Shown here: positions 1 to 64,000 of the stretch, one piece after another
Layout: each line of letters begins with the position of its first letter
How positions within the stretch are numbered: the first letter of the stretch is position 1
Assembly: GCF_000759955.1 (NCBI RefSeq)
Contig: NZ_JNAL01000010.1
Coordinates: forward strand, 62,001-126,000
Reading direction: 5' to 3'
Length of the DNA stretch: 64,000 bases
Source of the DNA: Prochlorococcus marinus str. MIT 9201
Lineage (GTDB): Bacteria; Cyanobacteriota; Cyanobacteriia; PCC-6307; Cyanobiaceae
Notes under the pieces: model-generated
The model's database searches: none
Seen by the model: only the letters and a program-made list of their open reading frames with translations
Told to the model about the DNA's origin: nothing
Made by a program: the position numbers and the translations under genes

Positions 1-494
1 CGGTTGATTTTGATGGATTAACAGTTACAGTTAAAGGCCCTAAGGGTGAGTTAAAGCGTCAGATGCCGGAGGGAGTTAGTTTTGATAAAAAAGATAATTC
101 CGTTGTCGTAATTCCTACTACTACTAAAATATTCTCAAGGCAAAGACATGGGTTATGTAGAGCCTTAATTGCAAATATGGTTGAAGGGGTTAGTCAAGGT
201 TTTTCAAAAAAACTGGAAATTGTAGGCGTTGGTTCCAGAGCACAAGTAAAAGGTAAAAATCTAGTTGTTAGTGCAGGATATAGTCATCCTGTAGAAATGA
301 TCCCCCCTGATGGTATAACATACAAAGTTGAGAGTAATACAAACGTTACCGTATCTGGAATTGATAAGGAAATTGTTGGCAATGAAGCAGCAAAAATCAG
401 ATCAATTAGACCTCCAGAACCATACAAAGGTAAAGGAATTAAATACCATGATGAGAGAATTCTCAGAAAAGCTGGTAAATCTGGCAAAAAATAA
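1..494 (+). CDS. rplF: 50S ribosomal protein L6, 5' end outside the window
   Basis: Large-subunit protein that binds 23S rRNA near the factor-binding site. The frame is open from base 3 with no start and encodes 163 residues; full-length L6 is usually near 179, so about 16 residues lie upstream. The ATG at 63 is not the start, because L6-like sequence ([14 protein letters not shown]) continues in frame before it. The C-terminal [13 protein letters not shown] is the L6 signature. rplR follows after 14 bases in standard spc-operon order, so one transcript is likely. Confidence 0.97.
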
Positions 495-508
495 TTCCAA
501 TTAAAAAA

Positions 509-877
509 ATGACCAAACTTTCCAGGAAATTACAAACCCAAAAAAGACATAGAAGATTAAGGAGATTCTTAATTGGCGATACAACTCGTCCAAGATTGTC
601 TGTTTTTCGCTCTAATAACCATATTTATGCCCAGGTTATAGATGATAGCGCTCAAAAAACTATTTGCTCAGCTTCAACTGTTGATAAAGAACTAAGAGAA
701 AAATCTGAAAAATTACCTTCTGATTGTAATTCTTCTACTATTGTTGGAAAATTATTAGCAAAGAGAGCGATAAAAAAAGGTATTAAGCAAGTAATTTTTG
801 ACCGTGGAGGTAATTTATATCACGGTAGAGTTAAGGCGCTTGCTGACGCTGCTCGTGAAGCTGGCCTAGAATTCTAA
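509..877 (+). CDS. rplR: 50S ribosomal protein L18
   Basis: L18 binds 5S rRNA and helps place it in the central protuberance of the large subunit. The 122-residue length is typical. The protein begins with a basic stretch ([13 protein letters not shown]) and has the [20 protein letters not shown] core and the C-terminal [23 protein letters not shown] motif region of the family. It lies between L6 and S5 with 14- and 15-base gaps, the usual order in the spc operon. No obvious Shine-Dalgarno sequence precedes the ATG. Confidence 0.97.
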
Positions 878-892
878 CTTTTTATTTTTACT

Positions 893-1513
893 ATGACTGA
901 CACCCCAACAAAACAAGAAATTAAATCTAAGAACGATAACGTTCCTGGAACTATGCCCGTGGAACAAAAAAAGAATAATCGTAATGATCGAAAAAGAAAT
1001 AGAAGAGGTGATTCGAAAAATCAAGAGAGAGATTCTGATTGGCAAGAGAGAGTTGTTCAAATTCGACGAGTTTCTAAAACTGTTAAGGGTGGAAAAAAAA
1101 TGAGTTTTAGAGCAATTGTTGTAGTAGGTAATGAGAAAGGTCAAGTTGGAGTTGGTGTTGGAAAAGCTGGAGATGTGATTGGTGCTGTAAGAAAGGGAGT
1201 TTCAGATGGTAAAAAGAATCTTGTTAGGGTTCCCTTAACTCCAAATAACTCAATACCAACTTTATCTAAAGGTCGAGATGGTGCGGCAAATGTCCTAATT
1301 AGACCAGCTGCCCCAGGTACAGGCGTAATTGCTGGTGGTTCAATAAGAACAGTTTTAGAGTTAGCGGGTATAAAAAATGTCTTAGCAAAAAGATTGGGTA
1401 GTAAAACACCCTTGAATAATGCAAGAGCTGCTATGGTAGCTCTTTCTCAATTAAGAACCCACAAATCTGCTTCAAGGGAGAGAGGCATCTCACTTGAACA
1501 GCTTTATTCTTGA
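893..1513 (+). CDS. rpsE: 30S ribosomal protein S5
   Basis: S5 is a small-subunit protein that contributes to decoding accuracy and mRNA entry. The 206-residue protein has a cyanobacterial-type hydrophilic N-terminal extension of about 45 residues, rich in Lys, Asn, Arg and Asp. The double-stranded RNA-binding core ([20 protein letters not shown]) follows, then the C-terminal S5 fold with [20 protein letters not shown]. The TGA stop at 1511-1513 lies 5 bases before the ATG chosen for rplO, so translation of the two genes may be coupled. Confidence 0.97.
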
Positions 1514-1518
1514 AAATT

Positions 1519-1977
1519 ATGACTTCAACATTAAATACACTTAAATCAAACTCAGGCTCTAGAAAGAAAAAATTAAGAAAGGGTAGAGGTATTTCTGCAG
1601 GGCAGGGTGCTTCATGTGGTTTTGGCATGAGAGGGCAAAAGTCGCGTTCTGGAAGACCTACACGTCCAGGTTTTGAAGGTGGACAAATGCCTTTGTATAG
1701 GAGAGTTCCAAAATTAAAGCACTTTGAAATTATTAATCAAAAAAACTTTTCGATAATAAATTTAGATAAACTAAATGATTTTAAAGATAATGATACTGTT
1801 AGCTTGGACTCACTAGTTAAGAAAGGATTGATCTTTAAGCCAAAATTCCCATTAAAAATTCTTGGTAATGGAAAAGTTAATGTTAAGTTAACAGTACAAG
1901 CTCATGCATTCACAAAAGTTGCAAAACAAAAAATTGAGGATGCTGGTGGATCTTGCGAGCTTATAAATAGTAAATAA
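1519..1977 (+). CDS. rplO: 50S ribosomal protein L15
   Basis: L15 is a late-assembling large-subunit protein. I place the start at the ATG at 1519 ([10 protein letters not shown], 152 residues). A TTG at 1510 would add three residues and overlap the rpsE stop, but the family normally opens with the short stretch before the basic glycine-rich motif [20 protein letters not shown]. That glycine-rich arm, and the RRVPKLKHF and C-terminal [19 protein letters not shown] regions, identify the family. secY follows after 30 bases, as in most bacteria. Confidence 0.95.
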
Positions 1978-2007
1978 ATTTATTCAAAAATTTAGTTTAG
2001 CTTTGAA

Positions 2008-3327
2008 ATGTTTGTCAACAAAAGTAGAAATCCTAGCGCTTCTGAAATACTATCTCAACTATTTTTAAATAAAGAGCTAAGGAGTAGAGTCTTAACAACT
2101 TTGGGCCTTCTTCTTTTAGTGAGGCTTGGTATCTATATTCCTATGCCAGGTATTGATAGAATTGCTTTTAAAAGTTTTATAGATCAAGGGGGTCAATTAA
2201 TAGGTTTTTTAGATATTTTTACTGGAGGAGGAATTTCAACCCTAGGAATATTTGCATTAGGCATACTTCCTTTTATCAATGCATCAATTATTATTCAGCT
2301 TCTTACAGCTTCATTACCTGTTCTTGAAGATTTACAAAAAAATGAAGGAGAAGCTGGCAGGAGAAAAATCGCTCAAATAACGAGATATGTATCTTTAGGG
2401 TGGGGTTTTCTGCAAAGCATTATTTTTTCTTTAATTCTTAAACAATATGCAATTCAGGGTATAAGCGAAACTACATTTGTTTTGCAAACCTCTATTGCCC
2501 TTGTTACTGGCTCAATGTTAGTGATGTGGTTTAGTGAAATTATTACTGAGAAAGGGATAGGTCAAGGCGCTTCATTGGTAATTTTTTTGAATATTGTTTC
2601 GACTTTACCAAAGGCTTTGAGTTCTACTATTGAAAAAGCTCAAACCGGTGACAGAGGAGATGTTTTAGGTATAGTAGTTCTACTTGGAGTATTTTTACTG
2701 ACAATTGTTGGGATCATTTTTGTCCAAGAGGGAGCAAGACGGATTCCTATTGTCAGTGCAAAAAGGCAAATAGGAAATTCAACACTACTTCCTACAAGGC
2801 AAAGTTATTTACCTTTAAAATTAAATGCGGGTGGAGTTATGCCTATTATATTTGCATCTGCTTTAATCTTTTTGCCAATAACTATTGCAAATGTTACGGG
2901 AAATCCAGTCTTAATCAAACTGGCGAGTAGTTTAAATCCAGGATCTTCTAATCCATGGCCATATGCACTTACTTTCTTCTCCTTGATTTTGGGGTTCTCC
3001 TATTTTTATGCATCTCTTACTATTAATCCGGTTGATGTAGCTTCTAATTTAAAGAAAGGAGGAGTAGCGATACCAGGAGTTAGACCAGGAACTAATACAG
3101 CAAATTATCTATCAGGTATACAAAATAGGTTGACATTATTGGGAGGATTATTTCTGGGTTCAGTAGCTATAATCCCAGCTGCAGTAGAAAGAGCTACAAA
3201 TGTGCAGACTTTTCAAGGTTTAGGAGCAACTTCTTTACTTATTCTAGTAGGTGTTGCGATTGATACTGCCAAGCAAATTCAAACTTATGTTATTTCTCAA
3301 AGGTATGAAGGATTAATTAATAATTAA
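2008..3327 (+). CDS. secY: Preprotein translocase subunit SecY
   Basis: SecY is the channel subunit of the Sec translocon, which in cyanobacteria serves both cytoplasmic and thylakoid membranes. The 439-residue protein shows about ten hydrophobic segments. It has the early MPGID motif, the helix with [20 protein letters not shown], the RRIPI cytoplasmic loop, and [14 protein letters not shown]. The C-terminal tail [15 protein letters not shown] is typical. The TAA stop overlaps the adk ATG by one base (TAATG), which suggests translational coupling. Its place between rplO and adk is the classical spc arrangement. Confidence 0.97.
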
Positions 3328-3878
3328 TGAAGAAGCATTTACTATTTTTGGGAGCTCCTGGAGCAGGGAAAGGGACTCAAGCAGAATTGCTAAGTCAAAC
3401 TACTTCTTACTTACACCTTTCTACTGGTGAACTATTAAGAAAAGAAATCGAAATGAATAGTATTCTTGGTATTCAGGTAAAAGATATTATTAATAAAGGG
3501 GAACTTGTTAGTGATGAACTTGTATTAAATATAGTAAGACAAAATTTAGACAAGAATAATAAAGGCTGGATTTTAGATGGCTACCCAAGAAATCTATCTC
3601 AAGCAAATTCATTAAATGAGGTCTTAACTGAAATAAATCAACCTTTGGAAATGGTTTTTTACTTAGATATTCCAGAAGAGGTATTAATTAAGCGTTTGCT
3701 TTTAAGAGGTAGAAAAGATGATACTGAAGATACTATTAGAACAAGGGTTGATATCTATAAAAAAACTACCGAACCATTGATTCAATATTTTAAAGATCTC
3801 TCATTGCTAGAGTATATTGATGCTGATAGAGATTTAAAAACTATTTCATCTGATATCAAACATAAAATGGCTAGGTGA
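3327..3878 (+). CDS. adk: Adenylate kinase, short-LID form
   Basis: Adenylate kinase interconverts ATP + AMP and 2 ADP. The P-loop GAPGAGKGT is at residues 9-17. The AMP-binding regions are represented by STGELLR and [10 protein letters not shown]. The LID segment is short (GRKDDTEDT), so this is the roughly 180-residue form without the inserted LID or zinc site of long bacterial Adks. It starts on the last base of the secY stop codon. Just past its stop is a promoter-like TAGAAT element for rpmJ, so downstream genes may have a second promoter. Confidence 0.96.
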
Positions 3879-3883
3879 TGATG

Positions 3884-3889
3884 TAGAAT
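3884..3889 (+). promoter_or_regulatory. Possible -10 element upstream of rpmJ
   Basis: A TAGAAT hexamer lies 31 bases before the rpmJ ATG. The 18 bases at 3883-3900 match the 18 bases at 7151-7168 before rplM at 15 of 18 positions. No convincing -35 element is seen, as is common in Prochlorococcus. Promoter function is inferred. Confidence 0.4.
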
Positions 3890-3920
3890 ATAGTATTAAT
3901 GTTTTATTTGCAAAACCCCT

Positions 3921-4037
3921 ATGAAGGTCAGATCCTCAGTCAAAAAAATTAGTCCTGACGATCAGATCGTGAGGAGAAGAGGTAAAATCTATGTTATAAA
4001 CAAGAAAAGACCTCGCAATAAACAACGTCAGGGTTAA
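3921..4037 (+). CDS. rpmJ: 50S ribosomal protein L36, zinc-free form
   Basis: A 38-residue ORF beginning [10 protein letters not shown] and ending [11 protein letters not shown] is clearly L36, which sits near the peptidyl-transferase end of the large subunit and stabilises 23S rRNA helices. Classical L36 binds one zinc ion through three Cys and one His. All four positions are changed here (Ser, Asp, Asn, Asn), so this is the zinc-independent C-minus form. It lies between adk and rpsM, the usual site, with its own promoter-like hexamer upstream and a hairpin over its stop codon. Confidence 0.96.
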
Positions 4038-4048
4038 ATTTTAACCCT
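4030..4048 (+). other. Hairpin over the rpmJ stop codon
   Basis: A perfect inverted repeat has 9-base arms (AGGGTTAAA / TTTAACCCT) around a single central base. It covers the rpmJ TAA and ends 30 bases before rpsM. The inner pairs must open to form a loop, leaving a stem of about seven pairs. Only a weak T-rich stretch follows. It could be a partial terminator, a processing site or a 3'-end stabiliser for the upstream mRNA; which one cannot be told from sequence. Confidence 0.4.
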
Positions 4049-4078
4049 TTAATTCAACCTTTTACTTACTCAAAACAC

Positions 4079-4444
4079 GTGGCCAGGATTGCAGGAATTG
4101 ACATACCTCGCGAAAAGCGAGTTGAAATTGCACTTACATACGTCTATGGAATTGGTTTAACTAGATCAAAGCTAATTCTTGCTAATACGGGTGTAAACCC
4201 AGATATTCGTGTGAAAGATCTTTCAGATTCTGATGTTCAAAAACTTCGAGGTGCTACAGAGGAGTTTACTTTAGAAGGAGATTTGAGAAGAAAAGAAGGA
4301 ATGGCCCTAAAACGTCTACAAGATATAGGTTGTATTAGAGGAAGAAGACATAGAATGAGTCTTCCTGTTAGGGGCCAAAGAACTAGAACTAATGCAAGAA
4401 CAAGACGAGGCTCAAGAAAAACAGTTGCTGGAAGGAAAAAATAA
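4079..4444 (+). CDS. rpsM: 30S ribosomal protein S13
   Basis: S13 lies in the head of the small subunit and contacts the A- and P-site tRNAs and bridges to the large subunit. The 121-residue protein opens with [20 protein letters not shown] after a GTG start. It carries the helix-hairpin-helix-like YGIG segment and the basic C-terminal tail [21 protein letters not shown] is chosen because there is no ATG nearby and the family begins at exactly this point. rpsK follows after 45 bases, as in the alpha operon. Confidence 0.97.
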
Positions 4445-4489
4445 TTAACTAAATCTATTCACAAATTCCAATATTAAATAAAAAAAATC

Positions 4490-4882
4490 ATGCCAGCTAC
4501 AGTAAAAAAATCAGGTTCAAAGAAATCTAAACGAAATGTACCAAACGGTGTGGTACATATTCAAAGCACATTTAATAACACTATTGTTTCAATTACTGAT
4601 ACTTCTGGTCATGTAATTTCTTGGTCTTCTGCAGGAGCTAGTGGATTTAAAGGAGCAAGAAAAGGGACTCCATTTGCCGCACAAACAGCAGCTGAAGCAG
4701 CAGCTAGAAGAGCACTTGATCAAGGGATGAGACAAATAGAAGTCTTAGTAAGAGGTCCTGGCTCAGGTAGGGAAACCGCCATAAGAGCTTTACAAGTGGC
4801 CGGTTTAGAAATAACTCTAATAAGAGATGTAACACCATTACCGCATAATGGATGTAGAAGACCTAAACGAAGACGCGTTTAG
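4490..4882 (+). CDS. rpsK: 30S ribosomal protein S11
   Basis: S11 is a platform protein of the small subunit near the mRNA exit and E site. The 130-residue protein has a short lysine-rich start, then [18 protein letters not shown], the conserved [14 protein letters not shown], and the C-terminal signature [13 protein letters not shown]. It sits between rpsM and rpoA as in other cyanobacteria, where rpsD is located elsewhere. The spacer to rpoA contains a C10-A8 homopolymer, listed separately. Confidence 0.97.
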
Positions 4883-4900
4883 ATCCTAACTATCTCCGAA

Positions 4901-4918
4901 CCCCCCCCCCAAAAAAAA
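4901..4918 (+). repeat. C10-A8 homopolymer in the rpsK-rpoA spacer
   Basis: Ten consecutive C residues (4901-4910) are followed directly by eight A residues (4911-4918), 18 bases after the rpsK stop and 21 bases before the rpoA start. Such a C run stands out in so AT-rich a sequence. It is prone to polymerase slippage and to sequencing error. A role in mRNA processing or in tuning rpoA translation is only inference. Confidence 0.85.
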
Positions 4919-4939
4919 CTTTTTAACATCATTTTTTCC

Positions 4940-5878
4940 GTGTTGCAATACCAAATTGACAGAATCGACCATCAAATAGCAGATGATCGCTCCCAAACAG
5001 GAACTTTTTTAATTGGCCTTCTAGAAAGAGGACAAGCTACAACTTTGGGTAATTCGCTTAGAAGAGTCCTCATGGGAGGACTTGAAGGAAGTGCAGTTAC
5101 TGCAGTGAGAATAGCGGGAATTAACCATGAATATGCAACTATTCCTGGAGTTAGAGAAGATGTTTTAGATATTCTTCTCAATTGTAAGCAACTATCAATT
5201 AATAGTTCTAATCCAGAGCTTGAAATCGGGAGATTAGTGGCAAGTGGTCCAATGGAGGTTAAAGCGAATGATATTCAATTCTCATCACAAGTTGAAATTG
5301 TTGATGGTGAAAAACCAATTGCAACTATCCAGGAGGGGCATAATCTAGAGTTAGAAATTCATGTTGAGAGAGGTGTGGGATATAGACCAGTAGATCGTAA
5401 GAGTGAAGAAACTACTGCTATTGATTTACTCCAAATAGATGCTGTTTTTATGCCAGTTAAAAGAGTTAATTTTACGATTGATGAAACTGCTGTGGCAGAA
5501 GGTGGAACAGGAAGAGAAAGATTAAAAATGGAAGTAGTTACAGATGGATCAACAAGTCCTGATGATGCTATCGCTGAAGCTGCAAACCAGTTGATAGAAC
5601 TATTTCAACCTCTAGCTACTGTTACAATGGTTGAGGAAATCCCAGAAGAACCTGAACCATCTCCTGAAGCACAAATTCCTCTTGAGGAACTAAATTTGTC
5701 CGTAAGAGCTTATAATTGCCTTAAAAGAGCACAAGTTAATTCAGTTTCTGATTTAATGGGCTTTAGCTACGAAGATCTTCTTGAAATTAAGAACTTTGGA
5801 TCTAAATCTGCAGATGAGGTTATTGAAGCTCTTGAGCGTATTGGAATTTCTATTCCACAAAGCAGAACCTCTGTTTAA
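4940..5878 (+). CDS. rpoA: RNA polymerase alpha subunit
   Basis: Alpha dimerises to nucleate RNA polymerase assembly, and its C-terminal domain contacts upstream DNA and activators. The 312-residue protein has the N-terminal assembly domain (about 1-230, with [11 protein letters not shown]) and an acidic linker rich in Glu and Pro. The C-terminal helix-hairpin-helix domain has [14 protein letters not shown] and [15 protein letters not shown]. The start is GTG at 4940, immediately followed by an in-frame TTG, so the first residue is uncertain by one codon. rplQ follows after 13 bases. Confidence 0.97.
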
Positions 5879-5891
5879 CATTTTTAAGATT

Positions 5892-6242
5892 ATGAGACAC
5901 CAACTTAGAATCCCATTATTAAGTAAACCTGCTGACCAAAGGAAAGCACTTCTAAGAGGTTTGACTACACAATTAATTAAAGAAGGTAGAGTAACGACAA
6001 CAAAAGCTAGAGCGAAAGCTTTAAGAAACGAAGCCGAAAGGATGATTACACTTGCTAAAGAAGGAAGCTTGGCTTCTAGAAGAAGAGCTATTGGATATAT
6101 TTATGATAAGAAATTAGTTCACTCTCTTTTTGAAAAAGCAAACGAAAGATATGGGGATAGAAAAGGCGGTTATACACGCATAGTAAGAACCGTTTCTAGA
6201 AAAGGTGATAATGCTCAGATGGCTATAATTGAGCTTGTTTAA
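5892..6242 (+). CDS. rplQ: 50S ribosomal protein L17
   Basis: L17 binds near the peptide exit side of the large subunit. The start is the ATG at 5892 ([20 protein letters not shown], 116 residues). An upstream in-frame ATG at 5781 lies inside rpoA in another frame and is rejected, because L17 begins at this RH(R/Q)L motif. The conserved [18 protein letters not shown] and the C-terminal [19 protein letters not shown] confirm the family. It closes the classical alpha operon, with truA next. Confidence 0.96.
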
Positions 6243-6278
6243 GTTAGTTTCTAAAGATTCTTTATTTTTAAATAACTT

Positions 6279-7085
6279 TTGAAAAGGGTTGCTTTATTAG
6301 TCCAATATGATGGTTCTAATTATTCAGGTTGGCAAAAACAAAAAAATGCAATTACAGTTCAAGAAATTTTAGACAGAACTCTCTTTAAGATTACAAATCA
6401 TTCAGTAAAGACTTTTGCGGCAGGTAGGACTGATGCAGGGGTTCATGCATCAGGGCAGGTAGTACATTTTGATAGTGATTGTGTTATACCAGGAAATAGT
6501 TATTCTGATATTTTAAATAGTCTTTTACCTTCAACAATTAGAATCTTGGAATCAGTTGAGGTTAAAGATTGTTGGCATTCATGCTATTCAGCATTGTATA
6601 GACATTATAGATATGTCATTAATAACAGTAAATTTTCTAACTTGTTCATCAATAATTGGTCGTGGCATAGATACCAAAAAGTATTAGATGAAGTTTTAAT
6701 GTCAAATGCATCAAAGAGAATGGAAGGAGAGCATGATTTTTTTGCTTTTCAAAAAAGTCGAAGTAACAGGAAAAACTCCATTACAAAAATAAAAAAAATA
6801 GATATTAAAAGAGTGGAGGATTTGATTTTAGTTGATATTAAAGCTACTGGTTTTCTATATGGAATGGTTCGTTTAATTGTTGGTCAACTAGTGTTAGTTG
6901 GAGAAAAAAAAATATCGCCAGAAATTTTTACTCATAGATGGGTAAACAAAAAGAAAAATGATGTTAAAGAATCTGCTCCAGCTAAGGGGTTATGTTTTAT
7001 CAATGCTGTTTATGAAGAAAATGTTTTTCAAAAGATTAATAACAATGATTTTTTTCCAGTATTTTTAATCAAAGGTTTTTCTTAA
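6279..7085 (+). CDS. truA: tRNA pseudouridine(38-40) synthase TruA
   Basis: TruA converts uridines 38-40 in the anticodon arm of several tRNAs to pseudouridine. The 268-residue protein has the N-terminal VQYDGSNYSGWQ motif and the catalytic motif AGRTDAGVHASGQ with nucleophilic Asp52. It also has HDFFAFQKS, and the C-terminal FLYGMVRLIVGQLV. The start is a TTG at 6279; no earlier in-frame start fits the family. It follows rplQ by 36 bases and probably shares its transcript, an order common in bacteria. Confidence 0.96.
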   Translation: MKRVALLVQYDGSNYSGWQKQKNAITVQEILDRTLFKITNHSVKTFAAGRTDAGVHASGQVVHFDSDCVIPGNSYSDILNSLLPSTIRILESVEVKDCWHSCYSALYRHYRYVINNSKFSNLFINNWSWHRYQKVLDEVLMSNASKRMEGEHDFFAFQKSRSNRKNSITKIKKIDIKRVEDLILVDIKATGFLYGMVRLIVGQLVLVGEKKISPEIFTHRWVNKKKNDVKESAPAKGLCFINAVYEENVFQKINNNDFFPVFLIKGFS

Positions 7086-7151
7086 GGAAGTTGAATTAAT
7101 CAAATTTTTGTAAATCACACAAAATTGTTGTTCAATATTCCTCCAATAAGG

Positions 7152-7157
7152 TAGAAT
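7152..7157 (+). promoter_or_regulatory. Possible -10 element upstream of rplM
   Basis: A TAGAAT hexamer lies 39 bases before the rplM ATG in a 111-base spacer. Its 18-base surroundings closely resemble the element upstream of rpmJ. TTGTTC/TTGTTG sequences upstream are possible -35 elements but the spacing is loose. The longer spacer supports a fresh promoter for rplM-rpsI-rpmE. Confidence 0.4.
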
Positions 7158-7196
7158 TTAATATTAACTTTAAATTTATTTGCATAGATTTGGTAA

Positions 7197-7628
7197 ATGA
7201 ATAAAACAATTACTCCATCTTTAGAAACCATTGAAAGAAATTGGTTTCTAGTTGACGCAAAAGATAAGACGCTTGGCAGACTTGCTACAGAAATTGCAAC
7301 TGTATTAAGGGGTAAGAATAAACCAACATTTACTCCTCATCTAGATACTGGAGATTTTGTCATTGTAGTAAACGCCGAGAAAGTTGAGGTAACAGGTAAA
7401 AAAGCATCACAAAAATTGTATAGAAGACATTCTGGTAGGCCAGGAGGAATGAAAATTGAAAAATTTGAGTCTCTTCAAGAGAGAATTCCTGAAAGAATCA
7501 TCGAGCAAGCTGTTAAGGGTATGCTGCCACATAACTCTTTGGGAAGACAACAATTTAAAAAACTAAAAGTTTATAAAGGTGCTGATCATCCTCATGCTGC
7601 TCAGAATCCTGTATTATTAAGTTGTTAA
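7197..7628 (+). CDS. rplM: 50S ribosomal protein L13
   Basis: L13 is an early-assembly large-subunit protein. The 143-residue protein has [19 protein letters not shown] near the N-terminus, the central [12 protein letters not shown], and the conserved RHSGRPGG and [18 protein letters not shown] segments. It is paired with rpsI, 9 bases downstream, as in nearly all bacteria, and probably co-transcribed from the promoter-like element at 7152. Confidence 0.97.
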
Positions 7629-7637
7629 TTTATCAAA

Positions 7638-8048
7638 ATGAATAGTCAAATAAAAAACAAAGCTGTGTATTGGGGAACTGGAAGAAGAAAAACTTCAGTA
7701 GCTAGAGTTCGCTTGATCCCTGGTAATGGACAAATAAAAATTAATGGTCGTTCAGGCGATGATTACCTAAACTTTAATCCTCTTCACTTAAATTCAATAA
7801 AAGCACCTTTGCAAACGTTAGGCCTTGAAAATTCTTATGATATTCTGGTAAACGTTTTTGGTGGTGGATTGACAGGCCAAGCAGATGCTATTAAGCAAGG
7901 AGCAGCAAGAGCACTTTGCGAATTATCTCCCGACAACAGGAAACCTCTAAAAACTGAAGGCCATCTTAGTAGAGATCCTAGAGCAAAGGAAAGAAGGAAA
8001 TATGGTCTTAAAAAAGCAAGAAAAGCTCCACAATTCTCTAAACGTTAA
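7638..8048 (+). CDS. rpsI: 30S ribosomal protein S9
   Basis: S9 sits in the small-subunit head, and its C-terminal tail reaches the P-site tRNA. The 136-residue protein has the [19 protein letters not shown] opening, the [19 protein letters not shown] core, and a typical basic tail that ends in KR ([18 protein letters not shown]). The terminal Arg is the residue that contacts tRNA in known S9. rpmE begins 13 bases downstream. Confidence 0.97.
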
Positions 8049-8061
8049 AGGAATTTTAATT

Positions 8062-8322
8062 ATGCCAAAATCAGAAATCCACCCAAAATGGTATCCAGAT
8101 GCAAAGGTTATTTGTAATGGAGAAGTTGTAATGACTACAGGTTCAACCCAGCCTGAATTACATGTTGATGTATGGAGCGGCAATCATCCTTTCTTTACTG
8201 GAACTCAGAAAATTCTTGATACAGAAGGTAGGGTTGATAGATTTATGAAAAAATATGGAATGGGTTCAGCTAATTCAGCTACATCGAAAGAGCAAAAAGA
8301 AGAAAAAGATTCTAAAAAATAG
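8062..8322 (+). CDS. rpmE: 50S ribosomal protein L31, zinc-free form
   Basis: L31 bridges the 50S central protuberance and the 30S head. The start is the ATG at 8062 (MPKSEIHPKW, 86 residues); an ATG 60 bases earlier overlaps rpsI in another frame and is rejected. Family motifs are EIHPKWYPDAKV, HPFFTGTQK and EGRVDRFMKKYGM. Classical L31 has four zinc-ligand Cys. Here only one Cys remains (in VICNG), and the C-x2-C pair is replaced by Trp and Asn (VWSGNHPF), so it is a C-minus form. A charged 15-residue tail follows. Confidence 0.95.
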   Translation: MPKSEIHPKWYPDAKVICNGEVVMTTGSTQPELHVDVWSGNHPFFTGTQKILDTEGRVDRFMKKYGMGSANSATSKEQKEEKDSKK

Positions 8323-8329
8323 AATTTTT
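8309..8329 (+). terminator. Weak terminator-like hairpin after rpmE
   Basis: ATTCTA and TAGAAT form a 6-pair, AT-only stem around an AAAAA loop, followed by four T. The second arm contains the rpmE TAG stop. The stem is weak, so full termination before prfA (21 bases further) is doubtful; partial attenuation is possible. Confidence 0.3.
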
Positions 8330-8350
8330 AAAAAATAAGCATAATTTCAA

Positions 8351-9445
8351 TTGGAATACTCAACATTAATTGCAAGGTTGAAAACTGCTGCAGAAAGTTT
8401 TGCAAATTTGGAAGTGCAGCTTGCAGACCCTGATATAGCTAATGATCCAAAAAAATTAGAATCTATAGCTAGAGAGAGGTCAAAATTGGAACCTTTAGTG
8501 ATTGATTTTAATAAGTTGCTTGATACTGATAAAGAAATCGAAGATTCAAAAAATCTTTTAAAAGAGAATAGAAATGATAAAGAAATGGAATCTTTGATAA
8601 ATGAGGAGTTAATAATCCTAGAGGAATGTAAGAATGAACTGATTCAAAAAACCACAATTGCTTTATTGCCTAAAGATCCAAGAGATGAGAGAAGTGTAAT
8701 GTTAGAAATCAGAGCCGGTGCTGGAGGTAACGAGGCTTGTATCTGGGCGGGTGATTTAGCAAGAATGTATGAAAGATATGGACAAAAAATAGGATGGTCT
8801 GTAAAACCTGTTAGTTCCTCAGAGTCAGATATGGGAGGATTTAAGGAATTAGTTATCTCAGTTAAGGGAGATTCTGTATATAGTCAACTTAAATTCGAGG
8901 CTGGTGTACACAGAGTCCAAAGAGTGCCAGCTACTGAATCTCAAGGTAGAGTTCACACTTCTACAGCTACAGTTGCAGTCATGCCTGAGGCTGATCCTGT
9001 TGAGGTTAAGATTGATCCAACCGATTTAGAGGTTGGTACAGCGAGATCAGGTGGTGCAGGGGGTCAAAATGTAAATAAGGTAGAGACTGCTATTGATCTT
9101 CTCCATAAGCCTACAGGAATAAGAGTTTTTTGTACTCAAGAGAGATCACAATTGCAAAATCGTGAACGCGCAATGGAAATTTTGAGAGCTAAATTATATG
9201 AAATTCAATTAAAAGAAGCTAATGCCAAAGAAAGATCACAAAGACTTTCGCAGGTTGGAACAGGTGATAGGAGTGAAAAAATTAGGACTTATAATTTTAA
9301 AGATAATAGGACAACAGATCATAGATTAGGTTCAAATTTTTCTCTAGAACCAATTCTCGCTGGTCAATTGGATGAAGTGATTGATGCCTGCATAGCTCAG
9401 GAACAAAAGAGAATGATGGAAGAATTTAATAACGAAGCTAATTAG
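8351..9445 (+). CDS. prfA: Peptide chain release factor 1
   Basis: RF1 recognises UAA and UAG stop codons and triggers peptide release. The 364-residue protein has the codon-reading PAT tripeptide ([15 protein letters not shown]) that marks RF1 rather than RF2, and the GGQ catalytic motif at residues 237-239 ([15 protein letters not shown]). The N-terminal part is helical, as in the family. The start is TTG at 8351 ([10 protein letters not shown]). It follows rpmE by 28 bases; the convergent HNH gene ends 7 bases past its stop, with no clear shared terminator. Confidence 0.97.
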
Positions 9446-9452
9446 GATTTTA

Positions 9453-9959
9453 TTATATTGTCACTCCTATGACGTATTTACTCCATTCTTTATGTCTCCC
9501 AGAGTCAATTTGTCTTGTAGCCTCAAAATTGAGATTACTAAGTGGTCGATAAGGCTTTCTTCGTAAAGGCATATTTGCCTCTTCTGGGGTTCGGTTACCT
9601 TTTTGCACATTACACCTAAGACAAGCTGTAGTAACATTTTCCCAATTATCAGTTCCACCTCTGCTTCTGGGTAAAACGTGATCAATAGATAAATCACTGC
9701 CTCTATAGTTGCAGTATTGGCAAGCGTTATTATCTCTTAGAAGTATATTTTTTCTTGTTAAAGAAACCTCCCTAAAAGGAACTTTGACGTAGTATCTAAG
9801 TCTTATAACTGTAGGCAACTTGCGTCCACAATGTATCGAATATGATTTATCTTCCTCTAAGCTTTCTGCCTTACCTTTGATCATCAAAATAACCGCTCTT
9901 CTCCAAGAAGTGATATTTAAAGGTTCATAAGATGCATTTAGAACTAGAGTCTGGCCCAT
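9453..9959 (-). CDS. HNH endonuclease family protein
   Basis: A 168-residue protein with a C-terminal HNH nuclease domain. It has a zinc-binding CQYC pair, the HNH core DLSIDHVLPRSRGGTDNW with ENVTTAC, and the second zinc pair CLRC followed by N-x-x-KGNRTPEE. I choose the ATG at 9959 (MGQTLVLNASYEPLNITSW) because this opening is the conserved cyanobacterial family start. A frame 29 codons longer would overlap alr. It is a stand-alone gene, not inside an intron. Cellular role is unknown; DNA repair or phage defence are guesses. It is divergent from alr, with 68 bases between the starts. Confidence 0.88.
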   Translation of the reverse strand: MGQTLVLNASYEPLNITSWRRAVILMIKGKAESLEEDKSYSIHCGRKLPTVIRLRYYVKVPFREVSLTRKNILLRDNNACQYCNYRGSDLSIDHVLPRSRGGTDNWENVTTACLRCNVQKGNRTPEEANMPLRRKPYRPLSNLNFEATRQIDSGRHKEWSKYVIGVTI

Positions 9960-10027
9960 GCCAAAATACAATTTACATGTCATGCTAACTGTATATTTCA
10001 ATAAGCGCATATAATTGTGCAAAGTTA

Positions 10028-11227
10028 ATGCAAATTCGGCCAACAAATCAGGGATTTAATTTTGATAAATATCCAACTTTTGAAAAAGATATTGATCCAA
10101 AACAAAGAGCATGGATTGAAGTCAAAGGTAAAGCACTTGAAGCAAATGTAAGGCAGTTAAGGTCGAAGTTAAGTAAAGATTGTCAATTTATGGCAGTTGT
10201 TAAAGCTGATGGATATGGACATGATGCAAAAGTAGTATCTGAATACGCTATCAAAGGGGGAGCTTCACAATTAGGCGTTGCCACTTTAAAAGAGGGTATT
10301 AGGCTTCGTTCTGCTGGAGTTAAAAAACCAATTCTTATTCTCGGTAATCTTTACAAGAAAAGGGATTTAATAATTTCCTTCAAGAATGATCTTATGCCAA
10401 CCGTAAGTAGTATAAGAGAGTGTTTAATTTGTAATAATATTGGGAAGCACTTCGGGTTGAAATTTTCTTTACATCTTAAGGTTGATACTGGAATGTCAAG
10501 ATTAGGATTTGAATCTGATAAATTTGTTCAACAATTTGAAAAAATAAAATCTTTTGAAAATATTTGCATAGAGGGAATCTATAGTCATTTATCATCTGCA
10601 GATGAATATAATTCATTAGATCCTAAAAGTAGTACACAATTACAAAGACTTAAGTTTCAGGAATTATTAAAGCAAATTAATGTTGATAGTAATCACAATA
10701 TCAAAACTCATTTAGCGAATTCTGCAGGCATGCTCCTTCATGAAAAATTTCATTTTCATATGGTACGTGTTGGACTTTCTATGTATGGCTATAGTCCTTT
10801 AGCAAAAATAGATAAAAATTTATCACTTAAACCAGCTTTATTTTTGAAGGTTAAAGTAGCTTTTATAAGAATTATTGATCAAGGGGTAAGTGTAAGTTAC
10901 GGAGGAAACTTTGTAAGTAGTAGAAAAACTAAGTTGGCTGTTTTAAGTATTGGTTATGCAGATGGAGTCTCAAGAAATCTCTCAGGCAAGATAAATGTTA
11001 TCCACAATAATAAACTTTATCCCCAAGTTGGATCTATAACTATGGATCAAATGATGGTTGACATAACAGGTTCAAATGACATAAAAATTGGCAGTACCAT
11101 GGTATTACTAGGATCTGATGGAGACAAAATAATTTCTCCTGTTGATTGGGCTAAAGAATCTAACACAATTCCATGGGAAATTCTTTGTTCTTTTAATAAT
11201 AGATTGCCCAGAGTGCAAGTTGATTAG
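10028..11227 (+). CDS. alr: Alanine racemase
   Basis: PLP enzyme that interconverts L- and D-alanine, supplying D-Ala for peptidoglycan. The 399-residue length fits. The PLP lysine is Lys59 in AVVKADGYGHDA, and the substrate-binding region is KVDTGMSRLGF. The second catalytic base is the Tyr in SVSYGGNF, near residue 290, with GYADGVSR and GSITMDQMMVD nearby. The first 25 residues are a poorly conserved extension. It is followed by tRNA-Ser on the same strand. Confidence 0.96.
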   Translation: MQIRPTNQGFNFDKYPTFEKDIDPKQRAWIEVKGKALEANVRQLRSKLSKDCQFMAVVKADGYGHDAKVVSEYAIKGGASQLGVATLKEGIRLRSAGVKKPILILGNLYKKRDLIISFKNDLMPTVSSIRECLICNNIGKHFGLKFSLHLKVDTGMSRLGFESDKFVQQFEKIKSFENICIEGIYSHLSSADEYNSLDPKSSTQLQRLKFQELLKQINVDSNHNIKTHLANSAGMLLHEKFHFHMVRVGLSMYGYSPLAKIDKNLSLKPALFLKVKVAFIRIIDQGVSVSYGGNFVSSRKTKLAVLSIGYADGVSRNLSGKINVIHNNKLYPQVGSITMDQMMVDITGSNDIKIGSTMVLLGSDGDKIISPVDWAKESNTIPWEILCSFNNRLPRVQVD

Positions 11228-11288
11228 ACATTTCGATTAAATAAAAAATTTTGAATGTTTGCATAAAAATTGATAATGTATAAGAACT

Positions 11289-11377
11289 GGAGAGGTGGCT
11301 GAGTGGTTGAAAGCGGCTCCCTGCTAAGGAGTTACAGGAGGTAACTTTTGTCGAGGGTTCGAATCCCTCCCTCTCCG
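11289..11377 (+). tRNA. tRNA-Ser (anticodon GCU)
   Basis: An 89-base class II tRNA with acceptor stem GGAGAGG / CCTCTCC, discriminator G, a GGCTGAGTGG D arm, and anticodon loop CTGCTAA giving GCU (reads AGC/AGU). It has a long variable arm and the T arm GGGTTCGAATCCC. No CCA is encoded. It lies 61 bases after alr. Confidence 0.97.
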
Positions 11378-11414
11378 TAATTAATAAAGAAAATCTATTT
11401 TAATTTATATTTTT

Positions 11415-12203
11415 TTAAAATAAGTCAAGATTAATAGATTTTAGGTCGTTAATAGAATTTAAAATTAAGTCCGCCCCAGCATCCTGTAGATTTTTTTCAT
11501 ATGATTTACGTTCATTTAATCGAGACTTTGAATGTAAATGAGGCGGAGCTATTCCAATACTTATGAATTTCTGAGATGGCATTTCTTTTTTAGCGTTAAT
11601 AACTGTATTTATATCTGCAATAGTATCTCCTACATATCCAATAGGAATATTTGATGTACCAAGTTTACCTCCAATAAGTTTTTTAGATAATTCAATAAAT
11701 CCTTTAGGATCAGGCTTGTCCGGGGCATCTCCCATACATATTAATGGAGGTGATTTAAGCCCAAGTCTTTTTTCTAAAACAAATTTTGCAGAGGCAGATT
11801 CTGCACCACTAACAAAACCCCAAATTATTCCATTGCTTTCTAATAAATCAAAAAACTTTTTATCAACTAATAAATCCTCATTCGTTATGAATCCAGACCA
11901 ATATTTGCTATCTTCATTTGGATCACCTCCAAAGTAAAGTTCTTCAAAACACTTAACTATTTCCTCTCTGGGAGGTATTTCAATATTTAAGTTTCTTTTC
12001 TTTTTAAATCTTTTTATAAATTCTAAACTTAAATCCCAGTCATTATTCCATATCCCTTCATTTTTGGCATTATCAATATCCATAGAACTTGGCTCCCACC
12101 CCGAAAATTTGTAGACTGTTTTTTTTAATGAAAGTCTGTAACTGTTCTCAACGCTACGTATTACACCATCTATGTCGAATAAAATTAAACCAATATTTTT
12201 CAA
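11415..12203 (-). CDS. HAD-superfamily hydrolase, subfamily IA type
   Basis: A 262-residue haloacid dehalogenase-like protein, probably a phosphatase. The nucleophile motif is FDIDGVIRSVENSY, with Asp10 and Asp12. A threonine/serine motif II is less clear (VSGAESAS). Motif III is around KPDPKGFIE and motif IV is GYVGDTIADI. The helical cap lies between residues about 20 and 110. It resembles an uncharacterised cyanobacterial HAD family and the substrate is unknown. The start is TTG at 12203. It is convergent with tRNA-Ser and downstream of the cbiGH gene by 97 bases. Confidence 0.85.
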   Translation of the reverse strand: MKNIGLILFDIDGVIRSVENSYRLSLKKTVYKFSGWEPSSMDIDNAKNEGIWNNDWDLSLEFIKRFKKKRNLNIEIPPREEIVKCFEELYFGGDPNEDSKYWSGFITNEDLLVDKKFFDLLESNGIIWGFVSGAESASAKFVLEKRLGLKSPPLICMGDAPDKPDPKGFIELSKKLIGGKLGTSNIPIGYVGDTIADINTVINAKKEMPSQKFISIGIAPPHLHSKSRLNERKSYEKNLQDAGADLILNSINDLKSINLDLF

Positions 12204-12300
12204 TGAAATTTTGAAACCTTATATAGAAGATTAGTATTCTTATTAAAAAAAAGCAAAGAAAAAATTCTTTGAATAATTTATTTATTATTTAAACTTAATG

Positions 12301-14097
12301 TTATAAATATCCTCTAGGAGTAAGAAAGATTTCATCTATTAATGTTGTTTGAGAATTGCCAATAATTATTATTGATAACATATCTATTTCTTTAAAAGGG
12401 ATAGTTTTTAAAGTGAAAAACTTTTTTGATTGATTTTCTCTACCTACTTGTCTAGCTATTAAAACGGGAGTATTATCTGGCCTGGATTTTAAACATTGAT
12501 CAACTACACTTATTAGCTGCCAATTTCTTTCGATTGATTGAGGATTAAATAGAGCTATGACAAAATCACCTAGAAGAGCTCCTTCAATTCTTCTTTCTAT
12601 TAAAGACCATGGAGTTAACTTATCACTTAAGCTTATTGAACAAAAGTCATTCATTAGTGGTGCTCCACTAAGTGCAGCAGCTAATTGAACACTACTTATA
12701 CCAGGATGAACTTCAAAGTAAGGTCTATATTCTTTTTCGATTCTTTGAAGTAACTCCAAAAGCAAACCCGCCATTCCATAAAATCCAGATTCACCTGACG
12801 AAATTAAAGCTACTTTTATTCCTTCTTCGGCCAGTTTAATAGCTTTAATGCATCTTTCCTTTTCCTGAGTAAGTTTACTTTCAATGAATACTTGATCACT
12901 CCTTTTTAAGGGTTTAATCAAATCTAAATACATCTTATATCCAATCCAAACACTACATCTTGAAAGTGCTTTTTTGGCATTACTGGTTAGGAAGGAGATA
13001 TCACCAGGCCCACTCCCAATAATATGTATTTCGCCATGAGTTGGATTATATTGATTTTTTGATTCTGCTACGGCGATAGATACTGCCCCAGATTGATTTT
13101 TAAAAATTCTTTTTTCTTCTAATAATTTTGATTCTTCTCCTGCTGCGAGTAAGCAAGAAGCTTCCGCTACAGAAGGGGTGCCAATTTCTTTTTCTACAAT
13201 ACTTGAAGGATTTGGAACAATTATTGTTGAAAGATTTTCTTTACTAAAAAACTTAATAGGCAAGTTTTTTTCTTCAGCAAGTTCTAAAATTCCTTTCTCA
13301 TCTTTTTTAATATTAACCGTTGCAATTCCGGCAATTGATTGCTGTGATAAATTTCTTGACTCCATTAAATTATTTAAAGATTTTGCTATTAATTCCTTAC
13401 TTGTATTTCTTTCACATCCAATGCCAATCCATAGTACCGGCGGATGCCAAGTTGTTGCATGATTTTTGAATATACTCACATGAAATGTTGAATCTGGTTC
13501 TTCAATTTCCTTTTCGTTAATTTGATTAATAATCTCCCCTGATTCTGAAGTTTTCCATAAGCTATTACCAGATAATTGTTTGCAAAATATTTCTTCGTTC
13601 TTAGCTTGTTTAATTACTAGTTTTGACCAATCCTTTATTTTGCCAGATCTTCCCCAACCCCATTGCTTCCCAAATGCATCAAGATTTAAGAAGCTTTGAT
13701 CATTTGAATTATTAGTTTCTATTATTTCGCCACCAAGAAAATTAGCAATTTGACATGCAATATTTTGCGTATTTGACTGATGTAAGCCAATTAAAGGAAC
13801 TATCTTGGTACATTTTTTATCTATGACTATTACACCAGGATCTTTTTCTTTAGAGGTTAAAAAAGAATTTATTATGCGTATTGATGCAGCAATTGAGCCT
13901 ATAAAAATTATTAAATCTATCTCCTGCCATTTTTTTAGTAAGATTTCTCTAGGTTTTTGTACCTGAATATGCTCATTTTCCTTTCCATCCTCTTTTGAAG
14001 AACCTGCAATATATATTTCCTTGACAAATTCTGTTTTTTTTAGCCTTTTTAAAATTTCTTTTGAATTATTAGATAGACCTATCGCAATGCCTTTCAA
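12301..14097 (-). CDS. cbiGH: CbiG-CbiH/CobJ fusion, cobalamin ring-contraction enzymes
   Basis: A 598-residue fusion for corrin synthesis. Residues about 1-340 match CbiG, the cobalt-precorrin-5A hydrolase, with an N-terminal GIAIGLSNNS, a central domain, and the C-terminal WIGIGCERNTSKELI part. From about residue 352 it is a tetrapyrrole methylase of the CobJ/CbiH type (HIIGSGPGDISFLT, LISSGESGFYGMAGL, HPGISSVQLAAALSGAPLMND), which methylates C17 with ring contraction. Such fusions occur in cyanobacteria, and Prochlorococcus makes pseudocobalamin. The start is TTG at 14097. It is divergent from psaA across a 339-base spacer. Confidence 0.93.
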   Translation of the reverse strand: MKGIAIGLSNNSKEILKRLKKTEFVKEIYIAGSSKEDGKENEHIQVQKPREILLKKWQEIDLIIFIGSIAASIRIINSFLTSKEKDPGVIVIDKKCTKIVPLIGLHQSNTQNIACQIANFLGGEIIETNNSNDQSFLNLDAFGKQWGWGRSGKIKDWSKLVIKQAKNEEIFCKQLSGNSLWKTSESGEIINQINEKEIEEPDSTFHVSIFKNHATTWHPPVLWIGIGCERNTSKELIAKSLNNLMESRNLSQQSIAGIATVNIKKDEKGILELAEEKNLPIKFFSKENLSTIIVPNPSSIVEKEIGTPSVAEASCLLAAGEESKLLEEKRIFKNQSGAVSIAVAESKNQYNPTHGEIHIIGSGPGDISFLTSNAKKALSRCSVWIGYKMYLDLIKPLKRSDQVFIESKLTQEKERCIKAIKLAEEGIKVALISSGESGFYGMAGLLLELLQRIEKEYRPYFEVHPGISSVQLAAALSGAPLMNDFCSISLSDKLTPWSLIERRIEGALLGDFVIALFNPQSIERNWQLISVVDQCLKSRPDNTPVLIARQVGRENQSKKFFTLKTIPFKEIDMLSIIIIGNSQTTLIDEIFLTPRGYL

Positions 14098-14255
14098 ATT
14101 AAAATTTAATTTTTGGTATGATGAAATTATATCCTGTTAGTGCATAGAAAAATAATTTTAGTCAAATATAAAAAAATATTTAAGATATTTTCCAGTATAA
14201 ATGGGTATATATACTCAAAGCCCAGTCATATTAATAGATCTTGCAAAAAAAGAGA

Positions 14256-14287
14256 AAAGTAACAAACAGTGAAACATTTGTTACTTT
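14256..14287 (+). repeat. Perfect 11-base inverted repeat in the psaAB leader
   Basis: Arms AAAGTAACAAA (14256-14266) and TTTGTTACTTT (14277-14287) surround a 10-base spacer. The element lies about 150 bases before psaA. It could be an operator for a dimeric regulator or an mRNA hairpin. It is not followed by a T run, so termination is unlikely. Confidence 0.7.
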
Positions 14288-14319
14288 GTCACATGATCAA
14301 AGAATCTTTCGCTTATTAT

Positions 14320-14334
14320 TTTTGGTAACCAAAA
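14320..14334 (+). repeat. 15-base palindrome in the psaAB leader
   Basis: TTTTGGT-A-ACCAAAA is a perfect palindrome around a single A, about 100 bases upstream of the psaA ATG. Its small centre makes it a better protein-binding site than an RNA hairpin. No known cyanobacterial operator consensus is matched exactly. Confidence 0.6.
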
Positions 14335-14436
14335 TTCTTATTTTGATTGGTTCGTTCCTAAAAAGTTTAATATTAATGAATGTAGGCTTTTAGGTTCAGA
14401 AAATCTACTTAAGGACTTATTACTTAGAGGTGCTAG

Positions 14437-16719
14437 ATGACCATCAGCCCACCAGAAAGTGGAGAAAAAAACAAGAAGATTTTGGAATCACCAGTTAAGG
14501 CTGATCCAAAACCAATTGATTTTGCCAAATTAGATAAACCAGGTTTCTGGTCAAGTAAACTATCCAAGGGTCCAAAAACTACAACTTGGATCTGGAATTT
14601 ACATGCAGACGCTCATGATTTTGATGTTCATGCTGGAGATGCAGAAGAAGCTACAAGAAAAATATTTTCAGCCCATTTTGGACACTTAGCTGTAATTTTT
14701 ATATGGATGAGTGCCGCATTTTTTCATGGTGCTAGATTTTCTAATTACACAGGTTGGTTAGCTGATCCGACACATGTTAAACCTGGCGCTCAGCAAGTAT
14801 GGGCGATTGTTGGTCAAGAGATGCTTAATGGAGATCTTGGTGCAAACTACAACGGAATACAAATAAGCTCAGGAATATTCCAAATGTGGAGAGCTTGGGG
14901 CATCACAAATGAATCAGAACTAATGGCTTTGGCTATCGGAGCTGTGGTTATGGCTGCATTAATGCTTCATGCTGGTATATTTCACTATCACAAAGCAGCC
15001 CCAAAAATGGAGTGGTTCCAAGACGTAGAATCTATGATGAACCATCATTTAGCTGGTCTTTTAGGATTAGGTTCTCTAGCTTGGGCAGGTCACTGTATCC
15101 ATATTGGTGCACCTACAGCAGCTCTTTTAGATGCTATTGATGCAGGTACTCCTCTAATAATTGACGGCAAAGAGATAGCGTCAATTGCTGATATTCCAAT
15201 GCCTCACCAGCTTTGCGACCCTCAGATTGTTGGTCAAATATTTCCTGGTTTGGCAAGTGGTACTGGAAACTTTTTTAGTTTGAATTGGTTTGCTTTTACA
15301 GATTTTCTAACCTTCAAAGGAGGCCTTAATCCAGTAACTGGTAGTTTATGGATGACAGATATTGCTCATCACCATCTTGCAATAGCAGTTTTATTTATAA
15401 TCGCAGGTCATATGTATAGAACCAATTACGGAATTGGTCATAGCATGAAAGAAATATTAGATGCTCATCAAGGTGATCCGATCTTATTTCCAGCCCCTCA
15501 GGGTCATCAAGGTCTATTCGAATTTATGGCAGAAAGCAGACATGCACAGCTTTCAGTGAATTTAGCAATGCTAGGTTCAATAACCATAATTGTTTCTCAC
15601 CATATGTACGCAATGCCTCCTTATCCCTATATGGCGATAGATTACATGACTGTTTTAGGAACATTTACACATCATATGTGGATTGGTGCTTTATTTATAG
15701 TTGGAGCAGGTGCTCATGCAGGTATCGCAATGGTTAGAGATTATGATCCTGCAAAAAATATTGGTAATGTTCTAGACCGAATACTAAAAGCTAGAGATGC
15801 TATCATTAGCCACCTTAATTGGGTTTGTATGTGGTTAGGTTTTCATAGTTTTGGACTCTATATTCACAATGACACTATGAGAGCTTTAGGAAGACCTCAA
15901 GATATGTTTAGTGATAAAGCAATTCAACTCCAACCTATTTTTGCTCAATGGGTACAAAATATTCAATCTTCTGGAATTGGTACAACGCTTTTAGAAGGTA
16001 ACGGAGTAAGTCAAGTATTTAATGGCGATACTATAACTATTGGTGGAAAAGTTGCTATGAAAGCAATACCCCTTGGAACTGCAGATTTAATGATCCACCA
16101 TATTCATGCTTTCCAAATTCATGTAACATTACTAATCCTTCTTAAGGGAGTTCTATACGCAAGAAATTCAAGGTTAATTCCTGATAAAGCTTCATTAGGA
16201 TTTAGATTTCCTTGTGATGGACCAGGAAGAGGAGGTACATGCCAAGTTTCTTCATGGGACCATGTATTTCTTGCCACTTTCTGGATGTATAACACCATCT
16301 CTATTGTTATATTCCACTTCTCTTGGAAAATGCAGAGTGATGTTTGGGGACTTACTGGAGGTAACTTTGCTCAAAGTTCCATCACTATAAATGGTTGGCT
16401 GAGAGATTTCTTGTGGGCTCAGGCTTCACAGGTCCTAACTAGTTATGGCCAGTCAATTAGTATGTATGGTTTGATGTTCTTAGGTGCACACTTCATTTGG
16501 GCATTCAGTTTAATGTTCCTCTTCAGTGGAAGAGGTTATTGGCAAGAATTGTTCGAATCAATATTGTGGGCTCACAACAAACTCAAAGTTGCACCCACAA
16601 TCCAACCCAGAGCATTATCTATCACTCAGGGACGCGCAGTAGGTGTAACCCACTTCCTCGTCGGTGGTATTGCTACCACATGGGCTTTCTTCCATGCTCG
16701 CCTTTTCGGGCTGGGCTAA
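14437..16719 (+). CDS. psaA: Photosystem I P700 apoprotein A1
   Basis: PsaA and PsaB form the heterodimeric photosystem I core that carries P700, the A0/A1 acceptors and most antenna chlorophylls in the thylakoid membrane. The 760-residue protein has eleven hydrophobic helices and many membrane His ligands (for example [13 protein letters not shown]). The FX iron-sulfur loop [12 protein letters not shown] has Cys593 and Cys602. The ATG follows a possible ribosome binding site. psaB begins 27 bases downstream, so the two are co-transcribed from the repeat-bearing leader. Confidence 0.99.
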
Positions 16720-16746
16720 TTATCTGAACTTCACCTTTTTAATTCA

Positions 16747-18975
16747 ATGGCAACTAAATTTCCATCATTTAACCAGGGTCTAGCTCAGGACCCAACAACT
16801 CGAAGAATATGGTACGGAATAGCTACTGCGCATGACTTTGAGAGTCATGATGGTATGACTGAAGAAAAGCTCTATCAGAAGCTTTTCTCTACACATTTTG
16901 GTCACCTGGCAATAATAGCCCTCTGGGTAGCTGGTAACTTATTTCATATTGCTTGGCAAGGTAATTTTGAGCAATTTGTACTTGATCCAACTCATGTTCG
17001 TCCAATTGCCCATGCTATTTGGGACCCTCACTTTGGAACTGGAATTACTGAAGCAATGACTCAAGCTGGAGCTGATGGTCCAGTCAATGTTGCTTATTCT
17101 GGCCTATACCATTGGTGGTACACAATTGGTATGAGAACAAATGAACAGCTATTTCAGGCATCTATATTTATGAGTATTTTGGCTTGCTGGACTTTATTTG
17201 CAGGCTGGTTACATTTACAACCAAAATTTAGACCATCACTAGCTTGGTTCAAAAATAACGAATCTAGATTAAACCATCATCTTGCGGTATTATTTGGATT
17301 TAGTAGCATCGCTTGGACAGGACATTTAGTTCATGTGGCAATACCTGAATCTAGAGGCATACATGTAGGTTGGGATAATTGGTTAACTGTTCTCCCTCAT
17401 CCTGCAGGGTTAGGGCCTTTCTTCTCGCTTAATTGGGGAGCATATGCTCAAAATCCTGATTCTTTAGACCAAGTATTTGGAACAGCAGAAGGTGCTGGAA
17501 CTGCTATCTTTACATTTTTAGGAGGTCTTCATCCACAAAGTGAAGCTTTATGGTTAACAGACATTGCACATCATCATATTGCTATTGGCACAGTCTTTAT
17601 AATTGCTGGACATATGTACAGAAATACGTTTGGTATTGGACACAGTCTTAAAGAAATTACAGAAGCACATAATACAAGGCACCCTTTAGACCCTCATAAA
17701 GGAAGCTTTGGTATAAACCACGATGGTCTTTATGAAACAGTTACTAACTCACTTCACTTTCAACTTGGTTTAGCTCTAGCAGCTCTTGGAGTAGCTACTT
17801 CATTAGTGGCTCAGCATATGGGAGCTCTCCCTTCATATGCATTTATCGCAAGAGACTACACAACACAATCAGCTTTATATACTCATCATCAATACATAGC
17901 TATGTTCTTGATGGTTGGAGCGTTTGCTCATGGAGCTATATTTTTTGTAAGGGATTATGACCCTGAATTAAATAGAGATAATGTACTAGCAAGAGTATTA
18001 GGTACCAAAGAGGCTTTAATCAGTCACCTTAGTTGGGTAACAATGCTATTAGGTTTCCACACTTTAGGTATTTACGTACACAACGATGTAGTTGTAGCCT
18101 TTGGTAATCCAGAAAAACAAATTTTAATTGAGCCTGTATTTGCTCAGTTTGTTCAAGCCGCTCAGGGGAAAATGATGTATGGTTTCAATGCTTTACTATC
18201 TGATCCTACTAGTGCTGCCAGTGTCGCAGCAAATTCTTTACCTGGGAATCATTATTGGATGGATTTAATTAATAGGCAAGATGCATTAAGTGCTTTCTTA
18301 CCTATCGGGCCTGCTGATTTCCTTGTTCATCATGCTATTGCACTAGGACTTCATACAACTGCATTAATTCTTATTAAAGGAGCTCTTGATGCTAGAGGTA
18401 CAAAATTAATTCCTGACAAGAAAGATTTGGGTTATGCATTCCCATGTGATGGTCCAGGAAGAGGAGGTACATGTGATAGTTCTTCTTGGGATGCTATGTA
18501 TTTGGCTATGTTCTGGGCATTGAATCTAATTGCATGGGTTACTTTCTACTGGCATTGGAAACACTTAGCAATATGGCAAGGAAATGTTGCTCAGTTCAAT
18601 GAGTCAGGGACCTATTTAATGGGTTGGTTCAGAGATTATCTCTGGTTAAATTCTGCTCAACTTATTAACGGATATAATCCATTTGGAGTAAACGCATTAT
18701 CTCCTTGGGCTTGGATGTTCTTATTCGGTCACTTAGTTTGGGCTACTGGTTTCATGTTCCTAATATCATGGCGTGGTTACTGGCAAGAATTAATTGAAAC
18801 ATTAGTTTGGGCACATCAGCGTACTCCAATTGCTAACCTTGTTGGCTGGAGAGATAAGCCAGTTGCACTTTCAATTGTTCAAGCTAGATTAGTTGGATTA
18901 GCCCATTTCACCATTGGAAATATTCTTACATTTGGTGCATTTGTTATCGCATCAACTTCTGGTAAGTTTGGCTAA
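16747..18975 (+). CDS. psaB: Photosystem I P700 apoprotein A2
   Basis: Partner of PsaA in the photosystem I core; supplies the other half of P700 and of the FX cluster. The 742-residue protein has the conserved opening [20 protein letters not shown], eleven hydrophobic helices, [18 protein letters not shown], and the FX loop [12 protein letters not shown] with Cys567 and Cys576. It is 27 bases after psaA and is followed by a strong intrinsic terminator, which ends the psaAB transcript. Confidence 0.99.
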
Positions 18976-18993
18976 ATTTATTTTTAAATAATT

Positions 18994-19024
18994 AAAATCA
19001 CCACATCTGTGGTGATTTTTTTTT
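18994..19024 (+). terminator. Intrinsic terminator of psaAB
   Basis: A stem with arms AAAATCACCACA and TGTGGTGATTTT is followed directly by a T run (through 19024). It starts 18 bases after the psaB stop. This is the clearest Rho-independent terminator in the window. Confidence 0.92.
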
Positions 19025-19079
19025 GTTTAATTTTAATGTTGTAAATTAAGTTAAAATTATATAAATATATCAAAAATAA

Positions 19080-20042
19080 ATGTCAGACATAAAACAATTA
19101 ATTTCTATTATCATCCCTGTTTTCAATGAAAGTGAGAGTATTGGTTTTTTGTTGGATGAAGTTATAAATGTAATGTTATTAAATAAATTTAATTTTGAAT
19201 TGATTGTTGTAAATGATGGTTCTAAAGACAATACTCAACAAGTATTAAAACAATTAACTCTCAAAATTAAAGAATTGTTAGTGATTTCCCTTCGCAAAAA
19301 TTATGGGCAAACTGCAGCAATGTCAGCTGGCTTTGATAACTCTAAAGGCGATATTGTCATTACTTTGGATGGTGATTTACAGAATGATCCAAATGATATT
19401 CCGATATTAATTTCAGAAATTAATAATGGCTACGATTTGGTTTGTGGATGGAGGTTTGATAGAAAAGATAAATTAATTAATAGAAAGATACCGTCAAAAA
19501 TAGCGAATAAATTAATTGCTCGCGTAACAGGTTTGAAGTTGCATGATTATGGATGTTCATTAAAAGCTTTCAAGAAGGAAATAATAGATGATATTAAGTT
19601 GTATGGAGAACTTCATAGGTTTCTGCCCGTTTTAGCAAATATTGAAGGTGCAAGAATCAAAGAAATTAAAGTCAACCATAGAAGCAGGCAATATGGATCT
19701 AGTAAATATGGCATCGATAGAACTTTTAGAGTTTTAATGGATTTACTAACTGTTTGGTTTATGACTAAATTTTTAACAAGACCAATGTATGGATTTGGTT
19801 TTGTAGGGATTATAAGTATTTTCATTAGCCTTGCAATGAGTTCTTATTTGATAGTTTTAAAAATAATGGGTGAGGATATTGGAAATCGTCCTTTGCTAAT
19901 TTTTGCATTAATATTAGGAATTGCCGGGGTTCAATTATTTAGCTTTGGATTATTGAGTGAACTTTTAATTAGAACATATCATGAAAGTCAAAATCGTCCA
20001 ATTTATAGAGTTAGGTCAATAAGTAGTACTAATCAAAATTGA
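19080..20042 (+). CDS. Membrane-anchored family 2 glycosyltransferase
   Basis: A 320-residue glycosyltransferase of the dolichyl/undecaprenyl-phosphate sugar transferase type (DPM1/GtrB/ArnC-like). The GT-A domain (1-230) starts SIIIPVFNESESIGFLL and has VVNDGSKDNT and the metal-binding DGDLQNDP. It also has the family-typical loop SRQYGSSKYGIDRTFRVL. Two hydrophobic helices at about 235-265 and 272-300 anchor it in the membrane. It likely transfers a sugar from a nucleotide to a polyprenyl phosphate for cell-surface glycans; donor and acceptor are unknown. It has its own AT-rich promoter region after the psaB terminator. Confidence 0.9.
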   Translation: MSDIKQLISIIIPVFNESESIGFLLDEVINVMLLNKFNFELIVVNDGSKDNTQQVLKQLTLKIKELLVISLRKNYGQTAAMSAGFDNSKGDIVITLDGDLQNDPNDIPILISEINNGYDLVCGWRFDRKDKLINRKIPSKIANKLIARVTGLKLHDYGCSLKAFKKEIIDDIKLYGELHRFLPVLANIEGARIKEIKVNHRSRQYGSSKYGIDRTFRVLMDLLTVWFMTKFLTRPMYGFGFVGIISIFISLAMSSYLIVLKIMGEDIGNRPLLIFALILGIAGVQLFSFGLLSELLIRTYHESQNRPIYRVRSISSTNQN

Positions 20043-20046
20043 ATTT

Positions 20047-20439
20047 TTACTTGAATCTTCTGATTAATAAAGCTGAAATTTCAACCACTTCAGGAGACAT
20101 ATCTTTTAATCCTTTTCTTAAAATTGATAATGTTGATTTATCAGCCAATTCTTCCGCAATTTTTAATGCTTTTAATTTGTCTTCTGTATTACCTTTAAAA
20201 AGATTATACATTTTATTTCTTTGAGAATTCTTATAAAATAATGAGTACTTTTTTTCTTCGTGATTGTATAAAACACTTTTTTTATTAGATAGAAGGTTAT
20301 TATTATTCTTTCTATTTTTTTTTAATTTAACAGAATGTAATTTGCCTTTATTTATTAACTTTCTAAAGCTATTTCTTTTTAAAACTAGAAGTAATATTCC
20401 TATAAAAAAAATAAGTATAATTGCGAAAAAATTTAACAT
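20047..20439 (-). CDS. Small membrane protein with a HEAT-like C-terminus, unknown function
   Basis: I do not recognise this 130-residue protein. It begins with one strong hydrophobic helix (LNFFAIILIFFIGILLLVL), followed by a basic, Asn/Lys-rich middle (about 25-75). The helical C-terminus (LKALKIAEELADKSTLSILRKGLKDMSPEVV) resembles a single HEAT-type repeat. It is convergent with the glycosyltransferase, with 4 bases between stops, and divergent from psaI, with 92 bases between starts. Its place beside psaI-psaL hints at, but does not prove, a link to thylakoids or photosystem I. Confidence 0.7.
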   Translation of the reverse strand: MLNFFAIILIFFIGILLLVLKRNSFRKLINKGKLHSVKLKKNRKNNNNLLSNKKSVLYNHEEKKYSLFYKNSQRNKMYNLFKGNTEDKLKALKIAEELADKSTLSILRKGLKDMSPEVVEISALLIRRFK

Positions 20440-20531
20440 GTAAAAAGTTAATAATTTTTATATCATCCAGTAATAAAATTAACACTATTTCGCAGATAAA
20501 TACTAAAGTGTTTAAAGATGTTTAAAGAACT

Positions 20532-20645
20532 ATGCCATCTGATTTACCAAGTCTCTTACCTTCAATATTTGTTCCATTAATTGGTATAGCAATGCCTGCT
20601 GTTTTTATCGTATTGATTGGAAGATTTATTACAGCAACTGAATAA
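20532..20645 (+). CDS. psaI: Photosystem I subunit VIII (PsaI)
   Basis: A 37-residue ORF (MPSDLPSLLPSIFVPLIG, ending FITATE) that forms one transmembrane helix. This matches PsaI, a small photosystem I subunit that helps PsaL bind and stabilise the trimer. Size, the proline-rich start and the hydrophobic run are all typical. psaL begins 27 bases downstream, the arrangement common in cyanobacteria, so a psaI-psaL operon is likely. Confidence 0.94.
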   Translation: MPSDLPSLLPSIFVPLIGIAMPAVFIVLIGRFITATE

Positions 20646-20672
20646 ATTATTAAACACTAAACTATTAAAAAC

Positions 20673-21272
20673 ATGAGCGACTTTCAAAAATCATTTTCAG
20701 AATCAACAAGTTCAATTAAGTTTGATGAGAAATACATAGATACTTCTGTACAACCAAATGATATTGGTGTTGCAGAACAATGGGCAGTAAAAACTGTTGC
20801 TGATCCATGTGTTGGTAATTTAGCTACCCCAGTTAATAGTGGCTATTTTACAAAAGCTTTTATAAATAATTTACCTTTTTATAGAGAAGGTATTTCTCCT
20901 AATTTTAGAGGCTTAGAAACTGGAGCAGCTTTTGGATATCTCCTATACGGTCCTTTCACTATGACTGGCCCACTAAGAAATTCTGAATTTGCTCTTACTG
21001 CTGGACTTCTCTCGGCTATTGGAGCTGTTCATATTTTGACAGCACTTTTGGTTCTTTATAATGCACCCGGTAAAGCACCTAATGTTCAGCCTCCAGATGC
21101 GACTGTTAATAATCCACCAAAGGACTTATTTACAAGAGCTGGTTGGGCTGATTTTACAAGTGGATTTTGGTTAGGAGGCTGCGGAGGAGCTGTTTTTGCT
21201 TGGCTACTTGTTGGGACGTTACACTTAGATACAATAATGCCAATTATTAAAAATATTTGGACTGCTGGGTAA
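20673..21272 (+). CDS. psaL: Photosystem I subunit XI (PsaL)
   Basis: PsaL forms the centre of the photosystem I trimer. The core motifs are [38 protein letters not shown] and [19 protein letters not shown], and there are three hydrophobic helices. At 199 residues it is longer than the roughly 155-165 residues of freshwater cyanobacteria. An N-terminal extension of about 30 residues precedes the conserved start, and the loop before the last helix is enlarged and proline-rich. It follows psaI by 27 bases. Confidence 0.97.
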
Positions 21273-21337
21273 TTCCTAAATAAAAGAATAAGTAATATTT
21301 AAAATTTAATTTTAAATTAAAAGGTGAGCTCTATTTA

Positions 21338-22096
21338 CTAACGTATTGTTCTGTCCCATCTATAATTTCTAACAACTCTTCCTGCCGAAATAAGCTTGGA
21401 TTTATAATGCAATGAGATTTTATCATTAGACTGTTTTAGGGAATCTAATCCTATTCCATTTCTGCCAAAATCCTTTCCAGAGCTATGGTAATACAAGCCA
21501 TCTCCTTTGTAAATTCCAATATGATCACATTTTTCTATATTTCCAAAAAATAAAAGATCTCCGGGTTGAAGAGCCGCATATGATTCTTTGAAATAAAAAA
21601 GGTGTTTACAAAAACTTTTTATTTGAAAAGAGTCTCGAGGTATATGAATATGATGCTTTAAAAAAGCAGTCTGAATTAAACCGGAACAATCAAAATTGGG
21701 TCCTAATGTGCCTCCCCAAAGGTATTCATTAGTTAACTCAGCTTGATCCTTGATCCAATTTAAAATTGAGGCAATTTTATCTTTTATAAGGAAGTGTTCA
21801 TTTTTTAAACTCTCAGTTTTATTTAATTCATATTCTTCAATAATCAATCCATCTAAATTTATCCAACAGACATAGCCATCTTCATATAGTTGAACTAATA
21901 TTCTTGAAAAATTATGGTTATGTTGATAAATGTTTGGATAAATTAGCCTAAAAACTCTATTTTTGAATATTTCAGTCACTAATTTATCTTCTGTTTCATT
22001 TTGATATCCAGAAATGTTAACTTTTAATTTCCACCAAATAGTTTTTGAAAAATTAGTTTGCTTAAATAGTGAGATAGGATTTTTATAAATTTCCAT
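21338..22096 (-). CDS. NlpC/P60 family cell-wall hydrolase
   Basis: A 252-residue protein with a C-terminal NlpC/P60 papain-like domain, probably a gamma-D-glutamyl-diamino-acid endopeptidase acting on peptidoglycan. Catalytic Cys137 lies in NFDCSGLIQ, the motif YLWGG precedes it, and His192 lies in CDHIGIYKGDG. Residues about 20-110 look like SH3-type binding domains (DGYVCWINLDGLI). No signal peptide is seen. Its ATG is only 3 bases from the ATG of the divergent beta-lactamase-like gene, and both suggest a cell-wall role. Confidence 0.9.
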   Translation of the reverse strand: MEIYKNPISLFKQTNFSKTIWWKLKVNISGYQNETEDKLVTEIFKNRVFRLIYPNIYQHNHNFSRILVQLYEDGYVCWINLDGLIIEEYELNKTESLKNEHFLIKDKIASILNWIKDQAELTNEYLWGGTLGPNFDCSGLIQTAFLKHHIHIPRDSFQIKSFCKHLFYFKESYAALQPGDLLFFGNIEKCDHIGIYKGDGLYYHSSGKDFGRNGIGLDSLKQSNDKISLHYKSKLISAGRVVRNYRWDRTIR

Positions 22097-22099
22097 ACA

Positions 22100-23008
22100 A
22101 TGTCCTTTTACTATTCAAGTAAAGAGATGGGTCTAGCCTTAAATGATATTTTAGGGAAAGTATGCTCTTATATTAAAGATTTTTCAAGAGAAGATATTTC
22201 AATAACTTGGATTAATTATAAAAGTGAAAATAAAAGTGTATTTAAAGGTTTTGGGACTGGTATTAATAATACAAAAATGGTTTACCCTGCCAGCATAGTC
22301 AAGTTAGTTTATGGCCTTGCTGCATATTATTGGATTAAAAAAGGAAGTTTATTATTATCAGATGAAGTTATTGATGCTGTAAGGAAAATGTTATCTTTCT
22401 CGAGTAATAATGCGACAAGCTTCTTAATTGATTTGCTTACTGGAACAACAAGTGGACCCTGTATTGAGGGCGAATTATGGGAAAATTGGAAATATCAAAG
22501 AAGCATAATAAACGATTGGCTACATGATTTACATTGGGAGGAGTTGAGTGGTATAAATTGCTGTCAGAAGACCTGGGATGATGGACCATTTGGTCGTGAA
22601 AAAGAATTTTATGGACATAATAATAAGAACAGAAACGCTATGAATTCTGATTCGGCTGCAAGGATTTTGGAGGAAATTATGATTCATATTGATTATCAAA
22701 AAAATGATTTAAATTTACGAAGTTTTTTAAAAAGAAATTTAAATAAAGTTGTTCTTAAAAACGATTCTCTTAATCAAATAAATGGTTTTTTGGGTGAAGG
22801 ATTACCAGAAAACATTAACCTTTGGAGTAAAGCAGGCTTAATGACTGAAGTTAGACATGATTCGGCTTGGTGGACTAATAGTAAATCTCTACAAACTTTA
22901 TTAGTCGTTTTTTGTAATGGAGAAAAATACTCTAAAGATAGTTCTTTCTTACCATTAATAGGAAAAGAAGTATATGAATTTAATAAGAGTTATATTATTG
23001 AGGACTAA
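22100..23008 (+). CDS. Class A beta-lactamase-like serine hydrolase
   Basis: A 302-residue protein of the serine beta-lactamase/transpeptidase fold. The nucleophile motif is YPASIVKL (Ser65, Lys68), and the second motif is probably SNN at 102-104, replacing the usual SDN. The third motif appears as KAG (LWSKAGLMTEVRHDSAWW) where active enzymes have K(S/T)G. No signal peptide is visible at this start. A second ATG at codon 10 is an alternative start and would widen the 3-base gap to the divergent NlpC gene. It may be a peptidase or esterase rather than an antibiotic-resistance enzyme. Confidence 0.82.
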   Translation: MSFYYSSKEMGLALNDILGKVCSYIKDFSREDISITWINYKSENKSVFKGFGTGINNTKMVYPASIVKLVYGLAAYYWIKKGSLLLSDEVIDAVRKMLSFSSNNATSFLIDLLTGTTSGPCIEGELWENWKYQRSIINDWLHDLHWEELSGINCCQKTWDDGPFGREKEFYGHNNKNRNAMNSDSAARILEEIMIHIDYQKNDLNLRSFLKRNLNKVVLKNDSLNQINGFLGEGLPENINLWSKAGLMTEVRHDSAWWTNSKSLQTLLVVFCNGEKYSKDSSFLPLIGKEVYEFNKSYIIED

Positions 23009-23217
23009 AGTAAATCGTCTAGGTAATTAGAATCTAATTTATCAGTATAGGCTTCATAAGGTAACATCATTACCTCTTCAAAATTTAAATCATTCATAAT
23101 CCATTCTCTATATTCTGCTAATAAACTTTTTCTATCTTCATTATCTAATTCATAAATACGCAATGCTGTATCTTTAAAATTTTCTTTAATAAGATTTTCA
23201 AGTTCGTTTTTTTTCAT
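23005..23217 (-). CDS. Small acidic protein, unknown function
   Basis: A 70-residue protein I do not recognise. It has 18 acidic and 9 basic residues, no Cys, no membrane segment and predicted helices throughout. Its ATG lies one base after the stop codon of the recombinase-like gene, so the two are almost certainly co-translated. Its stop overlaps the convergent hydrolase stop by 4 bases. The acidic character beside a DNA-binding protein would suit a partner or antagonist, but this is inference only. Confidence 0.7.
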   Translation of the reverse strand: MKKNELENLIKENFKDTALRIYELDNEDRKSLLAEYREWIMNDLNFEEVMMLPYEAYTDKLDSNYLDDLL

Positions 23218-23218
23218 A

Positions 23219-23842
23219 TTATTTGCCTTCTACATCTAAGATTACTCTTCTAATAGTTGATAAAGCTATTCCTGTTTGTGCTCTTATTGATCGATATGAA
23301 TAGCCTTCGTCACGCAATCTAATTACTAGAGATTCCTTTAAAGGACTTATCTTGGGCCTACCTCCTAAATTATTGCCATTTAATCTTCTTTTTAAAACGT
23401 TTTCTTTTTTTCTTTCTTTAAGGCAATCATTATCCAAATTATTTAATTCACATAAAATATTAAAAACTAAAGATGTTGTATTTGTAGAATATTGATTGGT
23501 AAAAAATCCAGATAAAGTTCTTAACTGGATATCTTGATTTAAAAGTTTATTTATTACTCTCATACATTCATTTTTATTAGAAAATGCGCGATCTAGTTTA
23601 GTTACGACTAATTCATCTCCTTTGGATAAAGCTTTTAAAGCTTTTTGGAATTCCGGCTTTATTTCTTCATCGCAACTTAATAGTTCAGAAAATATTAAAT
23701 TGCAACCTTCATCTTTTAAGAATTGTATTTGTTCTTCTAGGTAAAAAATTTCATTATCAATTGCTCTAGCATATCCTATAGATTTTTTCTTTTTAGTCTT
23801 CTCAGATAAAAGAGATACCTTTCTTTTGAATTGAAAAGTCAA
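23219..23842 (-). CDS. Serine-recombinase-like protein with a degenerate active site
   Basis: A 207-residue protein with resolvase/invertase architecture. A basic N-terminal tail (1-20) leads to a catalytic-type domain (about 21-125) with GYAR and LVVTKLDR. A long helix (125-150, LKERKKENV) follows, then a GGRPK linker and a helix-turn-helix (about 165-200, YSYRSIRAQTGIALSTI). Compared with gamma-delta resolvase, Arg8, Asp67, Arg68 and Glu124 are kept (Arg26, Asp84, Arg85, Glu143). The catalytic Ser10 is Ile28, Arg45 is Lys62 and Arg71 is Ser88, so strand cleavage is unlikely. A regulatory role is inferred. The TTG start at 23842 is tentative. Confidence 0.85.
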   Translation of the reverse strand: MTFQFKRKVSLLSEKTKKKKSIGYARAIDNEIFYLEEQIQFLKDEGCNLIFSELLSCDEEIKPEFQKALKALSKGDELVVTKLDRAFSNKNECMRVINKLLNQDIQLRTLSGFFTNQYSTNTTSLVFNILCELNNLDNDCLKERKKENVLKRRLNGNNLGGRPKISPLKESLVIRLRDEGYSYRSIRAQTGIALSTIRRVILDVEGK

Positions 23843-23858
23843 AGTATTTTAAGATATA

Positions 23859-23973
23859 TTTTTTACTGTATCAAATACTAAGATAAAAAACACTAAATAG
23901 AACAAAAAATACATAATAACACAATCAAATTTTGTTTTTGGATGTTTATCTAATGTTTTTTTACTGTTTCAAA
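23859..23973 (+). repeat. 17-base direct repeat upstream of the recombinase-like gene
   Basis: Two copies of TTTTTTACTGTNTCAAA at 23859-23875 and 23957-23973 differ at one base and lie 98 bases apart, in the spacer between the recombinase-like gene and lipA. The first copy is 17 bases upstream of the recombinase-like start. They could be paired binding sites for that protein. Confidence 0.6.
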
Positions 23974-23989
23974 AATTACGTTCTATAAA

Positions 23990-24015
23990 ATGTTCTATAT
24001 ATGATTATAGAACAT
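23990..24015 (+). promoter_or_regulatory. Perfect 10-base inverted repeat, possible operator
   Basis: ATGTTCTATA (23990-23999) and TATAGAACAT (24006-24015) flank a 6-base centre TATGAT. A further half-like TTCTATA is at 23981. Size and symmetry resemble a subsite bound by resolvase-family dimers, or a repressor operator. It lies 89 bases before lipA and 147 bases from the recombinase-like start. Binding is inferred. Confidence 0.6.
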
Positions 24016-24104
24016 CAAGATTTCTAAGTTTATGATTTAAAAAGAGGTGCACGTACAATATTTCATTTACTGCAGATAAATTTAAATAGTAAAAAATATA
24101 AATT

Positions 24105-25037
24105 TTGATTAAAATTTATTTAGATGATGCTGATAAAAGTAATTTGACAAGTATTTCCAAAAATGCGGTATCAAAACCAGATTGGTTAAGGGTAAAGGCT
24201 CCTCAATTTGAGAGGATAGGTAATACCGCAAATTTATTGAGTGATTTAAAATTAAATACGGTTTGTCAGGAAGCAAGCTGTCCAAATATTGGAGAATGTT
24301 TTGCAAGTGGTACTGCGACTTTTTTAATCATGGGTCCAGGCTGTACTAGAGCATGTCCGTATTGCGATATTAATTTTGATAGATCTAAAAGAGATTTGGA
24401 TCCAACTGAACCTTATCGTCTAGCAGAGGCTGTTTCTAGGATGAATCTCAAACACGTAGTTATTACATCAGTAAACAGAGATGATCTAGATGATGGAGGG
24501 GCATCACAGTTTTTTCAATGCGTTTTGGAAGTAAGAAAAAAATCTCCAGAGACAACTATTGAACTATTAATCCCTGATTTATGTGGTAACTGGCAAGCGC
24601 TTGAATTGGTTTTAGATTCAAAACCAAATGTCCTAAATCATAATATTGAAACTGTAAAAGGTTTATATAGGAAAGTAAGGCCTCAAGGTAATTATCAAAG
24701 AACTTTAGATTTACTGAAACGCACAAGAGAATATTTTCCGAGTGTCTATACAAAATCTGGTTTTATGCTGGGATTAGGAGAAAGTGATGATGAGGTTTTA
24801 AATCTTCTTTCTGATTTAAAAAATCATTTTGTAGATATAGTTACTATTGGTCAATATTTATCTCCAGGTCCAAAACATTTACCTGTCCAAAGATTTGTAA
24901 GTCCTGCAAAATTTAATTTTTTCAAATTGTTTGGAGAAGATAATCTTGGTTTAATGCAAGTAGTAAGTTCTCCTTTAACTCGAAGTAGTTATCATGCTGA
25001 AGAGATTCAAAAATTAATGAAAAAATATCCAAGATAA
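24105..25037 (+). CDS. lipA: Lipoyl synthase
   Basis: Radical SAM enzyme that inserts two sulfur atoms into octanoyl groups on lipoate-dependent proteins. The auxiliary cluster motif C-x4-C-x5-C is Cys54, Cys59 and Cys65 ([12 protein letters not shown]). The radical SAM motif C-x3-C-x2-C is Cys80, Cys84 and Cys87 (CTRACPYC). [20 protein letters not shown] and HNIETV are also typical, as is the C-terminal [12 protein letters not shown]. The length of 310 is normal. The TTG start at 24105 is uncertain; another TTG occurs 13 codons later, and no ATG lies in frame before the catalytic core. Confidence 0.95.
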
Positions 25038-25042
25038 GCCAA

Positions 25043-25339
25043 TTATTCTTTAGAAATATCAATCCATTCATTTAATTTCCAATCAACAATTTTATTTTTA
25101 ATCATTGGATCTTCCTTAATTATTTTTAGTGCCTCTTCATAAGTATTAACTTCTATTATCAAGAGGCCACCGGCACCAGGTTCCTTAATTTCATTTACTA
25201 AAAATCCACTTTTTATATTCACTCCAGCTTTTGTTAATTCTTTTATCCACAATTTATGCTTATCAATTAATTTCTTTTTAAATTTGTTTTTACTTAAAAA
25301 TTCCTTTTTAATAATCTCTGTTTTTACAAAAATCGGCAT
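25043..25339 (-). CDS. YCII-domain protein
   Basis: A 98-residue protein resembling the YCII family of ferredoxin-like alpha/beta folds. It has the central basic helix LIDKHKLWIKELTKAG, the strand-forming GAGGLLIIEVNTYEEALKIIKEDP motif, and a C-terminal DWKLNEWI. The function of this family is mostly unknown. Its start codon directly abuts the stop of glsF (no gap), so it is the second gene of that transcript and may be linked to glutamate synthesis by position only. It ends 5 bases from the convergent lipA stop. Confidence 0.8.
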   Translation of the reverse strand: MPIFVKTEIIKKEFLSKNKFKKKLIDKHKLWIKELTKAGVNIKSGFLVNEIKEPGAGGLLIIEVNTYEEALKIIKEDPMIKNKIVDWKLNEWIDISKE

Positions 25340-28300
25340 TTATTGATTTTTTAATCCAAGCATTTCTTTTTCACTGGGAGGCACGATTACTTTGAATAAA
25401 GTTTTAAAATAGCTCCAATCTTTTAGAAGATTAGCTGCTTTAGGACTCTGCGTTTTGTCATGATAATCGTTAATTATTTCTAATAAAATTTGTTCTTGTT
25501 TTGGAGTACTAATTTCATAGACACTTACTATTTCTTTATTTACCTTTTTTTCTAAATCATTTTTTTCATCAAGTATAAATGCTACTCCCCCAGTCATTCC
25601 TGCTCCAATATTTCTTCCTATAGAGCCAAGAATTAGAATTTTGCCTCCTGTCATATATTCACAGCAATGATCTCCTGCACCTTCAGTAACAGCAACTGCT
25701 CCACTATTTCTTACAGCAAACCTTTCACCTGATTTACCCAAAGCATATAACTTTCCTCCAGTCGCGCCATAAAGACAAGTATTGCCTAAAATGACTTGCT
25801 CCGATGAATTCTTATCTATTCTTGGCGGAATTATGGTTAGCATTCCTCCATTCATCCCTTTGCATACATAATCATTTGCTTCTCCAATTAATTTAATAAT
25901 CATTCCTTTCAATAAAAAGGCTCCAAAACTTTGACCTGCATGACCTTTAAAAATTAGATTCACTGCGCCCTCAAAGCCCTTATTGCCATAATGCTGAGCA
26001 AGCTCTCCTGAAATTTTTGCACAAACACTTCTATCAGTATTTTTGATTTCAATTTTTTTACTGAATTCGCCATGAGTAGTGAGCGCATTTATGAATTGAG
26101 CATCAGTTAAAATCGAGTCTTCCAATACAGATCCATTACTATGAGCATTGTTTGAATGTTTAATCCATGATCTATCTTTATAGCTAATTTCATTGTTAAC
26201 AAGAGAAGTTAGATCGATATTTTCCGTTTTAGGCAGACTAATATTTCTTGTGGTCAGAAATTCTTTGTTACCAATTAATTCTTCCATTGTTTTGACACCA
26301 ATGGTACTCAATATTTGTCTTATTTCTTCAGCAATATAGATAAAAAAGTTAACAACGTTATCTGGTAAACCTTTGAACCTTTTTCTTAATTCTTCTTTTT
26401 GTGTTGCTACACCAACAGGACAAGTATTTTTATGGCAAACTCGTGCCATAACACACCCTTCAGCAATCATTGCTACTGATCCAAATCCATATTCTTCTGC
26501 GCCCAAAAGAGCAGCAATCACGACATCCCATCCTGTTTTAAGGCCACCGTCAGTTCTTAAAAGTACTCTGTCGCGAAGATTATTATCAAGAAGTGATTGA
26601 TGTACCTCTGCTAAACCAAGCTCCCAAGGCAATCCAGCGTGTTTAATGGAGCTCAAGGGAGAAGCACCTGTTCCTCCATCATGGCCAGAGATTTGTATAA
26701 CATCTGCGTTTGCTTTACTTACTCCCGCGGCTATAGTTCCAATACCAATTTCAGAAACAAGTTTCACACTTACTTTTGCTTTAGGATGAACCTGATGAAG
26801 ATCATGAATAAGTTGTGCTAAATCTTCAATTGAGTAAATATCATGATGCGGAGGTGGAGAAATTAAAGCCACGCCAGGCTTACTGTTCCTGAGTTTTGCT
26901 ATGTAGGAATCGACTTTTGGACCAGGAAGTTGCCCCCCTTCCCCTGGCTTTGCACCTTGGGCCATTTTAATTTCAAGTTGTTTACCACTTCGAAGATATT
27001 CAGGGGTAACTCCAAATCTTCCTGAGGCGATCTGCTTTATGGCAGAACAAGCCGTATCTCCATTTTCTAGACCTTTTATAAATGGCAAAGTAGCTGATTG
27101 AGTATTTTCATCAATATCATTTAAAACATTAAAACGAGCTGGATCTTCTCCCCCTTCACCACTATTACTTTTTCCACCAATTCTATTCATTGCAACTGCT
27201 AAAACTTCATGCGCCTCTCTTGATAAAGCACCTAAACTCATTCCTCCTGTACAGAACCGTTTGCAAATTGATTCAACACTTTCAACTTCACTTATTGGTA
27301 TGCTTTCCCTATTAGAATTTATTGTCAGTAAGTCTCTTAGAGCAGTTATTGGTCTCTTACTAATCAGTTCTTTGTACAATTTGAAGTGCTCATAACCTGG
27401 TCCTTGTTTTACCGCAGAATGGAGTGCCTTTGACATTTCAGGATTATTTGAGTGATATTCTCCATAATTTCTGAATTGCACAAATCCTAAAAATTCGAGT
27501 TTTTTCAGATCAATTTCTGGATAAGCTTTTGTGTGAATTGAAATTGATTCATTAGCTAATTCTGTTAAAGTGATTCCAGCAATACGACTTGTTGTCCCGT
27601 CGAAACCAAGTTTGATTAAATCAGAGCCTAAACCTACCGCTTCAAAAATCTGTGCCCCATGGTAACTAGAAAGAAGTGAGATTCCTATCTTAGAAAGTAT
27701 TTTCCGTAAGCCATCCTCTAAAGCTTTTTTAATGTTGCTCTGAACCTTATCTGTTGATAATGAATCAATTTTTTTGCTCTCTATTAGTTTTTGAGTCTTA
27801 GGATGCTTTAACCAATGTCTCCCTGATTCAAATATTAGCCAAGGGCAAACAGCACTAACTCCATATCCAATGAGACATGCTAAATGATGAGTACTCCAAC
27901 ATTGACCAGTCTCAATTATTAGGGAGGCTTTTAATCTTGTTTCTTTTTTAAGAAGATAATGATGAATTGCACCTACAGCTAAGAGAGGGGGAATAAAACT
28001 TTTTGTTGAGCTTACTCCTTTATCAGAGATAATGATTAAAGCGCATCCATTATTAACCGCTTTTTCACTTTGCTCGCAAATATCATTTAATTTACCTTCA
28101 AATCCTTTGATTCCTTTGTCGATTTCATACAAGGTTGAGATCGTTTGAGATTTAATTTTTGATTTTTTAATTGAAATCAGTTCCTCTTCATTGAGAATTG
28201 GACTCTGTAAATGAACAAAAGGTTTAAGATCTTTAATCTCAAATGGTGAACATCTTTCTCCAAGATGCATTTCAAGACTCATTACAAGTTTTTCACGAAG

Positions 28301-29914
28301 AGGATCTATTGGAGGATTAGTTACCTGAGCAAATCTTTGCTTGAAATAGTCATATAAAATATGTGGTTTTGATGAGAGCACTGCTAATGGAATGTCGTCG
28401 CCCATGCAATAAGTTGGCTCTTTAGCTAATGAAGCCATTGAATCTAAGATTAGATCATTATCTTCCGCTGAAAAACCATATGCAGTTTGTTGTTGTAACA
28501 ACTCTAGGTCTTTTAGTTTGCAGTCTTGAATCCATTCATTATTTTCTATTTTTATGGTTCTATTGATAAGAAGATTTTTATAATCATGCCTTTGAGCTGC
28601 TTCAGTTTTTACCTCCCAATTTCTGAGGATTCTACTTTGATGAAAATCAACAGCCAACATTTGTCCCGGCCCTAATCGACCTTTTTCTATAACTTTTTCC
28701 TCTTCAAGATCTACTACTCCTGTTTCAGAACCCATAATTACAAAACCATCATTTGTTATTGAATATCTTGCTGGTCTTAGACCATTTCTATCGAGCGTTG
28801 CTCCTACAAAATTTCCATCTGCAAATACAATTAGAGCAGGACCATCCCAAGCTTCTTGTAGGCTCGCTGAATACTCATAAAATGATTTAATTTCTTCTCT
28901 TTGTTCAAGTTCTGGTTGATCTCTAAATGCTTCTGGAACAAGTTTTAATAATGAGTCAGTAATGGGCTGACCGGAACGAATATTAATTTCAAGAGTTGCA
29001 TCAAGATTTGATGAATCACTTTTATTTATATCTACGATTGGCTTTATTTCTTTAGATAACTCTCCCCAAAATTCATCTATGTGTGTTTCTGAGGCTTTAG
29101 CCCAATTTATGTTACCTAAGAGAGTATTGATTTCCCCGTTATGACCTAAGAATCTCATCGGTTGAGCTAGTGGCCATTTTGGAAGTGTATTTGTACTAAA
29201 TCTTCTATGGTAAACAGAAAATGAAACCTTGAAATTCTCTTTTTTTAGATCTTGATAAAACTCAGATAATATTTCAGACCTAACCATACCTTTGTATACA
29301 ACTGTTTGAGAACTAAGTGAGGCGAAATAAAATTCACAATCCCCAACATCGTTTTTAAAGGTATCTCTTATTTTTTTTTCAATTCTTTTCCTTAATTGGA
29401 ATAAAAGCCTTTCAATATTTTGATTATCTTTTGTATCTATGTATAAAATCCACTGACAAATGTATGGGACATTCGCTTTGGCTAAAGGACCTAAGATTTC
29501 ATTATTTACAGGAACTGTTCTCCAAGACGTTTCTTTGACTCTTAATTTTTCTGCTTCCTCTTCACATATTGATTTACATTCCTCAATCTTTTCTTTTTTA
29601 TTAGGCATAAAAACCATGCCTAAACCTCTATTCAATTCTTTAGTATTTTTTTTATTCATCTCTTCTTCTAAATATCCCCATGGAATTGAACATAAAATGC
29701 CTGCTCCATCTCCTGAGTCACTATCGCCTCCACAACCTCCTCTATGCTCCATGCAGTTGAGGCCTTTCAAGGATTGTTTTAGGATCCAGTTGCTTTCTAT
29801 CCCTTTAATATTTGCTATAAAACCTACTCCGCACGCATCTTTCTCACCGATTATTCCATTTGGGGAATAACTATCTTGATATGGCTCAACGATTCTTTTG
29901 ATACTCTCTGCCAT
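25340..29914 (-). CDS. glsF: Ferredoxin-dependent glutamate synthase (Fd-GOGAT)
   Basis: Converts 2-oxoglutarate and glutamine to two glutamates, the central ammonium-assimilation step after glutamine synthetase. At 1524 residues it is a single-chain GOGAT. An N-terminal propeptide ends before nucleophile Cys28 (EKDACGVGF) of the glutaminase domain. The FMN-binding synthase domain is at about 800-1200 (GGKSNSGEGGEDPARF, SVKLVSEIGIGTIAAGVSKA). The iron-sulfur region is CHKNTCPVGVATQ near residue 1160. The glycine-rich beta-helix domain has GMNGGMLTI and GGKLYALGKSGE. No small NADPH subunit gene is nearby. Its promoter lies in the 195-base spacer shared with rpsL; no clear NtcA site is seen. 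Confidence 0.95.
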   Translation of the reverse strand: MAESIKRIVEPYQDSYSPNGIIGEKDACGVGFIANIKGIESNWILKQSLKGLNCMEHRGGCGGDSDSGDGAGILCSIPWGYLEEEMNKKNTKELNRGLGMVFMPNKKEKIEECKSICEEEAEKLRVKETSWRTVPVNNEILGPLAKANVPYICQWILYIDTKDNQNIERLLFQLRKRIEKKIRDTFKNDVGDCEFYFASLSSQTVVYKGMVRSEILSEFYQDLKKENFKVSFSVYHRRFSTNTLPKWPLAQPMRFLGHNGEINTLLGNINWAKASETHIDEFWGELSKEIKPIVDINKSDSSNLDATLEINIRSGQPITDSLLKLVPEAFRDQPELEQREEIKSFYEYSASLQEAWDGPALIVFADGNFVGATLDRNGLRPARYSITNDGFVIMGSETGVVDLEEEKVIEKGRLGPGQMLAVDFHQSRILRNWEVKTEAAQRHDYKNLLINRTIKIENNEWIQDCKLKDLELLQQQTAYGFSAEDNDLILDSMASLAKEPTYCMGDDIPLAVLSSKPHILYDYFKQRFAQVTNPPIDPLREKLVMSLEMHLGERCSPFEIKDLKPFVHLQSPILNEEELISIKKSKIKSQTISTLYEIDKGIKGFEGKLNDICEQSEKAVNNGCALIIISDKGVSSTKSFIPPLLAVGAIHHYLLKKETRLKASLIIETGQCWSTHHLACLIGYGVSAVCPWLIFESGRHWLKHPKTQKLIESKKIDSLSTDKVQSNIKKALEDGLRKILSKIGISLLSSYHGAQIFEAVGLGSDLIKLGFDGTTSRIAGITLTELANESISIHTKAYPEIDLKKLEFLGFVQFRNYGEYHSNNPEMSKALHSAVKQGPGYEHFKLYKELISKRPITALRDLLTINSNRESIPISEVESVESICKRFCTGGMSLGALSREAHEVLAVAMNRIGGKSNSGEGGEDPARFNVLNDIDENTQSATLPFIKGLENGDTACSAIKQIASGRFGVTPEYLRSGKQLEIKMAQGAKPGEGGQLPGPKVDSYIAKLRNSKPGVALISPPPHHDIYSIEDLAQLIHDLHQVHPKAKVSVKLVSEIGIGTIAAGVSKANADVIQISGHDGGTGASPLSSIKHAGLPWELGLAEVHQSLLDNNLRDRVLLRTDGGLKTGWDVVIAALLGAEEYGFGSVAMIAEGCVMARVCHKNTCPVGVATQKEELRKRFKGLPDNVVNFFIYIAEEIRQILSTIGVKTMEELIGNKEFLTTRNISLPKTENIDLTSLVNNEISYKDRSWIKHSNNAHSNGSVLEDSILTDAQFINALTTHGEFSKKIEIKNTDRSVCAKISGELAQHYGNKGFEGAVNLIFKGHAGQSFGAFLLKGMIIKLIGEANDYVCKGMNGGMLTIIPPRIDKNSSEQVILGNTCLYGATGGKLYALGKSGERFAVRNSGAVAVTEGAGDHCCEYMTGGKILILGSIGRNIGAGMTGGVAFILDEKNDLEKKVNKEIVSVYEISTPKQEQILLEIINDYHDKTQSPKAANLLKDWSYFKTLFKVIVPPSEKEMLGLKNQ

Positions 29915-30070
29915 AGATTATTTAATTCTATTTAGTTATTTATGTATTTCTATTATAAAAATAAATATGTAAATAAATCTAAAGATAATTAATATTTACC
30001 AAAAAATTTTAATTTCATAAATTTTGAAAAAAATATCATGAAAAACTTTTAGTTGGTGCTCGTAAAAGGT

Positions 30071-30076
30071 TATGAT
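30071..30076 (+). promoter_or_regulatory. Possible -10 element for the str operon
   Basis: TATGAT in the context GTTATGATA lies 33 bases before the rpsL ATG. The same nine bases precede rpsT at 53488. TTGGTG upstream is too close to be a normal -35. The 195-base divergent spacer must also hold the glsF promoter. Confidence 0.4.
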
Positions 30077-30109
30077 ACTGAAATGTTTATTTTTTTCAAA
30101 ATATAATAG

Positions 30110-30484
30110 ATGCCTACCATCTCACAACTAATAGGTTCAGAGAGAAAACGTCTGACAAGGAAAACAAAATCTCCTGCATTAAAAGCTTGCCCTGAAAGAA
30201 GAGGAGTTTGTACGAGAGTTTATACATCAACACCTAAAAAACCTAATTCAGCTCTAAGAAAAGTTGCAAGGGTAAGGTTAACTTCTGGTTTCGAAGTAAC
30301 TGCTTACATCCCAGGAATTGGGCATAATTTGCAAGAACACTCTGTAGTTCTACTTAGGGGTGGAAGAGTTAAGGATTTGCCAGGAGTTAGATATCATATA
30401 ATAAGAGGAACTTTAGATACTGCTGGAGTCAAAGATAGACGTCAATCCAGATCTAAGTATGGAGCAAAAGCTCCAAAAGATTAA
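30110..30484 (+). CDS. rpsL: 30S ribosomal protein S12
   Basis: S12 lies at the decoding centre and is the classic site of streptomycin-resistance changes. The 124-residue protein has the conserved [15 protein letters not shown] loop with its lysine in the normally sensitive form. It also has [31 protein letters not shown] and the C-terminal [13 protein letters not shown]. It is the first gene of the str operon, with rpsG 25 bases downstream, and is divergent from glsF. Confidence 0.98.
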
Positions 30485-30509
30485 TTTGTAAACTTCTCAT
30501 TTAAAAAAC

Positions 30510-30980
30510 ATGTCACGTCGTAATGCAGCAGTAAAAAGACCGGTTCTTCCAGATCCTCAATTTAATAGTCGTCTTGCATCAATGATGATTTCTCGATTGA
30601 TGAAACATGGTAAAAAGTCTACAGCACAAAAAATATTGTCAGATGCTTTTTCTTTAATCAGTGAAAGAACTGGAAGTAATGCAGTCGAATTATTTGAAAC
30701 AGCTGTTAAAAATGCTACTCCTCTAGTTGAGGTAAGAGCTAGAAGAGTTGGTGGTGCAACATATCAAGTACCAATGGAAGTGCGTCAGGAGAGGGGAACA
30801 GCTATGGCATTAAGATGGCTTGTTACATTTTCACGTGCAAGGAATGGCAAAAGTATGTCTCAAAAACTTGCTGGTGAATTGATGGATGCAGCAAATGAAA
30901 CCGGTAGTGCAGTCAAAAAGAGAGAAGACACTCACAAAATGGCTGAAGCTAATAAGGCTTTTGCACATTACAGATATTAA
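30510..30980 (+). CDS. rpsG: 30S ribosomal protein S7
   Basis: S7 nucleates assembly of the small-subunit head and contacts the E-site tRNA. The 156-residue protein opens [20 protein letters not shown]. It has [20 protein letters not shown] and [15 protein letters not shown], and ends [17 protein letters not shown]. In E. coli S7 is the feedback repressor of this operon. A pair of nested hairpins lies in the 97-base spacer to fusA (31002-31042), but whether S7 binds there is unknown. Confidence 0.98.
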
Positions 30981-31001
30981 TTTCATCAAAAAGGTACTCA
31001 A

Positions 31002-31042
31002 GTAGTTTATTATTATAAAAGTTTACTTTTAGGGTGAACTAC
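31002..31042 (+). promoter_or_regulatory. Nested hairpins in the rpsG-fusA spacer
   Basis: An outer stem pairs GTAGTTTA (31002-31009) with TGAACTAC (31035-31042), including one G-U pair. An inner stem pairs AAAAG with CTTTT around TTTA (31017-31030). No T run follows. It could be a regulatory mRNA structure or a processing site between the ribosomal-protein and elongation-factor parts of the operon. Confidence 0.45.
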
Positions 31043-31077
31043 ATTTATCAAAAATTATTGTATTTGGAGCTTTAAAA

Positions 31078-33153
31078 TTGGCACGCGACTTTCCCCTAGA
31101 ACGAGTAAGAAACATAGGTATAGCCGCTCATATTGATGCAGGGAAGACAACAACTACAGAGAGAATTTTATTTTATTCAGGTGTTGTTCATAAGATAGGA
31201 GAGGTTCATGATGGTGCTGCTGTAACAGATTGGATGGCTCAAGAAAGAGAAAGAGGAATAACTATTACTGCTGCTGCAATATCAACTAGTTGGCAAGATC
31301 ACAGAATTAATATTATCGATACACCTGGACACGTTGACTTTACAATTGAAGTGGAAAGATCAATGCGCGTTCTGGATGGAGTCATAGCTGTATTTTGTGC
31401 AGTTGGTGGAGTACAGCCTCAATCTGAAACAGTTTGGCGGCAAGCAGATCGATACTCTGTCCCAAGAATGGTTTTTGTCAATAAAATGGACAGAACTGGT
31501 GCAGATTTTTTAAAGGTTAATAAACAAATCAAAGATCGATTAAAGGCAAACGCACTCCCAATTCAGCTACCTATTGGAGCTGAAGGAGATCTCACAGGCA
31601 TTATTGATTTAGTCGCCAACAAAGCATATCTTTATAAAAATGATTTAGGGACTGATATTGAAGAAGCACCCATCCCTTCTGAAATGGAGGAGGAAGCTGC
31701 TGAGTGGAGATATAAGTTGATGGAGAGTGTTGCAGAAAATGATGAAGAGTTAATAGAAATATTCCTCGAAACAGGCGAATTATCTGAGGAACAACTTAAA
31801 AAAGGTATAAGAGAAGGGGTTTTGAAACATGGATTAGTTCCTGTATTGTGCGGGTCAGCTTTTAAGAATAAAGGAGTTCAGCTTGTTTTAGACGCTGTTG
31901 TTGATTACTTGCCTGCTCCAGTTGATGTAAAACCAATACAAGGTGTTTTACCAAGTGGGAAAGAAGATGTGAGACCTTCAGATGATAATGCACCCTTCAG
32001 TGCATTAGCTTTTAAAGTGATGTCAGATCCCTATGGCAAACTAACTTTTGTAAGAATGTATTCAGGCGTTCTTTCAAAGGGTAGTTATGTAATGAACTCT
32101 ACTAAGGATGCTAAAGAGAGGATTTCTAGATTAGTCATTTTAAAGGCTGATGAAAGAGAAGAGGTTGATGAATTGAGGGCTGGAGATTTAGGAGCTGTAT
32201 TAGGTCTTAAGAACACAACAACTGGTGACACTTTATGTAATACAGAAGATCCTATAGTTTTGGAGACATTGTTTATCCCCGAACCAGTTATTTCAGTTGC
32301 TGTTGAGCCAAAAACCAAGGGGGATATGGAAAAATTATCAAAAGCTTTAACAGCTTTATCTGAAGAGGATCCAACCTTTAGGGTAAGTACAGATCCTGAG
32401 ACTAATCAAACTGTAATTGCTGGTATGGGAGAGTTGCACTTAGAAATCCTTGTTGACAGAATGCTAAGAGAATTTAAAGTTGAAGCTAATATTGGAGCTC
32501 CACAAGTCTCATACAGAGAGACAATTAGGTCTAGTTCTAAAGGTGAAGGTAAATATGCAAGACAAACTGGAGGTAAAGGCCAATATGGTCATGTAATAAT
32601 TGAAATGGAACCTGCTGAAGTTGGTAAAGGCTTTGAATTTGTCAACAAAATTGTAGGTGGATCTGTACCAAAAGAGTTCATTGGTCCTGCATCTAATGGC
32701 ATGAAAGAAACCTGTGAATCAGGTGTTCTGGCCGGTTATCCACTCATTGATGTAAAAGTAACACTAGTCGATGGTTCATTCCACGATGTAGACTCATCTG
32801 AAATGGCCTTCAAAATTGCAGGTTCCATGGCTTTTAAAGATGGGGTTAAAAAATGCAATCCTGTCCTGTTAGAGCCTATGATGAAAGTTGAGGTCGAAAG
32901 TCCTGACGACTTTCTTGGATCTGTAATTGGTGATCTCTCTTCCAGAAGAGGTCAAGTAGAAGGACAATCTGTTGACGATGGATTGTCTAAGGTACAGGCC
33001 AAAGTGCCCTTAGCCGAAATGTTCGGTTATGCCACTCAACTCCGATCAATGACTCAAGGTCGGGGTATATTTTCAATGGAGTTCGCAAACTATGAGGAAG
33101 TACCTCGTAATGTTGCTGAAGCTATCATTTCCAAGAATCAGGGCAACTCCTGA
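31078..33153 (+). CDS. fusA: Elongation factor G
   Basis: GTPase that drives ribosomal translocation and, with RRF, ribosome recycling. At 691 residues it is full length. The G1 motif is [15 protein letters not shown]3 is DTPGHVDF, and G4 is [10 protein letters not shown]. Domain II has [15 protein letters not shown], and domain IV has the [15 protein letters not shown] stretch. The start is TTG at 31078 ([15 protein letters not shown]) and no nearby ATG fits. tuf starts 45 bases downstream. Confidence 0.97.
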
Positions 33154-33198
33154 TCTCTAAACTAAAACACTCTTAAACCCTCGATTCTTTAATTCAAA

Positions 33199-34398
33199 AT
33201 GGCTCGCGAGAAGTTCGAAAGAAACAAACCACATGTCAACATAGGTACTATTGGCCACGTTGATCATGGAAAAACAACGCTTACTGCTGCTATTACGAAC
33301 GTATTAGCAAAAAAAGGTCAAGCTCAGGCACAAGACTACGGAGACATTGATGGTGCTCCTGAAGAAAGAGAGCGTGGTATTACTATTAATACAGCTCACG
33401 TTGAATACGAAACTGAAGGCAGACATTATGCTCACGTTGATTGTCCAGGACACGCTGATTATGTAAAGAACATGATTACAGGTGCCGCGCAAATGGACGG
33501 AGCTATTCTCGTTTGTGCAGCTACTGATGGGCCTATGGCACAAACAAAAGAGCATATTCTCTTAGCTAAACAGGTTGGAGTCCCTGCTCTTGTAGTAGCT
33601 CTCAATAAGTGCGATATGGTTGATGATGAAGAAATTATTGAACTTGTTGAAATGGAAATCAGAGAACTATTAGATAGTTATGACTTTCCTGGAGATGATA
33701 TTCCTATAGTTCAAGTCTCTGGTTTAAAAGCTCTTGAGGGTGACTCCACTTGGGAATCAAAAATTGAAGAATTAATGAAAGCAGTTGATGCTAGTATACC
33801 TGAACCCGAAAGAGAAGTTGATAAACCATTCTTGATGGCAGTTGAGGATGTTTTTTCAATAACTGGTAGAGGAACTGTAGCTACTGGAAGAATTGAAAGG
33901 GGTAAAGTTAAAGTTGGAGAAGAAGTGGAAATAGTTGGGATAAGAGATACAAGAGTAACTACTGTTACTGGTGTTGAAATGTTCCGTAAACTTCTTGATG
34001 AAGGTATGGCTGGCGACAACGTCGGTTTATTATTACGTGGTGTTCAGAAAGAAGATATTGAAAGAGGAATGGTACTTGTTAAGAAAGGATCTATTACTCC
34101 TCATACTAAGTTTGAGGGTGAAGTTTATGTTCTCAAAAAAGAAGAGGGCGGCAGACATACACCTTTCTTCGCAGGATATAGACCACAGTTTTATATCAGA
34201 ACAACTGATGTTACAGGTCAAATTACAGCATTTACATCCGATGACGGTTCAAACGTTGAGATGGTTATGCCTGGGGATAGAATTAAAATGACTGGAGAAT
34301 TAATTTGTCCAGTGGCTATCGAACAAGGTATGCGATTCGCAATCCGTGAAGGTGGACGTACCATAGGTGCTGGAGTTGTATCAAAAATTCTCAAATAA
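33199..34398 (+). CDS. tuf: Elongation factor Tu
   Basis: GTPase that delivers aminoacyl-tRNA to the ribosome. The 399-residue protein has [15 protein letters not shown] (G1), [20 protein letters not shown] (G3), [10 protein letters not shown] (G4), and the beta-barrel domains with [14 protein letters not shown] and the C-terminal [17 protein letters not shown]. Only one copy is in this window. It is followed by a hairpin-containing 95-base spacer and rpsJ, the cyanobacterial str-operon order. Confidence 0.98.
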
Positions 34399-34446
34399 AT
34401 TTTTTAAGAATTAAACCTCAATCACTTAATATTGATTAATGGATAA

Positions 34447-34468
34447 GGTCGTTGCAATTCCAACGGCC
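34447..34468 (+). promoter_or_regulatory. Stable hairpin between tuf and rpsJ
   Basis: GGTCGTTG (34447-34454) pairs with CAACGGCC (34461-34468) around CAATTC, with one G-U wobble and otherwise perfect. It lies 25 bases before the rpsJ ATG and is unusually GC-rich here. No T run follows, so it is not an intrinsic terminator. It may be a processing or translational-control element. Confidence 0.55.
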
Positions 34469-34493
34469 CTCCCACAGAAATTAATTAGAAATT

Positions 34494-34814
34494 ATGACTG
34501 CATCAATTGCACAACAAAAAATAAGAATAAGACTAAAAGCATTTGATAGGAGAATGCTTGATTTGTCTTGCGATAAAATAATTCAAACTGCGGATACTAC
34601 TTCCGCTTCAGCAATAGGCCCAATACCTTTGCCAACAAAAAGAAAAATTTATTGTGTCCTTAGATCACCACATGTTGATAAAGATTCTAGAGAACATTTC
34701 GAAACAAGAACTCACCGAAGAATAATCGACATTTATAGTCCTTCTGCAAAAACTATTGATGCTTTAATGAAATTGGATCTTCCTAGTGGTGTAGATATAG
34801 AAGTTAAACTTTAA
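34494..34814 (+). CDS. rpsJ: 30S ribosomal protein S10
   Basis: S10 is a small-subunit head protein that also acts as NusE in transcription antitermination in bacteria. The 106-residue protein has [39 protein letters not shown] and the conserved [17 protein letters not shown], ending [11 protein letters not shown]. It is the last gene of the cyanobacterial rpsL-rpsG-fusA-tuf-rpsJ operon. Confidence 0.98.
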
Positions 34815-34870
34815 GAAATCCCGAAAAGGGTTAAAATTGATTAAAATAGTAATACATAAATGAGGATTAA

Positions 34871-35527
34871 ATGGGAGAACTCTCAGTAAGGGAATTGCCT
34901 TTATTTCCTTTGCCAGAGGTAGTTCTATTTCCTCAAGAGGTATTGCCTTTACATATTTTCGAATCCAGATACAGAATAATGCTTCAAACTGTCCTTGAGA
35001 CGGACTCTATGTTTGGCGTTATAAAATGGGATCCCAATACTAAAAGCATGGCTAATATAGGATGCTGTGCTCAGATAATAAAACATCAAACTGCAGAAGA
35101 TGGTCGAAGCAATATTATCACTCTTGGACAACAAAGATTTGAGGTTTTGGAAATCATTCGTTCAACCCCATTTTATTCAGCTATGGTAAGTTGGATAAGC
35201 GATGAGAATGTTGAAAACATTCAAAAATTAGATTTTCTTAAAGATTCAGTCACAGAAGCTCTCAGTGATGTCATTAACCTAACAAGTAAGTTGACAAATA
35301 CTAAGAAAAACTTGCCTGACAAATTACCTAAAAATCCTATGGAATTATCATTTTGGATTGGAGCGCATTTGGGAGGTCCAGTTGCTGATGAACAGCAAAA
35401 ACTTCTAGAAGAAAGAAATACTTATACTCGCCTGCAAAGAGAATATGAAATGCTTGATCATACTAGAAAACAACTTGCGGCGAGAACGGCATTGAAAGAA
35501 AGTTTTCCTGATATAAAAGAAAATTAA
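34871..35527 (+). CDS. LON N-terminal-domain protein
   Basis: A 218-residue protein made of a stand-alone LON substrate-binding domain, without the ATPase or protease parts of Lon. It has LPLFPLPEVVLFPQEVLPL, HIFESRYRIML, and ITLGQQRFEVLEIIRSTPF. The C-terminus is helical with a likely coiled coil (EERNTYTRLQREYEMLDHTRK). The function is unknown; a role in binding misfolded or target proteins is inferred from the domain. Its stop abuts the ATG of the methyltransferase gene with no gap, so the two are co-translated. Confidence 0.88.
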   Translation: MGELSVRELPLFPLPEVVLFPQEVLPLHIFESRYRIMLQTVLETDSMFGVIKWDPNTKSMANIGCCAQIIKHQTAEDGRSNIITLGQQRFEVLEIIRSTPFYSAMVSWISDENVENIQKLDFLKDSVTEALSDVINLTSKLTNTKKNLPDKLPKNPMELSFWIGAHLGGPVADEQQKLLEERNTYTRLQREYEMLDHTRKQLAARTALKESFPDIKEN

Positions 35528-36463
35528 ATGTTTGAATTAATATTACCTTTCTTTTTTCTTTTTATATTCCTTTTAGCTATAACTATCATCTGGAGAATTA
35601 ACGCTAGAAAATATATTTCTTCGGGTACAGTAGCGTCTGCATATGATGCTTGGACTCAAGATAAATTACTGGAGAGATTGTGGGGAGAACATATACATTT
35701 GGGCTTTTATCCCTCAGGAAAGAAAAATATTGATTTTAGAGAGGCTAAAGTCCAGTTTGTACATGAGTTAGTTAAGTGGAGTGGTTTAGATAAATTACCT
35801 AAAGGTTCTAGAATTCTAGATGTAGGTTGCGGAATAGGTGGAAGTTCAAGAATTTTATCCAAATATTACGGTTTCAATGTTACTGGAATTACTATTAGTC
35901 CTGGCCAAGTAAAAAGAGCTAGAGAACTTACCCCATCAGGACTCAATTGCAACTTCCAAGTTATGGATGCACTTGATTTGAAATTTGAAGATGGATCATT
36001 TGATGCCGTTTGGAGTGTTGAAGCTGGCGCACATATGAATGATAAAAGTAAGTTTGCAGATGAAATGTTGAGAACTTTGAGACCTGGTGGGTATTTGGCA
36101 TTAGCAGATTGGAATTGTAGAGATTTGAAGGCATACCCTCCATCTTTTTTTGAGAAGTTGGTTCTTAAACAATTACTTGAACAATGGGTACATCCCTATT
36201 TCATTAGCATTAATGAATTCGGAAATATTCTTAAAATTAATAAAAATAGTGCAGGAAAAGTTATTTCTGATAATTGGAATGTTTATACAAATCCCTCATG
36301 GAGAGATTCTATAATTGAGGGTACGAGAAGACCTTTTTCAATTTTGTCTCTCGGTCCACTAGCGATAATAAAGTCTATTCGTGAGATACCAACAATACTT
36401 CTAATGAATTGGGCATTTAGTAAGGGTTTAATGGAGTTTGGAGTTTATAAATGTAGAGGATAA
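35528..36463 (+). CDS. MPBQ/MSBQ-type methyltransferase (tocopherol/plastoquinone)
   Basis: A 311-residue SAM-dependent methyltransferase with an N-terminal membrane helix (LPFFFLFIFLLAITII). It resembles the Synechocystis Sll0418 family that methylates 2-methyl-6-phytyl- or solanesyl-benzoquinol in tocopherol and plastoquinone synthesis. Shared motifs are AYDAWTQDK, WGEHIHLGFY, ILDVGCGIGGSSR (SAM site), GITISPGQVKRA, VWSVEAGAHM, LRPGGYLALADWN, and the C-terminal REIPTILLMNWAF. Since plastoquinone is needed for photosynthesis, this may be essential. It abuts the LON gene upstream and the convergent pheA stop downstream. Confidence 0.86.
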   Translation: MFELILPFFFLFIFLLAITIIWRINARKYISSGTVASAYDAWTQDKLLERLWGEHIHLGFYPSGKKNIDFREAKVQFVHELVKWSGLDKLPKGSRILDVGCGIGGSSRILSKYYGFNVTGITISPGQVKRARELTPSGLNCNFQVMDALDLKFEDGSFDAVWSVEAGAHMNDKSKFADEMLRTLRPGGYLALADWNCRDLKAYPPSFFEKLVLKQLLEQWVHPYFISINEFGNILKINKNSAGKVISDNWNVYTNPSWRDSIIEGTRRPFSILSLGPLAIIKSIREIPTILLMNWAFSKGLMEFGVYKCRG

Positions 36464-37309
36464 TTAATTTAATTCAACATTTTCAGACAAATAGTTTCCA
36501 AAATCTACAAAATTCTTGCATAGTGGCTTTAGATGATTTTTTAATTCAAGGAAATTTTCTATTTTATTTTCATTATTTAATTCTAAATCAATATAAATTA
36601 TGTATTCCCCTAATTCTCTTTTAGAAGGCCTTGACTCGATCTTACTCATATTAAATCCAAAATTTGCAATATAGTTTATTGCCTTCAGTAATGCGCCAGG
36701 TTTGTTTGAGATTAATGAGAAGGCAAAACTTGCAATATTGGCTGAATTAGAATTTGATTCTTTGCTCAATAATACAAATCTGGTGCAATTACCTGGGACA
36801 TCATTAATAGGAAAGGCTAATTCTTTAAGTTCTTCAATTTGAGTTAATGATTTTGAACCGATAGCTGCTCTAAATTTACTCCCCTTTACCATATTTACAG
36901 CTTCAGATGTTGAACTTGTTGGAAGAGTGATTGCATTTGGAAGATTTTCAGATAACCATTCTGAACATTGAGCTAATGCTTGAGGATGAGATAAGACTTC
37001 TGAAATGATTGAAAGTTCTCCATCACTAATTAGGGCATGTTTTATAGGTAAAACAATTGCTCGATTGATAAAAATTTCAGGGAATTTCCAAAGGGCATCA
37101 AGAGTTGCTGTAACTCCGCCCTCTACAGAATTTTCAATAGGAACTACAGCAGCATCACAATTGTTGTAGGCTATTGATTTAATGACCGAATTTAACCCGT
37201 TACATGGTACAAATATAGGTGTCTGAAAATTGGCAAGCTTTGATAATATATGAGCTGCTTTTTCTGCGTATGTCCCTTGAGGACCTAAATATGCAACTTG
37301 TTTGCTCAT
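36464..37309 (-). CDS. pheA: Prephenate dehydratase
   Basis: Converts prephenate to phenylpyruvate for phenylalanine synthesis. The 281-residue protein has the catalytic domain with AYLGPQGTYAEKAA, VPIENSVEGGVTATLD and the key NCTRFVLLS motif. A C-terminal ACT regulatory domain follows (LISNKPGALLKAINYIANF, then the ESRPSK motif), which typically binds phenylalanine for feedback inhibition. There is no chorismate mutase fusion. It is convergent with the methyltransferase, the stops touching, and divergent from the DUF1997 gene by 52 bases. Confidence 0.95.
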   Translation of the reverse strand: MSKQVAYLGPQGTYAEKAAHILSKLANFQTPIFVPCNGLNSVIKSIAYNNCDAAVVPIENSVEGGVTATLDALWKFPEIFINRAIVLPIKHALISDGELSIISEVLSHPQALAQCSEWLSENLPNAITLPTSSTSEAVNMVKGSKFRAAIGSKSLTQIEELKELAFPINDVPGNCTRFVLLSKESNSNSANIASFAFSLISNKPGALLKAINYIANFGFNMSKIESRPSKRELGEYIIYIDLELNNENKIENFLELKNHLKPLCKNFVDFGNYLSENVELN

Positions 37310-37361
37310 GATTAATTGTAAGAAAAAAAGAGATCAAATAAGCATTGGAGGGGGTTAGAAA

Positions 37362-37880
37362 ATGCTATTATCTTTTGATGCTAAACAGAAACTAAAGCTT
37401 TCTGTAACAAGAAATAAGGAATATCTTTCTAAATATCTTTTGGAAGAAGAAAGAGTTGTTGGAGCAATGCTGGACTCCAAAAAATTATTACCTGAAGGGG
37501 GAGGTAGATACAAGTATACAGTAACAAGTTTTAAGGTTTTTCAATTGGATATTAACCCTGTTGTTTTAATTGGGGTAGAGAATAAAGATGGAATTTTGAG
37601 AATGAGTGCACTTGAAAGTAAATTGGATGGTTTGGGGATAATAGATGACTTTACTCTAATTTTGAAAGCTAATTTGGAAGCCACTGAGGTAGGTTTAGAA
37701 GGTGAGGCGCTTTTAGGGGTTTCTGTAAGCCAACCTACTCTATTGAAGCTGGTGCCAAAGAAAATTTTGGAATCTACTGGTCATTCTGTATTAAATGGAA
37801 TTTTATTGGGTATAAAATCTAGAGTTCAGCAGCAGTTAGTTAAAGATTTTTTAGATTGGTGTGAATTAAATAAGATTTGA
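37362..37880 (+). CDS. DUF1997 family protein
   Basis: A 172-residue protein matching the DUF1997 family found in cyanobacteria and plastids. It has the [23 protein letters not shown]-like segment, a central beta-rich region ([19 protein letters not shown]), a stretch of hydrophobic and acidic strands, and a C-terminal helix ([18 protein letters not shown]). Molecular function is unknown and no catalytic motif is seen. It overlaps the convergent rnhB gene by 15 bases at its 3' end. Confidence 0.82.
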
Positions 37881-38483
37881 TTTTTTTAAAAAACTTTTCC
37901 TGTGAAGTTTAGTTATTCCATTATCTTTGATAATTGAAAGATGCTCTTTAGTACCATAACCTTTATTCTTAAATATAAAGTATCCTGAGTATTTCTTTTC
38001 TAATCTTTCCATTAGGTTGTCACGCGATACTTTTGCAATTATGCTGGCAGCTGCTATTGCAATAAATTTAGAGTCTCCAGATACTATATTTTTCTGAATT
38101 CCCTTCCATGGCCTTAATGGTAATGTGCCATCAATTATTAATTCAGATGGTTTTTCTTTTAATTTCTTTAAAGCTCTTATCATTGAAAGTTCAGTGGCAA
38201 TTCTAATTCCGAACTTATCTATTTCTCTGGCCGAGGATTGACCAATTCCATAATCAGAACAAAGTAATAAAATTTTTGGCAAAAGTACTTTTCTTTGTTT
38301 GGGAGTTAATTTTTTACTATCATTAACTCCAAATTTTTTTAAGTTTAATTTATTTTTTTTAGTCAAAACCACGACTGCTGAGAAAACTGGACCAAAAACT
38401 GCTCCCTTTCCAACTTCATCTAGCCCTACTTCGGATACTTTATTCAATACTTGCTGAAGATCTCCTTCTTTTTTTTCTTGCAT
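37866..38483 (-). CDS. rnhB: Ribonuclease HII
   Basis: Cleaves RNA in RNA-DNA hybrids, including single ribonucleotides in DNA. The 205-residue protein has the [20 protein letters not shown] motif with the first catalytic Asp-Glu pair. It also has [12 protein letters not shown], the [11 protein letters not shown] segment with a further Asp, and [15 protein letters not shown]. One oddity is GKGA where most RNases HII have GRGP/GRGC. Its ATG lies 44 bases inside the end of rne, so the two genes overlap and are translationally coupled, as is common in cyanobacteria. Confidence 0.94.
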
Positions 38484-40260
38484 TGTTTATTTCATCTGTT
38501 AGTTCGCTTTCATCGCTCTTATCTGTAAATAAAACTTCTTCTGTTTCATTAGTTTCTTTTGTTGATTTATCTTTTAAGTCTGTGTTCGCTTTAATATCAA
38601 TTTCAGACACTTCTTCTTCAGTTTTTGAGATTTTGCTTACTTGTTTTGAAGTTGTTTTTTTAATATCTAAAGTTTTTTCGTCTGTCTTACTCTTTTCATG
38701 TAACTGCGCAAGATTATTGCTGTTGAGATACTCTTTCCCTACCTTTATGAGTGGATTAATGCCCAATTGGCTGTAAACAATTTTTTCATCATTCGTAAGA
38801 TCAACAGTTATTAAGTTTTTTTCTTTTGAATTTAATGAGTTCAAATTTTCATTATTATTTTCTTGTTTATTCGAAGAATCATCCTTATTTATGTTTTTTG
38901 AGTTAAGTAATTCATTTTCAACTATTTTTTGCTGCTTTTCAGTTAATTGAGAACCCTCTATATCTAGAGATTTTATTCCGTTATATTTATTAAATTTATT
39001 GTCAGAGTTTTTAAATTGAAAACTAGTTACTTCATTGTTTAATATGTTTTCGATATTTCCTGTGCCGTTGCAATGAGAACATTTTTTACCAAATAATTCA
39101 TATATATTTTGACCTTGTCTTTTTCTGGTTAACTCAACTAAACCTAATTCAGTAAGCTGAGCTATCTGAGGCCTAGCAGAATCATCTTTTATTGCCGAAG
39201 TGAAATGCTCAAGTAACTGAAATTGATCTCTTCTAGATTCCATATCAATAAAATCTACTACGATAACTCCGCCAATATTTCTTAATTTCATTTGTCTTGA
39301 GATTTCAACAGCTGCTTCGCAATTCGTCCATAAAACTGTTTGTCTTGAGTTGGCAGATCTTGTAAATGAGCCAGAGTTTACATCAATTACTGTTAAGGCT
39401 TCAGTTGGTTCAATAATGATATATCCTCCTGAAGGAAGGTCTACCCTTGGTTGAAGAGCTTTCTGAATTGTTTTTGTGACTTCGTACTTTTCTAAAATAT
39501 TTTGGTTGAGAACATTATCATGAAATTCAATATCTATATTAGATTCGTAATTTATTAAAAAATCTTTTGCCTTTTCAATTGAAATTTTACTATCGATAAT
39601 TACGCTTTTAGTTGATGATTTAATATGATCTCTCAAAATTTTAAGAGAGAAATCATCATCTCTTTTTATTAAATTTGGTGGGTTAGAAGTTTCAGAAACT
39701 TTTAAAATATTTTCCCATTGTTGAATTAAATTTTCTAAATCTTCAATAAGTAGTTCTTCTTTTATCTTTTCTGCCTCTGTTCTAAATAGTAAACCTGTAC
39801 TTTGTGGTTTTATTAGAACTCCTAGAGCTTTTAAGCGACTCCTTTCAGTTTCAGTATTGATTTTTCTGGAAATATTTACTCCTTGACCATATGGCTGTAA
39901 TATCAAGTACTTTCCAGGAATTGAAATACTTCCGTTAAGTCTAGGCCCTTTAGATCCTGTAGGTTCTTTCATGACCTGTACTAGAACTTTTTGTTTTGGC
40001 TCTAGTAATTCAGTTATTCCATATATTCCTTTTTTTTGTCTTAATGGACCAAGATCTGATACATGGATGAATCCATTTTTATCGCTTTCACCAATATTTA
40101 TGAAAGCTGCATCTATTCCAGGAAGAACATTTTCAACCGTTCCTAAAAAAATATCGCCAATTTGATATTGACCTTGTGCGACGATTAATTCATCAACTCG
40201 ACCATCTGTGAGCAGAGCTGCAATTCGAGCCTGCTCAGCGATGATAATTTGCTGAGACAT
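38440..40260 (-). CDS. rne: Ribonuclease E/G
   Basis: Main endoribonuclease for mRNA decay and tRNA/rRNA processing. Residues 1-400 form the catalytic core, with an S1 domain ([23 protein letters not shown]), [10 protein letters not shown] with metal-binding Asp, [12 protein letters not shown], and the zinc-link C394-SHC397. The C-terminal half is low-complexity, rich in Asn, Glu, Lys and Ser. The tail ends [11 protein letters not shown], matching the arginine-rich nonapeptide that recruits PNPase in cyanobacteria. The 3' end overlaps rnhB. The leader holds a T7/A7 hairpin (40309-40341) in the spacer. Confidence 0.96.
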
Positions 40261-40308
40261 ATAATTTATTCTGAATGATTTGGATTTTGAAAATCATCTA
40301 AGGTAATT

Positions 40309-40341
40309 AGTTAGATTTTTTTCTTTTTAAAAAAAGCAACT
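40309..40341 (-). promoter_or_regulatory. U-rich hairpin in the rne leader
   Basis: On the rne transcript, AGUU and U7 pair with A7 and AACU across a short loop (AGTT at 40309, T run 40316-40322, A run 40329-40335, AACT ending 40341). It lies 49-81 bases upstream of the rne start. RNase E autoregulation through U-rich leader sequences is known in cyanobacteria; its action here is inferred. Confidence 0.45.
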
Positions 40342-40452
40342 ATTTATAGCTAGTATTATGTAATTTTTTAAAATTAATAAATTTAATTGTGATTGAATTC
40401 TGCTATTTATAAAGCTTTAAACGATTTTCAAACTAATTGAAATTGAATTCAT

Positions 40453-40484
40453 AGCTATGATTATTTCTTGAATTAATCATAACT
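40453..40484 (+). repeat. Inverted repeat in the dapL upstream region
   Basis: AGCTATGATTA (40453-40463) and TAATCATAACT (40474-40484) are inverted copies with one mismatch and a 10-base centre, about 77 bases upstream of dapL. This could be an operator or a chance AT-rich palindrome. Confidence 0.4.
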
Positions 40485-40561
40485 AGGATAATCTTAACAT
40501 CTAATCACCACTAAAGCACGTTGATCCATTATTCTAATAAAGGTGAAATTTTTTATTTAAA

Positions 40562-41788
40562 GTGGTTCAAGTAAACGAAAATTATTTAAAACTCAAAGCA
40601 GGCTATTTATTCCCTGAAATTGCTAAAAGAGTAAAAATATATTCCCAATCAAATAGTAGTGCTGATATTATAAAGCTTGGAATAGGAGATGTTACAGAAC
40701 CATTACCTAGAGCATGCATAGAGGCAATGGGCAAAGCTTTAGATGATATGGGGACAACAGAAGGTTTTAGAGGTTATGGTCCAGAACAAGGTTATTCTTG
40801 GCTCAGAGAAAAAATATCTGAGCATGATTTTCTTTCTCGAGGCTGTCAAATATTACCTGAAGAAATCTTTGTATCAGATGGATCTAAATGCGATAGTAGC
40901 AATATTTTAGATATTCTTGGAAAAGATAATTCCATTGCTGTAACAGATCCTGTTTATCCTGTTTATGTTGATAGTAATGTTATGACAGGCAGAACTGGAG
41001 ATGCTCTTGAAAATGGAACTTATCAAGGGTTGACATATCTTGCAATAAACGAGGGAAATAACTTTATGCCAGAATTACCTGAAAAAAAAGTTGATATTTT
41101 ATACCTTTGTTTCCCAAATAATCCAACTGGAGCAACTATTACTAAAGATGAATTGAAAAAGTGGGTTGACTATGCTCTTCAAAACAAATCTCTAATACTT
41201 TTTGATGCAGCTTATGAAGCATTTATTCAAGATAATGATATTCCACATTCAATATATGAGATCGAGGGGGCAAAGGAATGTGCAATTGAATTCAGATCTT
41301 TTTCAAAGAATGCAGGATTCACTGGAGTTAGATGTGCTTTTACAGTAATACCTAAAAATCTCAAAGGTTTGAGCTCAACAAATGAGGAAATAGACTTATG
41401 GCCTCTTTGGAATAGGCGACAATCTACAAAGTTTAATGGAGTAAGTTACGTCGTTCAGAGAGGAGCAGAAGCTGTTTATTCACATGAAGGGAAGAAAGAG
41501 GTGAAAGGTTTAATTGATTTTTATATGGAAAATGCAAAAATCATGAAAAATAAACTTCAGACAGCAGGATATAAGGTTTTCGGAGGGGACAATGCTCCTT
41601 ATATCTGGATTAAAGTTCCTGATCTAATGACATCTTGGGACTTTTTCGATTTTCTTCTTCAGAAAGTTAGTGTCGTGGGCACACCTGGGAGCGGATTTGG
41701 ATTATCAGGAGAGGGTTATTTCCGTTTGTCAGCATTTAACTCACGATCAAACGTTATTGATGCAATGGAAAGAATAATTAATATATAA
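40562..41788 (+). CDS. dapL: LL-diaminopimelate aminotransferase
   Basis: PLP enzyme that makes LL-diaminopimelate in one step from tetrahydrodipicolinate, for lysine and peptidoglycan. This is the pathway of cyanobacteria, plants and chlamydiae. The 408-residue protein has the N-terminal [51 protein letters not shown], and PLP Lys249 in [15 protein letters not shown]. The start is GTG at 40562 ([17 protein letters not shown]), the family opening. clpS follows after 33 bases. Confidence 0.96.
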
Positions 41789-41821
41789 TTATTATTACTA
41801 TTTAGATTCTTAAAAAATTTA

Positions 41822-42139
41822 ATGCTATCCATAAAATTAAAACAAAGCGATAATAATAATTCAGCAGTGATTGAAAAGAAACCTGCTGAATTAAAAAATA
41901 AATCTCCAAAATATAAGGTATTACTTCATAATGACCCAGTAAACTCTATGGAGTATGTAACTATTTCACTACGAGAAGTTGTGCCGCAATTAAGTGAACA
42001 AGATGCGATCTCCATAATGCTAGAGGCACACAATACGGGTATAGGTTTGGTAATTGTTTGTGATTTAGAGCCAGCAGAATTCTACTCAGAATCATTAAAA
42101 TCAAGAGGAATTTCTAGTTCAATTGAAAAAGAGGATTAA
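41822..42139 (+). CDS. clpS: ATP-dependent Clp protease adaptor ClpS
   Basis: ClpS binds N-terminal degron residues and hands substrates to ClpC/ClpA. The 105-residue protein has a flexible N-terminus (about 1-30) and the conserved YKVLLHNDPVNSMEYVT, with the Asn-Asp pair that contacts the degron. It also has the IMLEAHNTGIGLVIVCDLEPAE segment (helix and strand), where E. coli has the His that contacts substrate. It is co-directional with dapL and convergent with the radical SAM gene, ending 15 bases away. Confidence 0.94.
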   Translation: MLSIKLKQSDNNNSAVIEKKPAELKNKSPKYKVLLHNDPVNSMEYVTISLREVVPQLSEQDAISIMLEAHNTGIGLVIVCDLEPAEFYSESLKSRGISSSIEKED

Positions 42140-42154
42140 TAATTTTTGAATTTA

Positions 42155-43804
42155 TTATTTTAAATGAGCTAATTTCCTTTCTGATAAGGGACGCACTTTT
42201 AGAGATTCTTCTAGGGAAGACTTTCCATATTCTCTCTCAAGAATGTTGATAACCGTTTTACCAAATTCATCTTCTGGATTATCAAAAGCTTCTAAGCAAA
42301 CCTGGCCAAGTTTTTTTCCTAATGAGCCTGGATTCCATAGAAGTTTTCTTGCTGTCCAGGGCATCATACTCATTGGATTATAATCAGGCTTCAAAATTTT
42401 ATGATCTAAGGCATATTTTTCAAGAAGAGTGTGAGGTTGCAAACCTATAAAGAATATAGCTGGATCAACTAGGCCTTTACCAAAAATATTTTCTAATTCT
42501 CTATGGTAAGCAATTGTTTGTCTTATGGTGCTTGGCGTTTCATCAAATACATTAAATGAATAATTGACTGATACATGGTTTTTGAAACCTGATTGGACTA
42601 GCATCCTACAATTATTTAATACAGTTTCAAGGTCGTACGCTAGTTTCATTTTTCTTACAAGTTCTTGAGATCCCGAAGTGATACCGATTTCAAAATAGCT
42701 CATACCTGTATCAACCATAAGCTGAGCAAGTTCAGCATCAATATTATCCGCTCTTATGTATGCAGCCCAATTAATGTCGTGCCAGCCTTGGTTTTTAATA
42801 GCTTGCAATAGCTTTTTCGCGTCTTCAATGTGCTTTTTGGCTGGAATAAATTGAGCATCTGTAAACCAAAATCCTCTAACTCCAAGATCGTATAATTGTT
42901 TCATCTCTTTGATTACTTCGTTAACTGGATTTACACGAACTTGCTTCCCTTCTACAACTGTATAAACACAGAAGCAACAATTATGAGGACAGCCTCTTTT
43001 TGTTTGCACCCCTACATAGTATTCTCCACCATCTATATACCAGTTAAATTCAGGCCATATTGATTTAATATATTTATAATTGCAAGCAGTTTTAACAGTG
43101 CCTGAAGGTTGTTCATGTATTAATTTGTTACGAGGTTTTTGTCCAGCAATATAACACCTTTCTTCCTCTATGGAATCTCTCCTAATGATTTTCTCTATGA
43201 GATTTTCTCCCTCTCCAACAGATATAACAGTTCCTTTAGGAAGTAGACTTCCTAATTGTTCATAGAAGACACTAACAGCACCACCTCCTAAAATTACTTT
43301 TATATCTTTGTTATATTTTTGTGCTCTTTTTAATCCCATCTTGACTAAAGAAGTATTTCTATATATCTCTCCGTAGTGAGATGCAATTAATTTTAATCCT
43401 CCCCAAGAACCTCTAATTTTTTTTAGGAAATTTTTTGAGTAAAAAACCTCAAAAGAGTTTTGAAGGGGATTTCCACTTCTTCCATCAACAGGTGCATAAA
43501 TTTGTATATCTCTCCATGAAAAAATGATTAGATGAGGTCTAAATTGGTCAATTTTTCTAGCTAAATATTTGGAAACTCTATTAGATGGAATTATTGCTAG
43601 ATCAATAAATTGTTGCTCTACATTTGGAAAACATTTGTGAATATGGTCTGCTAAATAAATAGGTCCTATTGGAAATATCGGATTACATGGAAGTCTTACA
43701 GTAAGAATTTTTTCATACTGCTTTTCGAGGGGATTTTTTTTATTTATTTTTTTGATTTTTAAATTTAAATTCATGCCATGAATTTCTAATGATCTTAACT
43801 TCAT
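42155..43804 (-). CDS. Radical SAM protein with B12-binding-like N-terminal domain
   Basis: A 549-residue protein of the B12-binding radical SAM class. The N-terminal half (about 40-235) has a Rossmann-like region (PIFPIGPIYLADHI, FRPHLIIFSWRDIQIY, VILGGGAVSVFYEQ). A canonical D-x-H-x-x-G cobalamin motif is not evident. The radical SAM motif is GCPHNCCFC (Cys-x3-Cys-x2-Cys near residues 271-278), followed by FWFTDAQFIPAK and FEIGITSGSQE. Family resemblance is to BchE/anaerobic magnesium-cyclase-like and methylthiotransferase-like enzymes, but the substrate is unknown. The first ATG is used; a second at codon 11 is possible. Confidence 0.85.
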   Translation of the reverse strand: MKLRSLEIHGMNLNLKIKKINKKNPLEKQYEKILTVRLPCNPIFPIGPIYLADHIHKCFPNVEQQFIDLAIIPSNRVSKYLARKIDQFRPHLIIFSWRDIQIYAPVDGRSGNPLQNSFEVFYSKNFLKKIRGSWGGLKLIASHYGEIYRNTSLVKMGLKRAQKYNKDIKVILGGGAVSVFYEQLGSLLPKGTVISVGEGENLIEKIIRRDSIEEERCYIAGQKPRNKLIHEQPSGTVKTACNYKYIKSIWPEFNWYIDGGEYYVGVQTKRGCPHNCCFCVYTVVEGKQVRVNPVNEVIKEMKQLYDLGVRGFWFTDAQFIPAKKHIEDAKKLLQAIKNQGWHDINWAAYIRADNIDAELAQLMVDTGMSYFEIGITSGSQELVRKMKLAYDLETVLNNCRMLVQSGFKNHVSVNYSFNVFDETPSTIRQTIAYHRELENIFGKGLVDPAIFFIGLQPHTLLEKYALDHKILKPDYNPMSMMPWTARKLLWNPGSLGKKLGQVCLEAFDNPEDEFGKTVINILEREYGKSSLEESLKVRPLSERKLAHLK

Positions 43805-44086
43805 AGAGAATCTAACTACTTTATAACTAATTTGGAGAAATTAAAATCCCAAGAGAATGATACTAACAATTAATTAAATTCAAATAACAGAAATTTTATA
43901 AATCCATTTTTGTATTTAGAAGAGTTTGAATGCATCAATAAATTTGACTAAGAATTTCAAAATATTTTTTAGAGACTTAAACTTTTTGCAATAAAAATAA
44001 GCAAGAAATAAAAGTTACATAGTTAAAATGGATATTTAAATTATGAAAATCAACCATATAAAATTATCTCTAATATGCTTTTTAAA

Positions 44087-44158
44087 TGCCGATAATCGGA
44101 ATTGAACCAATGACCTACTGTTTACGAGACAGTTGCTCTACCCCTGAGCTATACCGGC
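44087..44158 (-). tRNA. tRNA-Thr (anticodon CGU)
   Basis: A 72-base tRNA on the minus strand with acceptor stem GCCGGTA / TATCGGC, discriminator A, D arm AGCTCAGGGGTAGAGC, anticodon stem ACTGT / ACAGT with loop CTCGTAA (anticodon CGU, reads ACG), and T arm TTGGTTCAATTCC. No CCA is encoded. The 282 bases between it and the radical SAM gene hold nothing I can support as a gene. Confidence 0.97.
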
Positions 44159-44212
44159 AATATTAAAGTCTTGATTTTTCGTTTAGACTTAATTCTATTA
44201 TTAAATAAATTT

Positions 44213-44452
44213 ATGTCAAAAATAGATCCTGAGTTAAAAAAGAAATTATTAAAGGAATCTCAGGCTCCTTTCAAAGGTTTGAGGAGAATATTGTGGATAG
44301 CTTTTAGCGGTTCGGCATTTTTGGGACTTTTGATAATGCTTTTAAAAATGTCTAATGGAAGTGAATTGCAGCAAAATAATCTTCTCATTCAATTGGGTGC
44401 ATGTATATTATTTCCTACTTTATTATTCCTTGACAAAAATAAAGATTCATAA
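44213..44452 (+). CDS. DUF3493 family small membrane protein
   Basis: A 79-residue protein starting at the ATG at 44213 (MSKIDPELKKKLLKESQAP). A TTG 42 bases earlier would add a poorly fitting stretch. It has the conserved FKGLRRILWIAFSGSAFLGL segment and two hydrophobic helices (about 28-46 and 59-72). It resembles the DUF3493 family of cyanobacteria and chloroplasts, related to proteins linked to photosystem II accumulation; function here is inferred only by similarity. The gene is convergent with infB, with one base between stops. Confidence 0.82.
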   Translation: MSKIDPELKKKLLKESQAPFKGLRRILWIAFSGSAFLGLLIMLLKMSNGSELQQNNLLIQLGACILFPTLLFLDKNKDS

Positions 44453-44453
44453 G

Positions 44454-47400
44454 TCAACTATTGGATGTTTGGGTTAATGTTCTCTTTTTAGTAACAAATT
44501 TGTATGCTTCAATTAAGTCTCCCTCAATCCAAGAGGAGAATTTATCGCAGCCAACTCCGCATTCAAAGCCTGTATTTACTTCTTTTACGTCATCTTTAGC
44601 CCTTTTGAGAGAGTCTAAATTGCCTTCAAAAATTACTTTATCTGATCTAATAACTCTTAGAGAACAATTTCGTTGTAATTTACCATTTTGTATGTAACAT
44701 CCTGCGATAGCTCCCTTGCCAACTGCAAAAGTTGCCCTAACTTCGGCTTTTCCTAAAGATTCTTCTACAAGATCAGGTTCTAGTAAGCCTTCCATAGCCA
44801 ACTGAATATCTTCTAAGAGTTTATAGATTACTTCATATTCTCTTATGTCAACATCGTTCGCATCTGCTGCTTTCTTTGCTCCAGATGCTAACGATGTGTT
44901 AAATCCAATGATTACTGATCCTGATGCAGCTGCAAGGTCTATATCTGTCTCAGTTATTTCTCCTGGAGCTGATAGTAAAACCCTTACTTGAACTTCATTC
45001 TTTGGTAATTGTTCAAGTGATCCTAATATAGCTTCTACACTACCTTGAACATCAGCTTTAAGAATTAAGTTTAACTCTTTTAGTTCTCCATCATTTGCTT
45101 TAGTTGATAGGGATGATAAGCTAACTCTTCTTGAAGCCATCTGCTGGGCTAATTTTGTAGCTCTGGCATCAGTGGCTCTATCTCCAACAACAGCTCGAGC
45201 AGTTTTTTCATCAGGGTAGACTTCGAATTCATCACCTGCTGTTGGTACCTCACTAAATCCAAGTGCTTCAACAGGAAAGGATGGTCCGGCTTCTTTGATT
45301 CTGTTACCATTTTCATCAACCATTGCTCTTATTTTTCCTAGGACTGAACCTGCAGCCAAAACATCACCAGATTTTAAGGTACCATTTTGTACTAAAAGAG
45401 TAGCTACAGGACCTTTGGCTTTATCTAGGTGAGCTTCAATAACAGTACCTTTGGCATGTCTGTCAGGGTTTGCTTGTAGGTCTTCAACTTCTGAAACTAA
45501 TAAAATCATTTCAAGCAATTTATCAATGTTTTGTTTTTTGATTGCACTCACTGGAACCATCACAATATCTCCTCCCCAATCTTCAGCAATTAAATCTTTT
45601 TCTGATAGTTCTTGTTTAACTCTTTCTGGAGATGCCCCTTCTTTATCAATTTTATTTATTGCAACAACAATTGGTACTTTTGCAGCTTTTGCATGACTAA
45701 TAGCCTCAAGTGTTTGGGGTCTGCAACCATCATCTGCCGCCACAACAAGAACAGCTACATCTGTGACTTTTGTACCCCTTGCTCTCATTGCTGTAAAGGC
45801 TTCATGCCCAGGGGTATCAAGAAAAGTTAATTTTTTCTTTTTGGATTCATGTTCAAATTCAACTTGATAAGCGCCTATGTGTTGAGTTATACCCCCTGCC
45901 TCTCCTGAAGCTACCCTTGATTCCCTTATGGAATCTAAGAGACTTGTTTTACCATGATCTACATGACCCATTACTGTAATAACAGGTGGTCTTTTTATTA
46001 AATTATCAATATCATCAGATTCAATCATATCTACTGTTTTCTCTGCGGCTTCTTGGATATCATCTTGCAAAACAGGCACTCCAAATTCTTCTGCAACAGT
46101 TTCAATAGTTGCCAAGTCAAGTGATTGGGTTACAGTGGCCGTTATTCCCTTAAAGAAAAGTGATTTGATTATTTCAGAACTTTCCAGACTTAATTTATCA
46201 GCCAATTCTTGAACAGTTAGATTATCTTCAGGAACAATTATCATCTCAGGTCTTACTTGTTTTGCTTCTTTAGCAGCCCTTAACTCCATAGCTCTTCTTT
46301 TTTGCCTTTGTCTTGTGGTCTCTTTTTTCTTTTTCTTAAATTGTTTTATAGATTTTTGAGGTCTAGTCTCATCAGACTTTTCTTTCTTTGGACGCGCCAA
46401 ACTAGCTGATAGTATTGATATTTTTTCACCTGAGTATCCACTGGTTTCAGATGTTAATGAATCATCATTCTCACCGATAAAATGAACTTTCTGTCTTTGT
46501 TTTTGGGTATTTTTACTTTTTAATGCTTCTAATTTTGCACTATCATCCCAATCCGTCTTCCCGGTTTTTCTTGAACTATTTGAAAATGTTCTATAAGGTG
46601 TTTTTTTAGAATTCGGGGCAGCATTTGGACGATTATTGGGAGTTTTTACCTTCTGCTTAGGTGACTCAATATTTTGTTTGTCGTTATTTTTAATACTTTG
46701 CTTATCTTTTTCAGATTTATTAGTTTTTTGGAGTTGTAAAAGTTCATTAGGTGATACTGGTTTCCTGATGCCAGAGGGCTTTTGACTATTGAATTTAGAA
46801 CTAGATCTATTAAAATCACCTTGCTTAAAAGAACTTCCTTGTCTGTAATTTCCACTAGAACTTCCAGATCTGTTGGGATTGAATTGTCTATTGAAGGAGC
46901 CAGGTCTGCCTTGATCTGATTGCTTGTTACTTAATCCTGGCCTATTGGAGATGCCAGGTCTGCCTTGATCTGATTGCTTGTTACTTAATCCTGGCCTATT
47001 GGAGATGCCAGGTCTATTTGGAGAACCCGGTCTGTTTGGAACACCAGGTCTTTTTTGGGCAGTTTGTTTAAAAGAAATGTTTTGCTTAGTATTGTTTTGC
47101 CTATTAGCCTCTCTTCTTATGGGAGCTCCTACGAGCTCTGGAGTATTCACTTTATTATTAAGATTTTTTGCTTGAGATTTGTTCGTTTTTTGATCAGGGT
47201 TGTTAGATAGTTCTCTTTTATCTACTGCGCTGTAAATGTTCTTCGAGGATTGATTAGATTTAATATTATTATTATTACTATTTATATTTTTTGGCTTTGC
47301 AATTAGCTGAATAGGAGGTTTTGCTGGACTTTTGATAGGTGGAGTTGTGTTATTTCGAAAAGTTTTTTTATCTTGGTTGTAAGAGTATGAAGGTTTACTA

Positions 47401-47834
47401 TTTGTATTTTGATTTTTAGGATTTGCTTGCGATTGTGAATTATTAATATTTGGGGGCTTATTTGGATTTTTAGGTAAATTTGAAATTGTTTTAGGACTCT
47501 CGGGCTTATTAAGAGGTTTTATCAATAATGGCTTTTTGTTTAGATTGTCTTTAGAGGGTTTCCCTATTTCAGAAGAGATTAAGGGAGATTTATCTTCTTT
47601 GTTTTGTTTGTAATTATCTTTTTTAATTAAAGGTTTATTAATAGAAAGTATTTTTTTATTTGAATCTTTTTTATTAATAAGATGTTCTATTTTTTTTGCA
47701 TCCTCTACACTAATCGAACTGCTGTGACTTTTTACTGAAATTGAAAGTTTTTGAGCGGCATCCAATATATCTTTATTTTCCAGATTTAAGTCTCTGGAAA
47801 GTTCGTAAATTCTGATTTTATCGCTGAGTGTCAT
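44454..47834 (-). CDS. infB: Translation initiation factor IF-2
   Basis: GTPase that brings initiator tRNA to the ribosome and promotes subunit joining. The 1126-residue protein has an N-terminal IF2_N-like domain (1-55) and a very long Asn/Ser/Pro/Lys/Gln-rich disordered region (about 56-520) containing an 18-residue tandem repeat. A second IF2_N domain lies at about 540-600 ([20 protein letters not shown]). The G domain follows, with [12 protein letters not shown] near 622, DTPGHEAF and NKID. Beta domains and the C-terminal tRNA-binding domain come last. It ends the rimP-nusA-ylxR-infB cluster, 48 bases after ylxR. Confidence 0.97.
46901..47008 (-). repeat. Two perfect copies of a 54-base tandem repeat within infB
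   Basis: Two identical 54-base units (46901-46954, 46955-47008) encode an 18-residue unit that includes [15 protein letters not shown] in the disordered region of IF-2. Partial, degenerate copies ([13 protein letters not shown] and similar) flank them. Perfect identity suggests a recent duplication by slippage or unequal recombination. Confidence 0.93.
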
Positions 47835-47882
47835 TTAGTCTGATTTTTACTCTTTCTAAAATTTAAAGAGGATTTAATTTAA

Positions 47883-48164
47883 TTATATTCCCTTAATGGG
47901 ATTGTCATTGTAGCTTGAAATTACTTTTTCAAAAATATCAATAAACTCAGGGTCTAGAAATGTTTTTAAAGCTTTTTGAAGCTTTTTTTTGATTTTAGAA
48001 TCTGAGTAGCATTTTTTTGACTTGCAAATGTAAGCCGATCGTCCCATCCCTTTTTGAAAAATGATGCCTTGCTTATGATCTTTGGTAATCTTAATAAGAT
48101 TTTGCCTGTCATATGTTTTTCTACATGAAATGCATATACGCATGACAGGGGTTTGTTGTATCAC
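47883..48164 (-). CDS. ylxR: YlxR (DUF448) RNA-binding protein
   Basis: A 93-residue protein of the YlxR/RNase P modulator family, which sits between nusA and infB in many bacteria. It has MRICISCRKTYDRQNLIKIT and the GRSAYICKSKKC motif, with paired Cys. YlxR proteins are thought to bind RNA; one is reported to act on RNase P. The longest frame starts at GTG at 48164, whose GTGA overlaps the nusA stop. The ATG at 48143 (MRICISC) is an equally good alternative. Confidence 0.88.
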   Translation of the reverse strand: MIQQTPVMRICISCRKTYDRQNLIKITKDHKQGIIFQKGMGRSAYICKSKKCYSDSKIKKKLQKALKTFLDPEFIDIFEKVISSYNDNPIKGI

Positions 48165-49564
48165 CGCTTTCTCTCCTCTCTAGTGGATATTTCACTCTCT
48201 TTAGTTGTCTCTGATTGATCATTATCTGAAAATGCTTCTTCTTCATATTGTTCTTCTCCGTATTCTTGATCATCTTCAGGAAGGGGATAAAGTTCTCTTA
48301 ATCTAGCTTCTTCTGCAGCACGCTCAGCTTGTTCTGCTTCTAATCTTAGTTCAGCTTCTCGCTGGAGATTTTCTTCATCTTCCCTCTGAGCGATTAATTC
48401 AGAGACTGCAGCATCTTCTGATTCCTGATCGTATTCATGTGAGTTTTTAACATCAATTTTCCATCCGGTTAATCTTGCGGCAAGTCTTACATTTTGACCC
48501 TCTCTACCAATTGCAAGACTCAATTGATCGGGAGGAACTAATACGTGAGCATGTTGCCCTTCTGGATCAACTAGTCTTACTAGATCAACTTTCGCAGGAC
48601 TTAGAGAGTTAAGAATATACTGTATTGGGTCAGATGACCATTTAATAACATCAATTTTTTCTCCTCTTAATTCATTAACAACTTGCTGAATTCTTGCTCC
48701 TCTAGCACCAATACAAGCGCCAACGGGATCAACTTCTTGTTCGACGCTATCAACAGCTACTTTTGTTCTAGGGCCAACAGCTCTTGAAGGAGGGTTCGCT
48801 TCTCTTGAAACAGCAACAATTTTTACTGTACCTTCTTGAATTTCCGGCACTTCATTCTCAAATAAATAAACCACTAAGCCTGCATTCGCTCTGCTTACAA
48901 AAAGTTGTGGGCCTTTCCTCGCTATTTCGCTAACTTCTTTCAAAAATACTTTAAAAGTTGCATTCGCTCTATAATTATCATTTGGTAATTGATCCCTTTT
49001 TGGAAGTTCTGCCTCTACTTCAGGTCTGCCAATGCCCGAACTAACTCCCATAATGACCGATTGTCTCTCAAATCTTATAACTCTTGCAGTTAAAACAGGA
49101 TCTTCTAAATCAGCAAATTCTTCTTGAATCATCTTTCTTTGCTGATCTCTTAATTTTTGGGCTAAAACTTGCTTTGTTGTAGAAGCAGCCATTCGCCCAA
49201 AATCCTCTTTCTCAGGAGTAACATCTAAAACAACTGTGTCACCTATTTGAGCATCATCAGCGACTTGTTTGACTTCTAAAAGAGAAATTTGATGGTCTTC
49301 GCTCTCAACTTCTTCAACAATTATTTTACTTGATAAAATCCTATAGCCTTCTTCATCAAGATCTAGTCCAACATCAAAATTATTAAAATATTCTTCGTCA
49401 AATGGATCTTCATTAACTCCAATGTAAAAAGTTCTTCTATATTTTTCGTATCCTTTTAATAAGGCTTCGCGTAAGGCCACTTCTACGATATTAGGAGGTA
49501 ATTTTTTTGCCTCACTAATGTCTTCAATTAGATTGTTTAAACCTGGGAGAATTACTAATGCCAT
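48161..49564 (-). CDS. nusA: Transcription termination/antitermination factor NusA
   Basis: Binds RNA polymerase and nascent RNA and affects pausing, termination and antitermination. The 467-residue protein has the N-terminal polymerase-binding domain (1-130), an S1 domain (about 135-205, LTARVIRFERQSVIMG), and the KH1/KH2 region with DPVGACIGARGARIQQV and LAIGREGQNVRLAARLTGWKI. The tail (about 385-467) is a Glu-rich, coiled-coil-like stretch instead of the acidic repeats of E. coli. It is 34 bases after rimP and overlaps ylxR by 4 bases. Confidence 0.95.
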   Translation of the reverse strand: MALVILPGLNNLIEDISEAKKLPPNIVEVALREALLKGYEKYRRTFYIGVNEDPFDEEYFNNFDVGLDLDEEGYRILSSKIIVEEVESEDHQISLLEVKQVADDAQIGDTVVLDVTPEKEDFGRMAASTTKQVLAQKLRDQQRKMIQEEFADLEDPVLTARVIRFERQSVIMGVSSGIGRPEVEAELPKRDQLPNDNYRANATFKVFLKEVSEIARKGPQLFVSRANAGLVVYLFENEVPEIQEGTVKIVAVSREANPPSRAVGPRTKVAVDSVEQEVDPVGACIGARGARIQQVVNELRGEKIDVIKWSSDPIQYILNSLSPAKVDLVRLVDPEGQHAHVLVPPDQLSLAIGREGQNVRLAARLTGWKIDVKNSHEYDQESEDAAVSELIAQREDEENLQREAELRLEAEQAERAAEEARLRELYPLPEDDQEYGEEQYEEEAFSDNDQSETTKESEISTREERKR

Positions 49565-49598
49565 CTATGATGGGAAATTGAATAATGGTTGAAAATAA

Positions 49599-50066
49599 TT
49601 AATCTTTTAATGTACAAAGACTAATCTTTTGTACTTCATTAAAAGGGATTTTTTTTATCTTACCCTTAATGTTAATGGATAAATAATCTTTAGACTTTTC
49701 ATAAAGTAAACCATTCAGAAATTTAATTTTTGAATTGTTCTGGTTCAACTCAACATTAACTGGGAAACCCTTAAAAGTTTTGAAGTCTCTTTCTGAGGTT
49801 AATTCATCACTGACCCCTTGACTACTAATTTCTAAAACATATGAACAATTTAAAAGATTTGAATTCTCAATTTCTTCAGATGCAGGTACATTAAATAGTG
49901 CACAATCATCAAGTGAAACATCATCATCATTAGTTTTTTTTATAATTATTTCCAAAACAATTGGATTTTGATTCGTTTGTATTTTTAAATTACAGATTTC
50001 AAGATCCCATACATGAGCAACTTTTCTTAAAAGATTTTCTAATTTACTTTTATCTTCTTTATTCAA
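49599..50066 (-). CDS. rimP: Ribosome maturation factor RimP
   Basis: RimP helps mature the 30S subunit. The 155-residue protein has an N-terminal alpha/beta domain ([38 protein letters not shown]), the conserved [14 protein letters not shown] segment, and [16 protein letters not shown]. The C-terminal domain is Sm-like ([14 protein letters not shown]). The start is TTG at 50066. It heads the rimP-nusA-ylxR-infB cluster; its promoter probably lies in the 159-base spacer before the divergent HtrA gene. Confidence 0.9.
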
Positions 50067-50219
50067 ATCTAATTAAAAAATTGATTCAAGATAATTTTCA
50101 CATAAAAAAAAATATTTTCTATAAAAATTCAAAAATTTGTATTTTATGGATGTAAACAAAAAAACAACAATATTGTATTTCTTCAATTACATTAACTTAG
50201 TAACTTCTAAAACTTTTGA

Positions 50220-51356
<1,137 letters not shown>

Positions 51357-51402
51357 ATCATCCATTGAAATTTAATAATCTATAAACTTAGAAAAAAAAA
51401 TT

Positions 51403-52116
51403 TTGGATTCGCAAACTCAAATGAAACAAATAGTTGCTGATGCAGCAATTAAAGAAATAGAGAGTGACATGATTCTCGGATTAGGATCTGGATCTACAGC
51501 AGCTCTTATGATCAAAAATCTTGCTGATGAAATTCGCTCTGGTAAATTGCAAAATATCAAAGGTGTAGCGACTTCCTTTCAATCAGAAGTTTTAGCACTA
51601 GAACTAGATATTCCTCTTATTGATTTGGCTTCCGTTTCTCAAATCGATTTAGCTATTGATGGAGCAGATGAAGTTGATCCTGGATTTCAATTAATAAAAG
51701 GAGGTGGTGCATGCCATGTTAGAGAAAAGTTAGTAGCATCTAAAGCTAGTCAATTGTTAATTGTTGTCGATGAAACAAAACTTGTAAAAAACTTAAATAA
51801 ATCTTTTCCTCTACCAATAGAGGTACTTCCAAATGCTTGGAAGCAAGTTCAAGATGTCATTTCAGAAATGAATGGCAGTTCTACTTTAAGAATGGCTACC
51901 AAAAAAGCTGGTCCAGTTGTTACCGACCAGGGCAACTTAATCCTTGACGTGTTATTTAAGAATGGAATAAAGAATCCCAAAGAAATTGAGATGCAAATTA
52001 ATAATATTCCGGGAGTATTAGAAAACGGATTATTCGTTGATATTACAGACAAAGTATTGGTTGGTAAAATTGAAAATAGTGTTCCAGTCGTTTACTCTCC
52101 ATCAAAAGTCCTTTAA
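51403..52116 (+). CDS. rpiA: Ribose-5-phosphate isomerase A
   Basis: Interconverts ribose 5-phosphate and ribulose 5-phosphate, needed for the Calvin cycle and pentose phosphate pathway. The 237-residue protein has [14 protein letters not shown] (substrate binding), [21 protein letters not shown] with catalytic acids, and [20 protein letters not shown]. The start is TTG at 51403; an ATG six codons later (51421) is a possible alternative. Its stop overlaps the convergent hisD stop by 4 bases. Confidence 0.95.
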
Positions 52117-53399
52117 TTTTCAAACCTTATTTGTACTGAATTAGCATGACTATGCAAGCCCTCACTTTTAGCAAGATTTATAATATCAAGACTGTTAACT
52201 TTTAAACTTTTTTCATTAAATTCTATTATTGAAGTGTTTTTCATAAAAGTTTCAACCCCTAAGGAACCGCTAAATCTAGAATTTCCTGATGTAGGTAAAG
52301 TATGATTTGGACCAGCTAGATAATCTCCCACAGCTTCCGGGGTCCATTTCCCTAAAAATACTGCTCCTGCATTCTCTATACCTTCAAGAATCTTTTGTGA
52401 ATCTAAAGTTAAAATTTCTAAGTGTTCTGGAGCAAAGTTATTACTAAGTTCAATACATGATTCATAATTTTCACAAATAACAATTAATCCCCAATTTTTT
52501 ATTGATTGCATGCAAATTTCTTTTCTTGGATGATTATCTATTCTTTTTTCAAGTTCTTCTAAAACTTCCTTTGCCTGGTGCTTAGATGTAGTGAGAAGTA
52601 TTGAAGAGGCCAAAGGATCATGTTCTGCTTGTGCGAGAAGATCAGATGCTATGTGAGTGCTTTGAGCTGTTTCATCTGCGATGATTACTATTTCACTTGG
52701 CCCAGCCAAAGAATCAATACCAGTAGAGCCATATATTAGTTTTTTAGCAGTAGTTACATAGATGTTCCCTGGACCTGTAATGACATCAACTTTATTAATT
52801 TGATTTGTACCAAAGGCTAAAGCACCAATTGCTTGTGCCCCTCCAATTCTAAAAACTTTAGTGATCCCTGATAAGTGAGCTGCGGCTAAAACAGTTTTGT
52901 TTATTTTACCTTCTTTATTTCCAGGGGATACCATGATAATTTCTTCTACTCCTGCAACTATCGCTGGTATTGCATTCATTAATACAGTGCTTGGGTAAGC
53001 AGCCCTACCTCCAGGAATATATATGCCCGCATTTTTAACTGGTCTCCATCTTCTTTGAACAGTATCACCATGCTCCCCTTTTATAGTGAAAGATGATGGA
53101 ATTTCTTTTTCATGGAATTGTTTGATTCTTTTATGCGCTACCTCAAGTGAGTGCTTTAAGTTAGTATCAATATCATCCCATGCATTCTTTAAGTCATTTT
53201 CACTAACTTGCATAGGATCAGGGTTGAAACCATCAAATTTTTTGGTAAATTTGCCCACTGCAGTATCTCCATTATTTTTTACCTCCTGAAGAATCTCTTC
53301 GACAATTGAATTTATCTTGTGATTGTTTTCTGAATTAGTTCGAGTAGAAATCCTTTTTAATTCTTGGATAGCGTCTTTTTTATTGTTTATGATCTTCAT
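52113..53399 (-). CDS. hisD: Histidinol dehydrogenase
   Basis: NAD-dependent zinc enzyme that converts histidinol to histidine in two oxidations. The 428-residue protein has [53 protein letters not shown], the [13 protein letters not shown] segment, [15 protein letters not shown], and the C-terminal [16 protein letters not shown] with a conserved His. It is a single gene outside any his operon, as is usual in cyanobacteria. It is convergent with rpiA and divergent from rpsT. Confidence 0.96.
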
Positions 53400-53489
53400 A
53401 TTCTTAATTTTTCAAATTGAAAGGTCTCTAGACTCAATGTAAATAACTTACTAAATTATATATGATTGATTAGTAGTCGATCTATTTGT

Positions 53490-53495
53490 TATGAT
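53490..53495 (+). promoter_or_regulatory. Possible -10 element for rpsT
   Basis: TATGAT in GTTATGATA, the same nine-base context as the element before rpsL, lies 26 bases before the rpsT GTG. This implies a short leader. No clear -35 element is seen. Confidence 0.4.
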
Positions 53496-53521
53496 AATAA
53501 TCTTCTAATTTTTTACCCTCT

Positions 53522-53815
53522 GTGGCCAATAACAAATCAGCAAAAAAGAGAATACAAATTGCCGAAAGAAATCGTTTAATCAATAAATCATATAAATCTA
53601 CTGTTAGGACTTTTACTAAAAGAACCTTAGAAAATTGCGAAAAATATATTAAAGACCCTAGTGAAGATAATAAGAATTTAGTGAAAACAAGTCTTAATAA
53701 AGTTTTTAGTTTAATTGATAAAGCAGTTAAAAAAAATGTTCTTCACAAGAATAATGGGGCCAATAAAAAATCTAAAATAAACAATTTTGTAAAAACTGCC
53801 CTCACCACAAAGTAA
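53522..53815 (+). CDS. rpsT: 30S ribosomal protein S20
   Basis: S20 binds 16S rRNA at the base of the small subunit. The 97-residue helical, lysine-rich protein opens MANNKSAKKRIQIAERNRL and has YKSTVRTFTKR and LNKVFSLIDKAVKKNVLHKN. The start is GTG; the family always begins at this MAN-type motif. In E. coli rpsT also uses a non-AUG start as part of autoregulation, so the GTG here may matter. tatD follows after 17 bases. Confidence 0.96.
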   Translation: MANNKSAKKRIQIAERNRLINKSYKSTVRTFTKRTLENCEKYIKDPSEDNKNLVKTSLNKVFSLIDKAVKKNVLHKNNGANKKSKINNFVKTALTTK

Positions 53816-53832
53816 AAAGGCACATAACAATT

Positions 53833-54627
53833 ATGAGCGATATTGAACTCATAGATTCGCATTGTCATTTGATATTTGAAAATTTCGAGAATGATCTAGA
53901 AGATGTTGTCAAAAGATTTCGCTCGAGAGGTGTTAAAAAATTAGTTCATGCATGCTGTGAATTAACAGAAATTCCTAAGTTAAAAAAAATATCTCATGAA
54001 TTTAATGAAATTTATTATTCAGTTGGATTGCATCCGCTAGAAGCAAAAAAATGGAAACCAAGTTCTTTATCCATTCTAAGAAGATCAGCTCAAGAAGATA
54101 GACGAGTTATAGCTATTGGGGAATTAGGCTTGGATTTTTTTAAGAATGAAAATAAAAGGCAGCAAATTGATGCTCTTATTCCTCAAATGGAGTTAGCTTA
54201 TGAACTTGAATTGCCTGTAATTATCCATTGCAGAGATGCTGCAAATGAAATGATCGAGATATGTAACGAACTTTTTAAAAAGGGAAAATGTCCTAAAGGT
54301 GTACTTCATTGTTGGACAGGAACACCAGAAGACATGAAGCACTTCTTGGATCTTGGTTTTTATATCAGTTTTAGCGGGATCGTAACATTTCCAAAAGCAT
54401 ATGATATTCATCAGTGTGCCAAATTAGTTCCAAGTGATAAATATCTAATTGAAACTGATTCCCCTTTTTTAGCCCCTGTTCCCCACAGGGGAAAAAGAAA
54501 TGAACCTTCATATGTGGAAAATGTTGCTAATTTTATGGCAGATTTAAGATCTACGGAATTAATTACAATTGCCAAAGAGTCGTCAAGTAATGCTGAAGAT
54601 TTGTTTAAATTTGACTTGTTAAGTTGA
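53833..54627 (+). CDS. tatD: TatD family deoxyribonuclease
   Basis: Metal-dependent hydrolase/3'-5' exonuclease of the amidohydrolase fold, linked to DNA or RNA turnover. The 264-residue protein has the metal-binding DSHCHL (His10, His12), YYSVGLHPLEAK, IGELGLDFF, VIIHCRDA, VLHCWTGTPEDM, and the C-terminal LIETDSPFLAPVPHRGKRNEP. The role in vivo is not firmly established for any homologue. It is co-directional with rpsT and followed by a 235-base spacer before rpoB. Confidence 0.95.
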   Translation: MSDIELIDSHCHLIFENFENDLEDVVKRFRSRGVKKLVHACCELTEIPKLKKISHEFNEIYYSVGLHPLEAKKWKPSSLSILRRSAQEDRRVIAIGELGLDFFKNENKRQQIDALIPQMELAYELELPVIIHCRDAANEMIEICNELFKKGKCPKGVLHCWTGTPEDMKHFLDLGFYISFSGIVTFPKAYDIHQCAKLVPSDKYLIETDSPFLAPVPHRGKRNEPSYVENVANFMADLRSTELITIAKESSSNAEDLFKFDLLS

Positions 54628-54862
54628 CACAACAGCTGCTAAAATTAATATTTACTTGAAATTTTTCTTAAATTTTTAGGTTTAACTTTCTTTATATGAT
54701 GGTTTTGTATCCATTAAGCTCAATTTTATAGTCTTTTAAATTGATTTTTTTGTTGAAATCGAGATCTTATCTTTGATTTTGAGTCATAAGAAAAGTTAAA
54801 CGGTTAAAAATTGAGTAGATTAAAAGTAAATGGTAAATCTCACATAATCGCAGGTTTCTTGG

Positions 54863-57800
54863 ATGAGCAGTAGCGCTTTACAGGTAGCAAAAACAGCTAC
54901 TTATCTACCAGATTTAGTTGAAGTACAAAGAGCAAGCTTTAAGTGGTTTTTGGAAAAGGGTTTAATAGAAGAACTACAAAACTTTTCTCCCATTTCTGAT
55001 TACACGGGTAAATTAGAATTACATTTTATTGGTGATGAGTACAGATTAAAAAGACCTAGGCATGATGTTGAGGAAGCAAAAAGAAGAGATGCAACATTTG
55101 CATCACAAATGTATGTTACTTGCAGATTAATTAATAAAGAAACTGGAGAAATTAAAGAACAAGAGGTATTTATTGGCGAATTACCATTAATGACTGAAAG
55201 AGGAACTTTCATAATTAATGGTGCTGAAAGAGTAATAGTGAATCAAATTGTTCGAAGTCCAGGAGTATATTTCAAAGATGAACAGGATAAAAATGGACGA
55301 AGAACATACAATGCGAGTGTTATTCCTAATAGAGGTGCATGGTTAAAATTCGAGACTGATAAAAATAATTTACTTTATGTAAGAGTTGATAAAACCAGAA
55401 AAATCAATGCTCACGTTTTAATGAGAGCGATGGGTCTTTCAGATAATGACGTTGTTGATAAACTTAGGCACCCTGAGTTTTACCAGAACTCAATTGAGTC
55501 AGCTAATGACGAGGGAATAAATTCCGAAGATCAGGCCTTACTTGAACTCTACAAGAAGTTGCGTCCTGGTGAACCACCCTCTGTTTCTGGTGGGCAACAA
55601 TTACTATACAGCAGATTTTTTGATCCCAAAAGATATGACCTAGGCCGAGTTGGTAGATACAAAATTAATAAAAAATTGAGGCTTACTGTACCTGATGATG
55701 TAAGAACACTTACTCATGAAGATGTTCTCTCCACTATTGATTATCTAATCAACCTAGAGTTAGATATCGGTGGTGCGAGTTTGGATGATATTGATCATCT
55801 TGGTAATCGCAGGGTTAGATCTGTTGGAGAACTTCTTCAAAATCAAGTAAGGGTAGGACTTAATCGTTTGGAAAGAATTATTAAGGAAAGGATGACTGTT
55901 GGAGAAACAGATTCTCTTACTCCTGCTCAATTAGTGAACCCTAAACCTTTGGTTGCTGCTATTAAGGAGTTTTTTGGATCTAGTCAATTAAGTCAATTTA
56001 TGGATCAAACCAATCCTCTCGCAGAATTAACTCACAAAAGAAGAATCTCGGCCTTGGGTCCTGGAGGTTTAACACGAGAAAGAGCAGGGTTTGCAGTAAG
56101 AGATATTCATCCTTCACATTATGGAAGATTATGTCCTATTGAGACTCCTGAAGGTCCTAATGCAGGACTTATAAACTCTTTAGCTACGCATGCACGCGTA
56201 AATGAGTATGGTTTTATTGAAACTCCCTTTTGGGAAGTTGATAATGGCAAAGTTAATAAAAACGGCACTCCTGTTTATCTTTCTGCTGATTTAGAAGATG
56301 AGTGTAGGGTAGCTCCTGGAGATGTAGCTACTGATAAGGATGGAAATATACTTGCAAGTCTAATACCAGTCAGATATAGACAAGATTTTGAAAAAGTACC
56401 TCCACATCAAGTTGATTATGTTCAACTTTCCCCTGTTCAAGTGATTTCAGTTGCGACTTCTCTTATTCCTTTCCTTGAACATGATGATGCAAATAGAGCT
56501 CTGATGGGATCTAATATGCAAAGACAAGCTGTTCCTTTGCTTAGGCCCGAACGTCCTTTGGTTGGGACAGGTTTAGAATCTCAAGTTGCCCGAGATTCTG
56601 GGATGGTCCCCATAACAAAAGTTAATGGTACCGTATCTTATGTAGATGCTAATGAGATTGTTGTTAAAGATGATGACGGTAATGAATATTTTCATTATCT
56701 TCAAAAATATCAAAGATCAAATCAAGATACCTGCCTAAATCAAAGACCTATAGTAAAAATTGGAGATCAAGTTATATCTGGGCAAGTGTTAGCAGATGGA
56801 TCAGCATGTGAAGGTGGGGAAATAGCGCTTGGCCAGAATGTTTTAATTGCATACATGCCATGGGAGGGCTACAACTACGAAGATGCAATTCTTGTCAGTG
56901 AGAGGATGGTAACTGATGATTTATATACATCAGTACATATTGAAAAATACGAAATTGAGGCAAGACAAACAAAGTTAGGACCAGAAGAAATTACAAGAGA
57001 GATTCCTAATATATCCGAAGAAAGCTTGAACAATCTTGATGAAATGGGAATTATTCGGATTGGAGCTTTTGTCGAAAGTGGAGATATTCTTGTTGGAAAA
57101 GTTACTCCAAAAGGGGAATCAGATCAGCCCCCTGAAGAGAAACTTTTGAGAGCTATTTTCGGCGAAAAGGCTCGAGATGTTAGAGACAACTCCCTGAGAG
57201 TCCCAAAGACTGAAAAAGGAAGGGTTTTGGATGTTCGAATTTACACCAGAGAACAAGGTGATGAATTACCTCCTGGAGCAAATATGGTTGTTAGAGTATA
57301 TGTGGCCCAAAGAAGGAAAATCCAAGTTGGCGACAAAATGGCTGGGAGGCATGGTAATAAGGGAATTATTAGTAGAATCTTACCGAGAGAAGATATGCCC
57401 TACTTGCCTGATGGAACCCCTGTAGATATAGTTCTTAATCCTTTAGGAGTCCCTAGTAGGATGAATGTAGGTCAAGTTTTTGAATTATTGATGGGCTGGG
57501 CAGCTTCCAACTTAAATTGCAGGGTTAAAGTTGTTCCATTCGATGAAATGTATGGTCCTGAAAAATCGCATCAGACTGTTCAGGCATTTTTAGAGGAAGC
57601 TTCAAAACAGCCAGGTAAATCATGGGTTTACAATCCTGAAGATCCCGGAAAGTTATTACTCAAAGATGGCAGGACTGGGGAACCCTTCGATCAACCTGTT
57701 GCGGTTGGCTATTCTCACTTTCTTAAGCTAGTTCATTTGGTTGATGACAAAATTCATGCAAGATCTACTGGTCCTTATTCCTTGGTTACTCAACAACCCT

Positions 57801-58156
57801 TGGGTGGTAAAGCCCAACAAGGTGGCCAAAGGCTTGGAGAAATGGAAGTTTGGGCTCTTGAAGCATATGGAGCAGCCTATACTCTCCAAGAACTTTTAAC
57901 TGTTAAATCTGATGATATGCAAGGAAGAAATGAAGCTCTAAATGCAATTGTGAAAGGTAAACCAATCCCTAGACCTGGCACCCCTGAGTCATTTAAAGTT
58001 CTTATGCGAGAATTACAATCTTTAGGTCTAGATATTGGGGTATATACAGATGAAGGAAAAGAGGTGGATTTAATGCAAGATATAAATCCGAGAAGGAATA
58101 CTCCATCTAGGCCGACTTACGAATCACTCGGAACCTCTGAATATGAGGAAGATTAA
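54863..58156 (+). CDS. rpoB: RNA polymerase beta subunit
   Basis: Beta forms one claw of RNA polymerase and part of the active site. The 1097-residue protein has the N-terminal [17 protein letters not shown] and the rifampicin region at about 378-430 ([40 protein letters not shown]). Further conserved segments are [27 protein letters not shown] and the C-terminal [17 protein letters not shown]. The 235-base spacer upstream presumably holds its promoter (a TATGAT at 54695-54700 is one candidate). rpoC1 follows after 37 bases. Confidence 0.98.
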
Positions 58157-58178
58157 ATATTCAATCAACAACTCCTAA

Positions 58179-60098
<1,920 letters not shown>

Positions 60099-60105
60099 TC
60101 ATTAA

Positions 60106-64000
<3,895 letters not shown>

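Follow-up and report, generated by a model that had tools for sequence, protein, structure and literature searches.

The gene at 23219-23842 of the stretch analysed here, a window of 64,000 nucleotides from Prochlorococcus marinus str. MIT 9201, raises the question of what a resolvase-like protein does once the residues that define the enzyme are gone. A preliminary description of the DNA had recognised a resolvase homologue at this place, and the assignment held. Pfam matched its Resolvase family (PF00239) to residues 22-157 of the 207-residue protein with an E-value of 2.3e-16, and the AlphaFold model (mean pLDDT 82) superposed on the Sin, gamma-delta and Tn3 resolvases, best on Sin (VIA Z 16.2, 121 residues, rmsd 2.0). 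Both the resolvase fold and the catalytic-type domain of a small serine recombinase are present, and so is the C-terminal helix-turn-helix, for which the Pfam match to HTH_7 was below threshold (19.2 against a cut-off of 23.8 bits) yet aligned, and which was also seen in the model and in the conservation. Among the 94 other distinct rows of the genus that reach the start position, 93 have TTG as in the window and one has GTG. The features of the locus are collected in the table.

Table. Features of the resolvase-like locus, in window coordinates.
Feature	Position	Strand	Remarks
70-residue ORF	23005..23217	(-)	acidic; conserved beside the resolvase-like gene in the genus
Resolvase-like protein lacking the catalytic residues	23219..23842	(-)	207 aa, TTG start
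GGRPK arm and helix-turn-helix, residues 160-202	23237..23365	(-)	most conserved part of the protein
Catalytic-type domain, residues 21-145	23408..23782	(-)	from the alignment to Gin and Sin
Replaced catalytic codons	Ile28 23759-23761, Lys62 23657-23659, Ser88 23579-23581	(-)	
Conserved leader between element C and the start codon	23843..23863	(-)	mean pairwise identity 0.89
Element C, TGTTCTA then TGATACAGTA	23864..23904	(-)	
Element B, TAGAACGTAATTTTTGAAACAGTA	23962..23985	(-)	half-site-like boxes
Element A, dyad TGTTCTATAATCATATATAGAACA	23991..24014	(-)	arms covary in the genus

The phmmer alignments to Gin and Sin paired Ile28 with the nucleophilic Ser, Lys62 with Arg45 and Ser88 with Arg71, the same replacements that had been read from the sequence before. 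R26, D84 and R85, corresponding to R8, D67 and R68, were retained; all these labels follow the gamma-delta resolvase numbering. The window protein has neither the Ser nucleophile nor Arg45 nor Arg71 of an active small serine recombinase. The catalytic columns were scored in 100 distinct rows of the genus (97 with a letter at positions 28 and 62), after removal of L069 and the second copy in L067, which are paralogues, and of the broken copy L217, all of them low-scoring. Position 62 was Lys in 97 of 97 rows and never Arg, with 3 gaps. At position 28 we found Thr in 62 rows, Ile in 26, Ser in 5, Ala in 3 and Val in 1, again with 3 gaps, and at position 88 Lys in 72, Ser in 20, Arg, Cys and Tyr in 2 each, and Ala and Leu in 1 each. 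R26 was kept in 97 of 97 rows, and D84 and R85 in all 99 with a letter. None of the distinct genus rows scored combined Ser28, Arg62 and Arg88, and the loss is genus-wide. Since the replacements run through 100 distinct rows, it is explained neither by chance nor by sequencing error. The preliminary description had held that a nucleophilic Ser would speak against a dismantled site. Ser28 does occur in five genus rows, always together with Lys62 and Lys88, which touches this objection without bearing it out; in the alignment it looks like apparent drift at a dead site. As the three defining residues were tested and found replaced, the window protein should not be classed among the serine recombinase enzymes. 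Judged from its sequence, it is a non-catalytic resolvase homologue.

Matches were present in 83 of the 101 genus genomes. In 79 they were of orthologue grade, three genomes had only a distant match (G021, G029, G068), and in G097 the orthologue was split over two frames. Among the genomes at least 90% complete, 27 of 29 carried the orthologue, the distant match of G029 not being counted. The neighbouring gene at 22100-23008 was sought in 8 of the 22 genomes that have no intact orthologue, and it was gone as well in 6 of the 7 lacking any orthologue; these assemblies therefore probably lack the locus. G007, with no orthologue, has part of this neighbour, and G097 has the neighbour. The G097 orthologue (L070:2-621) lies in two overlapping frames at a contig end, either a real break or an assembly error, and the copy of G056 has an internal TGA. 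Over 57 rows the median pairwise dN/dS was 0.244 for residues 2-20, 0.248 for residues 21-145 and 0.065 for residues 150-202; the pairs are not independent, the contrast between the helix-turn-helix and the catalytic domain being large nonetheless. Mean identity in the same rows was 0.80, 0.74 and 0.92, respectively, and 57 of 60 genus rows carried IALSTIRRVI or IALSTIRRII as the recognition helix. By this substitution pattern the gene is under purifying selection, strongest in the helix-turn-helix. That this motif had been retained was an earlier claim, and it proved to be the most constrained part of the protein.

In the genus loci displayed, the gene order was lipA, the resolvase-like gene, the 70-residue ORF, a beta-lactamase-like gene, an NlpC/P60 gene and psaL; loci at contig ends depart from it, as do L066 and L067, which have no lipA next to the gene. 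Neighbours were named from Pfam; the first scored as Radical_SAM, and we take it to be lipA, encoding lipoyl synthase. The closest tRNA genes of the window lie at 11288 and 44086, the nearer one 11.8 kb from the resolvase-like gene. The gene had been described as being without mobile-element context. For the genus, with its fixed synteny, this was found to be so; for the wider family it was not, its members lying at varied loci, some of them beside tRNA genes. The 70-residue ORF begins one base past the stop codon of the resolvase-like gene and has 31 invariant residues among 20 rows. Its model reached a mean pLDDT of 69.7, a search of the PDB gave no match at E 0.001 or better, and weak small relatives were seen in other genomes and elsewhere in the same genomes.

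The spacer upstream of the gene, 23843-24104, had been named as the DNA on which binding might be tested, and the conserved elements A, B and C lie inside it. Over 55 rows (L103 excluded) the mean pairwise identity was 0.71 for A, 0.81 for B and 0.83 for C, compared with 0.44 for the gap that separates B from C and 0.56 for the DNA upstream of A, and 98 of 20000 rolled block placements gave a mean at least as high as the observed one. When the array was compared with the three subsites of a res site, only A was a clear dyad among the three conserved elements. In the window spacer alone the best dyad is marginal, being equalled in 23 of 500 shuffles. The variable positions of the A arms read CT/AG in 17 of the 55 rows, TC/GA in 15, crossed in 3 and other combinations in 20, related rows not being independent. 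The right arm of element C, TGATACAGTA, can also be read as an extended -10, and its conservation may reflect a promoter -10 instead; a promoter scan gave 5 sites against a shuffle mean of 8.5, that is, fewer than the shuffles. A conserved dyad near the gene's own promoter was found, as in an autoregulatory DNA-binding protein. Element A lies about 90 bp from the lipA start, closer to lipA than to the promoter of the resolvase-like gene.

We consider it probable, from these patterns of conservation, that the gene encodes a catalytically dead, autoregulatory DNA-binding protein that binds the upstream boxes and likely represses its own operon, including the acidic 70-residue protein. In the ancestor of the genus, a resolvase-type small serine recombinase would have become fixed at the lipA-psaL locus and would have lost its active site. 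The protein presumably still folds, and a dimer would bind through the kept helix-turn-helix to the upstream array of TGTWYYA-like half-sites, which may be a remnant of the region that controlled the recombinase or in which it recombined. As the boxes overlap or flank the promoter, repression of the protein's own operon, with the conserved acidic 70-residue protein, is the most likely outcome of binding. Dimer binding and autorepression we infer by analogy with resolvase precedent (PMC7157771, PMC4499144), and the role of the 70-residue partner is putative too. A self-repressor with a single target would need a further benefit, for which the 70-residue ORF is the only candidate.

We then turned to relatives outside the genus. 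Searching the family as a whole gave matches in 118 of 300 genomes, and 24 of these belong to the genus of the window. The best matches outside the genus were about 41-45% identical and, in those fetched, lay at loci other than lipA-psaL. In 22 out-of-genus relatives chosen for alignment we found recurrent boxes of the TGTTCCA type, a promoter-like motif and, immediately ahead of the start codon, TGGAAC boxes; in 17 of the 22 the extended -10-like motif begins exactly 22 bp after the start of the TGTTCCA-type box. TGTTCCA/TGGAACA half-sites flank the promoter-like motif before many intact relatives in other picocyanobacterial genera, and 19 of the 46 intact or near-intact rows carry the recognition helix LALSTIRRII, the rest varying. 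As boxes, promoter-like motif and helix recur there, element C of the genus probably descends from the control region of these relatives. In shuffle tests of 33 out-of-genus rows the box pair was significant (p<0.05) in 11 of 21 intact or near-intact and 4 of 12 degenerate copies; box and protein thus do not invariably travel together. Upstream of the degenerate copies L109, L128, L137 and L138 we saw by eye motifs containing CTATAG (ACTATAG, TAACTATAG) and no TGTTCCA boxes; these motifs possibly represent a changed operator or promoter. Phage records gave 73 matches, the 15 listed being about 28-30% identical, plasmid records at least 5000, the 15 listed being 34-37% identical, and a scan of viral contigs a single match at 23%. 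No specific phage or plasmid source for the gene was found in these scans.

By the alignment of the catalytic residues, their loss recurs in other picocyanobacterial genera, mostly at a tRNA-Cys/purM locus, the purM label being given to loci whose stretch contained three or more of eleven marker genes. Among the 15 full-length members at this locus, 6 have all six catalytic residues and 9 have four or fewer, compared with 35 members with six, 12 with five and 3 with four or fewer elsewhere (Fisher p 2.5e-5, the rows not being independent; the elsewhere group includes seven distant outgroup rows, and two fragments of L103 were not counted). tRNA-Cys was present in 13 of the 15 purM loci. Family members, intact or degenerate, were seen amid variable small ORFs at the tRNA-Cys/purM locus of other genera (L089, L098, L103, L109, L118, L120, L121, L128, L130, L134, L135, L137, L139). 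One purM-locus neighbour (c2) had no match in Pfam, and an initial label of lipid-A synthase for it was dropped for that reason. In the 34 loci with an intact or near-intact copy, a tRNA gene lay within 2 kb in 9 and none was in the examined stretch in 14; with only 9 of 34 loci having a tRNA gene so near, we do not call the recombinase family as a whole tRNA-island-borne. In the 12 degenerate rows the helix-turn-helix is better preserved than the catalytic domain, the best identity to intact relatives being 0.64-0.98 in the former and 0.32-0.92 in the latter, and all nine degenerate rows scanned by Pfam were still above the Resolvase cut-off. The family tree, from which near-duplicates, both pieces of L070 and two fragments of L103 were excluded, contains long branches and unresolved forks and fixes no count of independent losses.

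These losses suggest a broader picture, which we put forward as a speculation of low probability: a mobile serine recombinase of picocyanobacteria would repeatedly have lost its active site and kept its DNA-binding domain, giving rise to self-regulating pseudo-recombinases that would act as immunity factors in trans through boxes shared with intact relatives. For the gene in the window, the corresponding explanation is that the dead protein blocks intact recombinases that arrive from outside, either by sitting on their sites or by joining mixed complexes there; an inactive S10A resolvase that still synapses sites (PMC4499144) would speak for it. G050 carries the dead gene together with two near-intact copies, L071 and L072, which have five of the six catalytic residues and boxes of the type TGTTTCA/TGAAACA (p 0.023 and 0.007), and element A of its dead gene (L073) has TGTTTCA too. 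However, few genomes of the genus carry such near-intact copies, and their recognition helix, LGLATIRRII, departs in a few residues from the IALSTIRRVI of the dead protein, so that we regard a protective function as unlikely.

Genome-wide scans bear on whether the protein acts mainly on other genes, lipA or a small regulon, with autoregulation secondary. The A-type dyad was found at 6 sites in the window genome against 3 in the control, and the C-type pattern at 7 against 5; in ten genomes there were 56 A-type dyads against 32, a modest excess with 4-8 per genome, and several of the matches sit in coding DNA. These counts gave no sign of a regulon, the scans being insensitive: in most of the ten genomes even element A escapes the strict pattern, which makes them a weak test for the absence of a regulon. 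In 6 of the ten genomes the dyad TGTATTATCTTATATATAGAACA is found at one and the same place, between an argG-like gene and a small ORF that it precedes (L250, L252-L256; one base different in L255). A TGTTCTA/TGAAACA dyad lies at L149:1501-1524, in the divergent start region of two genes of the window genome, presumably FtsH-like and NdhO-like. The position of element A near the lipA start, the recurrent dyad on the argG side and the excess over ten genomes would suit a regulator of other genes. Against this, L066 and L067 keep a B-like box without an adjoining lipA, the excess in the window genome itself is small, several matches are coding, and the argG-side site sits in DNA that is conserved anyway. 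A main role at other genes therefore appears doubtful to us.

The preliminary description had suggested reuse as a transcription regulator or a nucleoid protein. A DNA-binding regulator, most simply of its own gene, is the part of this suggestion that the conserved boxes favour. A nucleoid or architectural protein would be compatible with a DNA-binding domain retained without chemistry and is unsupported by the 4-8 dyads per genome, an argument that is weak in so far as the strict pattern misses element A in most scanned genomes; we hold this role to be very improbable. Very improbable, too, is that recombination persists by an altered chemistry, with Thr or Ser at position 28 and Lys in place of Arg. 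The Thr of 62 rows and the Ser of 5, out of 97, the invariant Lys62, the retained R8, D67 and R68 and the conserved res-like array would allow it, but Ile, Ala or Val stands at position 28 in 30 of 97 rows, the window included, and Arg71 is replaced in 98 of 100. A decaying pseudogene, to which the internal TGA in G056 and the split copy in G097 (L070) might point, is hardly credible, since a dN/dS well under 1 in every domain, with its large contrast at the helix-turn-helix, and an orthologue in 27 of the 29 genomes at least 90% complete argue against decay.

A literature search found no description of this gene or of a dead serine recombinase in Prochlorococcus. Serine resolvases are known both to repress and to recombine, and in the protein described here only the DNA-binding role seems to survive. 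The favoured reading, a dead autoregulatory DNA-binding protein, would make it a natural case of a recombinase turned regulator, with the box array kept, parallel losses in sister genera and operators that are directly testable, and it could show how streamlined genomes tame mobile recombinases.

With Tn3 and gamma-delta resolvase, Sin and Gin the window protein shares the fold, the domain order, R8, D67 and R68, the helix-turn-helix with its GGRP arm and a half-site array upstream. Unlike them, it lacks Ser10, Arg45 and Arg71 and is encoded by a fixed chromosomal gene with no transposon or invertible segment. In PMC7157771, the res sites analysed include promoters and TnpR is named as a repressor acting there, which resembles the putative sites of a resolvase-fold protein overlapping its own promoter in the window; TnpR also recombines, whereas the window protein seems to have lost that activity and to be left with binding at most. 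That binding can outlast the chemistry is in line with the S10A resolvase, inactive yet still forming synaptic complexes (PMC4499144). Like the host-adopted DNA-binding proteins of mobile elements in the review PMC8987985, the window protein would be a mobile-element protein fixed as a likely host regulator. In the excerpted text of that review (PMC8987985) the adopted regulators are Xre, RHH or antitoxin proteins, and serine recombinases appear only as active enzymes, whereas the protein of the lipA-psaL locus is a serine recombinase homologue.
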